A DNA stretch of 64,000 nt from Candidatus Bathyarchaeota archaeon. GTDB taxonomy: Archaea > Thermoproteota > Bathyarchaeia > Bathyarchaeales > SOJC01. Made by a program: the position numbers and the translations under genes. Below the pieces are notes generated by a model. The model was given only the letters and a program-made list of their open reading frames with translations. It did no database searches and had not been told where the DNA came from. The stretch spans positions 1 to 64,000 of the forward strand of contig JAOZHR010000020.1 of NCBI GenBank assembly GCA_026014805.1, written 5' to 3'. Below, piece after piece: positions 1-64,000 of the stretch. Each line of letters starts with the position of its first letter. Position 1 is the stretch's first letter.

Positions 1-35
1 CATCAATCACCAATTTGCCTATCTATGTACGTGTA

Positions 36-362
36 TTAGCTTATTTTGCTTCCTTGCTCGATATCCTTTTCAGGCTGGAGACATACAACGTTTCCTTTGT
101 CATTTTCAGCGGCTAAAATCATACATTGGGATTCTATGCCCATGAACTTTCTTCGCTGAAGATTTAAGATGAAGGCATACTTTTTGCTCACTAATTCTTC
201 AGGTTTGTGCCATTGTAGAAGACCGGCAACTGCTTGCTTTTTTTCGTTTCCGAAATCCACAATCATTCTTATAAGATTTCTCGAACCTGGGATTTGGTTG
301 GCTTCCAAAACTTTGCCGACTCGCATATCAAGCTTCTGAAATTCTACAAAGGATACTTCCAT
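36..362 (-). CDS. tRNA-binding (EMAP/MetRS-beta-like) domain protein
   Basis: A 108-residue protein that is essentially one tRNA-binding OB fold, as found at the C terminus of methionyl-tRNA synthetase (MetRS-beta), in EMAPII/Arc1p and in the free-standing CsaA. The opening F-x-K-L-D-M-R-V-G-K-V and the later ILNLQRRKFMGIESQCMILA stretch are the family hallmarks: the fold's first strand and the G-I-x-S-x-G/C-M loop. No catalytic domain is attached, so it probably acts as a tRNA-binding partner in trans. It is transcribed away from the AlaX gene to its right, a plausible tRNA-related neighbour. Family assignment is firm; the partner is not visible here. Confidence 0.88.
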   Translation of the reverse strand: MEVSFVEFQKLDMRVGKVLEANQIPGSRNLIRMIVDFGNEKKQAVAGLLQWHKPEELVSKKYAFILNLQRRKFMGIESQCMILAAENDKGNVVCLQPEKDIEQGSKIS

Positions 363-460
363 TTAAGTCCATCCATCTTTAGAATTTCATAGTTGGTAAC
401 TGACGAACTTATGTATTTCGCGTGTGCAGGCAAGTCGAAGTATGAAAATATTACTTATAT

Positions 461-470
461 GCGCGCGCAC
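461..470. repeat. Alternating GC tract
   Basis: The run GCGCGCGCAC, followed by CTC, lies 25 bases upstream of the chosen alaX start. It is one of a set of alternating purine-pyrimidine GC runs at gene borders in this window. Confidence 0.6.
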
Positions 471-494
471 CTCATTGTCAAGGGGATTATTTCT

Positions 495-1202
495 ATGGCT
501 GAGGCCCTATATTTGGAGGATAGTTACCTCCGTGAGTGTGATGCTACTGTTGTTTCAGTGAAAGATGGTAAATATATAGTCTTAGATCAAACTATTTTCT
601 ATCCTAAAGGTGGAGGACAACCGTGGGATACTGGGAAGATCATGAAAGGTGATGAGGTTTACGATGTTGTTTATGTTGGCAAGTTCTCTGGGGAGATTTC
701 TCATGAGGTTGATCGTATTGGTTTGGAATTTGGGGATAATATTCATTGCCTTTTGAATTGGGATAGGCGGTATAAGCTTATGCGAGCACATACTGCAGCT
801 CATGTATTTGCTTCTCTTCTATGCATTGGTACAGGGGCGCTTATCACTGGAAATCAGCTTGAGGAAGATAAGATCCGTTTTGATTTTAGCCTTGAAAAAT
901 ATGATCGCGAGATACTTGCAGAGTATATCGGGAAGGCTAATGAACTTCTTGGGAAAGATATCCCAGTAAAATCGTATGAAATACCAAAAGATGAAGCTAT
1001 GAAGATTCCAGGCATCGTGAAAATGGCAAAAGCTCTCCCTCCAAATGTTCCTAAACTCCGCATTGTCGAGATAGTCGGTTTGGATAAACAAGCTGATGGA
1101 GGAACCCACGTTAGAAACTTGAAAGAGATAGGACATATAAAACTACTTAAGACTAAGAACAAAGGGAAGAATAATAGAAGAGTCTATTTCGCACTTGTAT
1201 AG
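495..1202 (+). CDS. alaX: AlaX-type alanyl-tRNA editing hydrolase
   Basis: Free-standing homologue of the alanyl-tRNA synthetase editing domain, which deacylates Ser-tRNA(Ala) (and Gly in some classes). From the ATG at 495 the protein has 235 residues, the AlaX-M size. Zinc-site motifs are visible: HTAAHVFASL (H-x3-H) in the middle and Q-A-D-G-G-T-H-V near the C terminus; in this class D/A replaces the Cys of the AlaRS CGGTH motif. FYPKGGGQPWDTG is the N-terminal family signature. An in-frame start 34 codons upstream (393) is possible, but that stretch has no family similarity and crosses an alternating GC tract at 461-470, so 495 is preferred. There is no alaS in the window. Confidence 0.9.
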   Translation: MAEALYLEDSYLRECDATVVSVKDGKYIVLDQTIFYPKGGGQPWDTGKIMKGDEVYDVVYVGKFSGEISHEVDRIGLEFGDNIHCLLNWDRRYKLMRAHTAAHVFASLLCIGTGALITGNQLEEDKIRFDFSLEKYDREILAEYIGKANELLGKDIPVKSYEIPKDEAMKIPGIVKMAKALPPNVPKLRIVEIVGLDKQADGGTHVRNLKEIGHIKLLKTKNKGKNNRRVYFALV

Positions 1203-1214
1203 AAGCAAGCGATT

Positions 1215-1646
1215 GCGACGTACATCCTTTGGATAAGACTTCTATAACTACCCTAACATCTTTGAACCAGCTACAAATGGAGAAATCATCCGCAAACCCC
1301 CCAACCCCACACACAACTGAAACTTTTTTCTGTTCTTCAAGGTTCTGATGAGGGTTTCACGTTTGCGTCGTGCATTTGTATCTTGCCAATGGGCTCTTTT
1401 CTAGAGGGGGAAGTCTGTTTTTGCGACGTACATTATGTTTATTATCCATTTAGAACAATCGTTGCACGCGCTAAACAAGTGACGCCGAGCTATATACACT
1501 CAAAAGCCTTGAGCCCAATTCTTGCTCCAAAGCCAAGCTTCAAAACTCTAACGCCAAAGACGAAAACTTAGAGGGGGGGGGAGGGGAGGGGGGGGTCGGT
1601 CGGTAGCAAAACCTTCCGCTGAAGTTTTGTTATGGCGACGTACATC
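1215..1646. repeat. Three copies of GCGACGTACAT spaced about 210 bp
   Basis: Copies at 1215-1226 and 1635-1646 read GCGACGTACATC; the copy at 1423-1433 reads GCGACGTACAT followed by T. Spacing is 208 and 212 bp. A degenerate relative (GCGTCGTGCAT) lies near 1365. The stretch from 1203 to about 1700 holds no convincing gene; the open frame at 1383-1571 has low-complexity content and crosses one copy. Confidence 0.75.
1573..1595 (+). other. Potential G-quadruplex tract
   Basis: The plus strand reads nine G, A, four G, A, eight G, with only single-base interruptions. That easily supplies four G3 or G4 runs. It sits in non-coding DNA about 110 bp before the integrase remnant. Confidence 0.7.
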
Positions 1647-1706
1647 ATAACCTTACCATTTCTCTCTGAGAGTCCTAACTGGAAAGATTAAAGCCAGAGT
1701 TTTTAG

Positions 1707-2000
1707 AAGCATCTTAAACAGCAAAACCCTCGCCTGCTACAAATACATTTTCACACCTTCCGCCACTGGAAAGCAACGATGGAATACGCCAAGACAAAGG
1801 ACACACTACACGTAATGAGGCTACTTGACCACAAAAACATCAACACAACACTGCTCTACACTCAGTTGGTAGTCTTCAAATCAGATGAATACCATACTGC
1901 AACGGCTCAGAAGGTTGAAGAGGCTCAAAAGCTTGCTCAGGCAGGCTTCGAGTATTTCGATAGTCTACAAGGCGTTCACATCTACCGCAAGCGGAAGTGA
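1707..2000 (+). pseudogene. C-terminal fragment of an archaeal tyrosine recombinase (integrase)
   Basis: The reading frame encodes the catalytic C-terminal end of an archaeal XerC/phage-type integrase. It has NPRLLQIHFHTFRHWKATM (box II His-x-x-Arg: H-T-F-R-H-W), then VMRLLDHKNINTTLLYTQL with the nucleophilic Tyr, then a typical alpha-helical tail. Similarity continues upstream of the first ATG (1779) to about 1707, where an in-frame TAG (1704-1706) cuts it off. The N-terminal DNA-binding part and the first catalytic Arg are missing. It lies about 100 bp upstream of tRNA-Ile, a common integration target, so it is probably the relic of an integrated element. Confidence 0.85.
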
Positions 2001-2009
2001 TATTATAGG

Positions 2010-2044
2010 AAAACTAAGCGTTTACCTCGCAAAACTAAGCGCTT
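2010..2044. repeat. Pair of 14-bp direct repeats before tRNA-Ile
   Basis: AAAACTAAGCGTTT at 2010-2023 is repeated as AAAACTAAGCGCTT at 2031-2044, one mismatch, 21 bp apart. They lie between the integrase remnant and the tRNA promoter. They could be recombinase arm sites or regulator half-sites. Confidence 0.6.
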
Positions 2045-2057
2045 ATTTCTGAAAATG

Positions 2058-2066
2058 CTTATAATT
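2058..2066 (+). promoter_or_regulatory. Probable TATA box for tRNA-Ile
   Basis: CTTATAATT lies about 40 bp before the mature tRNA 5' end, consistent with a short 5' leader. It is the only TATA-like element close upstream. Confidence 0.45.
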
Positions 2067-2103
2067 AACAGTGGTTTATTCTAATTTTGCGACGGTGAAC
2101 CGC

Positions 2104-2178
2104 GGGCCGGTAGCTCAGCATGGCTGGAGCGTTCGGCTGATAACCGAAAGGTCGAGAGTTCAAATCTCTCCCGGCCCA
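2104..2178 (+). tRNA. tRNA-Ile (anticodon GAT)
   Basis: A 75-nt cloverleaf. Acceptor GGGCCGG (2104-2110) pairs with CCGGCCC (2171-2177), and A is the discriminator. The D arm is GCTC/GAGC. The anticodon stem TTCGG/CCGAA encloses CTGATAA with GAT at 2139-2141. The T arm is GAGAG-TTCAAAT-CTCTC. No intron and no encoded CCA. Confidence 0.95.
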
Positions 2179-2227
2179 CTTCAGAATTTTCTTGGACCAC
2201 TGTTTCAGATTTTCTTTTAGTGGTTAC

Positions 2228-3598
2228 TTACGTTTTTTGAAGAGTCTCCAAACTGTATTCTTTTCCGTATCTAATCGTCTGAACGTTACTGCTTATCTTC
2301 TTGAACAATTGCTGGTTTTCCGTGTGTATCGGAAAAATTTTCTTCGGCTTAATGTAGTTGATTAGACCCGTTAATTGATCTCTGTTTAGGTGGCCGGAAG
2401 CATGCAGTTGATGAAACTGCATTTTAAAATGGTTGAGCCAGTTATGCATTACCTGATCTTCAATGTCTTCTTCACTGTAAGGTTCACTCATGCTGTGGAT
2501 AAAATGGCTGCCTGGTTTCGGCTTAATGTCAATTAGTTCTGCAAACTGATAAAAATCCAAATCCATGACTAGCTTGCTCTGATTTTTGTGCACAAACTCA
2601 TAGGTCGTCATTTTCTCCGTGAAATCTCGCTCCCAAACATAATAGTCCTTTTCCTCGAATCCTCCGGATTTTTTCCGTTTGTAGTAAACCAGAATATTTT
2701 TGTCCTTAAACGGGTCAGGAAGATCAAGGCGTCTATCTTCTACAAGTCTGCTTAGCAAATGAGCGGTTTTTAGAGAAATAACAATCTTTCTATCGTTGCT
2801 CTTAGCCACGTTGTAGAAACTTCTGAACCGGTCCATATCCCTACTGTAACGAGTAACAAACACAATCTTATTTGTGGAAGAAACAACGTTACTGCTTAAC
2901 TTCTCAACCTGCAGCTCAGAATAGTTTTTTCGTTTTTGCTTCTCGACCATTTTAGTGCCTTCGCATATCATGGCCACTGGTTCAGATTCACGCGCTTTGT
3001 CTGCGAACTCTTCAGTCATATCCTTCCTAGGGCCGTGAGCCCTAAGATCTCCGGTGTATACGACTGTGCCTTCAGACGTGTGAACCAAAAAGCCATACGC
3101 AGCAGGGATTGAATGATCAACATGAACAGGCTCCACTAATATGTCACCGACCTTAATTTTGTCTCCAGTCCGAAACGTCTCATACCAACGCTGTCCGTAA
3201 CTGCAGAAACTGCTGGTCTTCTCCATCGCCTCCAAAAACAGTTTGGTGCCCTCACCAAGATACACAGGTATTTCCGGGTCTAAAAACTCGATATGTTTTA
3301 CGTGATCGAAGTGGGCGTGGGACAAAAACACAGCGTCAAACCTTGGCTTCACATAAGGAACATCCGTGAACTGCAGTTGCTCCTTCGCATACAAACCTTT
3401 CAACTTCGGCAGTAAACCAAGCTCAAAATAATCCCCTAACCCGTTGATGGCTCGTGGAGACAGCCAACCCGAAAAAAAATCACAGCCCAATGTGAAAGAT
3501 TGACCGAAATCCAAGAAAACCCTGACACCGCCATCTTCTAACAAGACCTTGTTTCCACCGATCTCATCCACTCCGCCGTAAAACGTCAAACTCACCAT
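2228..3598 (-). CDS. RNase J-like metallo-beta-lactamase/beta-CASP nuclease
   Basis: Metallo-beta-lactamase fold hydrolase of the RNase J/beta-CASP group, which processes RNA from the 5' end or endonucleolytically using two zinc ions. The metal motif FLSHAHFDHVKH (H-x-H-x-D-H) is clear. A second His lies in HVDHSIPAAYGF, the TGD of VVYTGDLRAHG is motif III, and the C-terminal HASGH and IFPIHTE stretches are the beta-CASP motifs B/C. The length of about 456 residues suits archaeal RNase J. The open frame extends to 3625, but MVSLTFYGGVDEIGGNKVLL matches the family's usual N terminus, so 3598 is chosen. It is convergent with tRNA-Ile and divergent from Alba. Confidence 0.88.
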   Translation of the reverse strand: MVSLTFYGGVDEIGGNKVLLEDGGVRVFLDFGQSFTLGCDFFSGWLSPRAINGLGDYFELGLLPKLKGLYAKEQLQFTDVPYVKPRFDAVFLSHAHFDHVKHIEFLDPEIPVYLGEGTKLFLEAMEKTSSFCSYGQRWYETFRTGDKIKVGDILVEPVHVDHSIPAAYGFLVHTSEGTVVYTGDLRAHGPRKDMTEEFADKARESEPVAMICEGTKMVEKQKRKNYSELQVEKLSSNVVSSTNKIVFVTRYSRDMDRFRSFYNVAKSNDRKIVISLKTAHLLSRLVEDRRLDLPDPFKDKNILVYYKRKKSGGFEEKDYYVWERDFTEKMTTYEFVHKNQSKLVMDLDFYQFAELIDIKPKPGSHFIHSMSEPYSEEDIEDQVMHNWLNHFKMQFHQLHASGHLNRDQLTGLINYIKPKKIFPIHTENQQLFKKISSNVQTIRYGKEYSLETLQKT

Positions 3599-3625
3599 TC
3601 CAAACAGACCACCATCAATACTCAC

Positions 3626-3953
3626 TCAACTACACATTTCAAACGATTGTTCTAATCGTTTAGCAGTTCTAAACTTAAAACCTTAATTCAGAAACAATCA
3701 ACCTAAAAAATGGTGCGCGCGTTTCAATTTGACAGGATTTCACCTTTTACCATTCATCCGCTTCATCCTATCAAAAAAGGATGAGTCAAGGTATGTGTGT
3801 TGTGGTAGTGGCAGTCTAAGTTTTGCGCGCACATTCTTTCTTTATTGATTTTGTCATGCTCATACGCGTGCCTGTTCATGCCGCATCCTTATACCATAAC
3901 ATTTAAGACCTATGCTTCTAATGAACAAGCCTAACAACAACTGGTGTAAATAC
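3626..3953. other. Intergenic stretch between RNase J-like gene and Alba
   Basis: No gene seen. It contains two alternating GC tracts (3713-3722 and 3824-3831) and a plausible TATA (CCTTATACCAT, near 3888-3898) for the alba gene. Confidence 0.5.
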
Positions 3954-4340
3954 ATGTCAGATAAAGAACAAACCGAAATCGAGGCATCTGCTGAAAAAGT
4001 GGAAAGCGAAGAGGCGACAAAGGAAAAAGAAGTTGAAAGCCGCAAAACACCTCGCAAAGATCGCAAAGACCAAAACACAGTCTACATTGGAAACAAACCT
4101 CCAATGAATTATGTCATGGCAGTCATCACAGCTTTCAATATGAGTGACACGGATGAAGTCGTCCTGAAAGCGCGAGGTCGCGCCATAAGCACAGCTGTTG
4201 ATGTTACCGAAATCCTCCGCAACCGATTCTTCAAAGACGCCACAGTCCACGCTATCTCCATAGGTACAGAGCAGATCACACCCAGAGAAGGCGGCAACCC
4301 GAGAAACGTCTCAACAATGGAAATTATCATTAAAAAATGA
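3954..4340 (+). CDS. albA: Alba family chromatin protein with acidic N-terminal tail
   Basis: Alba (Sac10b) is the abundant archaeal dimeric DNA/RNA-binding chromatin protein. The conserved core is complete: [15 protein letters not shown], then the [14 protein letters not shown] helix and the C-terminal strand M-E-I-I-I. Unusually, about 37 residues rich in Glu, Lys and Ala precede the core, most of the family starting close to it. A start at 3912 would add 14 further residues; the ATG at 3954 has a GGTG about 8 nt upstream and is preferred. Stand-alone gene with its own promoter. Confidence 0.92.
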
Positions 4341-4374
4341 GAACCATTGGAGAAAACAGATCCGCCTATCCACT

Positions 4375-4593
4375 CTATTTTTGTAGAGGTGACGGTTTCT
4401 GCGCACGCGGTGTTCTTGGAATAATAAAAAATGAATCCGCGCACAACTGCAATGCCAATGCGTGCGCATACACTTTTCCATGACCCACATTATTCTCTTC
4501 GCCATATGTTATAGGGGCATTGGTTCCAACAGTATCTGCCACCTTTAAACACACACCCTTTGCATTCTGATCTGCTAAAAGATTTTTGTTTCC
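4375..4593 (-). other. Unassigned 72-codon open frame downstream of the AT-hook gene
   Basis: An uninterrupted minus-strand frame that reads like protein (for example VADTVGTNAPITYGEENNVG) but has no ATG. The first GTG would give about 59 residues. It overlaps, in another frame, the 35-residue Cys-rich candidate at 4490-4597. It may be a gene fragment; I do not recognise the family. Confidence 0.25.
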
Positions 4594-4597
4594 TCAT
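4490..4597 (-). CDS. Possible 35-residue four-cysteine microprotein
   Basis: The frame starts ATG with GGGAG four bases upstream and encodes Cys in the order C-K-G-C, then C-x3-C (ECKGCVFKGGRYCWNQCPY), a typical small zinc-binding arrangement, ending W-R-R-E. It is on the same strand as, and directly after, the AT-hook gene. It overlaps another open frame, and only one of the two is likely real. Confidence 0.3.
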   Translation of the reverse strand: MRKQKSFSRSECKGCVFKGGRYCWNQCPYNIWRRE

Positions 4598-4634
4598 AAA
4601 CTCCCAAATAAAAACTGTCAAACTGCTTTATGAA

Positions 4635-4781
4635 TTATCCCTTTGGGCGCCCCCTAACATGCTTCTTGTAATGAAGTAGTTTTTCTCTTTCTTCTTTTGG
4701 CAGGAGAAAAGCAGGTAGCGTCTTTGTTTTCCTTGGTCGACCCCAATTCTTCAGGGTAGTAACTTTGATTTCCTCTGTCAA
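4635..4781 (-). CDS. 48-residue protein with two AT-hook-like motifs
   Basis: A short, strongly basic protein starting at TTG (4779-4781). The ribosome binding site GGAGGGTGAT lies a few bases upstream, one of the best in the window. It carries two G-R-P cores: N-W-G-R-P-R-K-T-K near residue 16 and H-V-R-G-R-P-K-G at the extreme C terminus. R-G-R-P flanked by basic residues is the AT-hook minor-groove binding core. A charged helical middle (PKEEREKLLHYKKH) joins them. Function is inferred as binding AT-rich DNA, possibly chromatin-related given the neighbouring alba and tbp. No longer family is recognised. Confidence 0.6.
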   Translation of the reverse strand: MTEEIKVTTLKNWGRPRKTKTLPAFLLPKEEREKLLHYKKHVRGRPKG

Positions 4782-4889
4782 GAATCACCCTCCTATTATC
4801 ACGTGGTGAAGGGAGGTTCGATTTCTACCTTAGACTATTTAAGTTTAGTGAACACAGTAGATAATTCGAAGCTTATTGGTGATTTGGGT

Positions 4890-5033
4890 ATGGGGAAAAA
4901 GAAGCTTTCACGTGTAAAGAGAAGGATGTTAGAAAGACAGAGAGAACCACCCATATATAGTTCTGAAAGTCTTCGTCAAGCATATGAAAAGGAGACCAGG
5001 TGGGTAAACAAGGTTCAAAAAAGAAAAGAGTGA
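4890..5033 (+). CDS. Small basic hypothetical protein
   Basis: The ATG at 4890 gives 47 residues (M-G-K-K-K-L-S-R-V-K-R-R-M-L-E-R...), lysine and arginine rich with a Tyr-containing C-terminal half. A GTG at 4803 would give 76 residues, but the extra part is unlike the rest. GGTGAT stands about 8 bases before 4890. Family not recognised. The basic helix suggests nucleic acid or ribosome contact, which is inference only. It is divergent from the AT-hook gene and convergent with tbp. Confidence 0.4.
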   Translation: MGKKKLSRVKRRMLERQREPPIYSSESLRQAYEKETRWVNKVQKRKE

Positions 5034-5128
5034 TGGTCACACAATGGATTCCTTAAACCCTTCACGCTGATGGGGATATTCTTGATTATTCTGCGCGCCC
5101 ATAATCTTTTGCATATCTGGCGGGCAGA

Positions 5129-5689
5129 TTATTCGTAAAATATCAGTTGCTGTTCTTCGAGTATCCTATGAAGCTTGTGCACGGCGTCATGGACGTCCTG
5201 TTCTCTTTTGCCTCCAGTGCAAACAAGGTTCCCGCTTGCGAATATCAGTATGACCACTTTAGGTTCGCCCATCCTGTAGATCAAGCCTGGAAACTGCTCT
5301 GGCTCATACATCGCTTTTCCAAGCGTGAAAACTGCCTTCTCCAAATCTATCTTTCCACCTAACCTTGCAGAAGCAACGATGTTCACAACCTTCAAGTCCG
5401 GCTTGCCGATGATGATTATTCCGCCCTTTTTCAGTTCTTTAACAACTGTCATAACAGCTCTCCGGGATTCCTTCTCCGATTTTGCTCCTGTGCAAACCAT
5501 TTTTCCAGTGCTAAAAATCAACGTAGCCGTCTTCGGTCTCTTAAGCCTAAACACAAGTCCCGGAAACCGTTCTGGGCGATATTCAACCCCTGGATAACCT
5601 TTCACAACAGCGTTTAAGTCAATCTTCTGGTTTAAAGTGGCAGAAGCAACAACGTTTTCAATTTTTATTTGGGCTTTAGTCTTTGGCAT
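5129..5689 (-). CDS. tbp: TATA-box binding protein
   Basis: General transcription factor that binds archaeal TATA boxes and recruits TFB. The 186-residue protein shows the two direct repeats of the saddle: IKIENVVASATLNQKIDLNA...FPGLVFRL...TLIFSTGKMVCTGAKS and VVNIVASARLGGKIDLE...FPGLIYRM...ILIFASGNLVCTGGK. Length is normal. The frame runs on to 5767, but the ATG at 5689 gives the standard M-P-K-T-K-A-Q-I-K-I-E-N start. Confidence 0.97.
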   Translation of the reverse strand: MPKTKAQIKIENVVASATLNQKIDLNAVVKGYPGVEYRPERFPGLVFRLKRPKTATLIFSTGKMVCTGAKSEKESRRAVMTVVKELKKGGIIIIGKPDLKVVNIVASARLGGKIDLEKAVFTLGKAMYEPEQFPGLIYRMGEPKVVILIFASGNLVCTGGKREQDVHDAVHKLHRILEEQQLIFYE

Positions 5690-5784
5690 TAAACACCGCT
5701 CGTATAGTGAAGTGTTTAAACACCTATTATAAAGCCTTAGATTCAAGAGGTGGATATTTCTCTGCACAACTTTTTTTGTTTTTT

Positions 5785-5794
5785 TGCGCGCGCA
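5785..5794. repeat. Alternating GC tract TGCGCGCGCA
   Basis: A perfect 10-bp palindrome in the divergent spacer between tbp and the broken gene at 5818. It is a member of the recurrent GC-tract set. Confidence 0.6.
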
Positions 5795-5817
5795 TTTAGA
5801 TCTTGAAGAAAGTGACG

Positions 5818-6093
5818 ATGAGGTTTAAACCGTTGCAAATCATCGTACCCTAGGAGCGAGAAGCTGTCTTCAACTCGTTGAAGAAGCACCTGACAGAGTT
5901 GAACGCAATCATTGATAACCCTGCTGTGCCTACGAAACTGAAGTTACGCGCGATGGCTGTAACAGTGTAAGTGGCGGAGGCCGTGAAAGGCATTTTGAAT
6001 GATGTCGAGCTTGAAGAGCTAGAGCCCCAAGTTGCAGAGTTGAGACAGGTTGTGGAAACCGAACTTAAGAGAATATCCTCACGCAGTTGGTAA
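5818..6093 (+). pseudogene. Small gene interrupted by two in-frame stops
   Basis: The frame starting ATG 5818 stays open to TAA 6091-6093 (91 codons) except for TAG at 5851-5853 and TAA at 5968-5970. Between the stops it reads as good protein: NSLKKHLTELNAIIDNPAV and later VELEELEPQVAELRQVVETE, a helical, probably coiled protein. One base change each would restore sense (for example AAG to TAG, TAC or TAT to TAA). Family not recognised. It abuts the polB remnant. Confidence 0.6.
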
Positions 6094-6908
6094 TGAGGGT
6101 GCTGTTAAGGAATGCGACGCGCGCGCGCGCCTTTCTAAAAGCGGCTCACATCGCTGAGAAAAACGGATTTAAAATAATCCATGGCATCGTAGATTCGTTA
6201 TGGATTAAGAAGGAAGACGCATCACCTCAGAACTACATCGACTTATGCAAAGAGATAAGTGGAAAAATTGGGGTGTCTTTGAACTTTGAAGGTCGATATA
6301 AGTGGATAGTGTTCCTTCCCTCTAGAATTCATCCCAACGTTGCGGTGTTGAACCGTGACTATGGCGTCAAAGAAGACGGCAAAATCAAAGTTAGAGGAAT
6401 AGAAGCACGAAGAAGGGACACGCCTAAATTTGTGTATGATGCCCAAATGGAAATGATCAAAACCTTAGCCACAGCAAACAACGTTAAGGAATTCTATACG
6501 AAAATACCCGACGCCTTGAATATAGTTAGAAAATAGAGAAAAAGGCTTATCGAAGGAGAAATTCCAATTTGGGACTTAATTATCACTAAGCGACTCTCCA
6601 AGCCTTTAGACAGCTACAAACAAAAAGTCAGCCAAGTCATCGCCGCTGAACAACTTCTAAAAGAGGGAGTTAAAGTACCCGCTGGAAAGAACGTTAGATT
6701 CCTTTTCACCAGTGCAGACAACAAACATTATGAACGAAGAGTTAGAGCAGAAGAACTAATTGAAGAAAACATTTACTCTGACGTTAAAAAATATCTTTCG
6801 CTTTTGTATATAGCAGCCTCAAACTTACTAAGCCCTTTTAGCTATTCAGCAAAAGACGTCTACGACTCAGTTAGAGGCCTTCAATGCGCAAAACTCGTCC
6901 AGTTCTGA
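6087..6908 (+). pseudogene. C-terminal remnant of family B DNA polymerase
   Basis: Two collinear stretches of one archaeal PolB C terminus. The first contains the motif C region IIHGIVDSLWIKK (usual Y-G-D-T-D-S replaced by H-G-I-V-D-S, as in one archaeal PolB subgroup), then YKWIVFLPS, VLNRDYGV and KVRGIEARRRDTP. The second contains IPIWDLIITKRLSK, a tail with YERRVRAEELIE, and a normal stop. They are separated only by an in-frame TAG at 6534-6536, at a place where I expect an aromatic residue in relatives. The exonuclease domain, motif A and motif B are all absent: similarity begins at about 6125, just after a 13-base GC run. Not expected to be active. Confidence 0.88.
6118..6130. repeat. 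13-base alternating CG run at the polB break
   Basis: CGCGCGCGCGCGC at 6118-6130 encodes A-R-A-R just before recognisable PolB sequence begins. It therefore lies at or near the truncation point. Confidence 0.7.
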
Positions 6909-7030
6909 CCAAAGCCACACTTGTTCTTCATCATAAGTGGCACCACGCCACAACAGACTCTGAGTTCTCGTAACTAGTTTTACGCGCATACGCAAAGCTT
7001 ATCTGAATTGTTCACGTCGGCTTTTGTGAG

Positions 7031-8050
7031 ATGACATTTATGCGCACTTGGAAAGCTGCTAAGAATGCTCTTGAGTGTGTCTTTGAAGCTGTTGTCGGGG
7101 AAAGAGCCGTCATAGTTTGTGATGATGATAAAGCAGAAGTTGGAGAGGCTTTCTCTCGAGGGGCGTTAGCTTTAGGACTTTGGGGAAGACTTGTTACTCT
7201 AGAAACAACAAAAGGGTTCAGAAAAGAGGTCCCCAAACATCTTCTCGAAGTTCTAAGTGCAAAGCCTGACATATACATTAACCTGCTACGAGGGATTAGA
7301 GAAGAGACGCCGTTCAGAATCAAGCTTATTCATTTAGAGACCAGGGACAAAAGGTCTCGTCTGGGACACTGCCCAGGAGTAACCTTAGATATGCTTAGTG
7401 AAGGGGCCTTAGCGTTGACTGTGGAAGAACATGAAAAGATGCAGGATTTTGCGCAAAGGCTAATGTTAAAATTAGATCAAACAACTAAGGTTGAAGTAAC
7501 ATCTCCTTCAGGCACCGAGCTCACATTTAGCACCGAGGGAAGACCATTCTTCACCGACACCGCCATTGATTGGAAGAAGATGAAATGGATGAACCTGCCT
7601 ACGGGAGAGGTCATAGTAGCACCTGTTGAAAACTCGCTGGAAGGCACACTTGTATGTGACATGGCTATCGGCGGAGTTGGACCCTTGAAAAGCCCTGTTG
7701 AGTTTATAGTGAAAAAAGGCATAGCGAAGGATACTAGTTCACAAGACAAGGAGACGTTGCAGCAAGTTAACAATACCATGGAGACGGATGCATGGGCAAA
7801 AGTTGTAGGTGAGTTTGCTTTCGGAATAAATCCCAAGGCGAGGTTCGTTGAGGAATTTCTGGAAGCAGAGAAAATTCTCGGGACAATCCATATTGCCTTT
7901 GGACACAACACTGACATGCCTGGCGGAAAGAATCCGTCCAGCAACCACATGGATTTACTGGTCTCTGAGCCAACGGTAAAAGTAACCAAGAGAAACGGAG
8001 AGATAATAGAAGTTCTGAAAGATGGAGAGTTTAAAATTCGGTGGAAATGA
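7031..8050 (+). CDS. M29-type metal-dependent aminopeptidase
   Basis: Leucyl/aminopeptidase T family (M29): dimeric enzymes using two metal ions to remove N-terminal residues. The C-terminal half carries the metal site: NLPTGEVIVAPVE (Glu), GEFAFGINP (Glu), GTIHIAFGHNTDMPGG (two His) and SSNHMDLLV (His, Asp). The N-terminal half has AVIVCDDDKAEVGEAFSRGA. The 339-residue length fits the shorter archaeal members. The start ATG follows GTGAG closely. Monocistronic between the polB remnant and ilvA. Confidence 0.85.
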   Translation: MTFMRTWKAAKNALECVFEAVVGERAVIVCDDDKAEVGEAFSRGALALGLWGRLVTLETTKGFRKEVPKHLLEVLSAKPDIYINLLRGIREETPFRIKLIHLETRDKRSRLGHCPGVTLDMLSEGALALTVEEHEKMQDFAQRLMLKLDQTTKVEVTSPSGTELTFSTEGRPFFTDTAIDWKKMKWMNLPTGEVIVAPVENSLEGTLVCDMAIGGVGPLKSPVEFIVKKGIAKDTSSQDKETLQQVNNTMETDAWAKVVGEFAFGINPKARFVEEFLEAEKILGTIHIAFGHNTDMPGGKNPSSNHMDLLVSEPTVKVTKRNGEIIEVLKDGEFKIRWK

Positions 8051-8131
8051 ACACATACATACGCGTAGGCATCATTGAACTTTAATCTCCCAACCTATCA
8101 ACCTCATTTCATCCACATTCACTTCATGTTT

Positions 8132-8143
8132 GCGACGTACATC
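8132..8143 (+). repeat. Fourth intergenic copy of GCGACGTACATC
   Basis: An exact 12-mer match to the copies at 1215 and 1635. It lies in the 250-bp gene-free spacer before ilvA, which otherwise shows nothing convincing. Confidence 0.7.
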
Positions 8144-8300
8144 GTATGCACCACTGGCAAGAGGTCAAATCCCACGCACCCGTTACAAATTAACTCATGA
8201 ACGGGCCTACTCATGATTTCCAAATACTTTTCTAGTTAGAGACAGAGACGTACTCGAAACAGTTTTCTATGGAAGGCTCCACTTTAGTTTCGGTTACAGC

Positions 8301-9299
8301 GTGATAAATCTCAGAGATGTAAAAGATGCAAGAGAAACAATAAGAAATCTAGTCAAGAGAACACCTCTAGTGCGTTCTCAATCTTTAAGCGATTTTTGTG
8401 AGGGGCAGGTGTACCTGAAACTTGAAAATCTGCAAATAACTAACTCTTTCAAGATAAGAGGCGCTCTTAACAAGATGCTGCATCTGAATATCGAAAAAAT
8501 GAAACAAGGAGTTGTCACCGCCTCTACAGGAAACCACGCCCTAGCAGTTGCCATCGCCGCAGAAAGGTTAAACATTCCCGTCAAAATAATAGTTCCAGAG
8601 AATACGTCTAAGGCGAAAATCGGTAAAATCAGGAAACATAATGTAGAACCAATTCTATACGGAGAAATTTACGACGAAGCAGAACAGAAAGCGATAGAGC
8701 TAGCAAGGAAAGACGGGTTAATCTATATCTCTCCCTACAACGACCGATTTGTTATCGCAGGGCAGGGAACAATTGGACTAGAAATTCTTGAAGATTTACC
8801 AGATGTCGATACTATAATAGTGCCTGTTGGAGGTGGAGGTTTAATTTCAGGAATAAGCCTCGTCATAAAAACCGTTAAACCGGCCGTGAAAATTTTGGGA
8901 GTGCAATCAGAGGCTTCGCCAGCCATGTATGAATCATTGAAAGCCGGCAAAATTGTTGATGTAGAAATGAAGGAATCTATCGCAGATGGCTTGTTTGGGG
9001 GTATCGAAAAGGGATCTCTCACGTTCGAGATTGTCAGAAACTATGTTGACGAGCTCTTGTTGTGTAAAGAGGAAACAATAAAAAGAGCAATCTGTTTGCT
9101 TTGGGCTAAGGAAAAACAGGTTTCAGAAGGTGCGGGAGCCGCTGCTATTGCTCCAATAATAGAAAATAAACGCGTGTTCACGGCAAAAACGGTCGTTGCT
9201 GTGATAAGTGGAGGAAACATCGAAGAAAAGCTCTTCCGTGACCTAGTAGCTTCAGAAACGAACAATCGTACGCGCAAAAACATGCGACCTGAGAATTGA
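8301..9299 (+). CDS. ilvA: Threonine ammonia-lyase (threonine dehydratase)
   Basis: PLP enzyme converting L-threonine to 2-oxobutanoate and ammonia, the first step of isoleucine synthesis by this route, or catabolic. The PLP lysine is in NSFKIRGALNKM, the substrate loop is TASTGNHALAVA, and the phosphate-binding glycine run is VPVGGGGLISG. At 332 residues it lacks a C-terminal ACT regulatory domain, so it resembles the short TdcB/serine racemase-like form rather than allosteric IlvA. It starts at GTG, with no strong ribosome binding site. Confidence 0.9.
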   Translation: MINLRDVKDARETIRNLVKRTPLVRSQSLSDFCEGQVYLKLENLQITNSFKIRGALNKMLHLNIEKMKQGVVTASTGNHALAVAIAAERLNIPVKIIVPENTSKAKIGKIRKHNVEPILYGEIYDEAEQKAIELARKDGLIYISPYNDRFVIAGQGTIGLEILEDLPDVDTIIVPVGGGGLISGISLVIKTVKPAVKILGVQSEASPAMYESLKAGKIVDVEMKESIADGLFGGIEKGSLTFEIVRNYVDELLLCKEETIKRAICLLWAKEKQVSEGAGAAAIAPIIENKRVFTAKTVVAVISGGNIEEKLFRDLVASETNNRTRKNMRPEN

Positions 9300-9442
9300 A
9301 TTGACGATTTGCATCTCTTGTTACAGCTCATCTAGAACAAGGTAGACTGCGGAGGAAATTTCCACGCTTTAGTGGGGTTTATGTCTCTCTATGTTAATTT
9401 TTTAGTTCTTTACTCTGTTTTGCAGAGAATATCGCGAGTTGG

Positions 9443-9652
9443 TTATTTACTCTGTTTTTCTTCTTCCATTTCCAGCGTTAATGAACCTTTGTAGCCACAT
9501 TTCTCGCATACATATTGCTCCGGCAGAAGCCAAAGATCGAATTTACTTGACAGATGTATGTATGGGTTGCCGCATTTCGGACAGTGTTTTCTGGTTGGAT
9601 TTCTACGTTTCAGACTGCTAAGCATTTCACGCAAAGTTCGTAGCTTACTCAA
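9443..9652 (-). CDS. Small zinc-ribbon protein
   Basis: A 69-residue protein with two C-x2-C knuckles (HCPKCGNPY and YVCEKCGYKG) about 22 residues apart, a classic zinc ribbon, preceded by a basic helix and followed by an acidic tail. It lies 18 bp downstream of the SUI1 gene on the same strand, so it is probably cotranscribed. Function unknown; association with translation or transcription is inference from fold and neighbour. Confidence 0.65.
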   Translation of the reverse strand: MSKLRTLREMLSSLKRRNPTRKHCPKCGNPYIHLSSKFDLWLLPEQYVCEKCGYKGSLTLEMEEEKQSK

Positions 9653-9670
9653 GTTTTGTTCGCCTTGGCT

Positions 9671-9979
9671 TCATTGAAGTTCTATGTTTTGTTCCGGAAA
9701 ACCTAGCCGCATGAGAAATGTTTTGACTCTGTCTCGGTGGTCTCCTTGAAGAATTATTTGGTTGTTTTTGGCGGTTCCGCCGCATGCACAGAAGTTCTTA
9801 AGCTTCTTCGCTAGTTGTCCAAGGTCTTGGGTTTTATCATCAATGCCCTCGATTATTGTTGCCGGTTTTCCCCATTTGCGGCTTTCTCGGCGTATTTTTA
9901 TGCGTTGTTGTTCCTTGCTGATTTCTCCGCACACACATATGTCTTTTGGGAGTCCGCATGTTGGACAAATTTCTGCCAT
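9671..9979 (-). CDS. Translation initiation factor aIF1 (SUI1)
   Basis: SUI1/eIF1 family factor that monitors start-codon selection on the small ribosomal subunit. The C-terminal SUI1 core is clear: ATIIEGIDDKTQDLGQLAKK, CACGGTAKNN, ILQGDHRDRVKTFL. An N-terminal CPTCGLPKDICVCGE zinc knuckle is present, as in many archaeal members. A start three codons earlier (9988) is possible; M-A-E-I-C-P-T is the common N terminus. Confidence 0.92.
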   Translation of the reverse strand: MAEICPTCGLPKDICVCGEISKEQQRIKIRRESRKWGKPATIIEGIDDKTQDLGQLAKKLKNFCACGGTAKNNQIILQGDHRDRVKTFLMRLGFPEQNIELQ

Positions 9980-10219
9980 GTTGCTCAACTAGCTAAAGAA
10001 TGTTGGCGATATTTAAGATTTTCAATGCTAAAATATGAACTTGGACAGTATGGAGTTTAGCGCGTTTAACTGTGTAGGTTATTAATTCGTTTGTCTGGAT
10101 GCACGCGTGCAGGCGAATTGAGCAAGTGCATAAAGAATAGCGGCATTCGTGCGTAAGGCAAGAATTTTGACCTGAACAGTTGCTTTGGGATTCTAAAGCA
10201 GGAAGGAAAAATATGTGAA

Positions 10220-10230
10220 CTTAAATAAGC
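10220..10230 (+). promoter_or_regulatory. TATA box of the RPA-like gene
   Basis: CTTAAATAAGC about 50 bp before the ATG at 10277 would place transcription start near 10250. This favours 10277 over the in-frame ATG at 10247. Confidence 0.55.
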
Positions 10231-10276
10231 TTATGGCAAATTATCCATGTGTGTTAGGCATCGTTGTGAAAATAGA

Positions 10277-11131
10277 ATGGTTGTCGAAGAAATAATACAG
10301 CGCATCCTTTCGCATCAGCATGGTTTGACTCGTGAAGAAGTAGTGATGGCTATAGAGAAGAAGAAGGATGCTAGTGGAGGATTCCTGACAGATGAAGCCT
10401 CTGCGCGGCTGGTGGCCACAGAGTGTGGAGTGAAAATTGAATTTAAGAAGCCCCTTCCAAGAATTTACATTCGCCAGCTTGTTTCTGGCCTAACTGATGT
10501 AACTGTTTCTGGTCGTGTACTGCTTGTTAGCACGCTACATGTATTTCCTCGACCAAACGGAGACGGTCAGGTAGCACGGCTTCTAATTGCAGACAAGACA
10601 GGTTCTATTGAGGTTGTTTTATGGAATGAAAAAGCAGAATTCACTAGGAAAATTAAACTTAGACAGATAGTCAAAGTCTCGCATGGATATGTTCGGCGGT
10701 CTAGACGTGGCGAGATGGAATTACATGTCGGACAGCGAGGCGGCATCCAAGTTGCTCCTTCTGACGTAGAGGCAAGCGACTTCCCCTCTATCAATGATTT
10801 CGTCGAAAAGATTGCTAATATAACTGAAGTGCGCAGAAAGGTCAACGTAGAAGGAGTGATTCAAAGTGTATATTCAGCGTCCACATTTCAGCGGCAAGAT
10901 GAAACACAAGGTCGAGTAATGCGAATGGTGCTAAAGGATAAAACTGGGCAGATTCCTGTTGTGTTTTGGAATGAGAAGGTTGAAAATGTGGTTGACGCGA
11001 AGGAGGGAATGGCTGTTTTGCTGATGAATGTGAAAGTGAGAAAGAACCGTCGAGATGGACTGCTAGAGTTGCATGTAGATGATTTTGCTAATGTAGAAAT
11101 TCTAGATAGCCCAGAAAACTTCCGCATTTAA
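10277..11131 (+). CDS. RPA-like single-stranded DNA-binding protein (two OB folds)
   Basis: Replication protein A homologue binding single-stranded DNA during replication and repair. After an N-terminal helical region (about 75 residues) come two OB folds of the RPA70/archaeal RPA type: VTVSGRVLLVS...LLIADKTGSIEVVLWNEKAEF and VNVEGVIQSVYS...MVLKDKTGQIPVVFWNEKVE. The repeated D-K-T-G-x-I-x-V-V-x-W-N-E-K strand pair is the signature. There is no C-terminal zinc finger, so it is a short form. Monocistronic. Confidence 0.85.
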   Translation: MVVEEIIQRILSHQHGLTREEVVMAIEKKKDASGGFLTDEASARLVATECGVKIEFKKPLPRIYIRQLVSGLTDVTVSGRVLLVSTLHVFPRPNGDGQVARLLIADKTGSIEVVLWNEKAEFTRKIKLRQIVKVSHGYVRRSRRGEMELHVGQRGGIQVAPSDVEASDFPSINDFVEKIANITEVRRKVNVEGVIQSVYSASTFQRQDETQGRVMRMVLKDKTGQIPVVFWNEKVENVVDAKEGMAVLLMNVKVRKNRRDGLLELHVDDFANVEILDSPENFRI

Positions 11132-11287
11132 TATTTGAAGGGAAGGTAAGGACAGCTTTTATTGAAGGAACTGCAGCTAGAAACCCTACACTTAGAAATC
11201 ACTACTAGAAGTTGAGCAGTAATTGTGGAAACATTTATTTCAAGAAGCTACGCACAATATACCTCTCTCTTGAATTGGTGAGTGAAT

Positions 11288-12589
11288 ATGGAAACAAATC
11301 AGATTTCTCTTCCCGTCGACGAATTACCTAAAAAATGGTATAATATTGCGCCCGATCTGCCGGAGCCTTTGCCTCCTCCTAAAGAACCTGAAAGTGGGCC
11401 TTCTCGGATGGAATTTTTAGGGAGGACGATGGTTCATGAATGTTTAGGACAAGAGGCTTCTACTGACCGTTGGATTCCCATCCCTGAGGAAATTAGGGAG
11501 CTCTACATTCAAGCTGGCAGACCTAGACCTTTGAATAGAGCAAGAAGACTTGAAAGGCAACTTGGACTGAAAAAGGTAAGGTTGTATTACAAGCGTGAAG
11601 ACTTGTCACCAACTGGGTCTCATAAGGTGAATACTGCCCTAGCTCAAGCCTATTTTGCCGCGAAGGAAGGCAAGACAGCGTTGGTGACAGAAACTGGCGC
11701 GGGGCAGTGGGGTAGCGCATTGTCCTACGCAGCAAGGTTAATGGGGTTAGATTGCGTGGTTTTTTGGGTCAGAGCGGTTTATAATTGGAAGACTGATCGT
11801 AGGACGTTCATGAAACTTTTTGGCGCGACAGTTCATGCTTCGCCTAGTAAAGAGACGAAAATAGGCAGAGAGTTGTTGGCTAAGGATTCGAATCATCCGG
11901 GTTCGTTAGGAATTGCAGTTTCTGAAGGGCTAGAATGTGCCAGTTCGCGTGAAGGTTCAGTTTATTGTTTAGGTTCAGTGTTGAATCATGTCCTCATCCA
12001 TCAGTCAGTAATTGGCTTGGAGACCATTGAGCAGTTCAAACTAGTGGATGATGAACCCGATTTAATTGTGGGTTGTCTGGGTGGAGGTTCGAATTTCGGA
12101 GGGATTGCATTGCCTTTTGCAGGTGAAGTTTTGCATGGTAAGCGTGAGTGCGAGTTTTTGGCAGCGCAGTCTAACGCTGCTCCTAATCTTGTGAAGGGAG
12201 AGTATAGGTATGATTTTGGGGATGTTGCTGAGCATACTCCATTGTTAAAAATGTTTACATTAGGTCACCGTACTGAGATGGTGCCGATTAGAGCGGATGG
12301 GCTACGGTATCATGCTGCTGCACCGTTAGTGAGCGCGTTGCGAAACCGTAACATGGTGAAGGCGGTGGCATATCCAACGGATGAGAGAGTGACTTTTGAA
12401 GCGGCGAGGATATTTTTACAGAGTGAGGGATGGTTGATTGCACCAGAATCGGCGTATGCAGTAAGAGCTAGCATAGATGAGGCTTTGAAGGCGGAAAAAG
12501 CAGGTGAAGAAAAAATTATTTGCATGAATATTAGTGGACATGGTTTTTTGGATATAGAAGCGTATAGGGACAAGCTTAATATTAGCTGA
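11288..12589 (+). CDS. trpB2: Tryptophan synthase beta chain, TrpB2 type
   Basis: PLP enzyme condensing indole and serine to tryptophan. The long form (about 433 residues) with the N-terminal extension (ISLPVDELPKKWYNIAPDLP) is TrpB2, common in archaea and usually without a TrpA partner. The PLP lysine is in LSPTGSHKVNTALAQA; TETGAGQWGSAL and the phosphate loop GCLGGGSNFGG are intact. No trpA or other trp gene is near, so it is an orphan and may act on free indole or in salvage. ATG 11288 has GGTGAG five bases upstream; a GTG at 11282 is the alternative. Confidence 0.93.
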   Translation: METNQISLPVDELPKKWYNIAPDLPEPLPPPKEPESGPSRMEFLGRTMVHECLGQEASTDRWIPIPEEIRELYIQAGRPRPLNRARRLERQLGLKKVRLYYKREDLSPTGSHKVNTALAQAYFAAKEGKTALVTETGAGQWGSALSYAARLMGLDCVVFWVRAVYNWKTDRRTFMKLFGATVHASPSKETKIGRELLAKDSNHPGSLGIAVSEGLECASSREGSVYCLGSVLNHVLIHQSVIGLETIEQFKLVDDEPDLIVGCLGGGSNFGGIALPFAGEVLHGKRECEFLAAQSNAAPNLVKGEYRYDFGDVAEHTPLLKMFTLGHRTEMVPIRADGLRYHAAAPLVSALRNRNMVKAVAYPTDERVTFEAARIFLQSEGWLIAPESAYAVRASIDEALKAEKAGEEKIICMNISGHGFLDIEAYRDKLNIS

Positions 12590-12779
12590 GTAGGCTGGCA
12601 TTGTTGGTTCGCCTAGACTAGATCCTATGCAATATGCTCTAATAGAGCCTCAAACAAAGTGCTGATGACTGTCGTATATGATTGTTTTAGCACATCAAAA
12701 CGAAAGAATCTCTTGAGCGGTATGCTTTTATTTGGCTGACTTACACATACCTAACCACTAGAAAGGAGACTAATCAGCA

Positions 12780-13535
12780 TTGTTTAAGGTTAAAATGACC
12801 AATGCAAAGCTCCTACGAGACATGTTCCAAGCCATAGCTATCCTCGTAGACGAGGCCACTTTCAACCTAAACCCCGAAGACATCCAACTCCGCGCTATGG
12901 ACCCCAGCCGCGTTGCCATGATAGACTTCCAATGGCCCAAAACCATCTTCGACGAATACGAATGCGACCAACCCCAAAAAATGTGCATAAACATAACCGA
13001 GCTACTCAAGCTACTCCGAAGAACAGGCAAAGACGAGACCGTAGAACTATCCCTAAACCCTGAAACCGCTCGTCTCCAAATCGCAATTACAGGCAGATAC
13101 ACGCGCACCTTCAACATGCCCACATTAGAACCTCAAGAAGAAGAAGTTCCAACCCCAAAAATAACCTTCAAAGTCGAAGCCAAAATAACCACAGATGGAC
13201 TACGCCAAGCCATCGAAGACGCTCAACTAGTAAGTGACCATGTACGCATTGAAGCCGACACTGAAAAATTAACCCTCCAAGCCACGGGAGACCTCATGGG
13301 CGCCACTATAGAACTCAAGAAAGGAAGCGACGCACTCCTAGACCTCCAAACCCAAGAACCAGCCAAAGCCACCTTCAGCCTCAGCTACCTCGCCGAAATC
13401 ATCAAAGCAGCCTCAGCCACCAGTGAAATCGCAACCCTCCAATTCGCAAACGACATGCCTATACGCATCGACTTCCAACAACCACAAGAGGGAAAACTCA
13501 CCTTCTACCTAGCCCCACGCATAGAAGTAGAATAG
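12780..13535 (+). CDS. pcn: DNA polymerase sliding clamp (PCNA)
   Basis: Ring-shaped processivity factor for PolD, Fen1, ligase and others. The start is TTG: M-F-K-V-K-M-T-N-A-K-L-L. Typical features are QLRAMDPSRVAMIDFQWP, the interdomain region after FNMPTLEPQEEEVP and the C-terminal FYLAPRIEVE. The 251-residue length is normal. GGAG lies upstream at rather long spacing. Five bases separate it from priL, so the two form one operon. The coding strand is strikingly rich in A and C compared with TrpB2 just before it. Confidence 0.96.
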   Translation: MFKVKMTNAKLLRDMFQAIAILVDEATFNLNPEDIQLRAMDPSRVAMIDFQWPKTIFDEYECDQPQKMCINITELLKLLRRTGKDETVELSLNPETARLQIAITGRYTRTFNMPTLEPQEEEVPTPKITFKVEAKITTDGLRQAIEDAQLVSDHVRIEADTEKLTLQATGDLMGATIELKKGSDALLDLQTQEPAKATFSLSYLAEIIKAASATSEIATLQFANDMPIRIDFQQPQEGKLTFYLAPRIEVE

Positions 13536-13539
13536 CCGC

Positions 13540-14586
13540 ATGCCCTTCACAACATACGACCTAGCTAAATACCCCTTTCTCCCCCAAGCCGCAAACTACA
13601 TCAAACAACTAGATTTAACCATACAAGAACTAGCAGAAACCCCCATGCAAGAAATCCTCAAACACGCTGAAAAACGCATAACCCAATCCTTCCAAACCTT
13701 CCCCCAAACAGCATACCACCCAAAAAACCCCAACATAGAAATCCCCTCATTTCCCGTAGCAATCATGATCGTCACTGCCATCAAAGACAAATACCTCAAA
13801 AAAAGATACGCCCTCTACGAAGCAAAAAAAACCTACGAACACCTAAAGGAAGAAAAACAACAAAAGAAAACCCTAGAAATCGCAAAATTCTTCAACTGGA
13901 ACATCTCCCAAACCAACGCTGGAACATACCCTTTCACACTCCACTTCACAAACTACCTACAAAACACCACAACTCTCCAACAATCAGAATGGAAACTCAT
14001 AAACAGACAACTCAGCAAAGGCAAAGTCCACCTCACCACACGCGAAGTCTGCCGCCTCCTCCAAGAAGAAATACGACGACATGTAGAGGCGAAACTTGAC
14101 ACAAAAGTTAGTTCACTGCCCCCAGAAATTAGAGCAATAGCAGAAAAACTCAAAAATACCTTTATGGCCCGCAAAGGGGCAATCAAACTAGAAGAATACC
14201 CAAAAACAGTAGACGTCGAAGCCTTCCCTCCATGTATAAAAGCGCTCTACAACTCCATATCCAGCGGTCATCACCTCTCCCACATCGGCCGCTTCACCCT
14301 AACCACATTCCTAGTAAACATAGGCATGACCACCGAAAATGTCCTCGACCTCTTCCGAACACTCTCCGACTTCAACGAACGCCTCACAAGATACCAAGTG
14401 GAACACATTGCAGGCCAGAGAGGATCAAGAACAAAATACAAACCCCCAAGATGCTCCACGCTCAAAACCCATGGCGTTTGCATCAGTCCAGACGAAAACT
14501 GCAAAAGGATAAGACATCCCCTAGCACATTACCTTAGAAAACTAAGGATAAAACAACTCAAGCAAGGAAGGGAAAAAGAAGCTTAA
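13540..14586 (+). CDS. priL: DNA primase large subunit (PriL)
   Basis: Non-catalytic primase subunit that holds the 4Fe-4S cluster and controls primer initiation and length. The C-terminal domain shows the cluster cysteines: EAFPPCIKALY, then PRCSTLKTHGVCISPDENC. HLSHIGRFTLTTFLVNIGM is the family's conserved helix pair. The N-terminal half is helical and Lys/Gln rich. Partner PriS is 13 kb away at 27429. The 3' end overlaps the convergent membrane gene by 29 bp. It shares the A/C-rich coding strand of PCNA. Confidence 0.93.
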   Translation: MPFTTYDLAKYPFLPQAANYIKQLDLTIQELAETPMQEILKHAEKRITQSFQTFPQTAYHPKNPNIEIPSFPVAIMIVTAIKDKYLKKRYALYEAKKTYEHLKEEKQQKKTLEIAKFFNWNISQTNAGTYPFTLHFTNYLQNTTTLQQSEWKLINRQLSKGKVHLTTREVCRLLQEEIRRHVEAKLDTKVSSLPPEIRAIAEKLKNTFMARKGAIKLEEYPKTVDVEAFPPCIKALYNSISSGHHLSHIGRFTLTTFLVNIGMTTENVLDLFRTLSDFNERLTRYQVEHIAGQRGSRTKYKPPRCSTLKTHGVCISPDENCKRIRHPLAHYLRKLRIKQLKQGREKEA

Positions 14587-17500
14587 CTCTTTTTTTGATA
14601 AACTCAACTATCTTCCACCTCTTCCTTACCCAGGGCCAAACAGAATATGCAATGCATGCGAGAAAAGCCCCCGCAGAAATAGTTGCCCCATAATAAAACC
14701 ATCTCTGAGGTTCATACTCAATAGTGACACTCAACTGACCTGTACGATTAATCCAGAAACCGTTTATTACGCCGTATAAAGTGGTGCTTGAAACTTTTTC
14801 ACCATTGACATAAGCAACCCACAAAGGATCATAAGTTTCGGCAAAGGCAAGTGTGAAAGAGCATGTAGCGTTGACGTTTACAATGTATTTTGTTGGATTT
14901 ATTTTTGTCTGGTTTATTATTTCAGCGGGTTTTTGCTCTGCTGCAAATATATCTTGTAGGGTTTCGTTGGAATTTTGTGTGGAGAATAGATATATCACGT
15001 CGAGTTCAGCATTCGTTGGAGTTGTAATTTGTATTTTATGCTTGCCTTTGTCTAAGTATATTGGGTCAACATAGTTCCAGTTGAGTCTAGTTGAGTTAAT
15101 TGTGTACGTTTGGTTGTCTATTGCTATTTGGATTTGACCTTTTGATCTTGTTGCTATTCTGTATTGGCTTGGTTTTAGTATGGTAATGTTTTGCCAGACT
15201 GTTGAGCTCTGGTTTAAGATTAGTATTTGTCCGTTACTTGCCGCCCCACCATATCTGCTTGATTTTGTAGCGTTCTTGTAATAGAGATCCTTTTCTGCTT
15301 CAAATATGTAGATTGTTCTTTTGTTTTGGAGGTTTTTTTCTAATTGGTCTTGGGTTTTTTGATATTCTTGCTTCGGGATTAATGCGAAAAGGTTGACTGC
15401 GTTGAATCCTTTGATGTTTGTTAATATTATCTTGTGTTGTCCCTGTTCTAGACGTACTGTGTCGATTTCTTTCCATGAGAATGTGTTCAGTTGGTGTTTT
15501 GTCGGCATAGTATATTGCATATCATCAAGTTGGATTCCTATTTCTCCCCCTTTTTGGTTTGGGAAATAGCGAATTAGAAACACGTAGTTGTCCGTTTCTG
15601 CCACTTTGAGCGACATTTCTAGGGCGACGGATTTGGAGATTTCGTGCAGATCATTGTCGTTGAGCGTTAGATTTTCTTTCATGGTTGGCGTTGCCCATGT
15701 GAAGACTAGACCTTTTCCATAATCGAATTGCCAATTTTCTATTTCAATCTCCTTCAGATATGAGCACCATTCCACGCTAGATCTATGGATTGCTGTTTTA
15801 GACCATAGTGTTGAGGGGTTGGAATGGAAAGTCGCCTCATATGGAGCGATTACAACCTTTTTTCTGCTTAAGAGTGAGAAATCATTGGCTTTAGGTGTCA
15901 ATATCACATTATCAGAAAGATTTGGGTTGTCCCCATCTATTGTCCTTTGATCCAAAAACGATATGCACGAAATTGTTGGGTTAAAGGATTCAATAAAGGA
16001 TAGTGAATTTAAGATTTCAAATCCGCTGCCAGTCACCAAGTAACTTGAGCCAGGAATGTAGATGTGAGGCGATTCATTTCTATTCTCAAAGATGTAGATA
16101 ATTCCATCCTGCTTAATAATTTGAACGTCCTTTTGAGAATTTAACGCTCCTGCCAAGTCTCCGTTCCCCATAGAGTCGTGAAAGATTATATATCGCACAT
16201 TCACAAAAGTGAGATATTTCCCAAAAACTTCTGTTCTATTGCTCAATAGGATATGAAGTGCATATTCATAGAGATATCTTGATTGCAATTGAGAAATCCC
16301 TGCTACTGGTTTTGCACTTGAATACGCATCGAACGGGCCAATAAGGCTATCAGGCGCCCATGTAGTTCCTTGTCCAGTAAGTTTAGGCAACCATAGAACT
16401 TTAATGTCAAAGGGGTCATCTTCAAGCCATTCATTTGTTGAATAAAATTCGTTTGGAACAACTACCGGTTTAAGGGGCCCGCCAAAATAATTATGTGCGG
16501 TGGGAGCTACATAGATGAAAAGAAGAAAGACGAGTAAAGTCCCAAATAGCACATTCATCGTACGCATACGCTTCTCTTGAAACTTGAGGTTCTTCTGATT
16601 AGTTGTACGTAGTAGATGCGGTAATTTATTCATCAAACCCGCCGAAGCTAACCCCATCATTATTGCGTATATGAAATTCAGAAGAAATCCCCATTTGTCT
16701 GGGTCCCTTAACAGCCACGAAAATTTATTGACAAAAGGAATACTGAAACAGAATTCTTCATAAACAAAAGGAATTGGATTGTTTGTTCCACTTTGAAGAA
16801 AAATCACTGCAACGACAACTAAAGCCATGTATACCACTTTTCTTTCCTTTTTATGTAACAGCAGTGAGGAGAAACAGATAATCGGTATCAAGAAACTCGT
16901 CGTTTTCCAAAGAGAATCCAAAGACGAATTGGCAAAAGAGTAATCAACCTTTGGGTTCCAATAGCTTATAAGTCTAAGCGCGTTTAGAAAACTGCTTCTT
17001 CTACTAAGCATTCGTAAATTTTCAACTGTAAAAACGTACGTAGGTTGTGGCAAGCTTGAGATTGAATAAGACACTAAAGGTAATATCCAATAAGAGTTAA
17101 AGGAAACATATAAAATTAGGAACAATGCGAAATTCAACGTGATCGTCTTTCTCTGATTTTTCTGCACGCTAGGCGGAAACAACAATCTGTATAAATATAG
17201 CAAGGATAGCAAGAGAGATATGAAGACGATCGAATGGATTGCTGTCGAACATAATGTAAATGTGATTGCGGCAAGAAAACCATATTTCAGATCTACTCTT
17301 CTGTGTCTGAGCATTTTTATGAAAAACATAACTATCAACGGAACAAGGCTGTAGCTAGTGAGTAAAAATCGATGAGAAATTCTATTCATCACCCATGGAT
17401 TGAACGCATACAAGATCGCAGATGCAAAACTGCAAATAAATAGTCCTTCTTTTTCTACATAGTTACCTAAAATTTCTCGCGCAAAAATATACATAGAGAA

Positions 17501-17833
17501 ACCAGCTAAAGCAAGGGTGCTTATTATCATAAATTTGAAGTAGGTATCCGCTGGAAGATTTAAGGCAAAAAAAGGCATATAAAAAATCAGCAGATAAGCT
17601 TGCCGCATGAAGCCGTTCAGATCAAATATGCCATATTCTGTCCAAGTTGGGAAGTAAATGTCTATGAACTTGCGAGTGGTTAAAGTGGATATAAAATCTC
17701 CATGAATAATTAGACCCGGAAAGAAAAGAAGATCCTTGGTGAGGACAAACAAAACACACGAAATTAGCAGAAAGGCAACTAGGATGTCTCTTTTTGTATT
17801 AAAGAAGCTACTTAACGTTTTCTGAAACGACAT
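14558..17833 (-). CDS. Large membrane protein, YfhO/GT-C-like with big outer domain
   Basis: A 1091-residue polytopic protein. About 11-12 hydrophobic segments lie in residues 15-450 (for example ILVAFLLISCVLFVLTKDLL). A long, mostly beta-rich extracytoplasmic region with several N-x-S/T sequons follows to about residue 1045, then one more membrane segment (about 1052-1070) and a basic tail. The DPLWVAYVNGEKV...YEPQRWFYYG stretch before the last segment resembles the end of YfhO-type proteins, thought to transfer sugars from lipid carriers. Likely a cell-envelope glycan transferase or carrier, inferred from layout and the glycosyltransferase neighbourhood. It overlaps the upstream fusion gene by 26 bp. 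Confidence 0.7.
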   Translation of the reverse strand: MSFQKTLSSFFNTKRDILVAFLLISCVLFVLTKDLLFFPGLIIHGDFISTLTTRKFIDIYFPTWTEYGIFDLNGFMRQAYLLIFYMPFFALNLPADTYFKFMIISTLALAGFSMYIFAREILGNYVEKEGLFICSFASAILYAFNPWVMNRISHRFLLTSYSLVPLIVMFFIKMLRHRRVDLKYGFLAAITFTLCSTAIHSIVFISLLLSLLYLYRLLFPPSVQKNQRKTITLNFALFLILYVSFNSYWILPLVSYSISSLPQPTYVFTVENLRMLSRRSSFLNALRLISYWNPKVDYSFANSSLDSLWKTTSFLIPIICFSSLLLHKKERKVVYMALVVVAVIFLQSGTNNPIPFVYEEFCFSIPFVNKFSWLLRDPDKWGFLLNFIYAIMMGLASAGLMNKLPHLLRTTNQKNLKFQEKRMRTMNVLFGTLLVFLLFIYVAPTAHNYFGGPLKPVVVPNEFYSTNEWLEDDPFDIKVLWLPKLTGQGTTWAPDSLIGPFDAYSSAKPVAGISQLQSRYLYEYALHILLSNRTEVFGKYLTFVNVRYIIFHDSMGNGDLAGALNSQKDVQIIKQDGIIYIFENRNESPHIYIPGSSYLVTGSGFEILNSLSFIESFNPTISCISFLDQRTIDGDNPNLSDNVILTPKANDFSLLSRKKVVIAPYEATFHSNPSTLWSKTAIHRSSVEWCSYLKEIEIENWQFDYGKGLVFTWATPTMKENLTLNDNDLHEISKSVALEMSLKVAETDNYVFLIRYFPNQKGGEIGIQLDDMQYTMPTKHQLNTFSWKEIDTVRLEQGQHKIILTNIKGFNAVNLFALIPKQEYQKTQDQLEKNLQNKRTIYIFEAEKDLYYKNATKSSRYGGAASNGQILILNQSSTVWQNITILKPSQYRIATRSKGQIQIAIDNQTYTINSTRLNWNYVDPIYLDKGKHKIQITTPTNAELDVIYLFSTQNSNETLQDIFAAEQKPAEIINQTKINPTKYIVNVNATCSFTLAFAETYDPLWVAYVNGEKVSSTTLYGVINGFWINRTGQLSVTIEYEPQRWFYYGATISAGAFLACIAYSVWPWVRKRWKIVEFIKKRVKLLFPFLA

Positions 17834-19418
17834 GGCTTCGCAACCAATTTACATTATATGGCAACTCATGGGTTGCTTTGAACTTTATTTTTCGATATAC
17901 TCCCAGTAAGCAGTCTATGAGTTGAAAAGCGTTTTTCTTCGGAATAAGCTTGTGTGGGTGGAAAAAAACGATTTTTGCAAGGCCTTCTGGATTCAATCTA
18001 AGTTGACCCGAAGAACTCAAAAATTTACTGTTGTATATGATGGATGCCTTCAAAGAACAATAAACTATTAAGACCGACAGATAGTTCTCTTTCAACATTT
18101 CTGCTATTTCATGAGAGCTCAGCTCCCTTAGTGATAAAGAGATCGAGAGGAAGTCCCCTAATGTCGTATAATGATGCTGAAAAATTGAGTGTGAAGAAAC
18201 TATTAGCATATCGTATTTGCAGGAAGGCACTTGAATTGGTGTGTTTTTTATGGCTACTGTACGTAAGCTTTTCCATATCTCGTCTTCGTTGAAGAGCTTC
18301 ACACCCGACCACGAAATTTCATAATGCAAATCAACATCCACACCGTTAATAACAAAAGTCACGGCCTTATGGAAAATATGGGTTCGCCTCTCATCGCAAA
18401 AACTCCTCAGTAAGACTGCACATCTCTCGAAATCTTTTCTTCTCACCAAGATATCAATGTCGCTTGGAACGCTGGTGTAAGGTTGGAAGGTCTTAAAGAC
18501 AACAAATTCGATTTCTTCTTCACTGAATTTCTCGGATATTTTCTGCAAAACGTTAAGCATTTTTTCTTTCCGAATTTTGCATATTCTCAATATACTGATA
18601 AGCCTATTTCTAATATTCTCAGGCAATTCTTCAGAATAACTGTCAAGCAAATTTTCTAAAAAGATCATTTCTACATTGTTCCTTGTTACCATATCGATTA
18701 TATAATCCCACCGCAGCTTTTTCCAAGCTATCTTGCCCACGAGTTTCTGGCTACCCTGGTAGTCAAGGTCTGGATAGGAGAGTAACAGAATGATTCTGTC
18801 TTCTTCCGACAGTGAACTAACGATCTTCCTCCTGAACTCTAGGAAGATTTCCTCGAGACACTTTTCAATTTCTCTCCGAGTGTTAACAATTCTTATGTTA
18901 AGCATCTTAGCCAGTTGCAAGTAGCGTTCCCTTTGAACTTTGTAAAAGCGCAACGAGTAATTGTGGGTTGCCTTCTTTCTATTGTATGCGATTTCGGGGG
19001 AAACGTCGGTAAGAATCACAATGTCAGGTTTTGGAAAGCATAGATACATAAGCCTAATAACTTCATTGCTGCAACCTAGATATTCCCAACTCATTAAAAA
19101 ATCATACACGAATCTGTCCATCAAGTTAATTTCGGTTCTTTTGAGAATCTTTATGTGGAAGAGGCGTATTAAAGAATCAAACCACACAAGAATAGTCCAG
19201 AGCTTTAAGTAGACTGGAACTCTCTTTCGTTCATAGTTTTCTCGCATCACTTTCCTTAATCTTTGCGCCTTGGAGATTTTTGACAAGTATTTCAGAAACA
19301 AATATTCAAATTCTTTTTGGTACACCACGGTTAATCCCTTTTTTTCCAGGAATTCTTTGAAACGTTTTGCTAGCGTGGTCTTCCCGCTTCCATCGTTACC
19401 TATAAATGCCACGATCAT
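17808..19418 (-). CDS. Fusion: thymidylate-kinase-like P-loop domain plus nucleotidyltransferase-like domain
   Basis: Residues 1-200 form a dTMP-kinase-like domain: Walker A FIGNDGSGKTTLAKRF, LMDRFVYDF as the D-R-x-x-x-D region, and IVILTDVSPEIAYNRK as the lid approach. Residues about 285-470 resemble the NTP_transf_5 (PF14907) type of uncharacterised nucleotidyltransferase: VVFKTFQPYTSVPSDIDILV (K-x...S-D-I-D-x-L), then VDVDLHYEISW. A helical linker joins them. It sits in the glycan block, translationally coupled to the 1091-residue membrane protein. It may phosphorylate and nucleotidylate a sugar or lipid carrier, which is inference. It is not a housekeeping Tmk. Confidence 0.7.
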   Translation of the reverse strand: MIVAFIGNDGSGKTTLAKRFKEFLEKKGLTVVYQKEFEYLFLKYLSKISKAQRLRKVMRENYERKRVPVYLKLWTILVWFDSLIRLFHIKILKRTEINLMDRFVYDFLMSWEYLGCSNEVIRLMYLCFPKPDIVILTDVSPEIAYNRKKATHNYSLRFYKVQRERYLQLAKMLNIRIVNTRREIEKCLEEIFLEFRRKIVSSLSEEDRIILLLSYPDLDYQGSQKLVGKIAWKKLRWDYIIDMVTRNNVEMIFLENLLDSYSEELPENIRNRLISILRICKIRKEKMLNVLQKISEKFSEEEIEFVVFKTFQPYTSVPSDIDILVRRKDFERCAVLLRSFCDERRTHIFHKAVTFVINGVDVDLHYEISWSGVKLFNEDEIWKSLRTVAIKNTPIQVPSCKYDMLIVSSHSIFQHHYTTLGDFLSISLSLRELSSHEIAEMLKENYLSVLIVYCSLKASIIYNSKFLSSSGQLRLNPEGLAKIVFFHPHKLIPKKNAFQLIDCLLGVYRKIKFKATHELPYNVNWLRSHVVSENVK

Positions 19419-19421
19419 ACC

Positions 19422-19673
19422 TTATCTATCCTTTTTATCTTCACGCGAATGATAGAATCTTAAGAAGCTAAAAAGCTGCAAGATAACACCTATTACAAGC
19501 ATAAAATATGCTACTACTGCAATTTCATTGGCAAGAAAAACACAGTTTGTGAGATTATCAAAAGCTAATAACCCAGCGCAGACTAGCAGAAGCGCTTGAA
19601 AGCCCAGAATAAAAGGCGCTCCTAGATTCTCATTGAAAAACCTTTTAGTTTTGGTTACAAGCATTAGTAGCAA
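19422..19673 (-). CDS. Small two-helix membrane protein
   Basis: An 83-residue protein with two hydrophobic segments (about 19-36 and 48-70: AVVAYFMLVIGVILQLFSFL) and a charged C terminus (HSREDKKDR). Only a few bases separate it from the kinase-nucleotidyltransferase fusion downstream, so it is probably part of the same transcript. Family not recognised; perhaps a membrane accessory of the glycan machinery. Confidence 0.5.
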   Translation of the reverse strand: MLLMLVTKTKRFFNENLGAPFILGFQALLLVCAGLLAFDNLTNCVFLANEIAVVAYFMLVIGVILQLFSFLRFYHSREDKKDR

Positions 19674-19778
19674 GGTCCGTATTTTTGGGCCGTAGATTCT
19701 CTCACCCTCCAGTAAACCAAATGAAAGTAGTGTGCATAGAAATCAACAAGTCACCCACAGTATCTCTGAAGATGTCGT

Positions 19779-20588
19779 TTATTTGCTCACCTCTGAAACC
19801 AGATAACCAAGCGCCGCAGAACAGTATCTAGTCACTTGATATAATAAAAAACCCATTGTGAGAGTTGGTTGTTGGACAAATTTTTCCCAGTTTCTAAAAT
19901 ATGCCACTCTTACAGGTTGTATTTGCTTCCATCCCTTTTTGGGGTTTTTCGTGGTGAATCGCCCTATCGTTTTACCATAATAATAGTGTTTCTTTATTAT
20001 GTCTAGAAGAGAAGACGGCTCTCCAAGATGAACTTCCTTTGACCTTACCCGACCTACTTTATATCCCTTCTCTAGAATTCTATTGTGAAAATCATAATCT
20101 TCGCCTCCAATCAAAGTCTCATCGAAACCGTTTAAACTCTCAAATACCTCGCGTCTGAAAAATCTTGCAGCAACAATTAACTCATCACCCACATAGCATT
20201 CCCTCTCCAAATTTCTAACTTTCGACCAGAAACTAATTGTAGGATCAGAGGCGTTATGGACACACACCGCATCATAGCCATCTTCACATCTTTTCACAGC
20301 TTCCTCCACAACCTCTGGCTCAACAAAAAAGTCCGAGTCGACTCGATAAAAATACCTGCCCTTAGCCTTTCTCATTCCCAAATTCACTTGAGCCGCTCTT
20401 TCTGGTCCCATAGTATAAACTTTAGCCCCATACATTTCCGCGATCTTTCTTGTCATATCTGTAGAATATTTGTCCACGACTATGATTTCAATGTTTGAAT
20501 AAGTTTGCTCCTTAATCGATTTCAAACAGGCTTTGATAGTGGCTTCAGAATTATATGCCGGAATTACCACAGAAACTAGGGATTTCAT
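19779..20588 (-). CDS. Family 2 glycosyltransferase (GT-A)
   Basis: Nucleotide-sugar transferase with the GT2 N terminus VSVVIPAYNSEATIKACL, the S-T-D site in VDKYSTDMTRKIAE, the metal-binding D-x-D-like YRVDSDFFVEPE and a GGEDYDFHNRI acceptor-base region. Length is 269 residues. The C-terminal region has no strong membrane anchor. The stop of a 51-codon open frame abuts its ATG. It belongs to the envelope glycan cluster; acceptor unknown. Confidence 0.85.
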   Translation of the reverse strand: MKSLVSVVIPAYNSEATIKACLKSIKEQTYSNIEIIVVDKYSTDMTRKIAEMYGAKVYTMGPERAAQVNLGMRKAKGRYFYRVDSDFFVEPEVVEEAVKRCEDGYDAVCVHNASDPTISFWSKVRNLERECYVGDELIVAARFFRREVFESLNGFDETLIGGEDYDFHNRILEKGYKVGRVRSKEVHLGEPSSLLDIIKKHYYYGKTIGRFTTKNPKKGWKQIQPVRVAYFRNWEKFVQQPTLTMGFLLYQVTRYCSAALGYLVSEVSK

Positions 20589-20744
20589 TTAATTGCCTTC
20601 TTGCATAATACTTCTATGTTCATGTATCCTAAACCTTTTTGCCTTTTCTACAGACAAATCAACTCCCATAATCCTCGCAGCATCCACAAGCAACTCTTTC
20701 TCCTGCGATGTGTAAAGCAAACTATAATCCCCGCAACTTCCAAA
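20589..20744 (-). other. Possible short gene or gene remnant before the GT2
   Basis: A 51-codon open frame reading like protein (GDYSLLYTSQEKELLVDAAR, then IMGVDLSVEKAKRFRI) and ending exactly at the ATG of the GT2. It opens just after a TGA and has no good start (a TTG at its ninth codon). It may be the tail of a decayed gene. Nothing else is seen between 20745 and 20794. Confidence 0.3.
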
Positions 20745-20794
20745 TCAAGAAAATGAACGTGATCTCTTAAATTCTATTAAAAGCTATTGCCCTT

Positions 20795-21880
20795 CTAAAT
20801 TCTCCTCAAGATATTCAAGAACTCTTCTGTGCTTTTGTCCCAGCTAAATCCTCTAGCATATTCCAAAGCATTCCTACTTAGCCTTAACCTTAAATTCTCA
20901 TCTTCCAAAACATTGATTAACCCATCAGCCAAACTCTTAACACTGCCACTTTCGACCAACAACCCAGTTTCACCATCCTTGACCGAATCTCTCAAACCAT
21001 TCACATCATATGCCACACAAGGAACACCGAACGCATTCGCCTCTACAACATTCAGTCCAAAGCCCTCACGAACACTAGGATTAACCAGAACCCAAGTCTT
21101 CTTTAAAAGCCGCCGCCGCTCTACATTCCCAACTTTGGGAAAAAATCGAACACCATCGAAACTCATCCTCTTTAACACTTTCCTAAAATAGCCGTCCCCG
21201 ATAATCCAAAGCTCAGCGCTCGGAAATCGTTCTTTCACAAGCCTAAAGGCCTTAATGGCGTGATCAGGCCTCTTCGCCCTCTTCAACCTGCCCACATAGG
21301 CAACCACTGGATGTCTTTCTTTCTTGCAAATTTCCTTTAAAGGCTCAACATTCAATCCCTCAGAAACAATAAAAACCTGCTTAAATCCCAACTTCTCCAG
21401 ATCGAGTTTCGAACTCTTGGAAACGGTGACCGTGGGAGTTTCCACATAGTTTTTTAACCACTTTTCTTCCAGATAATGATAGCCAATGTAGCTTATTGGA
21501 AATGGTGTCTCGTAGAGCCAGTACTCTCTTGCTAACTGATGAATCAAAGCCACAATTTTCTCTTCACTACCCACGAATTTTGGTGTTAAAAAGGGCTTCG
21601 TGTTGATTTCGTCAATTATAATATCGTAGTTTTCTTTAGCGAAACGCCTTTTATAAAATTTTTTAGCCCACCAATAAACTGAGTACTTCCCACCTGCCCT
21701 AATAATCTTAATTCCATCGGAAATTTCTTCCTTTCTGCAACCCTCAAACTGAGATGTAAACAATGTAACTTCATGCCCAGCATTAACCCATCTCTTCGCA
21801 TTCTCATAAGTGAAAACTTCAGCCCCACCCATGCTTGGATTGAGCCAGCAACGCCAATTAAAAATTAGAATCTTCAACAT
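20795..21880 (-). CDS. Family 4 glycosyltransferase (GT-B)
   Basis: A retaining GT-B transferase of 361 residues. The N-terminal domain begins ILIFNWRCWLNPSMGGAEVF, the glycine loop of the acceptor domain. The C-terminal domain has VAYVGRLKRAKRPDHAIKAF and the E-x7-E motif region in SVREGFGLNVVEANAFGVPC. It would add a sugar from a nucleotide donor to a lipid-linked glycan or to another acceptor. It lies 27 bp from the next GT2, in the same direction, so likely the same operon. Confidence 0.88.
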   Translation of the reverse strand: MLKILIFNWRCWLNPSMGGAEVFTYENAKRWVNAGHEVTLFTSQFEGCRKEEISDGIKIIRAGGKYSVYWWAKKFYKRRFAKENYDIIIDEINTKPFLTPKFVGSEEKIVALIHQLAREYWLYETPFPISYIGYHYLEEKWLKNYVETPTVTVSKSSKLDLEKLGFKQVFIVSEGLNVEPLKEICKKERHPVVAYVGRLKRAKRPDHAIKAFRLVKERFPSAELWIIGDGYFRKVLKRMSFDGVRFFPKVGNVERRRLLKKTWVLVNPSVREGFGLNVVEANAFGVPCVAYDVNGLRDSVKDGETGLLVESGSVKSLADGLINVLEDENLRLRLSRNALEYARGFSWDKSTEEFLNILRRI

Positions 21881-21907
21881 TATATCCTATCACAGACAAT
21901 CAAAAGT

Positions 21908-22633
21908 CTACATGGCACGTTGATACCATCTGACAACTCTTAGCCTATACGCTATTCCAAGTAGATCAATCAGCATCCGCCACACTTCCCAAAAGTTAAC
22001 CATTTTCTTAACACGTGCTTTAACTGGCAACTCCAAAATCTTTAACCCGTGAATGTTTGCTAAAACCAATAGTTCAACGTCGAAGGCAAACCGCTTTACA
22101 ATAAGTCTAGGAAAGATTTTCTCCAATTGCTTTCTCTTAACTACTTTTAATCCTGTCTGTGTATCTTTAAATTTCACCCCTGTAAGTATTCGAACAAGCA
22201 GATTGAACCCATGGCTAAGAAACCTCCGCATCGCAGACATTTCTACCCTAGATCCAGGGTGCCATTTCGAGCTTATGACTATGTCTGCATGCTCTACAGC
22301 CTTTACAAAAGGGGTAATCTGTTCCGGTTCAACATCCAGATCGCCATCTATAAAAACAACGATGTCGCTTCGGGCATTTGCAAAGCCTGTTTTGACTGCG
22401 TGCCCCTTTCCAGAGTTCCTCTCATAACTGACTATTTTGACGTGGCCGTTTCTATTGGCGTAATTTATAGCCTTTTTTGATGTGCCATCTATACTCCCAT
22501 CGTCCACTACAATAACTTCATATTTAGAGCCAGTTTTTTGAAGAACACAATCAACCTTTTCTAGACTATCCTCTATTTGTTGCCCCTCGTTGTAAGCGGG
22601 CATAACTACCGTGAGCTCAGGCTTTCTAATCAT
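21908..22633 (-). CDS. Dolichyl-phosphate glucose/mannose synthase-like GT2
   Basis: A GT2 enzyme of the ALG5/DPM type that charges a polyprenyl phosphate with a hexose. Motifs are LTVVMPAYNEGQQIEDSL, VVDDGSIDGT, ERNSGKGHAVKTGF and the metal-binding FIDGDLDVEP. KFKDTQTGLKVVKR is the acceptor-loop signature of the polyprenyl-phosphate transferases. The frame extends to 22690 (TTG), but a TATA-like CTTTATATTA (22701-22710, minus strand) would put transcription start near 22680, so the ATG at 22633 is preferred. There is no membrane segment beyond the amphipathic C terminus. Confidence 0.85.
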   Translation of the reverse strand: MIRKPELTVVMPAYNEGQQIEDSLEKVDCVLQKTGSKYEVIVVDDGSIDGTSKKAINYANRNGHVKIVSYERNSGKGHAVKTGFANARSDIVVFIDGDLDVEPEQITPFVKAVEHADIVISSKWHPGSRVEMSAMRRFLSHGFNLLVRILTGVKFKDTQTGLKVVKRKQLEKIFPRLIVKRFAFDVELLVLANIHGLKILELPVKARVKKMVNFWEVWRMLIDLLGIAYRLRVVRWYQRAM

Positions 22634-23137
22634 CTTTCCCACGATCTTCAGCTTTTCTATGCTGGATGAAGTAAGTGATTTGTAGAACAAGAGCGATGTT
22701 TAATATAAAGTAATGCGTGCGCGCGCAGCTTCATAGGTCCCTTCACCAACGATTTAGATAGCATTGCCCCTCTCCTCTGTCATCTTTAGACTTGACATAT
22801 TGAAACTCTCTACGCTGCAATTAATATAAAAGACTTTTCGAATAATCTAATGTATTCACAATTTCTTTTAAAGTAGCTTTCATTCTCTCACATTGATTGT
22901 AGGCACGGGCACATTAAGACTAACAACTCGGAACTCAGCTCAGAATTAACACGAACATATGTCAAGGAATCCAAACTCTGTGGTAAAAGCCGAACAAGAA
23001 GTTGAAGCTTGAAAATCTCCAAGAGATGGAGTAAAAAATTGTTGGCCGTCAAATAAATTTATAAAGGGTAAATACTGAGATTGTCTTTTCAATAGAAACA
23101 TCGTCTATGACAGCTGGGTTGAAAAGTGGAGAAATGT
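22634..23137. other. Divergent promoter region between two GT2 genes
   Basis: No gene seen. It contains a 14-base alternating GC-rich tract (22714-22727), a minus-strand TATA near 22701-22710 and a plus-strand TATA (TTTATAAAG, about 23059-23067) for the gene at 23138. Confidence 0.5.
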
Positions 23138-23941
23138 ATGCTCTCTGCAACACAAGAGGAAAGGAATTTGCTTCCTCCCAGCGCAAGACATGAAAGCCTA
23201 GCAAATAAGCAATCTCTCAGCATCATACTTCCAACTTTCTGTGAAGTTGAGAACATAGAAAGTCTAATCAGGGAAATCAAGGACACAAACCAAGATGTAT
23301 TAATCCTCGTAATAGATGACTCGAGTCCAGATGGGACAGCTGGCAGAGTCAAGAAGCTGCAGAAAGAATATAGCAACATTTTGCTCTTGGAAAGACCTGA
23401 AAAACTGGGGCTTGGAACAGCCATCACAGATGGGTTTAAAGCAGTTTTGTCTTTGGAGAACCCTCCAGAACACATTATTACAATGGATGCGGACTACTCT
23501 CACAACCCACAAGCCATACCGCAACTACTTGCGGTAGCAGAAAAAGGCTACGATTTAGTTATTGGAAGCCGGTATTCAAAAGGTGGCAAAATTGTTGGGT
23601 GGCACATCCTACGGCGGATAATTAGCCGTGTTGCTAATCTTGTGGCGTCCACAATGGTAGGTTTGAGGATACATGATTGCACAAGCGGCTTCAGATGTTA
23701 TTCAAAAGAATATGTAAAGAGTGTAATCGGTTGTCTCCACAGCCAGACGTATGAAATACAGATAGAAACGGTGAAACAGGCGTGGATTAGAGGATTTGCT
23801 CTAACAGAAATGCCTATAGTGTTTGAGAATAGAAAAAGAGGCAAGTCGAAGCTTACCAGAACAGAATTCCAAGGATTTCTTTCCTATATCATCAAAGCTA
23901 AACTTGCCATTCTAAACAGGGCGTCAAAAACTCAAACTTGA
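23138..23941 (+). CDS. Dolichyl-phosphate mannosyltransferase-like GT2 (DPM1-like)
   Basis: A GT2 transferase moving mannose (or another hexose) from a GDP/UDP donor to polyprenyl phosphate. Motifs are LSIILPTFCEVENIESLI, VIDDSSPDGTAGRV, EKLGLGTAITDGF, the metal site TMDADYSHNP and DCTSGFRCYSKE. At 267 residues, without C-terminal membrane helices, it resembles soluble DPM1. The GTG at 23126 is an alternative start; ATG 23138 has GGAG six bases upstream. It supplies lipid-linked sugar for the GT-C/YfhO-like proteins of the cluster. Confidence 0.87.
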   Translation: MLSATQEERNLLPPSARHESLANKQSLSIILPTFCEVENIESLIREIKDTNQDVLILVIDDSSPDGTAGRVKKLQKEYSNILLLERPEKLGLGTAITDGFKAVLSLENPPEHIITMDADYSHNPQAIPQLLAVAEKGYDLVIGSRYSKGGKIVGWHILRRIISRVANLVASTMVGLRIHDCTSGFRCYSKEYVKSVIGCLHSQTYEIQIETVKQAWIRGFALTEMPIVFENRKRGKSKLTRTEFQGFLSYIIKAKLAILNRASKTQT

Positions 23942-24119
23942 AACCCGAAGAGAATCTTTTGAAAAGCAAATATAAATCTAGAGACTCGCGTAATGACTAT
24001 CTTCGTTCATCCACCAATTTTGTTCGACTTCTCCCTCAACAGCCCGAAGAGTAATTGCACACCGGGCCCCTTCTGTCTCACACATCTTTCTCCATCAAAG
24101 CTTCCTTTGCGAGTTTCAC

Positions 24120-25241
24120 TTAACACCTACCGGCTTCTACCATTTGACTCCATTCATCCGCTATGTCTTTTATGTCAAAAATTAAAGCTCTTCTTCTAGC
24201 GTTCATTCTCATAGTTGATGAGTAGCCACTCCTCCATAACTTTACAGCCAAACGTATAATTTCTTCATGAGTATTGACAAGCCAGCCAGTTACACTATTA
24301 ACGACTGTTTCAGATGGTCCTTGGCGGTTGAAAGATAATACTGGAGTACCGCACGCCATGCTCTCCACTGGTATGTATCCGAAGGGTTCATGGTTGAAAG
24401 TAAACAATGTAAAGAGGGCATTTGAGTATAGATTTACAAGCTCCTTATCAGATACTTCGCCAAGAAACTCGATGTTCCCATGCCCAAAAACCTTCTTTGG
24501 CTTAAAAAGAATTTTCGATCCGAAAGCCTTAATCCTCACACCTGCATCTCCAATCTCCTTTAAAACGCAAAAATCAGTCTCTTTACCAAAGTAAGTTAAG
24601 ACATAATCACCAGAGTGCGTTGATGTAGGCTTGAATGCGTTGCAATCAAGAGGGGGGTATATAACTTTATGAACTTCAATATTTCTCTCTTCATACATTG
24701 ATGCACAAAACTTCGAGTTGGCGATTATGAATTTTGATTTCGAAGCTATGAGCCTTGTCAATCTGTTGTCAGCGAAAGTAAGTATAGATTTCAAGATTTC
24801 ATACGGAAATCTGTAACGTAGTGGAAATTCGTACTGCATATCTTTGAGTGCATCTGTAGTAGGACCTTGGGCATACCATATTGTGGAAGGTACTGCTATC
24901 GTATGAGAAAAATTGATCACTATGCCATCTTGAGGAGGGAAACTTCTGGAATTGAGATCAAAAAAAGCTTCGCGAGCCCAAGTTTCAAGCCATAAAAAAG
25001 GAGGTCCACCTCTACTAATCGTGTGAGCATTAAGGTCTATATACCTTAAAGATTGTGTCTTGAGGAAATTCTGAACACCGTCAGAAATTTTTGTGGAAAT
25101 TATGGAAACATCATGTTTCTTTTCAACCATGACTTTTGCTACAAGAAGCGCAGGAGCTATAGGACCATATACGTCCAACATGGGATCACAGATTATACAC
25201 AAATTCAATTTTTCACACTTGCTGTTCCATTTAATCGCCAT
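24120..25241 (-). CDS. Family 4 glycosyltransferase
   Basis: A GT-B transferase of 373 residues. The C-terminal donor domain shows IEFLGEVSDKELVNLYSNA and the E-x7-E loop NHEPFGYIPVESMACGTPVL. The N-terminal half has DPMLDVYGPIAPALLVAKV. VIYPPLDCNAFKP resembles the ALG11-type V-x-Y-P-P-x-D junction, suggesting mannosylation of a lipid-linked oligosaccharide, as inference. It is convergent with the DPM1-like gene across a 178-bp spacer in which I see nothing. Confidence 0.85.
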   Translation of the reverse strand: MAIKWNSKCEKLNLCIICDPMLDVYGPIAPALLVAKVMVEKKHDVSIISTKISDGVQNFLKTQSLRYIDLNAHTISRGGPPFLWLETWAREAFFDLNSRSFPPQDGIVINFSHTIAVPSTIWYAQGPTTDALKDMQYEFPLRYRFPYEILKSILTFADNRLTRLIASKSKFIIANSKFCASMYEERNIEVHKVIYPPLDCNAFKPTSTHSGDYVLTYFGKETDFCVLKEIGDAGVRIKAFGSKILFKPKKVFGHGNIEFLGEVSDKELVNLYSNALFTLFTFNHEPFGYIPVESMACGTPVLSFNRQGPSETVVNSVTGWLVNTHEEIIRLAVKLWRSGYSSTMRMNARRRALIFDIKDIADEWSQMVEAGRC

Positions 25242-25324
25242 ATCAACGCTTTATTATACGCACTTTTATTACTGACTAACTTGAGTAATTAAATTGCAGC
25301 ATTGGTCACGTTTCGAATTTCTAC

Positions 25325-27262
25325 TTAACTAATCTTGGGGCCCAATTGAACAACCCTTATGTAATCTAAATACAGATTAGCAGCATTATTAACTTGCGCC
25401 CCTTTGAACTCAACACTTAAGGGCAATTCCGTTTGAAAGCTTAGAGTAAACTCTTCCCAAGTCCCTGAGCCTTCAAAGTCGCCGACATCTAAAACTGTTG
25501 AGTTAAGGAGAGTTGCCCCTCCATCCGCAGTTACGGCAAGAGTCACCACGCTAACATCTTGAGAAGCCCCAGTCAACCTTAATCTAAAAATCACTTCATA
25601 TCGCCCAGGAGGAACTGCGTAATCTGGTCCACCCCAAAAAGTAACGTTGCTAAGATCTTCAGTAGTGTGAACCAAGACTTTGCCATACTTCGACGCTGTT
25701 TCCGCAATTATTGAACCATCATAAAGAGCCAATGTCTCATAATTAAAACTAGATTTCAATGGAACGAAGATTAATGGTTCATTCCTATAGTCTCTTCTAA
25801 GCAACAAGATATCTTCAGCATACGCATAGGTTCCATAACTGCTTCTCGCTAGCAACTCAGAGGCTATTAACTTCATGTTCTGGGCACCTTCAGTTCTTAA
25901 ATCCAGAAGCACAAAATCTGGATCATTTTCGCTCAAAATGATAAGTGCATACTCTTTCCACACGTCGGAAATACCAGTATAATGCATGGGATAGGGTTCG
26001 TCATAACTGAATGGTAGAACCCAAGCATCAAATCTGTTTGATATAAAAGGGAAAAGGTTATTTGTAGCTAAAACTGACGCGTTTTCCGGTATCAATAGCA
26101 TAATTTCATGAGCAGCATTGGTTTTCTCCGTATTGAGCACTATAGGCTGGATCCGCGCTACACCAATCACAAGCGAAGCCAAGGCAAGAAAAAGCAGCAG
26201 TCTGGAAAAGACATGGATCCTGGAGGGCTTCAAGCGTAATAGTCTCTTTATGCCTTCTATTGAGGAAAGATATACAAAAGGGACTATGACCAATGAGTAT
26301 TGATAACCAATCTCATAGTACGGACTATAATTCAACATGAATATAAAAAGAAGCCAAGGCACACTCAACGAGATGTACGGAGAAAAAAGAGGAGTGAATA
26401 ATAAGGGTGCCAGCAACAGCGTCAAATATAAGAGCTTTATGAGTGTATTGTACCCCAAGTAGTTGAACAACTGAAGTGGGCGACTGACATCCTCTAACAA
26501 CGGCGCCAAGACAGTCATCGATTGAGTCTCCGGTTGCCTAAGATAAGAATGCACAGTAGAGGCCAAGAATAACCACAAAATAGATGAAACAACTGTGAGA
26601 ATCACATACGGAGCGATCTTTCTCAACTTTTCTTTCGCTTTAATTTCCATAATTGTTTCAAACAATATTATTAGAACCATTAAGAAGGCCATATACTCAT
26701 GCACCATAAGTGAAAGAAGCATCGAAAGACTATAGAATTTCAGGTTTCTCTTTCTTAAAAAGTACACAGTCGCTAGAAGAGTGATAGGCATGAAAGCCTC
26801 AAAGTGGAAATCAAATAGGTTAGCCCCCAAGATCAAGGGATTTGTCAAATAAGACAACGAAAGTATGAATGCTAATCGCTCACCGAGTTTGACTTTCGCC
26901 AAAAGGTATAGAGGTACGACGCCTAGGGCTATTATGAAACTCTGCAGCACCAGAAGTGTTTCAGGATGAGGCCAAATTGCATAAATAGGTACAATAAAAA
27001 TGAGGATCGGTGAGAAGTGGACTGCAAAAAAACATTGACCAAACCAAGGCTCCACAGTATAGTAAAAAAAGCGCCCATGAACTGTAGACCAGAATACTTG
27101 ATTGAATATACCAAGATCCCAAGCGTGTGAGAATAAAGAATTGTGCCTCAAAATGGTTACAACACTTATCGCAACAGTATAAAAGAAGATCATCAAGGCT
27201 AGACGATTTCTAAGGACCTGCCCCTTCGCGAATAACGTCTTTATTACCTGGACCCTAGACAC
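25325..27262 (-). CDS. DUF2079 polytopic membrane protein
   Basis: A 645-residue integral membrane protein with about ten helices in the first 375 residues and an extracytoplasmic C-terminal part rich in beta-strand, ending in a carbohydrate-binding-like domain (DLSNVTFWGGPDYAVPPGRY, then a jelly-roll-like stretch). SHAWDLGIFNQVFWSTVHG and FAVHFSPIL are the DUF2079 hallmarks; the family is GT-C-like. Likely a membrane sugar transferase or surface glycan protein of the same cluster. It is separated from priS by a divergent promoter region. Confidence 0.85.
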   Translation of the reverse strand: MSRVQVIKTLFAKGQVLRNRLALMIFFYTVAISVVTILRHNSLFSHAWDLGIFNQVFWSTVHGRFFYYTVEPWFGQCFFAVHFSPILIFIVPIYAIWPHPETLLVLQSFIIALGVVPLYLLAKVKLGERLAFILSLSYLTNPLILGANLFDFHFEAFMPITLLATVYFLRKRNLKFYSLSMLLSLMVHEYMAFLMVLIILFETIMEIKAKEKLRKIAPYVILTVVSSILWLFLASTVHSYLRQPETQSMTVLAPLLEDVSRPLQLFNYLGYNTLIKLLYLTLLLAPLLFTPLFSPYISLSVPWLLFIFMLNYSPYYEIGYQYSLVIVPFVYLSSIEGIKRLLRLKPSRIHVFSRLLLFLALASLVIGVARIQPIVLNTEKTNAAHEIMLLIPENASVLATNNLFPFISNRFDAWVLPFSYDEPYPMHYTGISDVWKEYALIILSENDPDFVLLDLRTEGAQNMKLIASELLARSSYGTYAYAEDILLLRRDYRNEPLIFVPLKSSFNYETLALYDGSIIAETASKYGKVLVHTTEDLSNVTFWGGPDYAVPPGRYEVIFRLRLTGASQDVSVVTLAVTADGGATLLNSTVLDVGDFEGSGTWEEFTLSFQTELPLSVEFKGAQVNNAANLYLDYIRVVQLGPKIS

Positions 27263-27428
27263 CCTCCTTAATAAAACGAGACATACTTGTGCATATATTG
27301 TAGGTTTAGGTGTTTTCAGGATTTAAAAACTATGGTTACCATTTTTTGGTGCGCCAACGGGAAGCCTCAATATCCTTATTATCGAACTCTTATCTAATTC
27401 ATTAAAGTAGTTCAAGGAGAAGCGTGTC

Positions 27429-28646
27429 TTGCAACATTTCGCTCGAAACAAATTCTTTGAATATTACCAAAAGCACTTTTCAAACATTCAACCCCCCACA
27501 TCTTTGGAAAAACGTGAGTTCGGCTTCCTTTTGTTCGAGGGAAAAACTATGCTTAGGCACAAGAGCTTTAGAAGCATAGACAACCTCAAACATTCCTTGA
27601 GTACAATCGTTCCTTCAAATGCTTACTACTCTAGCGCTTATTATGAACGACCTGAGGCTGAGATGGACGAAAAAGGCTGGCTGGGGGCAGATTTAGTGTT
27701 TGACATCGACGCGGACCACATTCCTACGCCATGCGGCAAAGTTCACGACACATGGGTCTGTAGCCATTGTGGTTTTGCTGGTAAGGGGCCTTCTCCTGAA
27801 AAATGTCCCGCTTGCGACGAAGCAAAATTTAACACCAACACTTGGATGTGCGACGAGTGTTTAGAATCCGCCAAAAGAGAGACAATCAAGCTCTTGGAAA
27901 TGTTGATGAAAGACTTGGGCTTTGCAGAGGACGAAATAAAGGTTTATTTTAGCGGAAATCGCGGCTATCACGTGCATGTAGAAAACGAAAATATTCGTTT
28001 GCTTGATTCTATGGCGCGCAAAGAAATAGTGGATTATGTTATCGGGTTAGGCTTCAAAGTAGAATTGCACAGGTTGATAGATAAGTATAAAAATAGAATT
28101 GTTGTTGGACCTAACTTGAAAGGTTGGAGAGGTCGCATCGCCAAGGGAATCGACGTGTTTCTAGCAGAACAATCGCGCAGTAAAATAGAGACTATAAGCT
28201 TAAGCAAACGGCGCATTGACTTCTTAATCAAAAATAAGGAAAAACTTCGAGAAAGCTTGAAGCGTAGAGGATGGATCACTGTAAAAGGTGTAGGGCCCCA
28301 AAACTGGAAAAAAATTATCCAATGGATTGTGATCCAGCAATCAGCCAGAATTGACACGGTGGTCACAACTGATATTCATCGGTTGATTCGGCTGACTGGA
28401 AGTCTACATGGGAAGACAGGGTTTATGAAAGTTGAAGCACCTCTCGGTAGCTTTGACAAGTTTGATCCCTTGAAAGAGGCAGTAGCCTTTAAAGAAGGAC
28501 AGGTGGTTGTTGATGTTGTTGAAGCACCCAGGTTTCGGATAGGAGATACACTTCATGGACCGTTCAAGAACGATTCGCGTGTGGAGTTGCCCACCGCAGC
28601 AGCCTTGTTTCTACTCTGCAAAGGTGTAGCAAAAGTGGTGAAATAG
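27429..28646 (+). CDS. priS: DNA primase catalytic subunit (PriS)
   Basis: Synthesises RNA (and in archaea DNA) primers. The catalytic acidic pair is in DLVFDIDADH, the sGxRGxH motif appears as FSGNRGYHVHVEN, and the zinc-binding knob lies in between (TWVCSHCGFAG...EKCPACDE). GRIAKGIDVF and RLIRLTGSLHGKTGF are the C-terminal conserved blocks. It starts at TTG with AAGGAGAAG seven bases upstream. Its stop is two bases from the GINS start, so the two form one operon. The partner PriL is at 13540. Confidence 0.95.
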   Translation: MQHFARNKFFEYYQKHFSNIQPPTSLEKREFGFLLFEGKTMLRHKSFRSIDNLKHSLSTIVPSNAYYSSAYYERPEAEMDEKGWLGADLVFDIDADHIPTPCGKVHDTWVCSHCGFAGKGPSPEKCPACDEAKFNTNTWMCDECLESAKRETIKLLEMLMKDLGFAEDEIKVYFSGNRGYHVHVENENIRLLDSMARKEIVDYVIGLGFKVELHRLIDKYKNRIVVGPNLKGWRGRIAKGIDVFLAEQSRSKIETISLSKRRIDFLIKNKEKLRESLKRRGWITVKGVGPQNWKKIIQWIVIQQSARIDTVVTTDIHRLIRLTGSLHGKTGFMKVEAPLGSFDKFDPLKEAVAFKEGQVVVDVVEAPRFRIGDTLHGPFKNDSRVELPTAAALFLLCKGVAKVVK

Positions 28647-28648
28647 TC

Positions 28649-29200
28649 ATGTATGATATGCTTTATGATGCTTGGTTGAAAGAGAAGCAAAGTGCAGAGT
28701 TGCAGAGGCTTCCTAAAGATTTCTACTCCAGAACAGCAGAGTATGTGGGCCGAATTCGACGAGAGGGACGAATGCTGGATCAAAAATCTGCCAAAGCAAA
28801 GTTGATTTCACAAGAGCTGTCAAACGTTAAACGGTTGATGAAAGAACTTGTCAGACTTCGTTTCAAGAAAATAGTTGATCACGCAACGTCTGCAAAGACC
28901 GTGAAGAAAGAAGAACTAACATTTGAGGAAGAAAGAATATTTCTTGGGATGAAACCTTCGCTAGAGAATTTTCAATCTTTTTTGAAAGACTCTTTGCGGG
29001 GAAAGATTTCGAAGGTCGAAGAAAAAGGTGAGTTGCCAAAAAGGATGCTTCTACGATTTTTAAAAGAAGTCCCAGCCGTTGTGGGTGCAGATTTGAAAAT
29101 TTATGGTCCCTTCTCAGTGGAAGATGTAGCGACGTTGCCTATTGAAAACGCTAAAGTTTTAGTGAAGCATGGCGTCGCCATGGAAATAGAAACTAGGTAA
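28649..29200 (+). CDS. GINS complex subunit (Gins51/15 type)
   Basis: A 183-residue protein with the helical A domain first (LQRLPKDFYSRTAEYVGRIR...KRLMKELVRLRFKKIV) and the small beta B domain last (FLKEVPAVVGADLKIYGPFS...LPIENAKVLVKHGVA). This A-then-B order is the Gins51 (Sld5/Psf1) arrangement. GINS links MCM helicase, primase and polymerase; pairing with priS is the typical archaeal context. No Gins23 is visible in the window. Confidence 0.88.
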   Translation: MYDMLYDAWLKEKQSAELQRLPKDFYSRTAEYVGRIRREGRMLDQKSAKAKLISQELSNVKRLMKELVRLRFKKIVDHATSAKTVKKEELTFEEERIFLGMKPSLENFQSFLKDSLRGKISKVEEKGELPKRMLLRFLKEVPAVVGADLKIYGPFSVEDVATLPIENAKVLVKHGVAMEIETR

Positions 29201-29296
29201 AAGGCTGCTGCTAGATGCAAAGCTGCTTAAAATTCCTCCGCGGTTGCTTTATACCTAATTATAGCAAACCTTTTCTTAACCCTCAGCAGAGAGAAC

Positions 29297-29551
29297 TTGG
29301 GAAAAGCCTTGACGAAGGATATGAAAGTTGACAGAGCATTAGATTGTCTAGGACTCTTCTGTCCAGAGCCAGTTTATAGAACGCGAATAGAATTAGATAA
29401 GATGGAAGTGGGCGAAACTTTAGGAATTTGGGCAGACGACCCGGCAGCAGAGGGAGACATAGAAAGCTTAACCAGACGCCTAGGCCATGAAATCTTGGAA
29501 AGAAGGAAAGAAGGAAACAAGCTTTACTTCTTGATTAAAAAGGGGAGATAA
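29297..29551 (+). CDS. TusA-family sulfur carrier protein
   Basis: An 84-residue TusA/SirA fold with LDCLGLFCPEPVYRTRIELD: the C-P-E-P motif carries the persulfide cysteine. GIWADDPAAEGDIESLTRR is the second family block. The TTG at 29297 follows a GAGAG; ATG 29321 would still keep the whole fold. It lies nine bases before the cysteine desulfurase, so it most likely accepts sulfur from it for cluster assembly or tRNA thiolation. Confidence 0.88.
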   Translation: MGKALTKDMKVDRALDCLGLFCPEPVYRTRIELDKMEVGETLGIWADDPAAEGDIESLTRRLGHEILERRKEGNKLYFLIKKGR

Positions 29552-29560
29552 GAGGGTTTT

Positions 29561-30742
29561 ATGATGAGAAAAGTTTACATGGACAACACTGCAGGCATGC
29601 CTGTTGACCCTCGTGTCATTGATGCCATGAACCCATACTTTGAAAGGTTATACGCAAACCCATCTTCACTGCACTCCTTTGCCCAAGAAACGAGGAAAGG
29701 GCTTGAGAGCGCTCGGGAAAAAGTTGCCAATCTGATTGGCGCAGAAAAAAGTGGAATTGTGTTTACATCATGCGCCACTGAGAGCAACAATTTGGCAATC
29801 ATGGGAGTAGCGGCGAGAAACAAAGAGCGTGGAAAGCACATTATAACTACCAGCATAGAACACATGTCAGTGATAAACGTCTGCAAACATCTGATGAAAC
29901 AAGGGTTCAAAGTGTCCTTTCTGCCAGTTGATAAATATGGTATAGTTGACCTCGAAGCCTTAAAGAAGGAACTGACTGATGAAACAATTCTTGTTTCGGT
30001 CATGTATGCGAACGGAGAAATTGGAACAATCGAACCCATTGAGGAGGTAAGCAAAATCGTGCACAACAAAAATGCCTATTTACACGTGGATGCTACCGCT
30101 GCGATAGGACAGGTTGCAATAGACGTGCAAAAAGATGACGTTGACTTGTTGACTTTGTCTTCAAACGACATGTATGGACCGAAAGGAATTGGCGCACTTT
30201 ACATAAAGAAAGGCACACGGTTGGAGCCATTTATCTATGGAGGAGGGCAAGAACGCGGATTAAGATCTGGCACAGAAAACTCTCCAAGCATTGTGGGTAT
30301 GGGAAAAGCCGCGGAGCTAGCGAAGAGGGAAATGGAAGTAGAAAGCCAAAGGCTGATTAAGCTACGAGACAAGTTTATCAAAGGACTCTTAGAAAACATT
30401 CCGTACTCTTTTCTAAATGGCCATCCGTCGAAACGGTTGCCCAACAACATAGCCGTGAGATTCAGCTTCATTGAAGGCGAATCGATGCTCCTCAACTTGG
30501 ACATGGCTGGTGTGGCAGCATCTTCTGGGTCAGCGTGTACCGCTAAGACACTGGAGCCGTCTCACGTGCTGCGAGCTATCGGGCTAAAACATGAGGAAGC
30601 TCATGGCTCATTGCTGTTTTCGTTGGGCAAGCAAAACACTGAAGAAGACGTAGATTACGTGGTGGAGTTGCTACCCGATATAGTTAAAAAGCTGCGTGCT
30701 ATGTCACCATTAACGCCGAAAGAGTTGAGAAAAAGTGTATAG
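29561..30742 (+). CDS. iscS: Cysteine desulfurase (IscS/NifS)
   Basis: PLP enzyme releasing sulfur from cysteine as an enzyme-bound persulfide. YMDNTAGMPVDPRV begins the family. TSCATESNNLAIMG binds phosphate, and HVDATAAIGQVAID holds the PLP aspartate. The persulfide cysteine is in GVAASSGSACTAKTLEPSHVL. One oddity: the usual lysine-bearing S-x-H-K motif reads LSSNDMYGPKGIGALYI here, with N-D in place of H-K at the canonical position, although a Lys lies four residues on. GAGGG sits before the start ATG. The stop overlaps iscU by 8 bp. Confidence 0.88.
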   Translation: MMRKVYMDNTAGMPVDPRVIDAMNPYFERLYANPSSLHSFAQETRKGLESAREKVANLIGAEKSGIVFTSCATESNNLAIMGVAARNKERGKHIITTSIEHMSVINVCKHLMKQGFKVSFLPVDKYGIVDLEALKKELTDETILVSVMYANGEIGTIEPIEEVSKIVHNKNAYLHVDATAAIGQVAIDVQKDDVDLLTLSSNDMYGPKGIGALYIKKGTRLEPFIYGGGQERGLRSGTENSPSIVGMGKAAELAKREMEVESQRLIKLRDKFIKGLLENIPYSFLNGHPSKRLPNNIAVRFSFIEGESMLLNLDMAGVAASSGSACTAKTLEPSHVLRAIGLKHEEAHGSLLFSLGKQNTEEDVDYVVELLPDIVKKLRAMSPLTPKELRKSV

Positions 30743-31118
30743 CGAACAAGTAATGGAACATTTCAGAAACCCTCGAAACGTAGGAGAAATCCTAGACGCT
30801 GACGGGGTAGGCACGGTTGGGAACCCGGTGTGCGGCGACATGATGACTATATACATCAAAGTCAAGGACAACCGCATCGCGGACATCAAATTCAAAACCT
30901 TCGGTTGCGGCGCAGCAGTCGCTACAAGCAGCATGATAACCGAGCTAGCCAAGGGCAAGACGTTGGAAGAAGCGATGAAAATCACCCGAAGCCACGTGGC
31001 AGACAGCCTAGGGGGTCTTCCACCAATAAAGATGCACTGCTCAAACCTTGCAGCAGATGCACTGCATGAAGCCATAAAAGACTATCAAAAAAGCAGGAGG
31101 CAAACGAAAAGTGACTAA
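30735..31118 (+). CDS. iscU: Fe-S cluster scaffold protein (IscU/NifU N-domain)
   Basis: A scaffold of 127 residues on which 2Fe-2S clusters are built. All three cysteine sites are visible: GNPVCGDMMTIYIKV, FKTFGCGAAVATSSM and PPIKMHCSNLAADAL. The Asp after the first cysteine (C-G-D) fits the family. It starts at GTG inside the end of iscS, so translation is coupled. Together with TusA and the following metal-binding protein it forms a compact sulfur-trafficking operon. Confidence 0.95.
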   Translation: MYSEQVMEHFRNPRNVGEILDADGVGTVGNPVCGDMMTIYIKVKDNRIADIKFKTFGCGAAVATSSMITELAKGKTLEEAMKITRSHVADSLGGLPPIKMHCSNLAADALHEAIKDYQKSRRQTKSD

Positions 31119-31263
31119 ATTCGTACAATGTGCGGAGTGCAACATGAAGATAACGGGAGATAAATGCGAGTTTGCAATTTACACACATGTCAGCGACGGT
31201 AAAGAATGCGTGTTCTGCTGCGAAAAATGTGCAGAAAAGTACCAAAAAAAGAAAAGAACATAA
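31111..31263 (+). CDS. 50-residue TRASH-like metal-binding protein
   Basis: Starts at GTG inside the last codons of iscU and ends TAA at 31261-31263. Six cysteines are arranged V-Q-C-A-E-C-N-M-K-I-T-G, then D-K-C-E, then ECVFCCEKCAEKY. The C-x2-C opening with a closing F-C-C-x2-C-A-x-K-Y resembles the TRASH/YHS family of small metal-sensing or metal-carrying modules. Position as the last gene of the Fe-S operon suggests iron or copper handling for cluster assembly; this is inference. Confidence 0.75.
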   Translation: MTKFVQCAECNMKITGDKCEFAIYTHVSDGKECVFCCEKCAEKYQKKKRT

Positions 31264-31284
31264 TGGACTCTGCTTCTTAGATTT

Positions 31285-31902
31285 TTAGAGTCCCCGTTTA
31301 GCTTCGATTAATACAATTTTCTCAAAAGCCAATTTTTCCTCATCAACTATTTTTGATCGTAGTTTGTGTTGCAAGAACCTTTTTAACGTCTCTTCCATGT
31401 TTGAAAGACTTGACTGGACCAACAGAATACGACCATTTTCCATTAGGTGTCTCGAAGATTTTCGGATAAATCGGTCAATAACCGTTCGTCCTGTCTTTCC
31501 GCCTGCCCAAGCCTTTTCAATCCAACTTTTTCCTTCATCTGGCTCAACTGGTAGATATGGCGCGTTGAAGAGAATTAAGTCGAATCTTTCGTCACCTTCA
31601 ATCGCGTCGAAAAGGTCTCCCTGACGTATTTCAATTTTCGCCACAACCTCGTTCAGCTCAACGTTTTTTCGTGCACAGGCCACAGCGTGAGGGTTGACGT
31701 CCACTGCAATCACCTTGCTCGCCTTCTCAGCAACTAACACAGCTAGAATGCCACAGCCGGTACCCATGTCTAAGACACGCCCATCTTCGACCACCGACAG
31801 ATTCCGAGCTAGAAGAAAAGTGTCTTCTGAAGGCAGGTATACATCGTCAGGAACGACAAAAATGTATTCCTCAAAAAAGACCTTTCTAGACCGAAAGTTC
31901 AT
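31285..31902 (-). CDS. HemK2/PrmC-like release-factor glutamine methyltransferase
   Basis: SAM-dependent methyltransferase of the archaeal/eukaryal HemK2 (Mtq2) type, expected to methylate the Gln of the aRF1 GGQ motif. DVYLPSEDTFLLAR is the family N terminus, VLDMGTGCGILAVLVAE is the SAM-binding motif and VIAVDVNPHAVACARKN the second. The catalytic N-P-P-Y appears as LILFNAPYLPVEP, with Ala in the second position. The length of 205 residues is usual. It overlaps ksgA by 17 bp. Confidence 0.87.
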   Translation of the reverse strand: MNFRSRKVFFEEYIFVVPDDVYLPSEDTFLLARNLSVVEDGRVLDMGTGCGILAVLVAEKASKVIAVDVNPHAVACARKNVELNEVVAKIEIRQGDLFDAIEGDERFDLILFNAPYLPVEPDEGKSWIEKAWAGGKTGRTVIDRFIRKSSRHLMENGRILLVQSSLSNMEETLKRFLQHKLRSKIVDEEKLAFEKIVLIEAKRGL

Positions 31903-32704
31903 TCGCTAACGCTCCAAAATCTTCAGGCGCCAACTCTCGAACACGTTTGTCACGAAAAGGCAAAATGTCAGCTTTCCTTACAGCCGCTGGGCTCTTCAAT
32001 CCATACTTATGAAGAAGCGGCAGAACGGCCTTTCGGACTTTTCTATTGCGTTGCGTAAATAGAGTTCGTACGACTTCATCGAAGACTTTCTCGTCTTCTA
32101 CTTTGAAGGGGGGGCATCTCTTGGGTTTCAACCGCACTATGACAGCGTCTACGTCGGGTGGAGGATAAAACGCTGTTTTGGGTATAAGGTCCAACAGTTC
32201 TACTTCAGCGTGGTAAGACATGTAGACTGTCAGGCGACTGTAGTCCTTGCTGGCTATTGGTGCCTTGAGACGATTTGCAAATTCTTTTTGGAAGGTCAAA
32301 ACGGCACAGTCAAAAGTTTTGTTAAGAAGCCAGAAAAGCAGTGGTGAGGAGATCGAGAAGGGCGGATTGGAAACTATCTTATCGAAAGAGGGTAAGGTGA
32401 CCTTAAGAATGTCGCCTTTTACTACCTCTACATTTTTGAACTCACTAAGCTCATTCTGCAAAACCGCTATCAAACAGGCATCGGCTTCAACAGCTATAAC
32501 CTTCCTTGCCTTCTGAGAGAGAAAACATGTAAGAAAGCCAAACCCCGCGCCAACCTCCAGAACTACATCTGCCTGTCCCACAGCCGCATACGAACTCATA
32601 AGTTGCAAAACATGACTGTCAACCATGAAATTTTGACCTAAGCGCTTCTTTGGAAAAATTTTGTAAGTACGCATAAGATACTTTGCTTTTTGGTAGAGGT
32701 CCAT
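31886..32704 (-). CDS. ksgA: 16S rRNA dimethyladenosine transferase KsgA/Dim1
   Basis: Dimethylates two adjacent adenosines near the 3' end of 16S rRNA. KKRLGQNFMVD is the family start, VVLEVGAGFGFLTCFLSQKA the SAM site and VIAVEADACLIAVLQNEL motif II. The catalytic N-L-P-Y motif appears as IVSNPPFSISSPLLFWLL. The C-terminal helical domain includes RTLFTQRNRKVRKAVLP. Normal length (272). It is part of the conserved rpoF-DUF655-ksgA-hemK2 string. Confidence 0.94.
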   Translation of the reverse strand: MDLYQKAKYLMRTYKIFPKKRLGQNFMVDSHVLQLMSSYAAVGQADVVLEVGAGFGFLTCFLSQKARKVIAVEADACLIAVLQNELSEFKNVEVVKGDILKVTLPSFDKIVSNPPFSISSPLLFWLLNKTFDCAVLTFQKEFANRLKAPIASKDYSRLTVYMSYHAEVELLDLIPKTAFYPPPDVDAVIVRLKPKRCPPFKVEDEKVFDEVVRTLFTQRNRKVRKAVLPLLHKYGLKSPAAVRKADILPFRDKRVRELAPEDFGALANELSV

Positions 32705-32714
32705 GAATGTTCCA

Positions 32715-33269
32715 CTAGGGTGCCCGAGTAAACAGCCGGTATTTGCTTCCTCCAGCTAATTCTTCAACGATACGTTTAGTAACCAGTTTGGCTGGATCAG
32801 GTATGTTAGTACGCTTTTGCAGGTCTTCGAAACTTTCAAAGGGCTTTCGCTCACGCTCGTTAATAATTTGCCACATGTACTTCTTGCCAATGCCGGGAAC
32901 GAGTTCCATTGAGTGCATTCGCGGAGTTAAGGCCTGAGTAGTATTGAAAAAGTTGACGACCCAACTCTCCCGCGTTGAAACGATTTTTTCAATTACGTTT
33001 GGCAGTTCCATCCTGGCGTTTGCGGTTAAATCGTCGAAGCTGACGCGGCCAATTATGTATGTGATTTCCTTTCTTTTGTCTTTTCCAACATAAACTCGGT
33101 CCTGAGGCTTGAGAGCTAGACCTTCTTTCACTATAGCTTCTAAGAGGGTGAAGAAATCTTCGCCTATCACTTGGATAACTGCCCCTGCTCGGTATCCAGG
33201 TCTCATGCCAGCGCGACCGTGGGGTAGAAAATCCAGTACGTAGGCGTGTTCTTCGTATCTCTTCTCCAT
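32715..33269 (-). CDS. DUF655 family RNA-binding protein
   Basis: An archaeal conserved protein of 184 residues with an N-terminal OB-like region (YVLDFLPHGRAGMRPGYRAG) and a C-terminal helix-hairpin-helix (ELVPGIGKKYMWQIINERER). The family almost always sits beside rpoF, L21e and ksgA, as here, suggesting a role in rRNA processing or translation. The biochemical function is not established to my knowledge. Confidence 0.88.
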   Translation of the reverse strand: MEKRYEEHAYVLDFLPHGRAGMRPGYRAGAVIQVIGEDFFTLLEAIVKEGLALKPQDRVYVGKDKRKEITYIIGRVSFDDLTANARMELPNVIEKIVSTRESWVVNFFNTTQALTPRMHSMELVPGIGKKYMWQIINERERKPFESFEDLQKRTNIPDPAKLVTKRIVEELAGGSKYRLFTRAP

Positions 33270-33326
33270 ACTCTCTTCTCTCGCCCCTTCAAACCGAGAT
33301 AATATGCTATTATATTGTGAAAGCTA

Positions 33327-33665
33327 TTATTCCTTTTTTCTATACTGATTCAGGAATGTTAAAATGTTTTCCAATTTTTGAGTTTCCACAATTTTTCGGC
33401 CACCCGCCAAAAAAACACGAATCTCCTCGATACTTTCTGGCATGCAATTAACCATCTGCACTGCTTCCTCTTCGTCAAGCTCAAACTTTTCCACCAAGCC
33501 TTTCACAAGCCTTTTAGCGAATTTTGCGTCTATTTTGCTAAACTTAGCTGTGTAGTCCAGGGCTCGGCGTTGAAACTGGTCCAGATTCTCTTCGCCGATG
33601 GATTCCAATAGTTGCTTAACTTCTGGCACAGTTAACATCTTTTCTTTCAACGCTTTTCTAGGCAT
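33327..33665 (-). CDS. rpoF: RNA polymerase subunit F (Rpb4 homologue)
   Basis: The 112-residue RpoF forms the RNA polymerase stalk with RpoE. LTVPEVKQLLESIG, QFQRRALDYTAKFSKID, VEKFELDEEEAVQMVNCMPE and IEEIRVFLAGG are the HRDC-like helical blocks of the family. It lies four bases downstream of L21e and is surely cotranscribed. RpoE is not in the window. Confidence 0.92.
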   Translation of the reverse strand: MPRKALKEKMLTVPEVKQLLESIGEENLDQFQRRALDYTAKFSKIDAKFAKRLVKGLVEKFELDEEEAVQMVNCMPESIEEIRVFLAGGRKIVETQKLENILTFLNQYRKKE

Positions 33666-33669
33666 TCTT

Positions 33670-33972
33670 CTATTCTCCCTTAGTTACTCCGAAGGGTTCA
33701 AGATGTTCCGGTCTAACTATTATTTCTTTGACTGCTTTGCCTTGGGTAACATTCACCACGTAGGCTTGCCCGCTCTTATCCTCGATGATCCCGATTTTCC
33801 CATGAAAACGGCGGTGAGGCATACCTTTGTGAACGCTTGGGTTTAGCTTCACAACCACCCGGTCACCAGGCTTGTATTCCCTAAGTATCTTGCTTAGACC
33901 TACCTTTCCTTTTTCTCTTGCTTTTTTTCTCAGCAACGAACGGGTTCTGCGACGGTAGCCTTTTGACTTCAT
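33670..33972 (-). CDS. rpl21e: 50S ribosomal protein L21e
   Basis: A ribosomal protein of the archaeal/eukaryal large subunit, 100 residues. KSKGYRRRTRSLLRKKARE is the basic N terminus; YKPGDRVVVKLNPSVHKGMP and FHGKIGIIEDKSGQAYVVNV form the SH3-like barrel. The start overlaps the stop of pus10 by 4 bp. Confidence 0.96.
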   Translation of the reverse strand: MKSKGYRRRTRSLLRKKAREKGKVGLSKILREYKPGDRVVVKLNPSVHKGMPHRRFHGKIGIIEDKSGQAYVVNVTQGKAVKEIIVRPEHLEPFGVTKGE

Positions 33973-35300
33973 TTTTCTTCTCCTGCAACCACGCTTAATA
34001 CGTCTAATTGAAGAGGTGTAGCTTTGATGTCTAAGATGCTTGCAACGCTGGGCTTTGTACGACCCTCATCCCCAGTAACTAATTCCTTTATATAGAGGCC
34101 TCCTTGACAACGGATTTGCATTTCCGCGCGGTTATGTGCCAACCTTTTTACCTTTGCCTTATATATGTACTTTTCCCGTATCAAATCGGCACGACGGTGT
34201 AAAACGCGTTGAGGCGTCTGCTGGCGAACAGTAACATTAGAAAGCATTCTCTCCACATCTTCCAACTCCTCGCCAGAAACATTACGGCTAAACTCCATTA
34301 TCACACAATAAACTTTCTCGGCTGCTTCTGCCTTCTTAACCCGCCTTACCACATCTTTATCAGCAAAACGAAGGTTGTGCACCTCAACTTTTCCTCTTGC
34401 GCGCTCGTTTATTGCATGCCCAAGTCTCTGTAAGTCTATAAAACGTTTCTTGGGTTCCTTAACCTCTAGGACGAAAGGGCGCCCAGAACCAAGCATACGA
34501 GCATCGATATCTTCTCTGCCAGCACCGTGAAAAGCAATTTCTTGGCCCTCTGCCAGTTCTAACATTGGAATGCCGATTAACTCTTCAACGGATTCTTGAT
34601 ATTTTTTGCCGGTCCAGTTGCAACTCTCGCAGCCTCTTCCATTACATTTTCCGCACAACCACCGCGATTGGGGAATGCCACGGACAAGTTTTTTGTATCT
34701 ACCAGCAATAAAAAGAGAATTTATCTGCAGCCTAATACAGTTTGTAAAGGGATTCACAAGCACAACTATGTCAGGTTTTCCATAGTCAACGTCTCTGTGG
34801 GTTATTTCACAGATTTCTTTTCCGATATCGCGGCTGAATTGGCTTTTCATGCTTTCGCCATGAGTCACATTGAAGTTGGCTTTAAACTCGTCTTCTCGCT
34901 CCGCCACTTCAAGCGATAATTCTACACCAACCAAAAAAGTGGCAAACTCATAATTCTCTAATTCATTCACAGCTTTTTTCACTAAGGCATTGATGCATTC
35001 GAACCTGCCATCACAGAGGCAACATGCCCTCTTTGCTGGTGCGCGTTTGTTGAAGCGTTTTAAAATGTCACGAGCCATTTCAAAAGAACCATTAGAGGCA
35101 ACTGTCTTCAACAGAGCAATACCAGTTTTGCCTTCAGAAAGTGTAAGCTGATGCCCCCTCATAGTAAGTAGCAGCTTAATTGCTTTGCCGCGGCTCATAT
35201 TCTCTGCGCCGTATCCAAGGAGGGCAAATTGTCGGCCTAAGCAATGGTTACAAAGAGGATGCTCTGTTAGCATTTGCATGGCTTTTTCCAGGATCCCCAT
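33969..35300 (-). CDS. pus10: tRNA pseudouridine synthase Pus10
   Basis: Makes pseudouridine 54 and/or 55 in the tRNA T loop in archaea. The N-terminal accessory part is zinc-bearing: HPLCNHCLGRQFALLGYG and ACCLCDGRFECI, then CGKCNGRGCESCNWTGKKY. The catalytic aspartate is in AGREDIDARMLGSGRPFVLE; the C-terminal KELVTGDEGRTKPSVASIL is also conserved. Length 443 is normal. It lies between srp54 and L21e. Confidence 0.93.
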   Translation of the reverse strand: MGILEKAMQMLTEHPLCNHCLGRQFALLGYGAENMSRGKAIKLLLTMRGHQLTLSEGKTGIALLKTVASNGSFEMARDILKRFNKRAPAKRACCLCDGRFECINALVKKAVNELENYEFATFLVGVELSLEVAEREDEFKANFNVTHGESMKSQFSRDIGKEICEITHRDVDYGKPDIVVLVNPFTNCIRLQINSLFIAGRYKKLVRGIPQSRWLCGKCNGRGCESCNWTGKKYQESVEELIGIPMLELAEGQEIAFHGAGREDIDARMLGSGRPFVLEVKEPKKRFIDLQRLGHAINERARGKVEVHNLRFADKDVVRRVKKAEAAEKVYCVIMEFSRNVSGEELEDVERMLSNVTVRQQTPQRVLHRRADLIREKYIYKAKVKRLAHNRAEMQIRCQGGLYIKELVTGDEGRTKPSVASILDIKATPLQLDVLSVVAGEEK

Positions 35301-35312
35301 TGGTGTTGCTGC

Positions 35313-36647
35313 CTACCTGAAGCCCTTTGGAAGTTTCTTTCCAGTCAAGAAAGGAAGCTTTTTACGTCGCAGTTGCTTCATCATTCGCCGCATCATATTG
35401 TACTGCTGCAAAAGCTCCTTAACCTCTTTCTCCGAAGTCCCCGATCCTCTCGCGACCCGACGTATACGAGAAGAAGACAAGATTTTCGGGGTTCCCCGCT
35501 CTTTCGGAGTCATTGACTGAATGATGACACGCCATCTTTCCAGTCGATCTTGAGCCATGTCAATCATGTCGTCTGGAATGTTATAGGACATGCCAGGTAA
35601 CATTTTTAAGAGACGTTTAAAGGTGCCCATTCCTTTCATGGCTTCGAATTGCTGGTACATATCGGTGAGGGAGAATTTGCCGCTGAGTATCTGTTTAGCT
35701 TTTTTCTCTGGAATTTTGATTTCAGCTTCTCGGACTTTTTCTATGAGACTTTCTAGGTCTCCCATCCCCAAGAGACGCCCAACGAAGCGGGAGGGCACAA
35801 AGGCTTCGATATCTCCGATTTTCTCACCGGTGCTGATGAATTTGATTGGAGAACCTATGGTCGCAACTGCCGACAGTGCGCCGCCTCCACGAGCAGAGCC
35901 GTCCAATTTAGATATCAAAATTGAGCCTATTGGAGTGGCTTCGTGGAACGCCTTGGCTTGAATCGCAGCTTGCTGCCCCATAGTGCCATCTATAACAAGC
36001 ATTACCTCGTCTGGTTTAATGGCTTTCTCTAGCTGTTTCATCTCTTTGATAAGGCTTTTCTCTTCTTTGTGGCGTCCTGACGTGTCAATAATAACAAAGT
36101 CCCGGTTTTGAAATTCTTTCAATCCTTTCCGAGCAATGTTGATTGTGTTTTTTGATTTTGGGTCGCCGTACACGGGAATGTTTATTCGGCTGGCTAGTTG
36201 CTTTAATTGGTCGAAGGCACCAGGTCTGAACGTGTCCACACATACTAAGGCGGGTTTCAAACCTCTTTTTTGCATATATCGAGCGAGCTTAGCAGAGGCG
36301 GTAGTCTTTCCTGAGCCCTGAATACCGACAAGCATAATAATACGGCGTTTGCCCGGCTCAATCTTTAATGGGACAGGCTTCTCTCCGAGAAAACGGGTTA
36401 TTTCTTCATAAACAACTTTCACTACGTGTTCTTTTCGGGAGATACCTGGGGGAAGCTCTTCTTTCAAAGCTCTATCTTCAATTCGTTTTGATATGCTGAG
36501 AACTAACTGTACGTTTACATCAGCCTGTAAAAGCGCTCTTTGAATGTCGCGGACAAGTTCCTTCACTGTTGCTTCGTCCACGACAGCGGCTCTAAAAACC
36601 TTTCTTAAAGCACCATGAATAGATGAGCCAAGATGTTCTAACGCCAT
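35313..36647 (-). CDS. srp54: Signal recognition particle protein SRP54 (Ffh)
   Basis: A GTPase that binds signal peptides and SRP RNA and targets ribosomes to the membrane. N domain helices are followed by G1 MLVGIQGSGKTTASAKLA, VCVDTFRPGAFDQLKQLA, DTSGRHKEEKSL and ISKLDGSARGGGAL. The C-terminal M domain has Met-rich helices and SSSRIRRVARGSGTSEKEV. M-A-L-E-H-L-G (start 36647) is preferred over the Met three codons earlier. First gene of the long minus-strand string. Confidence 0.97.
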   Translation of the reverse strand: MALEHLGSSIHGALRKVFRAAVVDEATVKELVRDIQRALLQADVNVQLVLSISKRIEDRALKEELPPGISRKEHVVKVVYEEITRFLGEKPVPLKIEPGKRRIIMLVGIQGSGKTTASAKLARYMQKRGLKPALVCVDTFRPGAFDQLKQLASRINIPVYGDPKSKNTINIARKGLKEFQNRDFVIIDTSGRHKEEKSLIKEMKQLEKAIKPDEVMLVIDGTMGQQAAIQAKAFHEATPIGSILISKLDGSARGGGALSAVATIGSPIKFISTGEKIGDIEAFVPSRFVGRLLGMGDLESLIEKVREAEIKIPEKKAKQILSGKFSLTDMYQQFEAMKGMGTFKRLLKMLPGMSYNIPDDMIDMAQDRLERWRVIIQSMTPKERGTPKILSSSRIRRVARGSGTSEKEVKELLQQYNMMRRMMKQLRRKKLPFLTGKKLPKGFR

Positions 36648-36781
36648 ACTTCTCACTTTATCCTTAAAACTGGTGCATGCTTAAATAGGATTTGGAGCTT
36701 TCCAGAAGGCCTTATACACGTCTAATTAGGCCCTCTCCACGTACGCGAGAACAGTTGAATGATTGTGTCCATTTGATGTTC

Positions 36782-38569
36782 CTAGAGTGTTTCTTCTAGC
36801 ATACTAATGAATTCTTTAGCTTGCTGCATTCCTTTCTCCCAAAATGTCTCTTTGGTAATGTCAAAGTCTAATTCAGCAGCAAGTTCACGAGGAGACTTGC
36901 TGGAGCCTGCAGCCAAGATCCTCTTTAATTTGGGGACAAAAAATTTTCCTTCTTCTTTGTAGATTCTGTAGAGGGCAAATACGAATAGCTGAGCATAGAC
37001 GTATGGATAGTTGTAGAAACGATAGTTCGCCATGTAATAGTGGGGTTTCATCGTCCACTCCCATTTCATCACTTTTAGCCAATCAACTGAGTCCCCGTAG
37101 ATTTTGTCTCGTGCCGCCACCCATAACTTGGCTATGGTTTCTCCATCTAGGAACTCACCTCGTTCTATGGCGTCATACATGCTTTGCTCAAAGAATAGTC
37201 GTCCCGAAACTTGGAAAGCTGCCATGCCAAACTCGTCGAGTATGTGGGCGAGAATCACCTGTTTCTCCTCTTTTGACTTTGCTTTAGAGAGTAACCTTTC
37301 AGTTAAGAGCAGTTCACCGAATGTGCTTCCAGTTTCCGCAATGCAACTACCTATCTCGTAGTTACTTGGCTTCTGGGCTCTTGAACCGAGATATGCGTGG
37401 ATAGCATGACCAAGTTCGTGTGCCGACGTGTAGACGTCGCCCATCTTTCCGTTGAAACTTTGGAGAATGTAGGCACTCTTTCCAGCGAGCCAAGAAGCAC
37501 AGAAGGCTCCCGATTCTTTACCTTTCCGTATTTTTCCGTCAATGTGCCTTTTCTGGAACATCTCATCAACCCAAACCCCAATCTCCTCATCAAACCCCAT
37601 ATAGGCGTCTACTATTTCCTGTCGGGATTCCTTCCAGCTGTAGTCCGTTTCTAAGGCTTTAGGTAGAGGAGCAACTAGATCGTAGTTAGCTATTTTTTCC
37701 AGACCCATGAGCCTAGCCTTTAGCCGAAGATATTCTCTGTATAATTCTACGTTCTTTTCAATGGTTCTCATTAGGCTATCAATAGTTTGTTGGTCAACAT
37801 CGTTGTCAATCAAGCTTCGAGTTATTGGAGTAGGATATTTCCTCAGTTTACACATTTGCATGTGATCTTCACATACCGCGCGGATAGCGCTAGCCCAAAT
37901 AATATCATCCTTCCAAAGATTTTCGTAAACTATCTGGTTTGCTCTCTTTCGAAGGTCACGATTCGGACTCTCGTACAAGCCTATAATTTCGCCATATGGA
38001 AGTGTCTTCTTCTTCCCTTCGATTTCTATGTCGAAGGTTCTAGTAGAAAGCCAATCAATTTGAAGTTTCTCCCAAGAATTAATCCCGTTCCTGTCTTTGA
38101 CAATTATCAAACGCTCCTCAGTCTCTGAGAGCAAATGAGGCACCATTCTCAGGATTCTTTCAAGATAATGTTTGTACTCTGCCAGTACTGGGCTCTCCAC
38201 TAATGATGTCTTCTTGGCAAGGAGCTTGCCCAACTCAATCTCTATGAACGCCAATGCCTGACCAACTTTCGTGGATGCTTTGAGCACCGCATCGTTGAGC
38301 CGTTTGGCCACGCTGTCAGTGGTGTCAGCGGAATACATTAGACGACAATACCGTGTCACTCCTTCGAATTTCAGGGTGTATGCGTCCTTCATTTCCAAAA
38401 ATTTCAGGAGCCCCTGTGCATCAAGATTCTCGATTCTACTACGATATTCCTTTCTCATTTCTTCAGCTTCAGCAACCATGGACTCAAGTTCTTCTCGAAT
38501 TGAAGCTGTGTCAATGTTCTTAACAAGTTGTGAGAGATCCCAGATCATCTCAACTTCAGCCATTTCCAA
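36782..38569 (-). CDS. pepF: Oligoendopeptidase F (M3B family)
   Basis: A zinc metallopeptidase cleaving oligopeptides in the cytosol. The zinc motif is VYTSAHELGHAIHAYLG, with the third ligand in CIAETGSTFGELLL. The C-terminal MKPHYYMANYRFYNYPYVYA is the substrate-tyrosine segment. The 595-residue length is typical. A start at ATG 38563 is equally possible. Stand-alone gene. Confidence 0.94.
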   Translation of the reverse strand: MEMAEVEMIWDLSQLVKNIDTASIREELESMVAEAEEMRKEYRSRIENLDAQGLLKFLEMKDAYTLKFEGVTRYCRLMYSADTTDSVAKRLNDAVLKASTKVGQALAFIEIELGKLLAKKTSLVESPVLAEYKHYLERILRMVPHLLSETEERLIIVKDRNGINSWEKLQIDWLSTRTFDIEIEGKKKTLPYGEIIGLYESPNRDLRKRANQIVYENLWKDDIIWASAIRAVCEDHMQMCKLRKYPTPITRSLIDNDVDQQTIDSLMRTIEKNVELYREYLRLKARLMGLEKIANYDLVAPLPKALETDYSWKESRQEIVDAYMGFDEEIGVWVDEMFQKRHIDGKIRKGKESGAFCASWLAGKSAYILQSFNGKMGDVYTSAHELGHAIHAYLGSRAQKPSNYEIGSCIAETGSTFGELLLTERLLSKAKSKEEKQVILAHILDEFGMAAFQVSGRLFFEQSMYDAIERGEFLDGETIAKLWVAARDKIYGDSVDWLKVMKWEWTMKPHYYMANYRFYNYPYVYAQLFVFALYRIYKEEGKFFVPKLKRILAAGSSKSPRELAAELDFDITKETFWEKGMQQAKEFISMLEETL

Positions 38570-38637
38570 GTCACTTCGTTTACTCCCAGTATCTCTAGTA
38601 AGCTTTTAAAGTCTCTGGGATTAGCCCACGTTTAGCT

Positions 38638-38841
38638 TTGAGTCAAAAATTCAAGTTCAGGCACATAGAATACTTAGGCATATGCGCGCGCGCGCATCAG
38701 AAAGGCGAATTCTCCACTTTCAATTGTCAAACGCACATCCCGGTGCCTGTGGACATGGAGAAGCAAGAGGCAAAATTCAAGAAGGGAATACTAGAGGTTC
38801 GATTGCCTAGAAAGAAAGGTTACGAAATAAAAATTGAATAA
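38638..38841 (+). pseudogene. C-terminal fragment of an Hsp20/alpha-crystallin protein
   Basis: The last 45 or so codons match the end of the alpha-crystallin domain: IPVPVDMEKQEAKFKKGILE followed by VRLPRKK, which is the usual E-A-x-x-x-N-G-V-L-x-I-x-L-P block. The first half of the domain is missing; the 20-odd preceding codons are unrelated and include a 14-base GC run. It cannot form a full alpha-crystallin sandwich. It is probably a truncated relic. Confidence 0.7.
38683..38696. repeat. 14-base GC alternating palindrome at the hsp20 break
   Basis: TGCGCGCGCGCGCA, the longest alternating tract in the window, sits directly before recognisable Hsp20 sequence. Confidence 0.7.
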
Positions 38842-38887
38842 GAACAGTTGAAGAGTATATTTAGGTCAAGCATCTCCGATTCTTTCG

Positions 38888-39149
38888 ATGCAGCCTACGG
38901 AAAACTTCAACAATCGATACGTTTTAGATACGATGGTTAGGAGACTTGTTCAGGTTGACAATAAAAACCGTTATCTACTTTTTCGTTTTTGTCTTCATAC
39001 ACGTAGGAGTCTTCGGAATTACTGCATGGGCTACTCTTAGCCAAGTCAATGCCCCGCTAAGTTTTAGCCGTGACAGCGTTTCTGTGGGGTATAACACTCG
39101 CCATATTGTACGTCGCCCTTGAAAAAGCAGGTTGGGATTGGTGGGAAAG
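38888..39149 (+). pseudogene. Frameshifted small membrane protein gene
   Basis: Three successive plus-strand frames together read like one two-helix membrane protein: M-Q-P-T-E-N-F-N-N-R-Y-V-L-D-T-M from 38888, then TIKTVIYFFVFVFIHVGVFG in a second frame, then AVTAFLWGITLAILYVALEK in a third. No single frame is open throughout; two one-base shifts would be needed. It ends against the convergent deoxyhypusine synthase gene. Family not recognised. Confidence 0.4.
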
Positions 39150-40082
39150 CTATAACTCTTCCAAAGCAGCCGCAACAATAAGCGGAAAAGCGATTGTGGC
39201 ATCACAGATAACTGTAACGGTATTCTCTTCAGATTTGACCTTGCTCCAGCTAATGGCCTCCTCCAAAGATGCACCGCTTAAGCCGCCTGGCTCAGGCCTA
39301 TCCATAGTAATCTGAACTGCCGCATCTACTCCCTCACGGAAAGTATTGGCAAATAAAGCAAAATGCTTTGGCAATCCACCGCCTAGAATTATGATGCCTG
39401 ATTTTTTAGCCTCATAAACCTCATCCACAAGCTTAGACACGTCGCCAAGAGGATCGAGAACTAGTTTCTTGTCCTGCCCATAGATCCAAAGCTGGAATCC
39501 TACTATCGAATCTGGTAGGCCTGGGCAAATTACTGGCACGTTTTTTCTTGCAGCCGTCGCTAAAATAGAGTTTTGGTCGGCTACCCGTTTCCCAATTTCG
39601 AAAAGCAGATCGGAAGGAGAAATCCGTAGACGTCTCTGCTCTGGTATTTCTTCAAGAAGCTGATAAAGCCATTTCTCCAAGTCTTTAAAGGCTCTGTGTT
39701 CTACGTAAATGTCGCCTATTCTACCAATATCTTCTCTCTTTAGTTGTTCATCTTCAGCTCTGAACGTGCCTACCTTGTGCCTGTAGCCTAAAGCTTCAAC
39801 CATGTCATGAACCATGTTAGCACCAGTGGTCACAATCACGTTTACATGGCCGCTCTCGATGAGTTGAGCAATTATGTTTCTCAAGCCGCCGGGAACAAGT
39901 GCCCCGGCTAAGGTTAAAAAGACGGTGTAGTCTGGGTTCTTGAACATTCCTGTGACAAGCCTCGCTGCCTTCCCTAGTTTTCCAGCACCTAAAACTCCAC
40001 AGTTATCCATGGCTCTAATCAATTGGGCGACGGTTATTCCACGCTTAAGTCGTATCTGAGTTACGTTTTTCAACGGTTTCAA
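39150..40082 (-). CDS. dhs: Deoxyhypusine synthase
   Basis: NAD-dependent enzyme that moves the aminobutyl group of spermidine onto a lysine of aIF5A. TTGANMVHDMVEALG and GTFRAEDEQLKREDIGRIGD are NAD/spermidine-site blocks. The catalytic Lys lies in ILGGGLPKHFALFANTFREG, followed by DAAVQITMDRPEPGGLSGAS and EAISWSKV. Length 310 is normal for archaea. It lies 40 bp downstream of its own substrate gene, aIF5A. Confidence 0.95.
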   Translation of the reverse strand: MKPLKNVTQIRLKRGITVAQLIRAMDNCGVLGAGKLGKAARLVTGMFKNPDYTVFLTLAGALVPGGLRNIIAQLIESGHVNVIVTTGANMVHDMVEALGYRHKVGTFRAEDEQLKREDIGRIGDIYVEHRAFKDLEKWLYQLLEEIPEQRRLRISPSDLLFEIGKRVADQNSILATAARKNVPVICPGLPDSIVGFQLWIYGQDKKLVLDPLGDVSKLVDEVYEAKKSGIIILGGGLPKHFALFANTFREGVDAAVQITMDRPEPGGLSGASLEEAISWSKVKSEENTVTVICDATIAFPLIVAAALEEL

Positions 40083-40122
40083 CTTCTTTAGAAAAAGCTA
40101 TTGAAGAAAGTAATAGATGCAG

Positions 40123-40518
40123 TTATCCCTTAGTTCGCATTATTTTGGTTCTTCCTAAGATGCGCCAGTACTCGACATCGATGCCAGACACTAACTTCTG
40201 TTTTAGTTCTTCCTCGCCAGGGTACGCTGCCTCAAAAACTTCGTAGTTTTCCAGGTCCATTATCTGAATGGCAGCTGGCAACAGAGCGAGAATTTGGCCA
40301 CTCCTCTTCTCAATCAAGGGCATCTCCATTTGCGCGCTTATGGGCTTAACGAAAGTTCTTTTGGTGCCGTCGAAAACTCCTATAGCAACAACTCTCGCCT
40401 TAGCAGCGCCGTGCTTGCCAGGTTTGGACTTTGTAAGGCTTACAACACGGCACGGCTCGTTATCAACAATCACATATCTACCGACGCGAAGAGTCCCAAC
40501 ATCAACAGGTTTGCTCAT
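40123..40518 (-). CDS. Translation factor aIF5A
   Basis: Relieves ribosome stalling and acts in elongation; it needs a hypusine modification. The modified lysine is in TKSKPGKHGAAKARVVAIGV. The C-terminal OB fold follows (QILALLPAAIQIMDLENYEV). Length 131 is normal. Same strand and adjacent to deoxyhypusine synthase. Confidence 0.96.
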   Translation of the reverse strand: MSKPVDVGTLRVGRYVIVDNEPCRVVSLTKSKPGKHGAAKARVVAIGVFDGTKRTFVKPISAQMEMPLIEKRSGQILALLPAAIQIMDLENYEVFEAAYPGEEELKQKLVSGIDVEYWRILGRTKIMRTKG

Positions 40519-40603
40519 CTATATCAGCAACCAATATACAGCAATGTTTAACAACTAAAATAAATAGATTAAGGTTACTGCAAAGGCTTTAGATGCGATT
40601 GCA

Positions 40604-41452
40604 ATGGCGTTCAAAAGTGTGGGCTTGACGGCGCGAAACGACAAGAAAAAAGCATTAGCCCTAGTCATAAAACTGCTGAATCATCTAGAAGAGAAAGGGC
40701 TAGACATCGTTGTGGATCCTGAAATCGCTGAGCAAATCAATAAAACGGACATAGCTACGCCCCTCAAAGAATGGAAACCAGATTTCATCATCACTATAGG
40801 CGGCGATGGAACCATACTAAGAACCTGCATTCACATCCCGAAGCCTGAACCTCCAATCCTCGCCATCAACATGGGTGAGCGAGGCTTCCTGGCTGAAGTA
40901 TCCCCCGAAGATGCAGTATCCGCAGTGGAAAAGATCTTTGAAGAAAAGTTTATACTTGAACGCTGCAAAAAGTTGGCAGCTTCTGTCGAAGGTGAAGTAC
41001 TGCCAGATGCGCTAAACGAAGTTTTTATTTCTGCAGACGCACCTGTCAAGTTGTTGTATGCAAATCTCTGGAAAGACGGCGACCGGATTTTGGATTGTCA
41101 AGCAGATGGCATTCTGGTTGCATCACCGACTGGTTCAACAGGCTATTCAATAGCAGCAGGGGGACCAGTTTTAGACCCCGAGACCAACGTCTTTGTCCTT
41201 ACGCCAGTATGTCCATTAGTACCGTTCCCGCCAATCGTTTTCTCCGAAAACAGCACACTTACAATAGAAATAGAGAAGCCACATACAGTATTAGTTGTGG
41301 TTGATGGACACTATCGGAAACTCGTTGAGAAACGAACCCCTCATTTAACGATTACGAAGTCGGATAATGTAACTTCGTTTATTCGCTTCAAAGAGGAATT
41401 CTATCGGCGGCTAAAGAATCGGCTGTTATATCCGAAGGGAGGACGATGCTGA
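40604..41452 (+). CDS. nadK: NAD kinase
   Basis: Phosphorylates NAD to NADP. The GGDGT motif is in FIITIGGDGTILRTCI; NMGERGFLAEVSPED and the DGILVASPTGSTGYSIAAGG stretch are the second and third conserved blocks. Length 282 is normal. It overlaps the Nob1-like gene by 7 bp, so the two are cotranscribed. Confidence 0.94.
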   Translation: MAFKSVGLTARNDKKKALALVIKLLNHLEEKGLDIVVDPEIAEQINKTDIATPLKEWKPDFIITIGGDGTILRTCIHIPKPEPPILAINMGERGFLAEVSPEDAVSAVEKIFEEKFILERCKKLAASVEGEVLPDALNEVFISADAPVKLLYANLWKDGDRILDCQADGILVASPTGSTGYSIAAGGPVLDPETNVFVLTPVCPLVPFPPIVFSENSTLTIEIEKPHTVLVVVDGHYRKLVEKRTPHLTITKSDNVTSFIRFKEEFYRRLKNRLLYPKGGRC

Positions 41453-41982
41453 CAAAAATTGACAAACAAAAAACAATCGTCTTAGACACTTCGGCCTTCA
41501 TAGCTGGATTCGAACCACTCTCCATCCAAGACATTCAATATTCAGTGCCAGAAGTTGAACACGAACTTATTACTGACTCGCTACCCTGGACCCGATTTAT
41601 TGCTGCCCTTGAAAACGGAAAGCTGAAAGTCAAAACACCCCGAGCAGACTATGTTAAAAGGATTAAGGCGTCATCAAAAGCCGTTGGCGACCTGCTCTTC
41701 CTCTCAGACGCAGATCAACAAGTCTTAGCATTGGCATTAGAACTGAAAGACATGGGCTACAACCCTCAAATCGTCACAGACGACTACTCCATACAAAACG
41801 TGGCCAACCAAGTAGGCATTAAATTCACGCCGTTATTGACCTTTGGAATACGCTACCGCTTCCGCTGGACGCTTTACTGCCCCGCATGCCACCACAAATA
41901 CCCAGCAGATTATCAGCATAAACGTTGCGAAATTTGCGGAACTGAGTTGAAACGGAAACCTGTCGGAAAAACGCCGCTATGA
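41446..41982 (+). CDS. nob1: Nob1-like PIN-domain ribonuclease with zinc ribbon
   Basis: The endonuclease that matures the 16S rRNA 3' end. The PIN domain starts IVLDTSAFIAGFEP (first Asp); VGDLLFLSDADQQVLALALE and IVTDDYSIQNVANQ supply the other acidic residues. The C-terminal zinc ribbon has YCPACHHKYP and RCEICGTELKRK. Length 178 is typical. Confidence 0.93.
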   Translation: MLTKIDKQKTIVLDTSAFIAGFEPLSIQDIQYSVPEVEHELITDSLPWTRFIAALENGKLKVKTPRADYVKRIKASSKAVGDLLFLSDADQQVLALALELKDMGYNPQIVTDDYSIQNVANQVGIKFTPLLTFGIRYRFRWTLYCPACHHKYPADYQHKRCEICGTELKRKPVGKTPL

Positions 41983-42029
41983 AGCGGCACTAAACGTTGA
42001 ACTTAGAAGATTTATTGTCATCTCTTTTT

Positions 42030-43133
42030 TCAGCTTGGTGGTGGGCGAGTTCCAAGCACCAAAAGAATAATCATTTCAGAACCGCCTCTTTCCACCGTTA
42101 TGTTGGTCGTTTGGCCTGGCAACGTATGTTCTTCAAGGTAGCTGGAAATTTCGTCGCCGTTTATTATTTGTGTGTCGTTCATGGCGAGGATTATGTCATC
42201 AGCTTTTAACTCATATTTTGCGGCTGGACTGTGAGATATCACATCCAGTATTAACCATCCATAAGTGGTTGAGGTGCCCATCTCCTGAGCAAACTCATAG
42301 GTCATATCCATTCCCATCACTCCTATCCAAGAATGTGGATAACTGGTACCATTCACAAGCCAAGCAATCTCGCGGAGGATTGCATTAGAGGGTATGGCAA
42401 AGCCTACTCCTGTCGAGTTTTCGATTATGGCAAATGTAACGCCCACCACTTGACCTTTAGAGTTCAACAGTGGACCGCCGGAGTTACCCGGATTGATAGG
42501 AGCACTAATTTGTATGACATTAGCAATAGAATACCCGCCTGCAAGCTCTTCAGGAATTGCTCTTCCAAGCTGGCTAACGATGCCAGTTGTCATGGAGCCG
42601 ATTAGCTCATAAGGATTACCTATGGCTATTACGAAATCGCCCACTCTGACCAGCGAGGAGCTGACTATAGGAAGAGGTTTGAATTCTTCTGGAGAAGCAC
42701 CGCCAACGGAGAGAACAGCAAGGTCAACATAAACATCTGAGCCAAGAACACTGGCAGAATATGCATGGCCATTTGTGAAAGTGACGGAACGGCTCGTTGT
42801 ACCTTGAACTACATGGTAGTTCGTGATCACAATTGGACCTGAAAAGAAATCACTTGAATAATTATAGACAAACCCTGAGCCTGCCACCTCCCCGTGAGCT
42901 GTTTGCCCACGAATCAAAACTACAGAGTCTTTGATGCCATCGTAGAGCTCGGAAAGCGATATGTTTCCTACGCTGGTTTGGTTATAGCTTCCTAGAGCCT
43001 CTGTCATGGCGGAGATTTGGGTTTGAAGGGTTGCAACTTTATTTTCTAACTCTCTAACTCTACCTGAGCATAGTTGGTATGTGTAGATGCTTCCAACAAT
43101 ACCGGCGACTACTATGAGGGCAATCACTGCCAC
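42030..43133 (-). CDS. HtrA/DegP-like membrane-anchored serine protease with PDZ domain
   Basis: An extracytoplasmic quality-control protease. One N-terminal membrane helix (VIALIVVAGIVGSIYTYQL) is followed by a short coiled coil. The trypsin-like domain has His in VITNYHVV, Asp in VYVDLAVLSVG and Ser in INPGNSGGPLLNSKGQ. A C-terminal PDZ domain is marked by WLILDVISHSPAAKYELKAD. The GTG at 43133 starts right at the helix. The frame is open for 24 more codons upstream and encodes a plausible cytosolic tail (N-E-Y-E-P-R-S-N-R-L) but contains no ATG, GTG or TTG, so the true start is uncertain. Confidence 0.9.
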   Translation of the reverse strand: MAVIALIVVAGIVGSIYTYQLCSGRVRELENKVATLQTQISAMTEALGSYNQTSVGNISLSELYDGIKDSVVLIRGQTAHGEVAGSGFVYNYSSDFFSGPIVITNYHVVQGTTSRSVTFTNGHAYSASVLGSDVYVDLAVLSVGGASPEEFKPLPIVSSSLVRVGDFVIAIGNPYELIGSMTTGIVSQLGRAIPEELAGGYSIANVIQISAPINPGNSGGPLLNSKGQVVGVTFAIIENSTGVGFAIPSNAILREIAWLVNGTSYPHSWIGVMGMDMTYEFAQEMGTSTTYGWLILDVISHSPAAKYELKADDIILAMNDTQIINGDEISSYLEEHTLPGQTTNITVERGGSEMIILLVLGTRPPPS

Positions 43134-43481
43134 TGTTATAAGTGAAAGGCGGTTTGAGCGAGGTTCATATTCGTTGAACAGGTCTTGCGGTACTCCAAAA
43201 TCTTATCATCAAATGCTGGCCTTTGATTCTTATAAGCGTTCCTTAAAGGTAAAGAGCTTTCTAAACTCTCTTTTAATAACATAGGCAACCGTATTCCAAT
43301 ATGGCACGTATGGAGGAAACAATTGAATTGAAGGAGCACACGAGTTTGCAGCCATTACCGTTTTTGTTTCTAGTCTGTGTCTTATCATTTCCACGTTAGG
43401 TTACACTGCACCCCTGCAGCTTGAAATGCTAACATGGTGGTTTGAAAATTCCAAAAAAACAGCGATAGAAAACATGAAATA
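43134..43481. other. Spacer between HtrA and a decayed membrane gene
   Basis: Apart from the possible in-frame N-terminal extension of the protease (to about 43205), I see no convincing gene. Confidence 0.4.
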
Positions 43482-43854
43482 CTACAAGGGCTTTGCGGTT
43501 TCAAGCTTATAGAAGGCGAAGAGTATACCGTACACAAGGGCGTACCAGAAGGTTTCTGAAAGATGAAAGCCAGAAGCGCCCTCATATTTCACAAAAGTGA
43601 GAAACACTGTGACTGTCACCCAGAGATTGTGAAAAGAAAATAGAGACCCCAGAAAAAGTGCACTCCATGTTCAAATTCATCCTTTAAAGGTAAATACGGC
43701 CAACCCATCAACAATAGGACATTATCAGGCCATTTGCAACATAGAATATCAATGGGCGCTTTTGATATAACAAGAAAAATAGGCCCAATGCACCTACGAT
43801 TGTAAAAAGAGTCATCAACCTTATCGGAACCTTGTGCTGAAGGAAAGAATCCAC
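43482..43854 (-). pseudogene. Frameshifted polytopic membrane protein gene
   Basis: From GTG 43852-43854 the minus strand reads D-S-F-L-Q-H-K-V-P-I-R-L then LFTIVGALGLFFLLYQKRPL. It shifts frame near 43725 to VLLLMGWPYLPLKDEFEHGV, and shifts again near 43640 to NLWVTVTVFLTFVKYEGASG and FWYALVYGILFAFYKLETAK before TAG. Joined, these make a four-helix protein of about 124 residues. Two frameshifts mark it as decayed, unless the assembly is in error. Family not recognised. Confidence 0.6.
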
Positions 43855-43955
43855 GCTCTACCACTTAATTTCGCTCGTATCAGCGGCTATCTGTCCCTTA
43901 TGCCCTTTTGAAAGTTGTAGATATCCAGTCACTAGCACTGGTGTTTGAATTTTGG

Positions 43956-44066
43956 CGCCGGGGAGAGGATTTGAACCCCTGAGGGTCAAAGACCCACCGG
44001 CTGACTAGCCCACTTCTAAACACTATGGATCTCGAGGCCGGCGCATTACCGCTCTGCCACCCCGGC
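43956..44066 (-). tRNA. tRNA-Ser (anticodon CGA) with 28-nt intron
   Basis: Acceptor GCCGGGG (5' end at 44066) pairs with CCCCGGC, and G73 is the discriminator. The anticodon stem CCGGC/GCCGG encloses C-T-C-G-A-G and A. The intron at 44003-44030 splits positions 37 and 38, the canonical archaeal site. A long variable arm (GGGTC-TTT-GACCC) identifies a class II serine tRNA. T arm AGGGG-TTCAAAT-CCTCT. The mature length would be 83 nt. Confidence 0.93.
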
Positions 44067-44259
44067 ACCAACAAGGTCAGAAAGACCGCAACATATCTAA
44101 AAGCGTTTTGCCTTATGTCTCTACTCATATTTTAAACCTGACGGATGCCTGCCTGGGCCCAAACAGAATCTATAGAGATCTGAGAAGCGCATACACAGTT
44201 CTCAATCCTTTAAAGATAAAAGCAACCAACACCAAACAGACAGAAAGGAAACCCGCGTC

Positions 44260-45108
44260 ATGAAACTAACAAACAAACTACTCCAAATCAACCCAGCAAC
44301 CACGCAACAGAAAATCACACGCTTCATCAAGGATTACATAAATAAAACCAAAACAAAAGGGATAGTCCTAGGCATCTCAGGAGGAATAGACAGCGCCACC
44401 ACAGCCGCCCTAGCCACAAAAGCCATAGGCCCTAACAAAGTCTTGGGCTTATACATGCCAGAAAAGGAAACCTACAACAAAACCGACCACAAACACGTAA
44501 AGCTCCTCGCTGAGAAATTCAAATTCAAACTGAAAACCATCGATCTCACCCAAACTCTAAACATTCTATACAAAACCATCCCAGACTACAACCTAAAAGA
44601 CAAACTTAGCCGAGGTAACCTCAAGGCTCGAACCCGCATGCTTATCTGGTACTACTATGCCAACCACCAAAACCGCATCGTTGCAGGCAGCAGCGACAAA
44701 AGCGAAACAATGATAGGCTACTACACCAAATGGGGAGACGCAGCCGCAGACATCTCCCCCATCATGGATCTATACAAAACACAAGTCCGGCAACTCGCCC
44801 TCCATCTAGACATACCACCAGCAATAGCAAAAAAGCCATCAACCCCAGCCCTCTGGCCAAACCAAACCGCAGAAGAAGAAATCGGCCTAAAATATGAAAT
44901 CCTCGACCTAATCCTCTACGGCCTAGAACACTTCATGCCCACCAAATCAATAGCAACACAACTACATCTACCCGCCAAAACAATCGCAACCGTTAAAAAA
45001 AGATGGCTACAAACAGAGCATAAAAGACAGATGCCCCTAACAACAAAACTCCAATATCGAACTATAAACGCCGACTTCAGACTCACCCGCGTAACGGAGG
45101 TAGTATAA
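44260..45108 (+). CDS. nadE: NH3-type NAD synthetase
   Basis: Amidates deamido-NAD to NAD. The ATP pyrophosphatase loop is ILGISGGIDSATTAAL (S-G-G-x-D-S). GSSDKSETMIGYYTKWGDAA and DLYKTQVRQLA are the substrate-side motifs. The 282-residue protein has no fused glutaminase. The nitrilase-family gene begins two bases after its stop and may supply ammonia. The coding strand is very A/C rich, like PCNA-PriL. Confidence 0.95.
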   Translation: MKLTNKLLQINPATTQQKITRFIKDYINKTKTKGIVLGISGGIDSATTAALATKAIGPNKVLGLYMPEKETYNKTDHKHVKLLAEKFKFKLKTIDLTQTLNILYKTIPDYNLKDKLSRGNLKARTRMLIWYYYANHQNRIVAGSSDKSETMIGYYTKWGDAAADISPIMDLYKTQVRQLALHLDIPPAIAKKPSTPALWPNQTAEEEIGLKYEILDLILYGLEHFMPTKSIATQLHLPAKTIATVKKRWLQTEHKRQMPLTTKLQYRTINADFRLTRVTEVV

Positions 45109-45109
45109 C

Positions 45110-45943
45110 ATGAAGGAAGAATTCAAAGTAGCCCTCGCACAATTCCCATGCCAAATCGGAAACAAACAACACAACATCAACAAAATGGCAAAATATGCCC
45201 AACAAGCCAGAAAGCAAAAAGCCGCTATCATTATTTTCCCTGAAATGTCCCTGACTGGCTACACCACTCGAGACCTAACATATGAGCTCGCCGAAGAAAT
45301 CCCAGGACCTACCACCGAAAAAATCGAGAAAATAGCCAAAAAAGAAAGTCTCTACACAATCTACGGCATGCCGGAGTTCAGCGAAAAAGGAAAAGCAATA
45401 CTCTACAATACAGCCGTACTGATAGGTCCAGAAGGCTACGTCGGCAAATATAGAAAAATGCACCTACCAACCCACAGTGTCTTCGAAGAAAAGAGATACT
45501 TCAGACTAGGATATCAAACACCAGTCTTCGAAACAAGCATTGGAAAACTCGGCATAATCATATGCTATGACATATTCTTCCCAGAAGTAACACGTGCACT
45601 GCGGCTGCAAGGAGCAAAATTCATAATCTGCATCTCGGCCTCCCCTGCTGTAAGGAAAAAGTTCTTCGAAACTCTCACAGCCGCTAGAGCAATAGAAAAC
45701 ACATGCTTCTTGGCATACGTAAACCTCGTTGGCATAGAAAATGGTCTTCAATTTTGGGGAGGAAGCCGTCTCATAAGTCCAAGTGGCACCATAATTACCC
45801 AATCAAAATATAATGATGAAGACATCTCATTTGGATGCGTAAACTATGAAGACCTAAAGCCAATAGAAGCCTTTGTTCCCACCCTTCGCGATTTAAGACC
45901 AGAATTATACGCTTCATTGAAGGAACTTTCAGAAAACCTGTGA
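45110..45943 (+). CDS. Carbon-nitrogen hydrolase (nitrilase family)
   Basis: Hydrolyses amide or nitrile bonds with a Glu-Lys-Cys triad: Glu in IIFPEMSLTGYTTRD, Lys in YRKMHLPTHSVFEEK and Cys in IICYDIFFPEVTRALR. At 277 residues it is a single-domain family member. Tight coupling to nadE suggests it is the glutamine amidohydrolase half of a split NAD synthetase, although the family also contains omega-amidases. Its stop codon lies inside a TGTGA-N2-TCACA inverted repeat. Confidence 0.9.
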   Translation: MKEEFKVALAQFPCQIGNKQHNINKMAKYAQQARKQKAAIIIFPEMSLTGYTTRDLTYELAEEIPGPTTEKIEKIAKKESLYTIYGMPEFSEKGKAILYNTAVLIGPEGYVGKYRKMHLPTHSVFEEKRYFRLGYQTPVFETSIGKLGIIICYDIFFPEVTRALRLQGAKFIICISASPAVRKKFFETLTAARAIENTCFLAYVNLVGIENGLQFWGGSRLISPSGTIITQSKYNDEDISFGCVNYEDLKPIEAFVPTLRDLRPELYASLKELSENL

Positions 45944-46008
45944 TGTCACAAGAATCACACATATGTGATGTTTACGTGATACAAATAAGCATATAGAACA
46001 TGATGTCA
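45939..46008. promoter_or_regulatory. Cluster of TGTGA/TCACA inverted repeats, group A
   Basis: TGTGATGTCACA at 45939-45950, TCACACATATGTGA at 45955-45968, GTGAT near 45977 and TGATGTCA at about 46001-46008. They lie between the convergent nitrilase and aminotransferase genes. Confidence 0.55.
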
Positions 46009-46049
46009 AAAAGCGTCAAAAGCTGCTTGTCTACACCTAGCTTACGAAA

Positions 46050-47264
46050 TTACCTGGTTTTAGCATTCCCAACAGCTTTCTCTATCCTATCCAGCGCCTC
46101 ATTGATTTTCTCATATGCCGTAGCAAATGAAAACCGCAAATAGTTTTCGCCATATTTGCCAAACGAAGAACCAGGTGTCACAGCCACTTTTGCCTTTTTC
46201 AATAGGAACTCAGAAAAATCAGCAGATGTTGTTTTGTACGATTTAATATTCGGAAACGCATAGAAAGCACCTTTTGGAAGGAAACAGTTGAATCCTTCAA
46301 TTTCACCTAATCGTCTATAGACAAGTCTGCGTCGTTTATCAAATTTAGAAACCATTTCCGACACAAACTTTTGTGGGCCTTCCAAAGCCGCCGTAGCAGC
46401 ATATTGAGCTGGCCCATCGACACATGCCACTGTAAATTGCTGAGTTAGCAACATAGGTGAGATTAAATCCTCGTGTCCTAACGCGCATCCAACACGAAAA
46501 CCTGTCATGGCATATGTTTTAGAAAAAGAATTTACAACTATCGTCCGCTCACGCATACCAGGAAACGTTGCCAAGCAATAGTGTTTCGCATCATCATAAA
46601 TAATTTTTTCATAAACCTCATCAGAAATAATAATTAGATCTTTTTCGACCGCAAGCTTCGACAACTCAGCTAACTCATCATAGGTCAAAATAGACCCCGT
46701 AGGGTTATTGGGAAAATTGAGAATAATCACACGTGACTTCTCCGTGATAAGTGACGTCACAGTCTCTATATCCGGCTTGAAACAGTCATCCTCAAGCATC
46801 GGCATTGAGACAGGAGTTCCTCCCGCAATCAACACTGCTGGTTCATAACACACAAAGCCAGGGTCCGGTATCAACACCTCATCGCCTGGATTTATGAAAG
46901 CTAACAAGGCAAGAAAAACTGCTTCTGTTGCACCAACAGTAACTAAGATTTCGTTTTCTGGATTATAAAAAAGCCCATATTCTCGAGTGAACTTCTTCGC
47001 CAAAGCTTCCCGCAATTCTGGAATTCCGCTTGAAGGCGTGTAATGCGTTTTTCCTTCAATTATTGCTTGCTTAGCAGCCTCCAAGACGTGCATTGGTGGT
47101 GTAAAGTCCGGCTCTCCCAAACCAAGGCTTATGAGGTCAGGCATATTCTGAGTTAGCGCAAAAAGACGGCGAATCCCAGATGGTTTAATATTCTCTAGTC
47201 TCTCAGCCTTTTTTCTACGCATTTGCAAGAGTTTTCCCCTCACTTTCTTTAATTCTCTCAGCAT
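46050..47264 (-). CDS. Class I/II aminotransferase (aspartate aminotransferase type)
   Basis: A PLP aminotransferase of 404 residues. ISLGLGEPDFTPP is the N-terminal substrate loop and NFPNNPTGSIL binds PLP; the PLP lysine is in VVNSFSKTYAMTGFRVGCA. The Arg that binds the alpha-carboxylate is in ENYLRFSFATAYE. The extra 15-25 N-terminal residues are basic, and the ATG at codon 15 is an alternative start. Substrate (Asp, aromatic or branched) cannot be told from sequence. A GTGACGTCAC palindrome lies within the gene at 46751-46760. Confidence 0.9.
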   Translation of the reverse strand: MLRELKKVRGKLLQMRRKKAERLENIKPSGIRRLFALTQNMPDLISLGLGEPDFTPPMHVLEAAKQAIIEGKTHYTPSSGIPELREALAKKFTREYGLFYNPENEILVTVGATEAVFLALLAFINPGDEVLIPDPGFVCYEPAVLIAGGTPVSMPMLEDDCFKPDIETVTSLITEKSRVIILNFPNNPTGSILTYDELAELSKLAVEKDLIIISDEVYEKIIYDDAKHYCLATFPGMRERTIVVNSFSKTYAMTGFRVGCALGHEDLISPMLLTQQFTVACVDGPAQYAATAALEGPQKFVSEMVSKFDKRRRLVYRRLGEIEGFNCFLPKGAFYAFPNIKSYKTTSADFSEFLLKKAKVAVTPGSSFGKYGENYLRFSFATAYEKINEALDRIEKAVGNAKTR

Positions 47265-47381
47265 AAAATGTTTACCTTTGTCAATTCAAAAGCGCATGTT
47301 TGCACTCTAACTTCACCACAAAAACTATATTCGTCCTGTATACAAAATTGTATCCAATCAACATGTAAGTCTAGGGTATAG

Positions 47382-47867
47382 ATGCTGTCCTTCAAAAAAA
47401 AAGTTCAAAACTGGCTGAAACGCTCATTGGAAGACCCGCTTGCTAAAATACTTGCAAAAAACAGTAATTTAACTAGAACACAGCTAGAAACGCTGCTTAT
47501 AGACGTTTTAGCCGAAAATTTAGCCTCCAAATCGTTGAAATACGAAGAAAAAGCCAAATTAAGGCAAACAAAGGCACCAATAAGCCGCGGTGCCTTCAAT
47601 AGAACACTAAAGCAAGCGAAAAAAAACATCATACAATCAATATACACGATACTCCTTCTTGGCTACTTTGGCATCCTCGAAGACGCAAGCCTAACGCCTT
47701 ATCTCGAAGTTGCAAACAAATTAAAAGCATATACAAAAGCATACAGGGATCTCCATGGTAACCATCAAGAAGCAAAAGAACAACTGCAAATGATACATAT
47801 ATTGCGCGAAGAACTCGAAACAATGCTTAACCAACTATCAAAAACGTGGACTTCACCCAGTTCGTGA
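47382..47867 (+). CDS. Uncharacterised 161-residue helical protein
   Basis: Family not recognised. Basic N terminus (M-L-S-F-K-K-K-V), then helices including LTRTQLETLLIDVLAENLAS, a central RGAFNRTLKQAKKNIIQSIY followed by the hydrophobic TILLLGYFGIL, and a long Gln/Glu-rich C-terminal helix. The middle could be a helix-turn-helix or an amphipathic membrane-associated segment. Its stop codon lies inside a GTGATGTCAC repeat. It points toward the membrane-anchored winged-helix gene and may be functionally linked to it. Confidence 0.6.
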   Translation: MLSFKKKVQNWLKRSLEDPLAKILAKNSNLTRTQLETLLIDVLAENLASKSLKYEEKAKLRQTKAPISRGAFNRTLKQAKKNIIQSIYTILLLGYFGILEDASLTPYLEVANKLKAYTKAYRDLHGNHQEAKEQLQMIHILREELETMLNQLSKTWTSPSS

Positions 47868-47882
47868 TGTCACATGTCACAC
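47864..47882. promoter_or_regulatory. TGTGA/TCACA repeats, group B
   Basis: GTGATGTCAC (47864-47873) is directly followed by ATGTCACACA, giving tandem G-T-C-A-C half-sites across the end of the 161-residue gene. Confidence 0.5.
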
Positions 47883-48020
47883 AATTTATGGAGATTACTA
47901 AAACTCAAGAGAAGTCAATTTTCACTCTCAAAATGAGCATCAATCTTGAATTAGCCAACGAAAACGACGATTTTCTGATTTTCTAATAACATATCTTGCA
48001 CGAAAGAAACTCTGCTTAGT

Positions 48021-48145
48021 GATGTGATTTGTGACGTCACATCAACGTCATTCCCACCGTAAACCTTAAGTTTTCCTTCAACAATACTGTGATTTCAGGT
48101 GTGATGTCATACAGGTCACAGCTAATCACGTTGAAGTCACAGGTT
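48021..48145. promoter_or_regulatory. TGTGA/TCACA repeats, group C, before the membrane winged-helix gene
   Basis: A perfect palindrome TGTGACGTCACA at 48030-48041 lies inside a larger GATGTGA...TCACATC inverted repeat (48021-48043). Further half-sites (TGTGAT 48089, GTGATGTCAT 48101, GGTCACA 48114, GTCACAGG about 48136) run up to 12 bp before the start of the next gene. The 47868-48156 stretch holds nothing else. Confidence 0.6.
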
Positions 48146-48156
48146 AGTGTCAGAAA

Positions 48157-48858
48157 ATGTTAGACCCCTTTATTCTTGTAAGCGTCTTGTCAGTATTCAC
48201 TTTGATAGTTGCAGTTCTATATAGCAAACGCATCCGTGAAGCTCATGAAAAGTATGTAGAAGCCAAAAGCATTATTGGCGACGTTATTTTCAGTTTTAAC
48301 AGGCAGGTGCAAAGACAGGGGGACCAGCTTGAGATTTCAGCTCGGAAGGTCGATGTTCTTTCTAGTCATAACGAGTTTTTTACTGAAAAACTGGCAAAGC
48401 AGGAAAAAGAGGTCCAGGCGCTTGCGAAAAAGGTGAAATCCCTTCCTACTTTGGAAAAGGTGCTAACTAGAATTGACGCCTTGGAAGATAAGTTCGTTGA
48501 AGTTTCGTCGATGAGAGATACCTTGCTACAGAAAGTTGATGAGATGGAGGAACGAAGGTTTCACCAGATAGAGTCGGAAACAAAAATTGAATCAGCCATT
48601 CCAATAAAGCGAGAAAAAGCGTTGGCGCCGTTGACTACAACTGAACTTTCAGTTCTTGAGTTTCTTGCTATTGAAGGAGAAAAGACAGCCCCGGAAATAA
48701 AGGAGCGAATAAAACTTAGCAGAGAACACACGGCGCGTTTGATGAAGAAACTTTATGAAGATGGTTATTTAGAGCGTAGCACCAGCAAAATTCCTTTCAA
48801 GTACCATCTGAAAGAAGAGATGCGGAAAATTCTCAGGGGCCCTGAGCAGAAAGGCTAG
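48157..48858 (+). CDS. Membrane-anchored coiled-coil protein with C-terminal winged helix
   Basis: One N-terminal membrane helix (FILVSVLSVFTLIVAVLYS), a coiled coil over about residues 25-140 (heptads in LAKQEKEVQALAKKVKSLPT and beyond), a short linker and a MarR/ArsR-like winged helix at about 158-225 (TTTELSVLEFLAIEGEKTAP, then LSREHTARLMKKLYEDGYLE). The layout suggests a membrane-tethered DNA-binding protein. The stop overlaps the convergent herA by 4 bp, and TGTGA repeats precede it. Role unknown; origin or chromosome tethering, or one-component signalling, are possible. Confidence 0.75.
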   Translation: MLDPFILVSVLSVFTLIVAVLYSKRIREAHEKYVEAKSIIGDVIFSFNRQVQRQGDQLEISARKVDVLSSHNEFFTEKLAKQEKEVQALAKKVKSLPTLEKVLTRIDALEDKFVEVSSMRDTLLQKVDEMEERRFHQIESETKIESAIPIKREKALAPLTTTELSVLEFLAIEGEKTAPEIKERIKLSREHTARLMKKLYEDGYLERSTSKIPFKYHLKEEMRKILRGPEQKG

Positions 48859-50420
48859 CTGGTGCCGAGGTTCCTAGCTGCGTTTCGTAGTCGTTTCAGA
48901 TTTTCCTCCATAGCTTTAAGGGGTTTAGATGGAGGCAGGTTGTAGTCAACTTTCTCTTTAGTTTCTAAGTATTCTGGGTAGTGCGTCACCTTCACCGGGA
49001 CTGCAAATCGAATCTTTGGCTCAGAAATTAGTAATGCTTCGCCTATATCAAGCATCTTTACTTCTGTGTCACTGTACTCGAGGTACGGCGTATTTCTAGT
49101 AAGATAGTCTCTATCAGTCTTCAACTCGGTTTTCATAATAACTTTGGTCCAAAGCTCTGCAAAAACATCGGGATTAATCCTAGAAGGTCGTGGCGTCACT
49201 GCGTTTAATCCTACACGATATTTTCGATATGTCAATGCGATAGCAGAGAAAATTGTCCCTTCTCTGCTTGGATCTAGAAATTCATGAGCCTCCTCAAGCG
49301 TTATTAATAACGTAGGCAGTTTCTGCCATTCTTCGAATTTTGCTTCCCACATGCGCTTGTAATGGTTTGCCACACCTGACGCCGTTAAACAAACGACACG
49401 ATGCTGCTCCTCAATTGTAATTCCTGAAATGTCAACGAGGCATGTGATTCCTTGGCTTATGTTTTCAATAACATCATCAATAAAGCTGTATCTAGAGGGA
49501 GGGAAAAGCCTTGAATCTAAGGAGAGGAGTTTTCTCATTAAAGCAGCGATCGTCTCTCTGTGTGCGCTTGTTATTTTGGCTATACCTGTTCGCCCGTTCC
49601 GTTCATATTCTTCTCTTGACTTTTCAATCCACCCCTCTCCAAGTTGCTGATATAGCTTCTCAGCAAGTCGATTTTGAGGAGGGGTAATATCGGGATACAG
49701 ATTACGCAACTTCCAAGGACGAAGTGTTCGAAGACCAACACGCAGTTTTTCCTCTTTTGTACTATAGAATCGTACTCTACTATGAAAGAACGGGTGATTG
49801 CATAAGCCTTTATTATTCAGCTCCTTCCCCTCCAGTAATTGCCCAGCGAAGTCAAAAATCAACCCTGCAGTTCTTGGACTGTGGTCGACTAACTGTGCAT
49901 TTATTATTAGTTCAGTGTTGGTTTTTCCAGAGCCTGTCATGCCAAAAATGCCCATCATTCGCGGTATTGCATCGACATTTATCCCTACAATCCCGAGAGT
50001 TTGTTCTCCGGAACGCAGATACCCTATTTTCAACTCTCCTGCAAGTTTCAATACGTCTGAATCTTCTGCAGTTGTCGGGTAGACTTTGTCCATATAGTTA
50101 GGGTTGAAAGTCGGAGACCGAACCTTCCCAGCTTTTCTTTCAAGAAAAAGAATAGCCTCAATATTTTTGTAACACGAGTAAGGGCCAAAAGCTTCCTTTC
50201 CTTCTGCTTCGCGAAGTTGCTCACCAGTATCAAGAGTAGACTTGCTTTGGGCATTCACAACTCTAGCATAAAACCTACTGTTACCTGAGTCTACGCGAAC
50301 TATTTGCCCAAAGCAAAGATTTGTGCCCTTGTTCAAGAAAAAGGAGATCTTGTCACCTTTTACTTCGCATATGGAACCAAAATGGTTAGACACGCTCAAT
50401 CCACTCCCAATTGAAAGCAT
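48855..50420 (-). CDS. herA: HerA-like DNA translocase ATPase
   Basis: A hexameric FtsK/HerA-class ATPase that pumps DNA, normally working with NurA in end resection. An N-terminal HAS-barrel (about residues 5-60) precedes Walker A MGIFGMTGSGKTNTELIINA. Walker B is in TLLITLEEAHEFLDPSREG, and the later R-Y-S/T-x-x-R element is LTYRKYRVGLNAVTPRPSRI. The frame opens at 50480; ATG 50420 has GGGG about six bases upstream and begins near the barrel. It overlaps nurA by about 35 bp. Unlike the usual archaeal arrangement, no mre11 or rad50 is nearby. Confidence 0.88.
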   Translation of the reverse strand: MLSIGSGLSVSNHFGSICEVKGDKISFFLNKGTNLCFGQIVRVDSGNSRFYARVVNAQSKSTLDTGEQLREAEGKEAFGPYSCYKNIEAILFLERKAGKVRSPTFNPNYMDKVYPTTAEDSDVLKLAGELKIGYLRSGEQTLGIVGINVDAIPRMMGIFGMTGSGKTNTELIINAQLVDHSPRTAGLIFDFAGQLLEGKELNNKGLCNHPFFHSRVRFYSTKEEKLRVGLRTLRPWKLRNLYPDITPPQNRLAEKLYQQLGEGWIEKSREEYERNGRTGIAKITSAHRETIAALMRKLLSLDSRLFPPSRYSFIDDVIENISQGITCLVDISGITIEEQHRVVCLTASGVANHYKRMWEAKFEEWQKLPTLLITLEEAHEFLDPSREGTIFSAIALTYRKYRVGLNAVTPRPSRINPDVFAELWTKVIMKTELKTDRDYLTRNTPYLEYSDTEVKMLDIGEALLISEPKIRFAVPVKVTHYPEYLETKEKVDYNLPPSKPLKAMEENLKRLRNAARNLGTS

Positions 50421-51372
50421 GTTTTGCCCCATGAAGCTCGTCTGCAAAATTGCAGGCAAGTTCTTCTTGGCGAAGTACATCGAGAAGCCCGGCGCCGGCT
50501 AACTCTTCTTCAACTTGGACGTGATATTGAAGTAGCTTGGTCTCAGAAACACCCGAAAAATCGTGCGCCAGCCACAGTACCACTGGATAGCCCAGACAAC
50601 GAGGGTCCTCGGAGATCACAGAAAGAGGTGACAGCAGTGATTGTATGTTGTGGTTGGTTAAATAGCTCATTATGTCACAGCGGAAGGCTCGCGGACTGTC
50701 TTCACACAGCTTAATGATAGATATGTCGCCGTAAAGGTGCTCATGAATGTTAGCTTTCTTAACAGGGTAATAAACCCAGCGTCCCTGAGGGGCAAGCATG
50801 TACGTCGCAGCAATAAGATCTCGCCCCTTCTCGTCATGAAGTTTAGGAGATTGTTTACTTATAGCTAGTAGTTTTATTCCTCTTCTTTCACATTTCTCAT
50901 AAAGCATGGCATTAAATTTTCTTTCACCGCCAAAGTAGCTGGCTCCATCAAGAAGAACATAGTCATTTTTATCTGCTTTATGGAGTAACCTTAAGGCCAT
51001 TTCGCTCTCTAATTGAAGTCTCGTTTCTTGTAGAATTTTGCGACGTACATATGAATCTCCTTTCAACGTTTTGATTCTCTCTTTGAAATTCCAGTCTACT
51101 TCTCGTTTTTTAACAGTAGCGTATGAAACTCGGAAGAGGTATATGCCCCAATTGTTTGCTCTCTTTAAGGTTCTAGTCGAACAATCTACCGCAAAGAAAT
51201 GTACATCACAAGTTTTCGCTTTCTTTAGTGGAGCAATATTTGCTAATGCTGGTTTTAAGTTTATTGAAGGTTCATCTTTTATATCTCTAAAACTTGTTGA
51301 CTGCCCCTTCTCAATGTAACTTTTCAGTATTTCCTTCATCTCGTTAAAATCTGTTTTAACTTCTTTATCCAT
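50386..51372 (-). CDS. nurA: NurA-type 5'-3' nuclease
   Basis: An RNase H-fold nuclease partner of HerA. The N-terminal catalytic aspartate is in CDVHFFAVDCSTRTL; a second acidic motif is DYVLLDGASYFGGERKF, and late residues include GYPVVLWLAHDFSGVSE. Length 328 is typical. Overlap with herA implies coupled translation. Two copies of the GCGACGTACAT 11-mer fall in this gene, one on each strand (50798-50808 and 51040-51050). Confidence 0.82.
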   Translation of the reverse strand: MDKEVKTDFNEMKEILKSYIEKGQSTSFRDIKDEPSINLKPALANIAPLKKAKTCDVHFFAVDCSTRTLKRANNWGIYLFRVSYATVKKREVDWNFKERIKTLKGDSYVRRKILQETRLQLESEMALRLLHKADKNDYVLLDGASYFGGERKFNAMLYEKCERRGIKLLAISKQSPKLHDEKGRDLIAATYMLAPQGRWVYYPVKKANIHEHLYGDISIIKLCEDSPRAFRCDIMSYLTNHNIQSLLSPLSVISEDPRCLGYPVVLWLAHDFSGVSETKLLQYHVQVEEELAGAGLLDVLRQEELACNFADELHGAKHAFNWEWIERV

Positions 51373-51443
51373 TCGTTAGACTCCTGAATCCTTCAGAGTG
51401 ATAAAGTAGCCAATTAACGTAAATCTTTTTGTAACGTTTTTGC

Positions 51444-51863
51444 TTATTTATTTTTCATAATCCTTAGGCTGTTTTGCGCCAATCTTGTTATCAGTTGATA
51501 CTTCATGTTATAGGTTAACCCTCTTCTTGCAAGGACCCCGCGGTCAACCATTCTTGCTAAATATGTAGAAACTGTACTAAGAGAAATTGGTTCATTGAAT
51601 TCTTGTTCGTACGCTGCGAGAATTTCCTTAGAAGAAAACCATGCAAAAGGAAAATGTTTTTCAGCAACAGTTTTGGTTTTGTCGAATTTGGAGGCACTAG
51701 CTATGCTATTCTTTAATTGTTGCTTGTCATGTATGCCGCTGAGTAACTCCACAATATCAAGTAAGCATAAAGCCTTTTCTCTAGTCACTTTACCTTCAAA
51801 AGTTATATTGTAACGGTTACCATCCTCATCATATACTTCCACTCGCATTTTCTTGGCAGGCAT
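51444..51863 (-). CDS. Winged-helix regulator upstream of nurA-herA
   Basis: A 139-residue protein. An N-terminal beta-rich piece (MRVEVYDEDGNRYNITFEGK) is followed by helices and a winged helix at the C terminus (FSSKEILAAYEQEFNEPISL, then TVSTYLARMVDRGVLARRGL). ATG 51863 has GGTG six bases upstream. It is the first gene leftward from the putative origin and probably heads the nurA-herA transcript. It could regulate that operon or bind the origin region. Confidence 0.7.
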   Translation of the reverse strand: MPAKKMRVEVYDEDGNRYNITFEGKVTREKALCLLDIVELLSGIHDKQQLKNSIASASKFDKTKTVAEKHFPFAWFSSKEILAAYEQEFNEPISLSTVSTYLARMVDRGVLARRGLTYNMKYQLITRLAQNSLRIMKNK

Positions 51864-51963
51864 AGTACGCACCAGAAGATAATATCAGTCACTTTACACT
51901 TCACAAGATATAATTGTTATGAAAAAAGCATCATAGTAAAAAAGCTGAAAACGGCGGCGTACA

Positions 51964-51983
51964 AACAAAAGGAGGGGGTTTTG
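51964..51983 (+). promoter_or_regulatory. ORB-like element 1 (weak)
   Basis: AAACAAAAGGAGGGGGTTTT resembles the A-A-A-C-x-A-A-G-G-G-G-G half of the ORB consensus but lacks the T-T-C-C-A arm. Confidence 0.45.
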
Positions 51984-52056
51984 CAATTATTTGGAGTTAA
52001 CAGTATTCACAAACTATTTGTTTGAAAAAATGGAAAAAAACTGTAATCATCTTTAA

Positions 52057-52080
52057 ATTTCCAAAGGAAACCAAGGGGTC
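52057..52080 (+). promoter_or_regulatory. ORB element 2 (best match)
   Basis: TTTCCAAAGGAAACCAAGGG at 52058-52077, followed by GTC, matches the ORB pattern T-T-C-C-A-n-n-G-G-A-A-A-C-n-A-A-G-G-G-G with an intact dyad and G-string. Confidence 0.75.
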
Positions 52081-52200
52081 TCTTATTCACACTAGAGTAG
52101 ACAAAAATAACCAAAAAATGCCAGATCAGCCTATAGAAAATCTCATATTAGGCTAAACTTTACTAATGCTTCACAAAATGTGACTATTAATATTTTCACC

Positions 52201-52222
52201 AACCCCTATATTTCCATTGCAA
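52201..52222 (-). promoter_or_regulatory. ORB-like element 3, inverted
   Basis: On the minus strand it reads GCAATGGAAATATAGGGGTT, with the G-G-A-A-A and G-string parts conserved and opposite in direction to element 2. Confidence 0.55.
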
Positions 52223-52399
52223 AACTTAGTGTGTAAATTAATATTGTTGGTTCATATTAGAAATATGGATTTGTTAAGTGAAAGAGTGTATTTGCTAAAA
52301 AATATTTGACCATCAATATTAAATATATTCGGTCGTACTAAACAATCAGAGTATATTTCTTTCAATAAGAAATCATGTTAATATTTTATTTCAAAAGAG

Positions 52400-52423
52400 T
52401 TTCCATAAGAAAGAAAGGGGTGT
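52400..52423 (+). promoter_or_regulatory. ORB-like element 4
   Basis: TTTCCATAAGAAAGAAAGGG (52400-52419), followed by GTGT: the T-T-C-C-A arm and the A-A-G-G-G-G string are kept; the dyad right arm is A-G-A-A-A. Confidence 0.6.
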
Positions 52424-52607
52424 GTGTGCAAGTACCTTTAAACCATTAAGCTTCTTTTTACTTTATATACGCAACAACTTTCTACATCTTACACTTTGCT
52501 TTTTAGTTCTATAGTATACCTCCATTTTTTTGTATGAGAGTGTTTATCTTTTCCAGTTGAAAGCAAGGTTTTACAATTGCATTTGCTGAAGGGAGAAAAC
52601 TATCGTT

Positions 52608-53864
52608 ATGAAAAAAGAAGCAGATATGCTTGATTCTGTCTTTGAACGTTTTCTGAAAACTAACCACTTTTTTAGGGATAGAGATGTACTCCGCCATGAC
52701 TACATCCCAAAAAAACTACCTCACCGTGAAGATCAGATAAGGCACTTAGGCATGATTGTTGCTCCTCTGTTAAAAGCAGAAAGATGTTCCAACATATTTA
52801 TTTATGGAAAAACAGGTACTGGAAAAACTGCTGTCATGAAATATGTGCTAAGCCGGCTTGTGCAAAAGGCTGTAGAATTTGGTGCACCAGTTAGGGCAGC
52901 GTATGTAAATTGCCGCTTAGAAGGAACGGAATATAGGGTGTTTACACGATTATGTGGTTCCTTAAACATCCATGTACCCTTTACTGGACTTGCTGTTGGC
53001 GAAGTTTTTGATCGCTTTAAAAAAGGTCTGGAAACCCAAAATCTCTCACTTATTGTTATATTAGACGAACTTGATGAGTTGATAAAGGCTAGAGGCAACA
53101 TTCTCTTATATCAACTGACGAGGGTAAACGGTGCTCTTTGTAATAGTACCGTCTCTATCATTGGAATATCAAACGATCTACGTTTCAAAGAAATGCTGGA
53201 GCCACGCGTTTTAAGTGCCTTGAGTGAAGAGGAGGTAATGTTTAAACCCTACGATGCTTCCGAACTTCAAGACATTTTATGGCAAAGGGCAAAGTTAGCA
53301 TTCTGCAAGGGTGTTTTACTAGAAGGTGCTGTGAGCCTTTGTGCCGCTTTGGCTGCTGCGGAACATGGGGATGCAAGGCGCGCACTCGACTTGCTCCGTG
53401 TGGCAGGCGAAGTAGCGGAGAGGGAGAATGCAAAGATAATAGCCGAAGACCATGTTAGAGAAGCCGAGAAGCGAATTGAGCGTAATAGAGTAATTGATGC
53501 ATTAACAAATTTGACACTGCACTCAAAATTCGTTCTCTACAGCGTATACCTCCTCGGAAAAGCAAACATTTACTCCGCCATTACTGGCGACATATATGAA
53601 ATATATACTGAACTGTGTAAGGAAATCGGAGTTTCTCCACTGACACAGAGAAGAGTAAGTGGGCTTGTAAGTGAGCTAGATTCAATTGGGTTACTAAATT
53701 CAAGGGTCATAAGTAGAGGTCGTTATGGTCGGACAAAAAAAATTAGTCTCGCAATACCGCGAAGCCCCTTAAAGAAAGTGTATATAGACGATGCCCACTT
53801 AGGACAGTTAACTGATTTCACACCGAAGTGTTTGATACTGAAATTTGGCAAAACTAAGCATTAA
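52608..53864 (+). CDS. orc1: Orc1/Cdc6 replication initiator
   Basis: An AAA+ origin-binding protein that loads MCM. Walker A is FIYGKTGTGKTAVMKY and Walker B LIVILDELDELIKA; sensor 1 is VSIIGISNDLRF. The arginine-containing sensor 2 stretch is in EHGDARRALDLLRVAGE, and a C-terminal winged helix (LTQRRVSGLVSELDSIGLLN) binds ORBs. Length 418 is normal. It lies beside the putative origin and convergent, with 11 bp overlap, with the PolD small subunit gene. Confidence 0.96.
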   Translation: MKKEADMLDSVFERFLKTNHFFRDRDVLRHDYIPKKLPHREDQIRHLGMIVAPLLKAERCSNIFIYGKTGTGKTAVMKYVLSRLVQKAVEFGAPVRAAYVNCRLEGTEYRVFTRLCGSLNIHVPFTGLAVGEVFDRFKKGLETQNLSLIVILDELDELIKARGNILLYQLTRVNGALCNSTVSIIGISNDLRFKEMLEPRVLSALSEEEVMFKPYDASELQDILWQRAKLAFCKGVLLEGAVSLCAALAAAEHGDARRALDLLRVAGEVAERENAKIIAEDHVREAEKRIERNRVIDALTNLTLHSKFVLYSVYLLGKANIYSAITGDIYEIYTELCKEIGVSPLTQRRVSGLVSELDSIGLLNSRVISRGRYGRTKKISLAIPRSPLKKVYIDDAHLGQLTDFTPKCLILKFGKTKH

Positions 53865-55410
53865 AGTCCACAGGTAAAACAGCAAGGGTCTGAAGATCTA
53901 CAACAGGGATAATACCCGGTGTGGGTTCTAAACCCAAACTTCTCTGATAACCAGTTTGCTTTTGCCAAGCACCAGAATTAACCATAAGAGTTCCTCTATA
54001 AAATTCATGTTTCATAACGTGTACATGACCTGTATGGAAAACATCTGGAACACTTTCTATTACAAGAAAGTCTCGCTTCTCCGGCGCGATTGAGGTGCGC
54101 TGACCGTATGTAGGCGCCAAATGTCGACCTTTCAATAACAAGCGCATAGCTCTCTCCGGAGAATGAAAATCCATATCCGCCGCTGTAGCCAAGACATCGT
54201 CTAGACTTCGTCCATGATAAATGAGAAATTCTACTCCATGAATGCTTACAGTTGCTGGGTTGCCTAGTGATAATATATTCCGCGTCTCATAAAGGGGCTC
54301 TCCATACCTCTTAGGGATGGCCGGTTGTGGCAATGCCTTCCTCGCGGCGTCGTGGTTTCCAGGAATGATTATCAGCTCTATGTAGTCTGGGATCTGCTCG
54401 ATGAATTTTGCCGCCAGTCTATATTGCTTGAAGACATCTCGTTCGGCTAGGTCTTTTATTTGGTTTGGATAGACACCTACACCATCCACGATATCACCTG
54501 CGATAATGATGTACTTGACGCGGCTAGCGACTTCTCTTAAGTTCTTATCTCCGTATTTTCCATTGAGCCACAACACAAAACGATTAAATTCCTCTCTCAT
54601 GAACTCTTTGCTTCCCACATGAAGATCGGATATAAGGGCTACATGGACAGCTTCTTTAGCTTTATGCGGTTTCTTTTGAGGAATATCTGGGAAAAAGAGT
54701 TCTTCGACAATTAGCAAGTTCTTTCTGCTTTTCAATAAGCTTAGGCATACAACTTGATCAAGTAGTAGCGACTTTGCCTTCTCAAAAAGTTCCTTAGATG
54801 CATTTCGGGGAATGAGCACTGTAGCGTTGGTTTCTAGGTCTTCGATTTTTAAGAAAACTCCGTATTTTGATTCACGCTTCTCTGAAACTATACAAAATAT
54901 CTTGACTCTTGAATTAGATGCCGCTCGGAACGCCTCTTTTATTGATGCAGCATTCTTAGAATCCATTCGTTGTCGCAGCAGTTTTCTTATTCGCTTAAAC
55001 CGATCCTGAAAGTATTCAAGATATTCATTAATTGAACCAGTTGAACATATTTTGTCGGTTGGATCCTCTAATACTTTTATGTCTTTATCCACATCCTTTG
55101 CGTTTGGGTAGAAGGGTCTTTTGGATTTTCCTGTTGCTATAGAAGGTTCCTGCAGGGCGGAGACAGCAAGTGTTTTTGTTTCTTCCGTATCTGGAAAGGT
55201 TTCTTTTGCTGTTTCTTCAAGAAGATTCTTGCTTATAAAAAGCGGTCTTTCATCGAGTCTTTCCAATTTTTCCAGAGTCATTTCAATGAGCTTTACTGGA
55301 TCCTCTGTTTTTGATATTGTAGTGAGAAGGTTGAAAGCTTCTTTGTTGAGGTGATAGCCTGCTGTGAGGGAAAATGAGATTGCTTGCTGAACTTTCTTTT
55401 GCTTATTCAA
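53854..55410 (-). CDS. polB: DNA polymerase D small subunit (DP1)
   Basis: The 3'-5' exonuclease/regulatory subunit of archaeal PolD. The calcineurin-like phosphoesterase domain has all metal motifs: ALISDLHVGSKEFM, IIAGDIVDGVGVYP, IIPGNHDAARKALPQPAIP and VFHTGHVHVMKH. It is preceded by an OB fold (KIFCIVSEKRESKYGVFLKI) and a helical N terminus. Length 518 is typical. Pairing with orc1 is conserved in other PolD archaea. The large subunit is at 58381. Confidence 0.95.
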   Translation of the reverse strand: MNKQKKVQQAISFSLTAGYHLNKEAFNLLTTISKTEDPVKLIEMTLEKLERLDERPLFISKNLLEETAKETFPDTEETKTLAVSALQEPSIATGKSKRPFYPNAKDVDKDIKVLEDPTDKICSTGSINEYLEYFQDRFKRIRKLLRQRMDSKNAASIKEAFRAASNSRVKIFCIVSEKRESKYGVFLKIEDLETNATVLIPRNASKELFEKAKSLLLDQVVCLSLLKSRKNLLIVEELFFPDIPQKKPHKAKEAVHVALISDLHVGSKEFMREEFNRFVLWLNGKYGDKNLREVASRVKYIIIAGDIVDGVGVYPNQIKDLAERDVFKQYRLAAKFIEQIPDYIELIIIPGNHDAARKALPQPAIPKRYGEPLYETRNILSLGNPATVSIHGVEFLIYHGRSLDDVLATAADMDFHSPERAMRLLLKGRHLAPTYGQRTSIAPEKRDFLVIESVPDVFHTGHVHVMKHEFYRGTLMVNSGAWQKQTGYQRSLGLEPTPGIIPVVDLQTLAVLPVDFNA

Positions 55411-55487
55411 TTTTAAGCTGTCTCCAATTGTTTCTTTTCGGTATCACTATGACCTTCCCTTTTATCACCTATTTTTCTTGCCTTTCC

Positions 55488-55995
55488 TTATGAATAGAGG
55501 CAGGCTATTAGGATAGCAGTTATAGCGTCAATTTTATGCGGTGTCACAGTTCGTATTTCGAGATCTCCCTTTAAACCTATTTGTTTCAGAAAAGTTCATG
55601 TCTTTTGCCAATCTTTAGTTGGCAGGCCAAGAGCTTCACTGGCGGATGCAGGATGAACCTCAACGACGTCTAATCTGTTGGCTCTCAGCTTATGCGTTAG
55701 AGGAGTGGCACGCTTAGTAAGGCTCTTCATTGAACACATAAGTGATGGAAAGACGGAGTAACCCTGTTTCAATAGGTCTCTATTTGCTTTGCGCATTGTC
55801 CCGGTTTTTGGCGTTGTTAGAGACGCGTCTATTGCAGTAATACATGATTTGCGATTAACTGTTTAGTTTATTATCTCCTTATCTTGATGTACGTAACGCG
55901 TGGAAGCCCACCCGTTCTTCCAATACGCTACCCAGTCGGGTTTTTTCTAACACTGCCAAATCTATACCTATTATAACTTCCTTTCCAACTTCCAT
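55488..55995 (-). pseudogene. Decayed DUF429 (RNase H-like) gene
   Basis: Fragments of one DUF429-type predicted nuclease lie in order: E-V-I-I-G-I-D-L-A-V-L-E-K at the start, then ITAIDASLTTPKTGTMRKAN and RDLLKQGYSVFPSLMCSMKS, then VVEVHPASASEALGLPTKDW. After an in-frame TGA follows KQIGLKGDLEIRTVTPHKID before the final TAA. At least one frameshift and several stops separate the parts. Nothing else is seen in 55411-56063. Confidence 0.75.
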
Positions 55996-56063
55996 TTTTG
56001 CCACCTATAATTATATATCACTCACTTGTTTTAGACTTCTAATGGACGGTTTGAGGCAGTAAC

Positions 56064-57041
56064 ATGGAGCTTCGTAAGGTTCAACGTACCAATAGTGGGA
56101 CTTTTTTTGTTTCTCTACCTAAAGATTGGGCGGAACGCGTTGGGCTAGACAAAGGAATGGTTCTAGCAGTTTTGGAGACTAGTGACGGACGTTTATGCCT
56201 TGATCCACAATATGACGCCGAGCGCAAGCCTTTAAGCGTTACAATAAAGCCAACACCCTATTTGGACAGAGAAATCGTGGGCAAGTATTTGCTTGGTTAC
56301 GATGTGATTCGTGTTGAGGTCAAAAACCGCATTTCACCCCATGAAAGAGCATTAATCAAACATGCTTCTAGGCGTCTTGTGGGGTTGGAGATTGTGGAGG
56401 AAGATTACGCGCGCATCGTTTTGCAATGCTTATTGGAACCCGCCGCGTTTCCACCTGAGAAGATTCTGAGACGTGAGTATAACATTGCCGCTGGCATGCA
56501 CCGAGATGCTGTGAGTGCCTTTCTGGAAGGCGACGTACATCTAGCCAAGAATGTGATCGCTCGTGACGATGAAGTGAATAGGCTTTATTTCCTTCTTGTG
56601 AGAATTTTGCGAACCATAATTCAAAACCCAAATTTAGGCGAGAAATTGGAAATTCGTTCCATTGACTGTCTTGATTGTCGAATGTGTGCAAGTTTAGTTG
56701 AAACAATAGGCGACAGAGCTGTAGAAATTGCCTGTAAAGCCTTATTGTTAAAAGCCTTGAAAATCTCCAAGGAGGTTTCAAAATTGATGAACAAGTTTCA
56801 TTCTATGGTTTTTAAGGCTCAAGAGAAGGCTTTGAAAGCATTTTTCGGGCACACTGTTGTTTTGGCAGAGGAAGTACGCAATGAAAGGGCAAAGATGGAA
56901 AGCATGCTCCATGACATAGAAGCAGCAATGAAACAATCCGAAGAAGTTGTACCTCTTATTTTAGCCGTGGCGTCTTCGATGTATCGAATTTTTGGGCACT
57001 GCGTAGATATTGCGGATTTGGTGATGCCGAAAGAGCTGTAA
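56064..57041 (+). CDS. PhoU-like regulator with AbrB-type N-terminal domain
   Basis: The N-terminal SpoVT/AbrB swapped-hairpin DNA-binding domain (RKVQRTNSGTFFVSLPKDWA) is followed by two PhoU helical bundles (about 125-215 and 220-320, with ETIGDRAVEIACKALLLKAL and YRIFGHCVDIADLVMP). This archaeal combination is annotated as phosphate uptake regulator, controlling or sensing phosphate transport, but no pst genes are here. One GCGACGTACATC copy falls inside the gene (56530-56541). Confidence 0.87.
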   Translation: MELRKVQRTNSGTFFVSLPKDWAERVGLDKGMVLAVLETSDGRLCLDPQYDAERKPLSVTIKPTPYLDREIVGKYLLGYDVIRVEVKNRISPHERALIKHASRRLVGLEIVEEDYARIVLQCLLEPAAFPPEKILRREYNIAAGMHRDAVSAFLEGDVHLAKNVIARDDEVNRLYFLLVRILRTIIQNPNLGEKLEIRSIDCLDCRMCASLVETIGDRAVEIACKALLLKALKISKEVSKLMNKFHSMVFKAQEKALKAFFGHTVVLAEEVRNERAKMESMLHDIEAAMKQSEEVVPLILAVASSMYRIFGHCVDIADLVMPKEL

Positions 57042-57176
57042 GGGTATGACAACGTATCAGAGCTTTCTATTCTAGCGCTAAACAATTGGTTGAGAGACTA
57101 AAAGAATGTGGAGAACCTTTTGGGTAAGTATTTAAGGAATGATAACGTAGAAGCTAAAGAACAGGGGCTTGAAGAC

Positions 57177-57437
57177 ATGGGGAGAAGGCGGAGGAAAGTT
57201 GTTCGCATTCCTAAGAAGCGTCTGCCACAAGTTTTTCTCTGCCCTCGATGTGGGAAAGAAGCTATACGAGTACAACTTATAAAAGACGATAAAAAGGCCG
57301 TGGTGCGTTGTGGCGGTTGTGACCTAACAGACGATTTATCAATTAAGCAGCCTTATAAAGAAATTGATGTTTATTGCAGATTTACCGACAAATACTACAG
57401 TATGAGGAAGGCTTCAAAAACTACAGCAACCGCATAG
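57177..57437 (+). CDS. Elf1-like zinc-ribbon transcription elongation factor
   Basis: Archaeal Elf1 homologue: a basic N terminus ([20 protein letters not shown]) followed by a zinc ribbon with [13 protein letters not shown] and [13 protein letters not shown], then a C-terminal Y-C-R-F-T-D-K-Y-Y. It binds RNA polymerase during elongation in eukaryotes. A GTG at 57108 would add 23 residues; 57177 matches the family start. It is 12 bp before GGGPS. Confidence 0.85.
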
Positions 57438-57449
57438 GAAGGACTTCGC

Positions 57450-58202
57450 ATGGTCGGCCCTGTAGAAAATTATCTTCTTAAGCGTATTCAAGAAGAAGGT
57501 GCAGTTCATCTTACTTTGATTGACCCAGAAAAAGTTACAGTCTCTTCTGCTTCTCAACTAGCTAAAAGAGTAGAGGTATACAAAACAACAGCCATTATGG
57601 TAGGCGGCTCCACCTCCACTTCTACAACTCATCTAAACAGCATCATAAAGGCGATAAAACGTACAGTAAAAATTCCCATAATCTTGTTTCCAAACAATAT
57701 AACCGGAATCAGCAAATATGCAGATGCAATCTGGTTCATGTCTCTTCTAAACTCCGTTGATCCTTATTTTCTTATGGGCGCTCAAGTTTTAGGCGCTCCT
57801 ATGGTTAAAAAATACGGTTTAGAACCTCTTCCGCTTGGCTATATTATTGTAGGCGAAGGTGGTACCGCTGGAATTGTAGGAAGAGCCATTCCCATTCCCT
57901 ACACGAAACCAGAGCTTGCCGCAGTACATGCGTTGGCGGCACAATATTTTGGCATGAGGTTTGTTTATTTGGAAGCGGGATCTGGAGCAAGCCAACCAGT
58001 TCCGTCGGTCATGATAAAGACTGTAAAACACGCCATTAGCGCTCCTTTAATTGTTGGAGGCGGAATTCGCGATAGTGGGCAGGCTAAAACTGCTGTTGCG
58101 GCCGGTGCAGACATAGTTGTGACTGGAAACATCACCGAAGAAATAGGCGCTAGAAGTATGTTTAAAAAACTCGTGACAACTGTCAAGAAGAACGTGGTTT
58201 AG
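57450..58202 (+). CDS. Geranylgeranylglyceryl phosphate synthase
   Basis: A TIM-barrel enzyme forming the first ether bond of archaeal membrane lipids from glycerol-1-phosphate and GGPP. LTLIDPEKVTVSSASQLAKR, IMVGGSTSTSTTHLNS, IILFPNNITGISKYADAIWF and PLIVGGGIRDSGQAKTAVAA form the conserved barrel ends. Length 250 is normal. Cotranscribed with Elf1 and probably with the following small gene and PolD large subunit. Confidence 0.95.
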   Translation: MVGPVENYLLKRIQEEGAVHLTLIDPEKVTVSSASQLAKRVEVYKTTAIMVGGSTSTSTTHLNSIIKAIKRTVKIPIILFPNNITGISKYADAIWFMSLLNSVDPYFLMGAQVLGAPMVKKYGLEPLPLGYIIVGEGGTAGIVGRAIPIPYTKPELAAVHALAAQYFGMRFVYLEAGSGASQPVPSVMIKTVKHAISAPLIVGGGIRDSGQAKTAVAAGADIVVTGNITEEIGARSMFKKLVTTVKKNVV

Positions 58203-58237
58203 ACAACATCTACGTTGAACAATTTCAACCTATAACG

Positions 58238-58384
58238 ATGCTGGGTAAAATAAACAAGTTGCTGTCCATAAATACAATAGCACTACCCACATTATTGGCA
58301 CTTTTAACCTTCTTCGTGTCAGAAAACCCAAAATACGCCTCTACAATTGCAGTTACTGGGCGAGCTTTTTGGGCGTCAAGATGA
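58238..58384 (+). CDS. 48-residue single-helix membrane protein coupled to polC
   Basis: ATG 58238 to TGA 58382-58384. One hydrophobic segment (TIALPTLLALLTFFVS) lies between a Lys-containing N terminus and a polar C terminus (TIAVTGRAFWASR). Its last codons overlap the polC start (ATGA), implying translational coupling. Family not recognised. Confidence 0.5.
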   Translation: MLGKINKLLSINTIALPTLLALLTFFVSENPKYASTIAVTGRAFWASR

Positions 58385-61300
58385 GCAAGGAATATCAGCG
58401 ATACGCGTTTTCAATTGAAAATGAACTGCAGAGACTTTATGAAATCGCCAGAAAAGCGCGAGAAAAAGGGTTAGACCCTGCACTGAAACCTGAATCCGAA
58501 ATTGCGAAAGACCTTGCGGAGCTTGTGGAAGGTTTGGTGGGCCCTACAGGGGTTGCAGAGAGCATAAGGGAACTAAGCGAAAAGCTTCCTCGCGAAGAGC
58601 TTGCTTTTAAAATTGCCGAAGAAATTGTCTATGGTAAGTTTGGCCACATGGACACTCAGACCGCTGCAGAGCAAGCCGTTCGCACATCTCTTGCCATTCT
58701 GACAGAAGGCATAACAGCAGCTCCTTTGCAGGGAGTTGCAAAGGTATCCATAAAAACTAACCTCGACCAAACAAAGTATTTGGCTATATATTATGCAGGT
58801 CCAATTCGTTCGGCTGGGGGCACAGATCAGGCATTAACACTTGTGATCGGCGACTTTGTACGTCGTCTTCTTGGCTTGGACCGTTACAAGCCTACGGAGG
58901 AAGAAATAAATCGGTTTATTGAAGAGATGCGGCTATATGAGCGAAGTGTAGGTCGATTTCAATATCACGTCGCTGATGAGCGACTTCGGATGGCTCTAGA
59001 GTCAATACCCGTCGAGGTAACGGGCACCGAATCTGACCCTGTTGAGGTGCAGTCTTTCCGCAATTTGCCTAGAATAGAGACAAATCATGTTCGTGGGGGT
59101 GCTCTGCGTGTAGTAAACGACGGTGTTATAGGTCGAGCAGCAAAGGTCTTCATCATTATTAAAAAATTAGGCATTGAGGGTTGGGATTGGCTGAAACACA
59201 CAGGCGAAACGAGGGGAACTCAGGAAAAGAAAAAGACTGCTGGTTTTATGGAAGACATAATTGCGGGGCGTCCCGTTTTTTCGTTTCCTTCACAACCAGG
59301 TGGGTTTCGCCTTCGCTATGGGCGGTCAAGAAACACTGGTTTGGCCGCTGTTGGAGTACACCCCTTGACAATGTTGGTTCTAAACCAATTCCTTGCTGGA
59401 GGCACACAGATTCGTATGGAATTGCCAGGTAAGGGTGGGATAGTTATGCCTGTGGACACTATTGAGCCACCTATAGTATTGTTAAAAGACGGCTCAGTAA
59501 CTCGCGTTTCAAGACAAAACTTCGAGCAAATAAAAAACAAGGTTGATAAGATTCTTTTTCTGGGTGACCTACTCGTTAGCTTTGGAGACTTCTTGTATAA
59601 CAACAAAAAGCTTTGCCCTTCAGGGTATACAGAGGAATGGTGGAAGGGTGAGTTGGAATTAGTGATAACGCAGCATTTTAAAGGTGATTTTGAGAAAGCA
59701 GCAACATCTACACATGTCTCGGCGCAACGTTTAGAAACATTCCTTTCACACCCCTTCCACAACAAACCAAATGCGGAAGAAGCTATTGCGATAGCTAAAA
59801 ACCTCGATGTTCCGCTTCATCCAAATTATAGTTTCTTCTGGTCGAACATAGCAACCGAGGAATTACACGAACTGCGCCAATGGCTGCTCAATTCTCAGGT
59901 TCAAAGAGAGAACGAGCAAATTTCCCGAATAACTAATGAATTGAACACTACAGTGAAGAGCGTACTAGAGCGTTTATGCCTTCCTCACCGAGTTGTTAAA
60001 AATCAAATAATCATTGAAGGCAATGAAGCTTTCACCTTGGCTACTTGTCTTGGCTTTGATTCACCAACAGCTAAATTTGACACCGCCATTTCTTCTTTCG
60101 AGGCTTTAAAGAATCTTTCCGGTATTACTGTTCGAGCAAAAATACGTACCACCATAGGGGCACGTATGGGTAGACCCGAGAAAGCAAAAAGACGAGAAAT
60201 GAAGCCTCGCGTCCATCTTCTCTTCCCTGTAGGACTAGCTGGAGGGTCGCAACGTGATTTAATTATAGCAGCTCAAAAGGGGCCAGTTCGTGTAGACTTG
60301 GTAAAGCGACGATGCCCAAGCTGCCGAGAACAGACTCTGAGAACCAAATGTCCTTCATGTCACGTTAAAACAGTTCTTGAGAAAACTTGTCCCCGATGCG
60401 GTATAAAAGCTGATAAAGATGTTTGCCCGACCTGCAAAATTCCTACTAGCGGCTTTGAACGGCAAACGCTTGACTTGAAACCCCTGATTAGAGATTCTTG
60501 CCGCCAGTTGGCTGTCAATCAGCCAGAGATTATTAAAGGAGTTAAAGGCTTGTCAAACGAGCACAAGGTTGCTGAAATTTTTGAGAAGGGTATTCTTCGC
60601 GCTAGGGGAGACCTGTCTGTTTATAAAGATGGGACAATACGGTTTGACGCTACAAATGCTCCACTAACTCATTTCAAACCTGTTGAAGTCAGAGTTTCAG
60701 TGGAGAAACTTAAACAGTTAGGATACGCTTTGGATTTCCAAGGCAGCCCTCTAACCAGTGAAGAGCAAATTTGCGAATTGAAGGTGCAAGATGTTGTCAT
60801 CCCGCGAAAGAGCGCAACATATTTTGTTCGTGTGGCGAACTTTCTTGACCAACTTCTCGAAAAAGTCTACAAACTTCCAAAACATTACAACGTGAAACAA
60901 GCTGAAGACTTGGTAGGTCATCTTTTGGTTGGTTTGGCTCCCCACACTTCTGTCGGCATTTTAGGTCGTATCATAGGATTCACCGACCTTGACGTCTGCT
61001 ACGCTCATCCCTTGTGGCATTCTGCAAAGCGGCGTGATTGTGATGGAGATGAAGACGCTTTGATGCTTGCTCTTGATACTTTGTTGAACTTTTCAAGGTC
61101 ATATCTGCCTTCTAAAATAGGCGGCATAATGGACGCGCCTCTTTTCATAATTCCAGTTATTAATCCGATGGAGGTGCAGCGCCAAGCGCACGAGTTTGAA
61201 ATTGTCGATCATTATCCTTTGGAATTTTACGCGAAAACGTTAGAAAATGTTGCTCCTTGGAAAGTGACGAACCTAGTTGATTTGGTTGCCCACAAGTTGG

Positions 61301-61791
61301 GAACTGAAGCGCAGTTTGAGGGCTTTGGCTATACAACTCCTGTTTCGAACATTAACATGGGAAATCGTGAAAGCATGTATAAGAAGCTTAAGAAGATGAC
61401 CGACAAGCTAAACAGTCAGTTAGAGCTTGCAGACAAAATCGAAGCGGTTGACGCCAAGCGTGTGGCTTTGAAAGTCTTAACAACTCATTTTCTTAGGGAT
61501 ATCTCTGGAAACCTCCGCGCTTTCTCAACTCAAGGCTTCCGCTGCAAACTGTGCAACAAACGTTTCCGCCGCATGCCACTTAAAGGAAAATGTCTAGAAT
61601 GCGGAGGCCCATTGTCACTGACAGTGTATCGTGGCGGAATCGAAAAATATATTGCCGCCGCACGGCGCCTCGTGGAAAAATATGATCTGCCCAGATATTA
61701 TCTTCACCGTCTTGCATTGGTGGAAGAAGAGATAGCCACTCTATTCGAAGGGAAGAAGCCTCGGCAAATAAGCCTTGTAGATTTTGCTTAA
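58381..61791 (+). CDS. polC: DNA polymerase D large subunit (DP2)
   Basis: The catalytic subunit of replicative PolD, with a two-barrel active site related to multisubunit RNA polymerase. The catalytic acidic loop is SAKRRDCDGDEDALMLALD. A zinc cluster of several C-x2-C pairs spans about residues 640-695 (CPSCREQTLRTKCPSCHVK and following), and a further zinc module is CKLCNKRFRRMPLKGKCLEC. No intein. The last eight residues, Q-I-S-L-V-D-F-A, resemble a PCNA-interacting PIP box. Start: ATG 58381; a TTG four codons earlier is the alternative. Confidence 0.96.
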   Translation: MSKEYQRYAFSIENELQRLYEIARKAREKGLDPALKPESEIAKDLAELVEGLVGPTGVAESIRELSEKLPREELAFKIAEEIVYGKFGHMDTQTAAEQAVRTSLAILTEGITAAPLQGVAKVSIKTNLDQTKYLAIYYAGPIRSAGGTDQALTLVIGDFVRRLLGLDRYKPTEEEINRFIEEMRLYERSVGRFQYHVADERLRMALESIPVEVTGTESDPVEVQSFRNLPRIETNHVRGGALRVVNDGVIGRAAKVFIIIKKLGIEGWDWLKHTGETRGTQEKKKTAGFMEDIIAGRPVFSFPSQPGGFRLRYGRSRNTGLAAVGVHPLTMLVLNQFLAGGTQIRMELPGKGGIVMPVDTIEPPIVLLKDGSVTRVSRQNFEQIKNKVDKILFLGDLLVSFGDFLYNNKKLCPSGYTEEWWKGELELVITQHFKGDFEKAATSTHVSAQRLETFLSHPFHNKPNAEEAIAIAKNLDVPLHPNYSFFWSNIATEELHELRQWLLNSQVQRENEQISRITNELNTTVKSVLERLCLPHRVVKNQIIIEGNEAFTLATCLGFDSPTAKFDTAISSFEALKNLSGITVRAKIRTTIGARMGRPEKAKRREMKPRVHLLFPVGLAGGSQRDLIIAAQKGPVRVDLVKRRCPSCREQTLRTKCPSCHVKTVLEKTCPRCGIKADKDVCPTCKIPTSGFERQTLDLKPLIRDSCRQLAVNQPEIIKGVKGLSNEHKVAEIFEKGILRARGDLSVYKDGTIRFDATNAPLTHFKPVEVRVSVEKLKQLGYALDFQGSPLTSEEQICELKVQDVVIPRKSATYFVRVANFLDQLLEKVYKLPKHYNVKQAEDLVGHLLVGLAPHTSVGILGRIIGFTDLDVCYAHPLWHSAKRRDCDGDEDALMLALDTLLNFSRSYLPSKIGGIMDAPLFIIPVINPMEVQRQAHEFEIVDHYPLEFYAKTLENVAPWKVTNLVDLVAHKLGTEAQFEGFGYTTPVSNINMGNRESMYKKLKKMTDKLNSQLELADKIEAVDAKRVALKVLTTHFLRDISGNLRAFSTQGFRCKLCNKRFRRMPLKGKCLECGGPLSLTVYRGGIEKYIAAARRLVEKYDLPRYYLHRLALVEEEIATLFEGKKPRQISLVDFA

Positions 61792-61824
61792 ACCTTTTCT
61801 ATCTGAAACACAGAAGTATAATTG

Positions 61825-62103
61825 ATGGCTATGGCCAAACTGGCTTTTCATCCAAATGCCTACTTGAGCGAAACAAGGAACGTTCGACAGGGATTAGCTT
61901 CGCGTACCAAAATCCTTAGAGTTCTTGAAATAAAAATTGCTACTGCGAGTATGCTGGCAAAAGAAGCAGGTTTGAACTACCATGTGGTTCTCCATCACCT
62001 GAGGCTCTTAGAGACTGAGAAAATTGCTTCGCACAAAGGGAGTAAGAAGCCTTATTTTTGGGAATTAACAGGTATGGGGCAGCAACGTTTGAAAACCGTT
62101 TAA
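61825..62103 (+). CDS. ArsR-type winged-helix regulator
   Basis: A single-domain, 92-residue winged helix. ASRTKILRVLEIKIATASML opens the fold; AGLNYHVVLHHLRLLETEKI is the recognition helix and following strand, and KPYFWELTGMGQQRL the wing. No metal-binding cysteines are visible, so effector unknown. It overlaps the convergent mazG-like gene by 4 bp. Confidence 0.82.
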   Translation: MAMAKLAFHPNAYLSETRNVRQGLASRTKILRVLEIKIATASMLAKEAGLNYHVVLHHLRLLETEKIASHKGSKKPYFWELTGMGQQRLKTV

Positions 62104-62405
62104 CCCTTTATCATTCCAAAAGGACATTTGCAGGGCGATGAACCACATTTCGGGCAACAGTCATCATATTTCCTTAGTGAAGCCTCTTCCAAGTCTATTT
62201 CAAGAACATTAGCCAATGACGCAAGCCAAGCGATAACATCTGCAAACTCGTCTTCTAGGGCTTTCTTATTTCCATTTTGCATGGCTTCTTCAAGCTCGTC
62301 AACTTCCTCTTTAAGCCACATAAACGTTCCCACTACCCCTCGTTTAAAGTCTCTATGAAAATAAATACGTCGCATCATGCTCTGAAACGCTCTTATCGAA
62401 GTCAT
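62100..62405 (-). CDS. MazG-like nucleotide pyrophosphohydrolase with zinc tail
   Basis: An all-alpha NTP pyrophosphohydrolase. The E-E-x2-E part of the metal motif is WLKEEVDELEEAMQ, and E-x2-D is in LEDEFADVIAWLASLANVLE. A Cys-rich tail DDCCPKCGSSPCKCPFG follows, a frequent archaeal addition. The 101-residue length fits single-domain MazG. It could clear damaged or non-canonical nucleotides. Confidence 0.87.
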   Translation of the reverse strand: MTSIRAFQSMMRRIYFHRDFKRGVVGTFMWLKEEVDELEEAMQNGNKKALEDEFADVIAWLASLANVLEIDLEEASLRKYDDCCPKCGSSPCKCPFGMIKG

Positions 62406-62562
62406 AAATCAGCCCTGACCATATGCCTTCTGAAGGTATTCAAGCAAAAACGTCAAGAGGGTAAAACAACGCAAAGGTTCTAGATGAACATAAGGATGGG
62501 TCAGAGATACTAGCTTCAACATCTATCGCCCTTTTTAGATAAAAAAATCTGTTACATGGTTT

Positions 62563-63876
62563 CTAGCGGAGTTTTACGTATTTGTACGCCTTTGCAGCGT
62601 CTTCAAAGCAATAGTGCACCTTTTCGTAGTCTCTTCTAAACTCTGCAACATCGCTTTTGACCTTCTGGACATCTTCCTTATCGATGATTACACGCTTTAT
62701 GAATTCGGCGATTTCAGCCATCTCCGACTCTTTCATGCCAAGCCTTGTTATCTCAGATGTGCCCAGTCTTATCCCGCCTGGGTGCATAAAATGACGGCCT
62801 TCTTTGATGTCCCAAGGCAACAAGTTGCGGTTTATGATGATGTTCGCCTTTTCCAAGGTCTCCTCTATTGAGCCACCGTCACCTTGCTGTGTTATGTCGA
62901 TAAGAATGACATGCGACTCGGTGAAGCCTTTATGCTCTGCCAACACCTTGAACCCACGTTCATGCAAATCCTGCGCCAATGCTTTCGCGTTCCTGATAAC
63001 TTGTCGGGTATATTCTTTTCCAAACTCTAACATCTCAGCACATGCCACGGTAACGCCTGCTAAAGCGTGCAGATGATGATTGCTAACCATCCCTGGAAAC
63101 GTGGCTCTCTTGATGTTGTCTGCGTATTTGCTCCATGAAAGTACGCCGCCGTGTTGAGGGCCGAAAAGAGTTTTGTGAGTGCTTAAGCTGACAACATCGG
63201 CGCCTTCTCGCAGTGGATCCTGAAATGTTCCGCCAGCAATCAAGCCAGCTACGTGAGCGGCGTCATAGCCTACTGTAGCACCTACATTGTGAAAGATTTC
63301 AGCTAGTTCTCCAATTGGGTGTGGGAACGGGAACACACTTGCCCCAAACATCACCAGTTTCGGTGGCTTTCCCTTATCGACCATTTTTTTCACTCGTTTC
63401 TTCGTCTTGTCCACATCAATATTTAGTTCCTTATAGTCTAAGGCTAAGTATTGCACATCTAAACCACTAACTGCACCTGCAGTGCCACCCAGCCGCTTCT
63501 TACCCGTCGTAATGTGCCCTCCACATGGAATCGACAATGCCATCATGACATCGCCGGGCTCCGCGAAGGCCGTGTAAACTACAAGGTTTGCAACCACCCC
63601 TGAAATTGGACGTACATCAACAAACTCTGCACTAAACAACTTCTTCATCAAATCAATACATAGAAGCTCAACTTGATCTATGTACGTGCACCCAGCGTAA
63701 ACCCGCTCGCCAGGCCAGCCTTCAGCATACCGGTGACCAAAGTCACTTGCCAACGCTTCACGCACAGCTGGGCTTGATACGTTTTCACTTGCTATGAGTG
63801 GAACACTTTCTTGGAACCATTTATGATGTTCTTGGAGCAGTCTGAATGTTCGGTTATATGATTCGCGGGCAGACAA
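62563..63876 (-). CDS. glyA: Serine hydroxymethyltransferase
   Basis: A PLP enzyme interconverting serine and glycine with a (methano)pterin or folate one-carbon carrier. VPLIASENVSSPAVREAL, FGHRYAEGWPGERVYAGC and the PLP lysine in VVSLSTHKTLFGPQHGGVLS are all intact. The 437-residue length is normal. It starts at TTG with GAGGTT a few bases upstream. Confidence 0.96.
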   Translation of the reverse strand: MSARESYNRTFRLLQEHHKWFQESVPLIASENVSSPAVREALASDFGHRYAEGWPGERVYAGCTYIDQVELLCIDLMKKLFSAEFVDVRPISGVVANLVVYTAFAEPGDVMMALSIPCGGHITTGKKRLGGTAGAVSGLDVQYLALDYKELNIDVDKTKKRVKKMVDKGKPPKLVMFGASVFPFPHPIGELAEIFHNVGATVGYDAAHVAGLIAGGTFQDPLREGADVVSLSTHKTLFGPQHGGVLSWSKYADNIKRATFPGMVSNHHLHALAGVTVACAEMLEFGKEYTRQVIRNAKALAQDLHERGFKVLAEHKGFTESHVILIDITQQGDGGSIEETLEKANIIINRNLLPWDIKEGRHFMHPGGIRLGTSEITRLGMKESEMAEIAEFIKRVIIDKEDVQKVKSDVAEFRRDYEKVHYCFEDAAKAYKYVKLR

Positions 63877-63960
63877 TATATGAACCTCTGTTCTATTGAA
63901 AACTCGGTGCCGACATAAAAACTTTGAAGAAACGATAACATTAATTAGCTGAGATTTGAA

Positions 63961-63972
63961 GAGTATAAATAG
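63961..63972 (+). promoter_or_regulatory. TATA box for a gene leaving the window
   Basis: GAGTATAAATAG is a strong archaeal TATA box, placed about 30 bp before an ATG at 63993. Confidence 0.6.
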
Positions 63973-63992
63973 ACATTAAAGGGTTTGTCGGT

Positions 63993-64000
63993 ATGAGTAG
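63993..64000 (+). CDS. Start of an unidentified gene cut by the window end
   Basis: ATG-AGT-AG at the window edge is correctly spaced from the TATA box at 63961. Too short to identify. Confidence 0.35.

What the first reader, a model, noticed from the sequence alone, without database searches (positions are those of the whole stretch)
51864..52607. Predicted chromosomal replication origin with ORB-like elements in both orientations
The sequence shows an AT-rich, gene-free 0.74 kb next to orc1 with one near-consensus origin recognition box (52057-52080), two good variants (52400-52423 plus, 52201-52222 minus) and a weaker one (51964-51983). ORB recognition by Orc1/Cdc6 is established in archaea; that this is the active origin is inference.
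Basis: partly seen in the sequence, partly recalled or inferred. Interest (0 to 1): 0.65.

Follow-up and report, generated by a model that had tools for sequence, protein, structure and literature searches.

The report
Archaeal replication origin with ruler-spaced boxes
This is very probably the chromosomal DNA replication origin of an uncultured Bathyarchaeia archaeon; besides the usual initiator-binding boxes it carries a second set of short repeats held at fixed distances from one of those boxes, probably the docking sites of a second origin protein not yet identified.

Summary
Window 51864-52607 is an AT-rich gap (70% AT against 57.5% for the window) next to orc1 in a Bathyarchaeia genome. 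It holds three strong origin recognition boxes: A 52058-52081 (+), B 52200-52223 (-), C 52400-52423 (+). A matrix built only from other genera ranks these three first in the window. The equivalent three boxes rank first in the whole closed 1.84 Mb chromosome of a relative. The same +/-/+ trio lies upstream of orc1 in 21 representative loci. A conserved degenerate one at 52550-52573 was missed.

Composition skew in that closed relative does not show a clear origin.

New here: the commonest repeated word is TTCACA, on one strand only, at near-invariant offsets from ORB A (about -158, -62/-52, +28, +101/+112), while other distances drift. A scan of 251 genomes of the class, not restricted to orc1 loci, shows the +101 and +112 peaks. 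The gene across the origin from orc1 encodes a small, uncharacterised, single-copy protein with a predicted winged-helix fold. It is found in many families of the phylum, in several of them beside the origin. That it binds the boxes is inference.

The parts
52608..53864 (+). orc1/cdc6 initiator gene (Orc1-1 type): Walker A GKTGTGKT, Walker B DELDE, lid and C-terminal winged helix
   Evidence: TIGR02928 415 bits, Cdc6_C and Cdc6_lid above cut-off
52058..52081 (+). ORB A, TTTCCAAAGGAAACCAAGGGGTCT
   Evidence: 31.1 bits, rank 1 in the window; conserved
52200..52223 (-). ORB B, TTTGCAATGGAAATATAGGGGTTG
   Evidence: 28.9 bits, rank 2; conserved
52400..52423 (+). ORB C, TTTCCATAAGAAAGAAAGGGGTGT
   Evidence: 26.4 bits, rank 3; conserved
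52550..52573 (+). ORB D, degenerate ORB (TTTCCAGTTGAAAGCAAGGTTTTA) just downstream of a TATA-like TTTATC, ending 34 bases before the orc1 ATG; possible autoregulatory site
   Evidence: 7.9 bits, fourth best in 64 kb; block conserved in the family; scores 13.0-15.9 at the same place in G003 and G006
51900..51905 (+). TTCACA box 1, offset -158 from ORB A
51997..52011 (+). TTCACA box 2 (52006-52011, offset -52) with degenerate partner TTAACA (51997-52002) 9 bp upstream; some relatives have TTCACA at both
52086..52091 (+). TTCACA box 3, offset +28, 7 bases after the GGGG of ORB A
52159..52175 (+). TTCACA box 4 (52170-52175, offset +112) with degenerate partner TTTACT (52159-52164, offset +101)
52224..52399 (.). 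probable DNA-unwinding element between ORB B and ORB C, 77% AT; 52315-52394 is the least stable 80 bp of the whole window
51444..51863 (-). 139-aa predicted winged-helix protein, divergent from orc1 across the origin; no Pfam or NCBIfam family
53854..55410 (-). DNA polymerase D small subunit DP1, convergent with orc1
   Evidence: NF003118 above cut-off
58369..61791 (+). DNA polymerase D large subunit DP2
   Evidence: TIGR00354 and NF003103 above cut-off
48855..51372 (-). HerA-like helicase and NurA nuclease genes beside the origin
   Evidence: Pfam DUF87/HerA and NurA

Best explanation
51864-52607 is the Orc1-dependent chromosomal replication origin (oriC1 type) of a Bathyarchaeia species. Shown by sequence: three strong ORBs in +/-/+ order, a fourth degenerate one in the orc1 leader, and the least stable stretch of the window between ORB B and ORB C. 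Also shown: four TTCACA boxes on one strand, locked at fixed distances from ORB A (about -158, -62/-52, +28, +101/+112) across the class. Inferred: Orc1 monomers bind the ORBs with polarity set by the G-string, recruit MCM and open the AT-rich B-C interval. Inferred: a second protein binds the boxes, often as pairs one helical turn apart, and folds about 270 bp around Orc1 on ORB A into one defined complex that positions or releases the helicase. Inferred: ORB D lets Orc1 limit its own transcription. The likeliest box binder is the small winged-helix protein encoded on the other side of the origin (about 0.4); the second Orc1 is unlikely. About 0.92 for origin, about 0.9 that the boxes are a real functional element.
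For: ORB ranking in the window and in a closed 1.84 Mb chromosome and in the own genome. Trio conserved in 21 representative loci. Replication gene setting orc1-DP1-DP2, the neighbourhood reported for euryarchaeal origins (PMC2643942). Least stable 60 bp lies between B and C in 20 of 21 loci. TTCACAA 43 copies against 2.9 expected in 21 upstream regions. Six boxes in 272 bp is the best TTCACA cluster of the G003 chromosome, and the other clusters listed lie inside genes apart from the edge of one. Anchored at ORB A, 57 of 82 boxes fall on 8 offsets, against 19, 18 and 12 anchored at ORB B, ORB C or the ATG; offsets learned in one family predict 30 of 44 boxes in the others (5% expected). Class scan of 251 genomes: peaks at +100-103 and +112-113. 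The winged-helix gene is single copy and divergent from orc1. Closed genome G010 has no second Orc1 yet keeps boxes and winged-helix gene; G006 shows only fragmentary further Orc-like hits.
Against: GC skew in the closed relative G003 has its extremes about 300-400 kb away and third-position skews are not significant, so activity has no support from composition. No binding data exist for Orc1 or the winged-helix protein. In several families the winged-helix gene is present but not beside orc1. G019 has the Orc1-1 gene but no detected winged-helix gene. In Nitrosopumilaceae-like family f29 the winged-helix gene flanks the origin, yet the exact ORB-to-TTCACA pattern is rare. The structure model is weak.
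Confidence: 0.9

Rival explanations
1. The ORBs are an operator for orc1 and for the divergent winged-helix gene, and replication starts elsewhere or without an origin (as reported for Thermococcus kodakarensis, where the origin and Cdc6 are dispensable).
For: No skew inflection in the closed relative. PMC5663688 reports replication independent of Cdc6 and the origin in T. kodakarensis (title and abstract).
Against: Three ORBs over 366 bp with inverted pairs around the least stable DNA are far more than an operator needs. The trio and spacing are conserved across the order.
Confidence: 0.07
2. The TTCACA boxes are operator sites for transcription of the winged-helix gene, unrelated to replication.
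For: Box 1 lies about 40 bp upstream of that gene's start codon.
Against: Boxes 2-4 lie 140-310 bp upstream of that gene. The boxes keep distance to ORB A, and box 3 starts 5 bases past the end of ORB A. The boxes are the top cluster of the G003 chromosome.
Confidence: 0.15
3. The boxes are bound by Orc1-1 itself or by the second Orc1 paralogue.
For: Orc1 proteins bind origins, and a second Orc1 is common in the group.
Against: TTCACA is not part of the ORB consensus derived here. The closed genome G010 has one Orc1 only and G006 only fragmentary further hits, yet boxes remain. Orc1-1 cannot be excluded.
Confidence: 0.25
4. The fixed spacing is only slow drift of a recently shared sequence.
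For: All loci descend from one origin.
Against: Columns between boxes are near background (median 0.25 bits) while box columns reach 0.8-1.9 bits, and A-B distances range from 142 to 272 bp in the same loci. The 251-genome scan shows the same two peaks.
Confidence: 0.03

Closest known systems
Sulfolobus oriC1 (Orc1-1, ORB1-3, DUE, ucm motif bound by UBP)
   Same: Three ORBs next to orc1-1, an inverted ORB pair around AT-rich DNA, and an extra sequence motif between ORBs (PMC12141716).
   Different: The ucm is one 11-bp site in the ORB3-DUE-ORB2 region; here at least four TTCACA boxes on one strand spread over about 270 bp on both sides of one ORB. UBP is reported as confined to Desulfurococcales and Sulfolobales; no UBP-like protein is implied here.
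Haloarchaeal oriC1 (Haloarcula hispanica)
   Same: AT-rich region flanked by inverted ORBs with G-strings, next to cdc6, with an accessory repeat inside that enhances firing (PMC3936714).
   Different: The accessory element there is a G-rich inverted repeat; here it is a one-strand TTCACA array phased to a single ORB.
Pyrococcus and other euryarchaeal origins in a cdc6-PolD gene neighbourhood
   Same: Origin beside cdc6 with DP1 close by (PMC2643942).
   Different: Different ORB ending (AA[AG]CTC in Thermococcaceae, Ori-Finder 2 Table 1, PMC4164010) and no TTCACA array reported in the passages read.
Ori-Finder 2 common archaeal ORB motif
   Same: TCCA[CG]T[TG]GAAA[TC][GA]AAGGGGT; the consensus derived here is TTTCCAGTGGAAATGAAGGGGTGT.
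   Different: Nothing of note; Bathyarchaeia ORBs are classical.

Membership tests
Archaeal oriC1-type Orc1/ORB origin | Adjacent orc1/cdc6 gene | tested here: met
   415 bits to TIGR02928, 52608-53864
Archaeal oriC1-type Orc1/ORB origin | Two or more ORBs, some in inverted orientation, more than chance | tested here: met
   Ranks 1-3 in the window; ranks 1-3 in 1.84 Mb for the relative
Archaeal oriC1-type Orc1/ORB origin | AT-rich, easily melted stretch flanked by inverted ORBs | tested here: met
   B-C interval; 20 of 21 loci
Archaeal oriC1-type Orc1/ORB origin | Boxes conserved in related genomes | tested here: met
Archaeal oriC1-type Orc1/ORB origin | Composition skew turns at the site | tested here: inconclusive
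   GC no; MK and AT3 maxima within 3-5 kb but amplitude not significant; one closed relative only
Archaeal oriC1-type Orc1/ORB origin | Orc1 binds the ORBs; replication starts here in vivo | not testable with these tools
   Needs footprinting and marker-frequency sequencing
ucm/UBP-like accessory origin element | A conserved non-ORB motif within the origin | tested here: met
   TTCACA boxes
ucm/UBP-like accessory origin element | Motif bound by UBP or a homologue | not tested
   UBP sequence not compared; the paper gives its range as Sulfolobales and Desulfurococcales
ucm/UBP-like accessory origin element | Motif needed for firing in vivo | not testable with these tools
   Needs genetics
Winged-helix initiator such as WhiP | Winged-helix protein encoded beside the origin | tested here: inconclusive
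   Confident helical core (pLDDT 84-90) consistent with a winged helix, weak Pfam hits to winged-helix families, no significant fold match
Winged-helix initiator such as WhiP | Sequence homology to WhiP | not tested
   WhiP sequence not compared

The most novel reading that the evidence does not exclude
The small winged-helix protein is a dedicated second origin-binding factor of Bathyarchaeia and Nitrososphaeria-like archaea. It binds TTCACA boxes (or their local variants) and builds, with Orc1 on ORB A, a rigid complex needed for helicase loading or release: an independent counterpart of Sulfolobus UBP, encoded at the origin itself.
Probability: 0.35. Interest if true: 0.82.

Novelty: new variant of a known kind. 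Interest (0 to 1): 0.6.

Why it matters
Bathyarchaeia are abundant, and I found no report of their origins in the papers searched. The origin itself is of a known type, but the ruler-like second box set is a strong, testable sign of a second sequence-specific protein in archaeal initiation outside Sulfolobales. The 2025 UBP paper (PMC12141716) names the existence of such proteins in divergent lineages as an open question. The gene next door is an immediate candidate.

Tried and rejected
Fourth ORB at 51964-51983: rejected (-2.5 bits, G-run not conserved). GC, AT, RY and MK skews on closed G003, raw and third codon position: no convincing origin signal. Origins beside the other two orc-like genes of this genome: no ORB at orc1-2 (best 1.4 bits); one weak site (10.6 bits) beyond the Orc-like gene on C10. 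The second Orc1 as general box binder: disfavoured, because a closed genome without it keeps the boxes. Winged-helix protein by PDB sequence profile and by fold: no significant relative. TTCACA in the literature as an archaeal origin motif: no relevant title seen among the hits (papers not opened). Exact box pattern in Nitrosopumilaceae-like and other classes: mostly absent, so the box claim is limited to Bathyarchaeia, with only box +112 seen in two Nitrososphaeria contigs. tRNA or other RNA in the origin: none.

Full report
What was checked. The window lies in contig C20 of a 1.79 Mb, 32-contig assembly, 96.6% complete. Named relatives of its orc1 are Candidatus Bathyarchaeota, for example DAOVMU010000048 at 95% protein identity and CP070835 at 79%. 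The genes around the finding are HerA-like helicase and NurA (48855-51372, minus), a 139-aa protein (51444-51863, minus), the intergenic region, orc1 (52608-53864), DNA polymerase D small subunit (53854-55410, minus) and large subunit (58369-61791).

The ORBs. I built a matrix from 59 ORB sites upstream of orc1 in relatives, leaving out the window's genus and G003 (a closed relative, used as the test chromosome). Its consensus is TTTCCAGTGGAAATGAAGGGGTGT, the common archaeal motif of Ori-Finder 2. In the 64 kb window the three best sites are A 52058-52081 + (31.1 bits), B 52200-52223 - (28.9) and C 52400-52423 + (26.4). The fourth is 52550-52573 + (7.9), also in this intergenic region; the best site elsewhere scores 5.6. 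In the closed 1.84 Mb chromosome of G003 the three best sites of the whole chromosome are its A, B and C (30.3, 28.9, 26.5; next 16.3). So there is one ORB cluster per chromosome there. The trio is +/-/+ with A-B 142-272 bp and B-C 119-238 bp in 21 representative Bathyarchaeia loci of six families (one of them scores C only weakly).

Where DNA may open. Between B and C the DNA is 77% AT, and 52315-52394 is the least stable 80 bp of the 64 kb. In 20 of 21 loci the least stable 60 bp of the region lies between B and C. The G-strings of B and C point away from this interval; those of A and B point towards each other. I could not establish from the papers read how this compares with Sulfolobus or haloarchaeal polarity, so A-B, which carries boxes 3 and 4 and resembles ORB3-ucm-ORB2 in size, remains a second candidate.

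ORB D. The block TTTATCTTTTCCAGTTGAAA...TGCATTTGCTGAAGGGAG before orc1 is conserved in the family. ORB D (52550-52573) follows a TATA-like TTTATC and ends 34 bases before the ATG. That Orc1 represses its own gene there is inference.

The second box set. A count of all 7-mers in 21 upstream regions gave TTCACAA and CTTCACA as the most enriched words (43 against 2.9 expected; 29 against 1.2), ahead of ORB words. They are on one strand. In the window they are at 51900, 52006, 52086 and 52170. Measured from the start of ORB A they sit at -158, -52, +28 and +112; relatives add partners at -62 and +101, so pairs are 9-11 bp apart. Anchored on ORB A, 57 of 82 boxes fall on eight offsets; anchored on B, C or the ATG only 19, 18 or 12 do. 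Offsets learned in the window's family predict 30 of 44 boxes in the other families, against 5% by chance, and none of four opposite-strand copies. Stacking sequences on ORB A without gaps gives box columns up to 1.85 bits, against a background median of 0.25; a shift control reached at most 1.06, so box columns below that value are individually not beyond the control. A pattern scan of 251 genomes of the class, asking only for an ORB core followed by TTCACA at any gap from 75 to 105, gave 98 matches, with 42 at offsets 100-103 and 21 at 112-113. In G003 six boxes in 272 bp is the best TTCACA cluster of the chromosome. The next clusters and most paired copies lie inside genes, with one intergenic pair and one cluster edge elsewhere. 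I chose the word TTCACA after seeing it enriched, so the enrichment figure is exploratory; the spacing tests are separate from that choice.

Who binds. The 139-aa protein has a helical core (residues 59-107, pLDDT 84-90) consistent with a winged helix and a low-confidence N-terminal strand pair. It has no Pfam, NCBIfam or PDB match above noise. A relative was found in 36 of 41 near genomes and in 102 of 161 genomes drawn from the phylum, one copy each. It is divergent from orc1 with the origin between them in the order of the window and, by coordinates, in families f10, f29, f32, f34, f41 and f43; in f30, f35, f39, f46, f48, f50, f54 and f55 it is present but not adjacent. Two named Nitrososphaeria contigs (L068, L069) have it beside orc1 and keep a TTCACA at +112. 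The second Orc1 is not needed: closed genome G010 has a single Orc1 and G006 only fragmentary further hits, yet both keep boxes. The link between this protein and the boxes is by position and shared range only. Exceptions are G019 (Orc1-1 but no such gene found) and f29 (gene beside the origin but exact pattern rare).

Skew. In G003 the GC-skew minimum is at 1,745,605 and the maximum at 1,048,237, with the origin at 1,444,100. Raw MK disparity peaks at 1,440,898, and third-position AT and MK residuals peak at 1,441,750 and 1,439,633, but their amplitudes are within a block shuffle (p about 0.43). I count this as inconclusive.

Verdict. An origin of a known type (about 0.92), in a group where I found no published origin, with a newly seen second box set (about 0.9 that it is real and functional) whose binder is unknown (about 0.35-0.4 that it is the neighbouring protein).

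Noticed in passing
window 51444-51863 (-): Uncharacterised small predicted winged-helix protein, single copy in most sampled genomes of the phylum but absent from several complete families, no family model in Pfam or NCBIfam.
   Followed up: partly
L180 (G000:C10:88000-104000), gene at C10:95511-96443: A third, short Orc1-like gene (310 aa) a few genes from a large helicase or primase-like ORF; looks like an integrated mobile element.
   Followed up: no
L179 (G000:C29:76000-87826), gene at C29:84858-86051: Second Orc1 paralogue with the replication factor C small and large subunit genes about 4-6 kb away and no ORB nearby.
   Followed up: partly
window 43956-44066 (-): Rfam calls a tRNA of 111 bases that ARAGORN misses; probably an intron-containing tRNA gene.
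   Followed up: no
window 52340-52375: A further conserved stretch GAGTATATTTCTTT...AAGAAA in the B-C interval of the family, not explained by ORBs or boxes.
   Followed up: no
G252, G309 and G275 origins: Matches in family f29 show two ORB cores about 60 bp apart with TTAACAnTGTTAA or a similar element between them; may be their local version of the accessory element.
   Followed up: no
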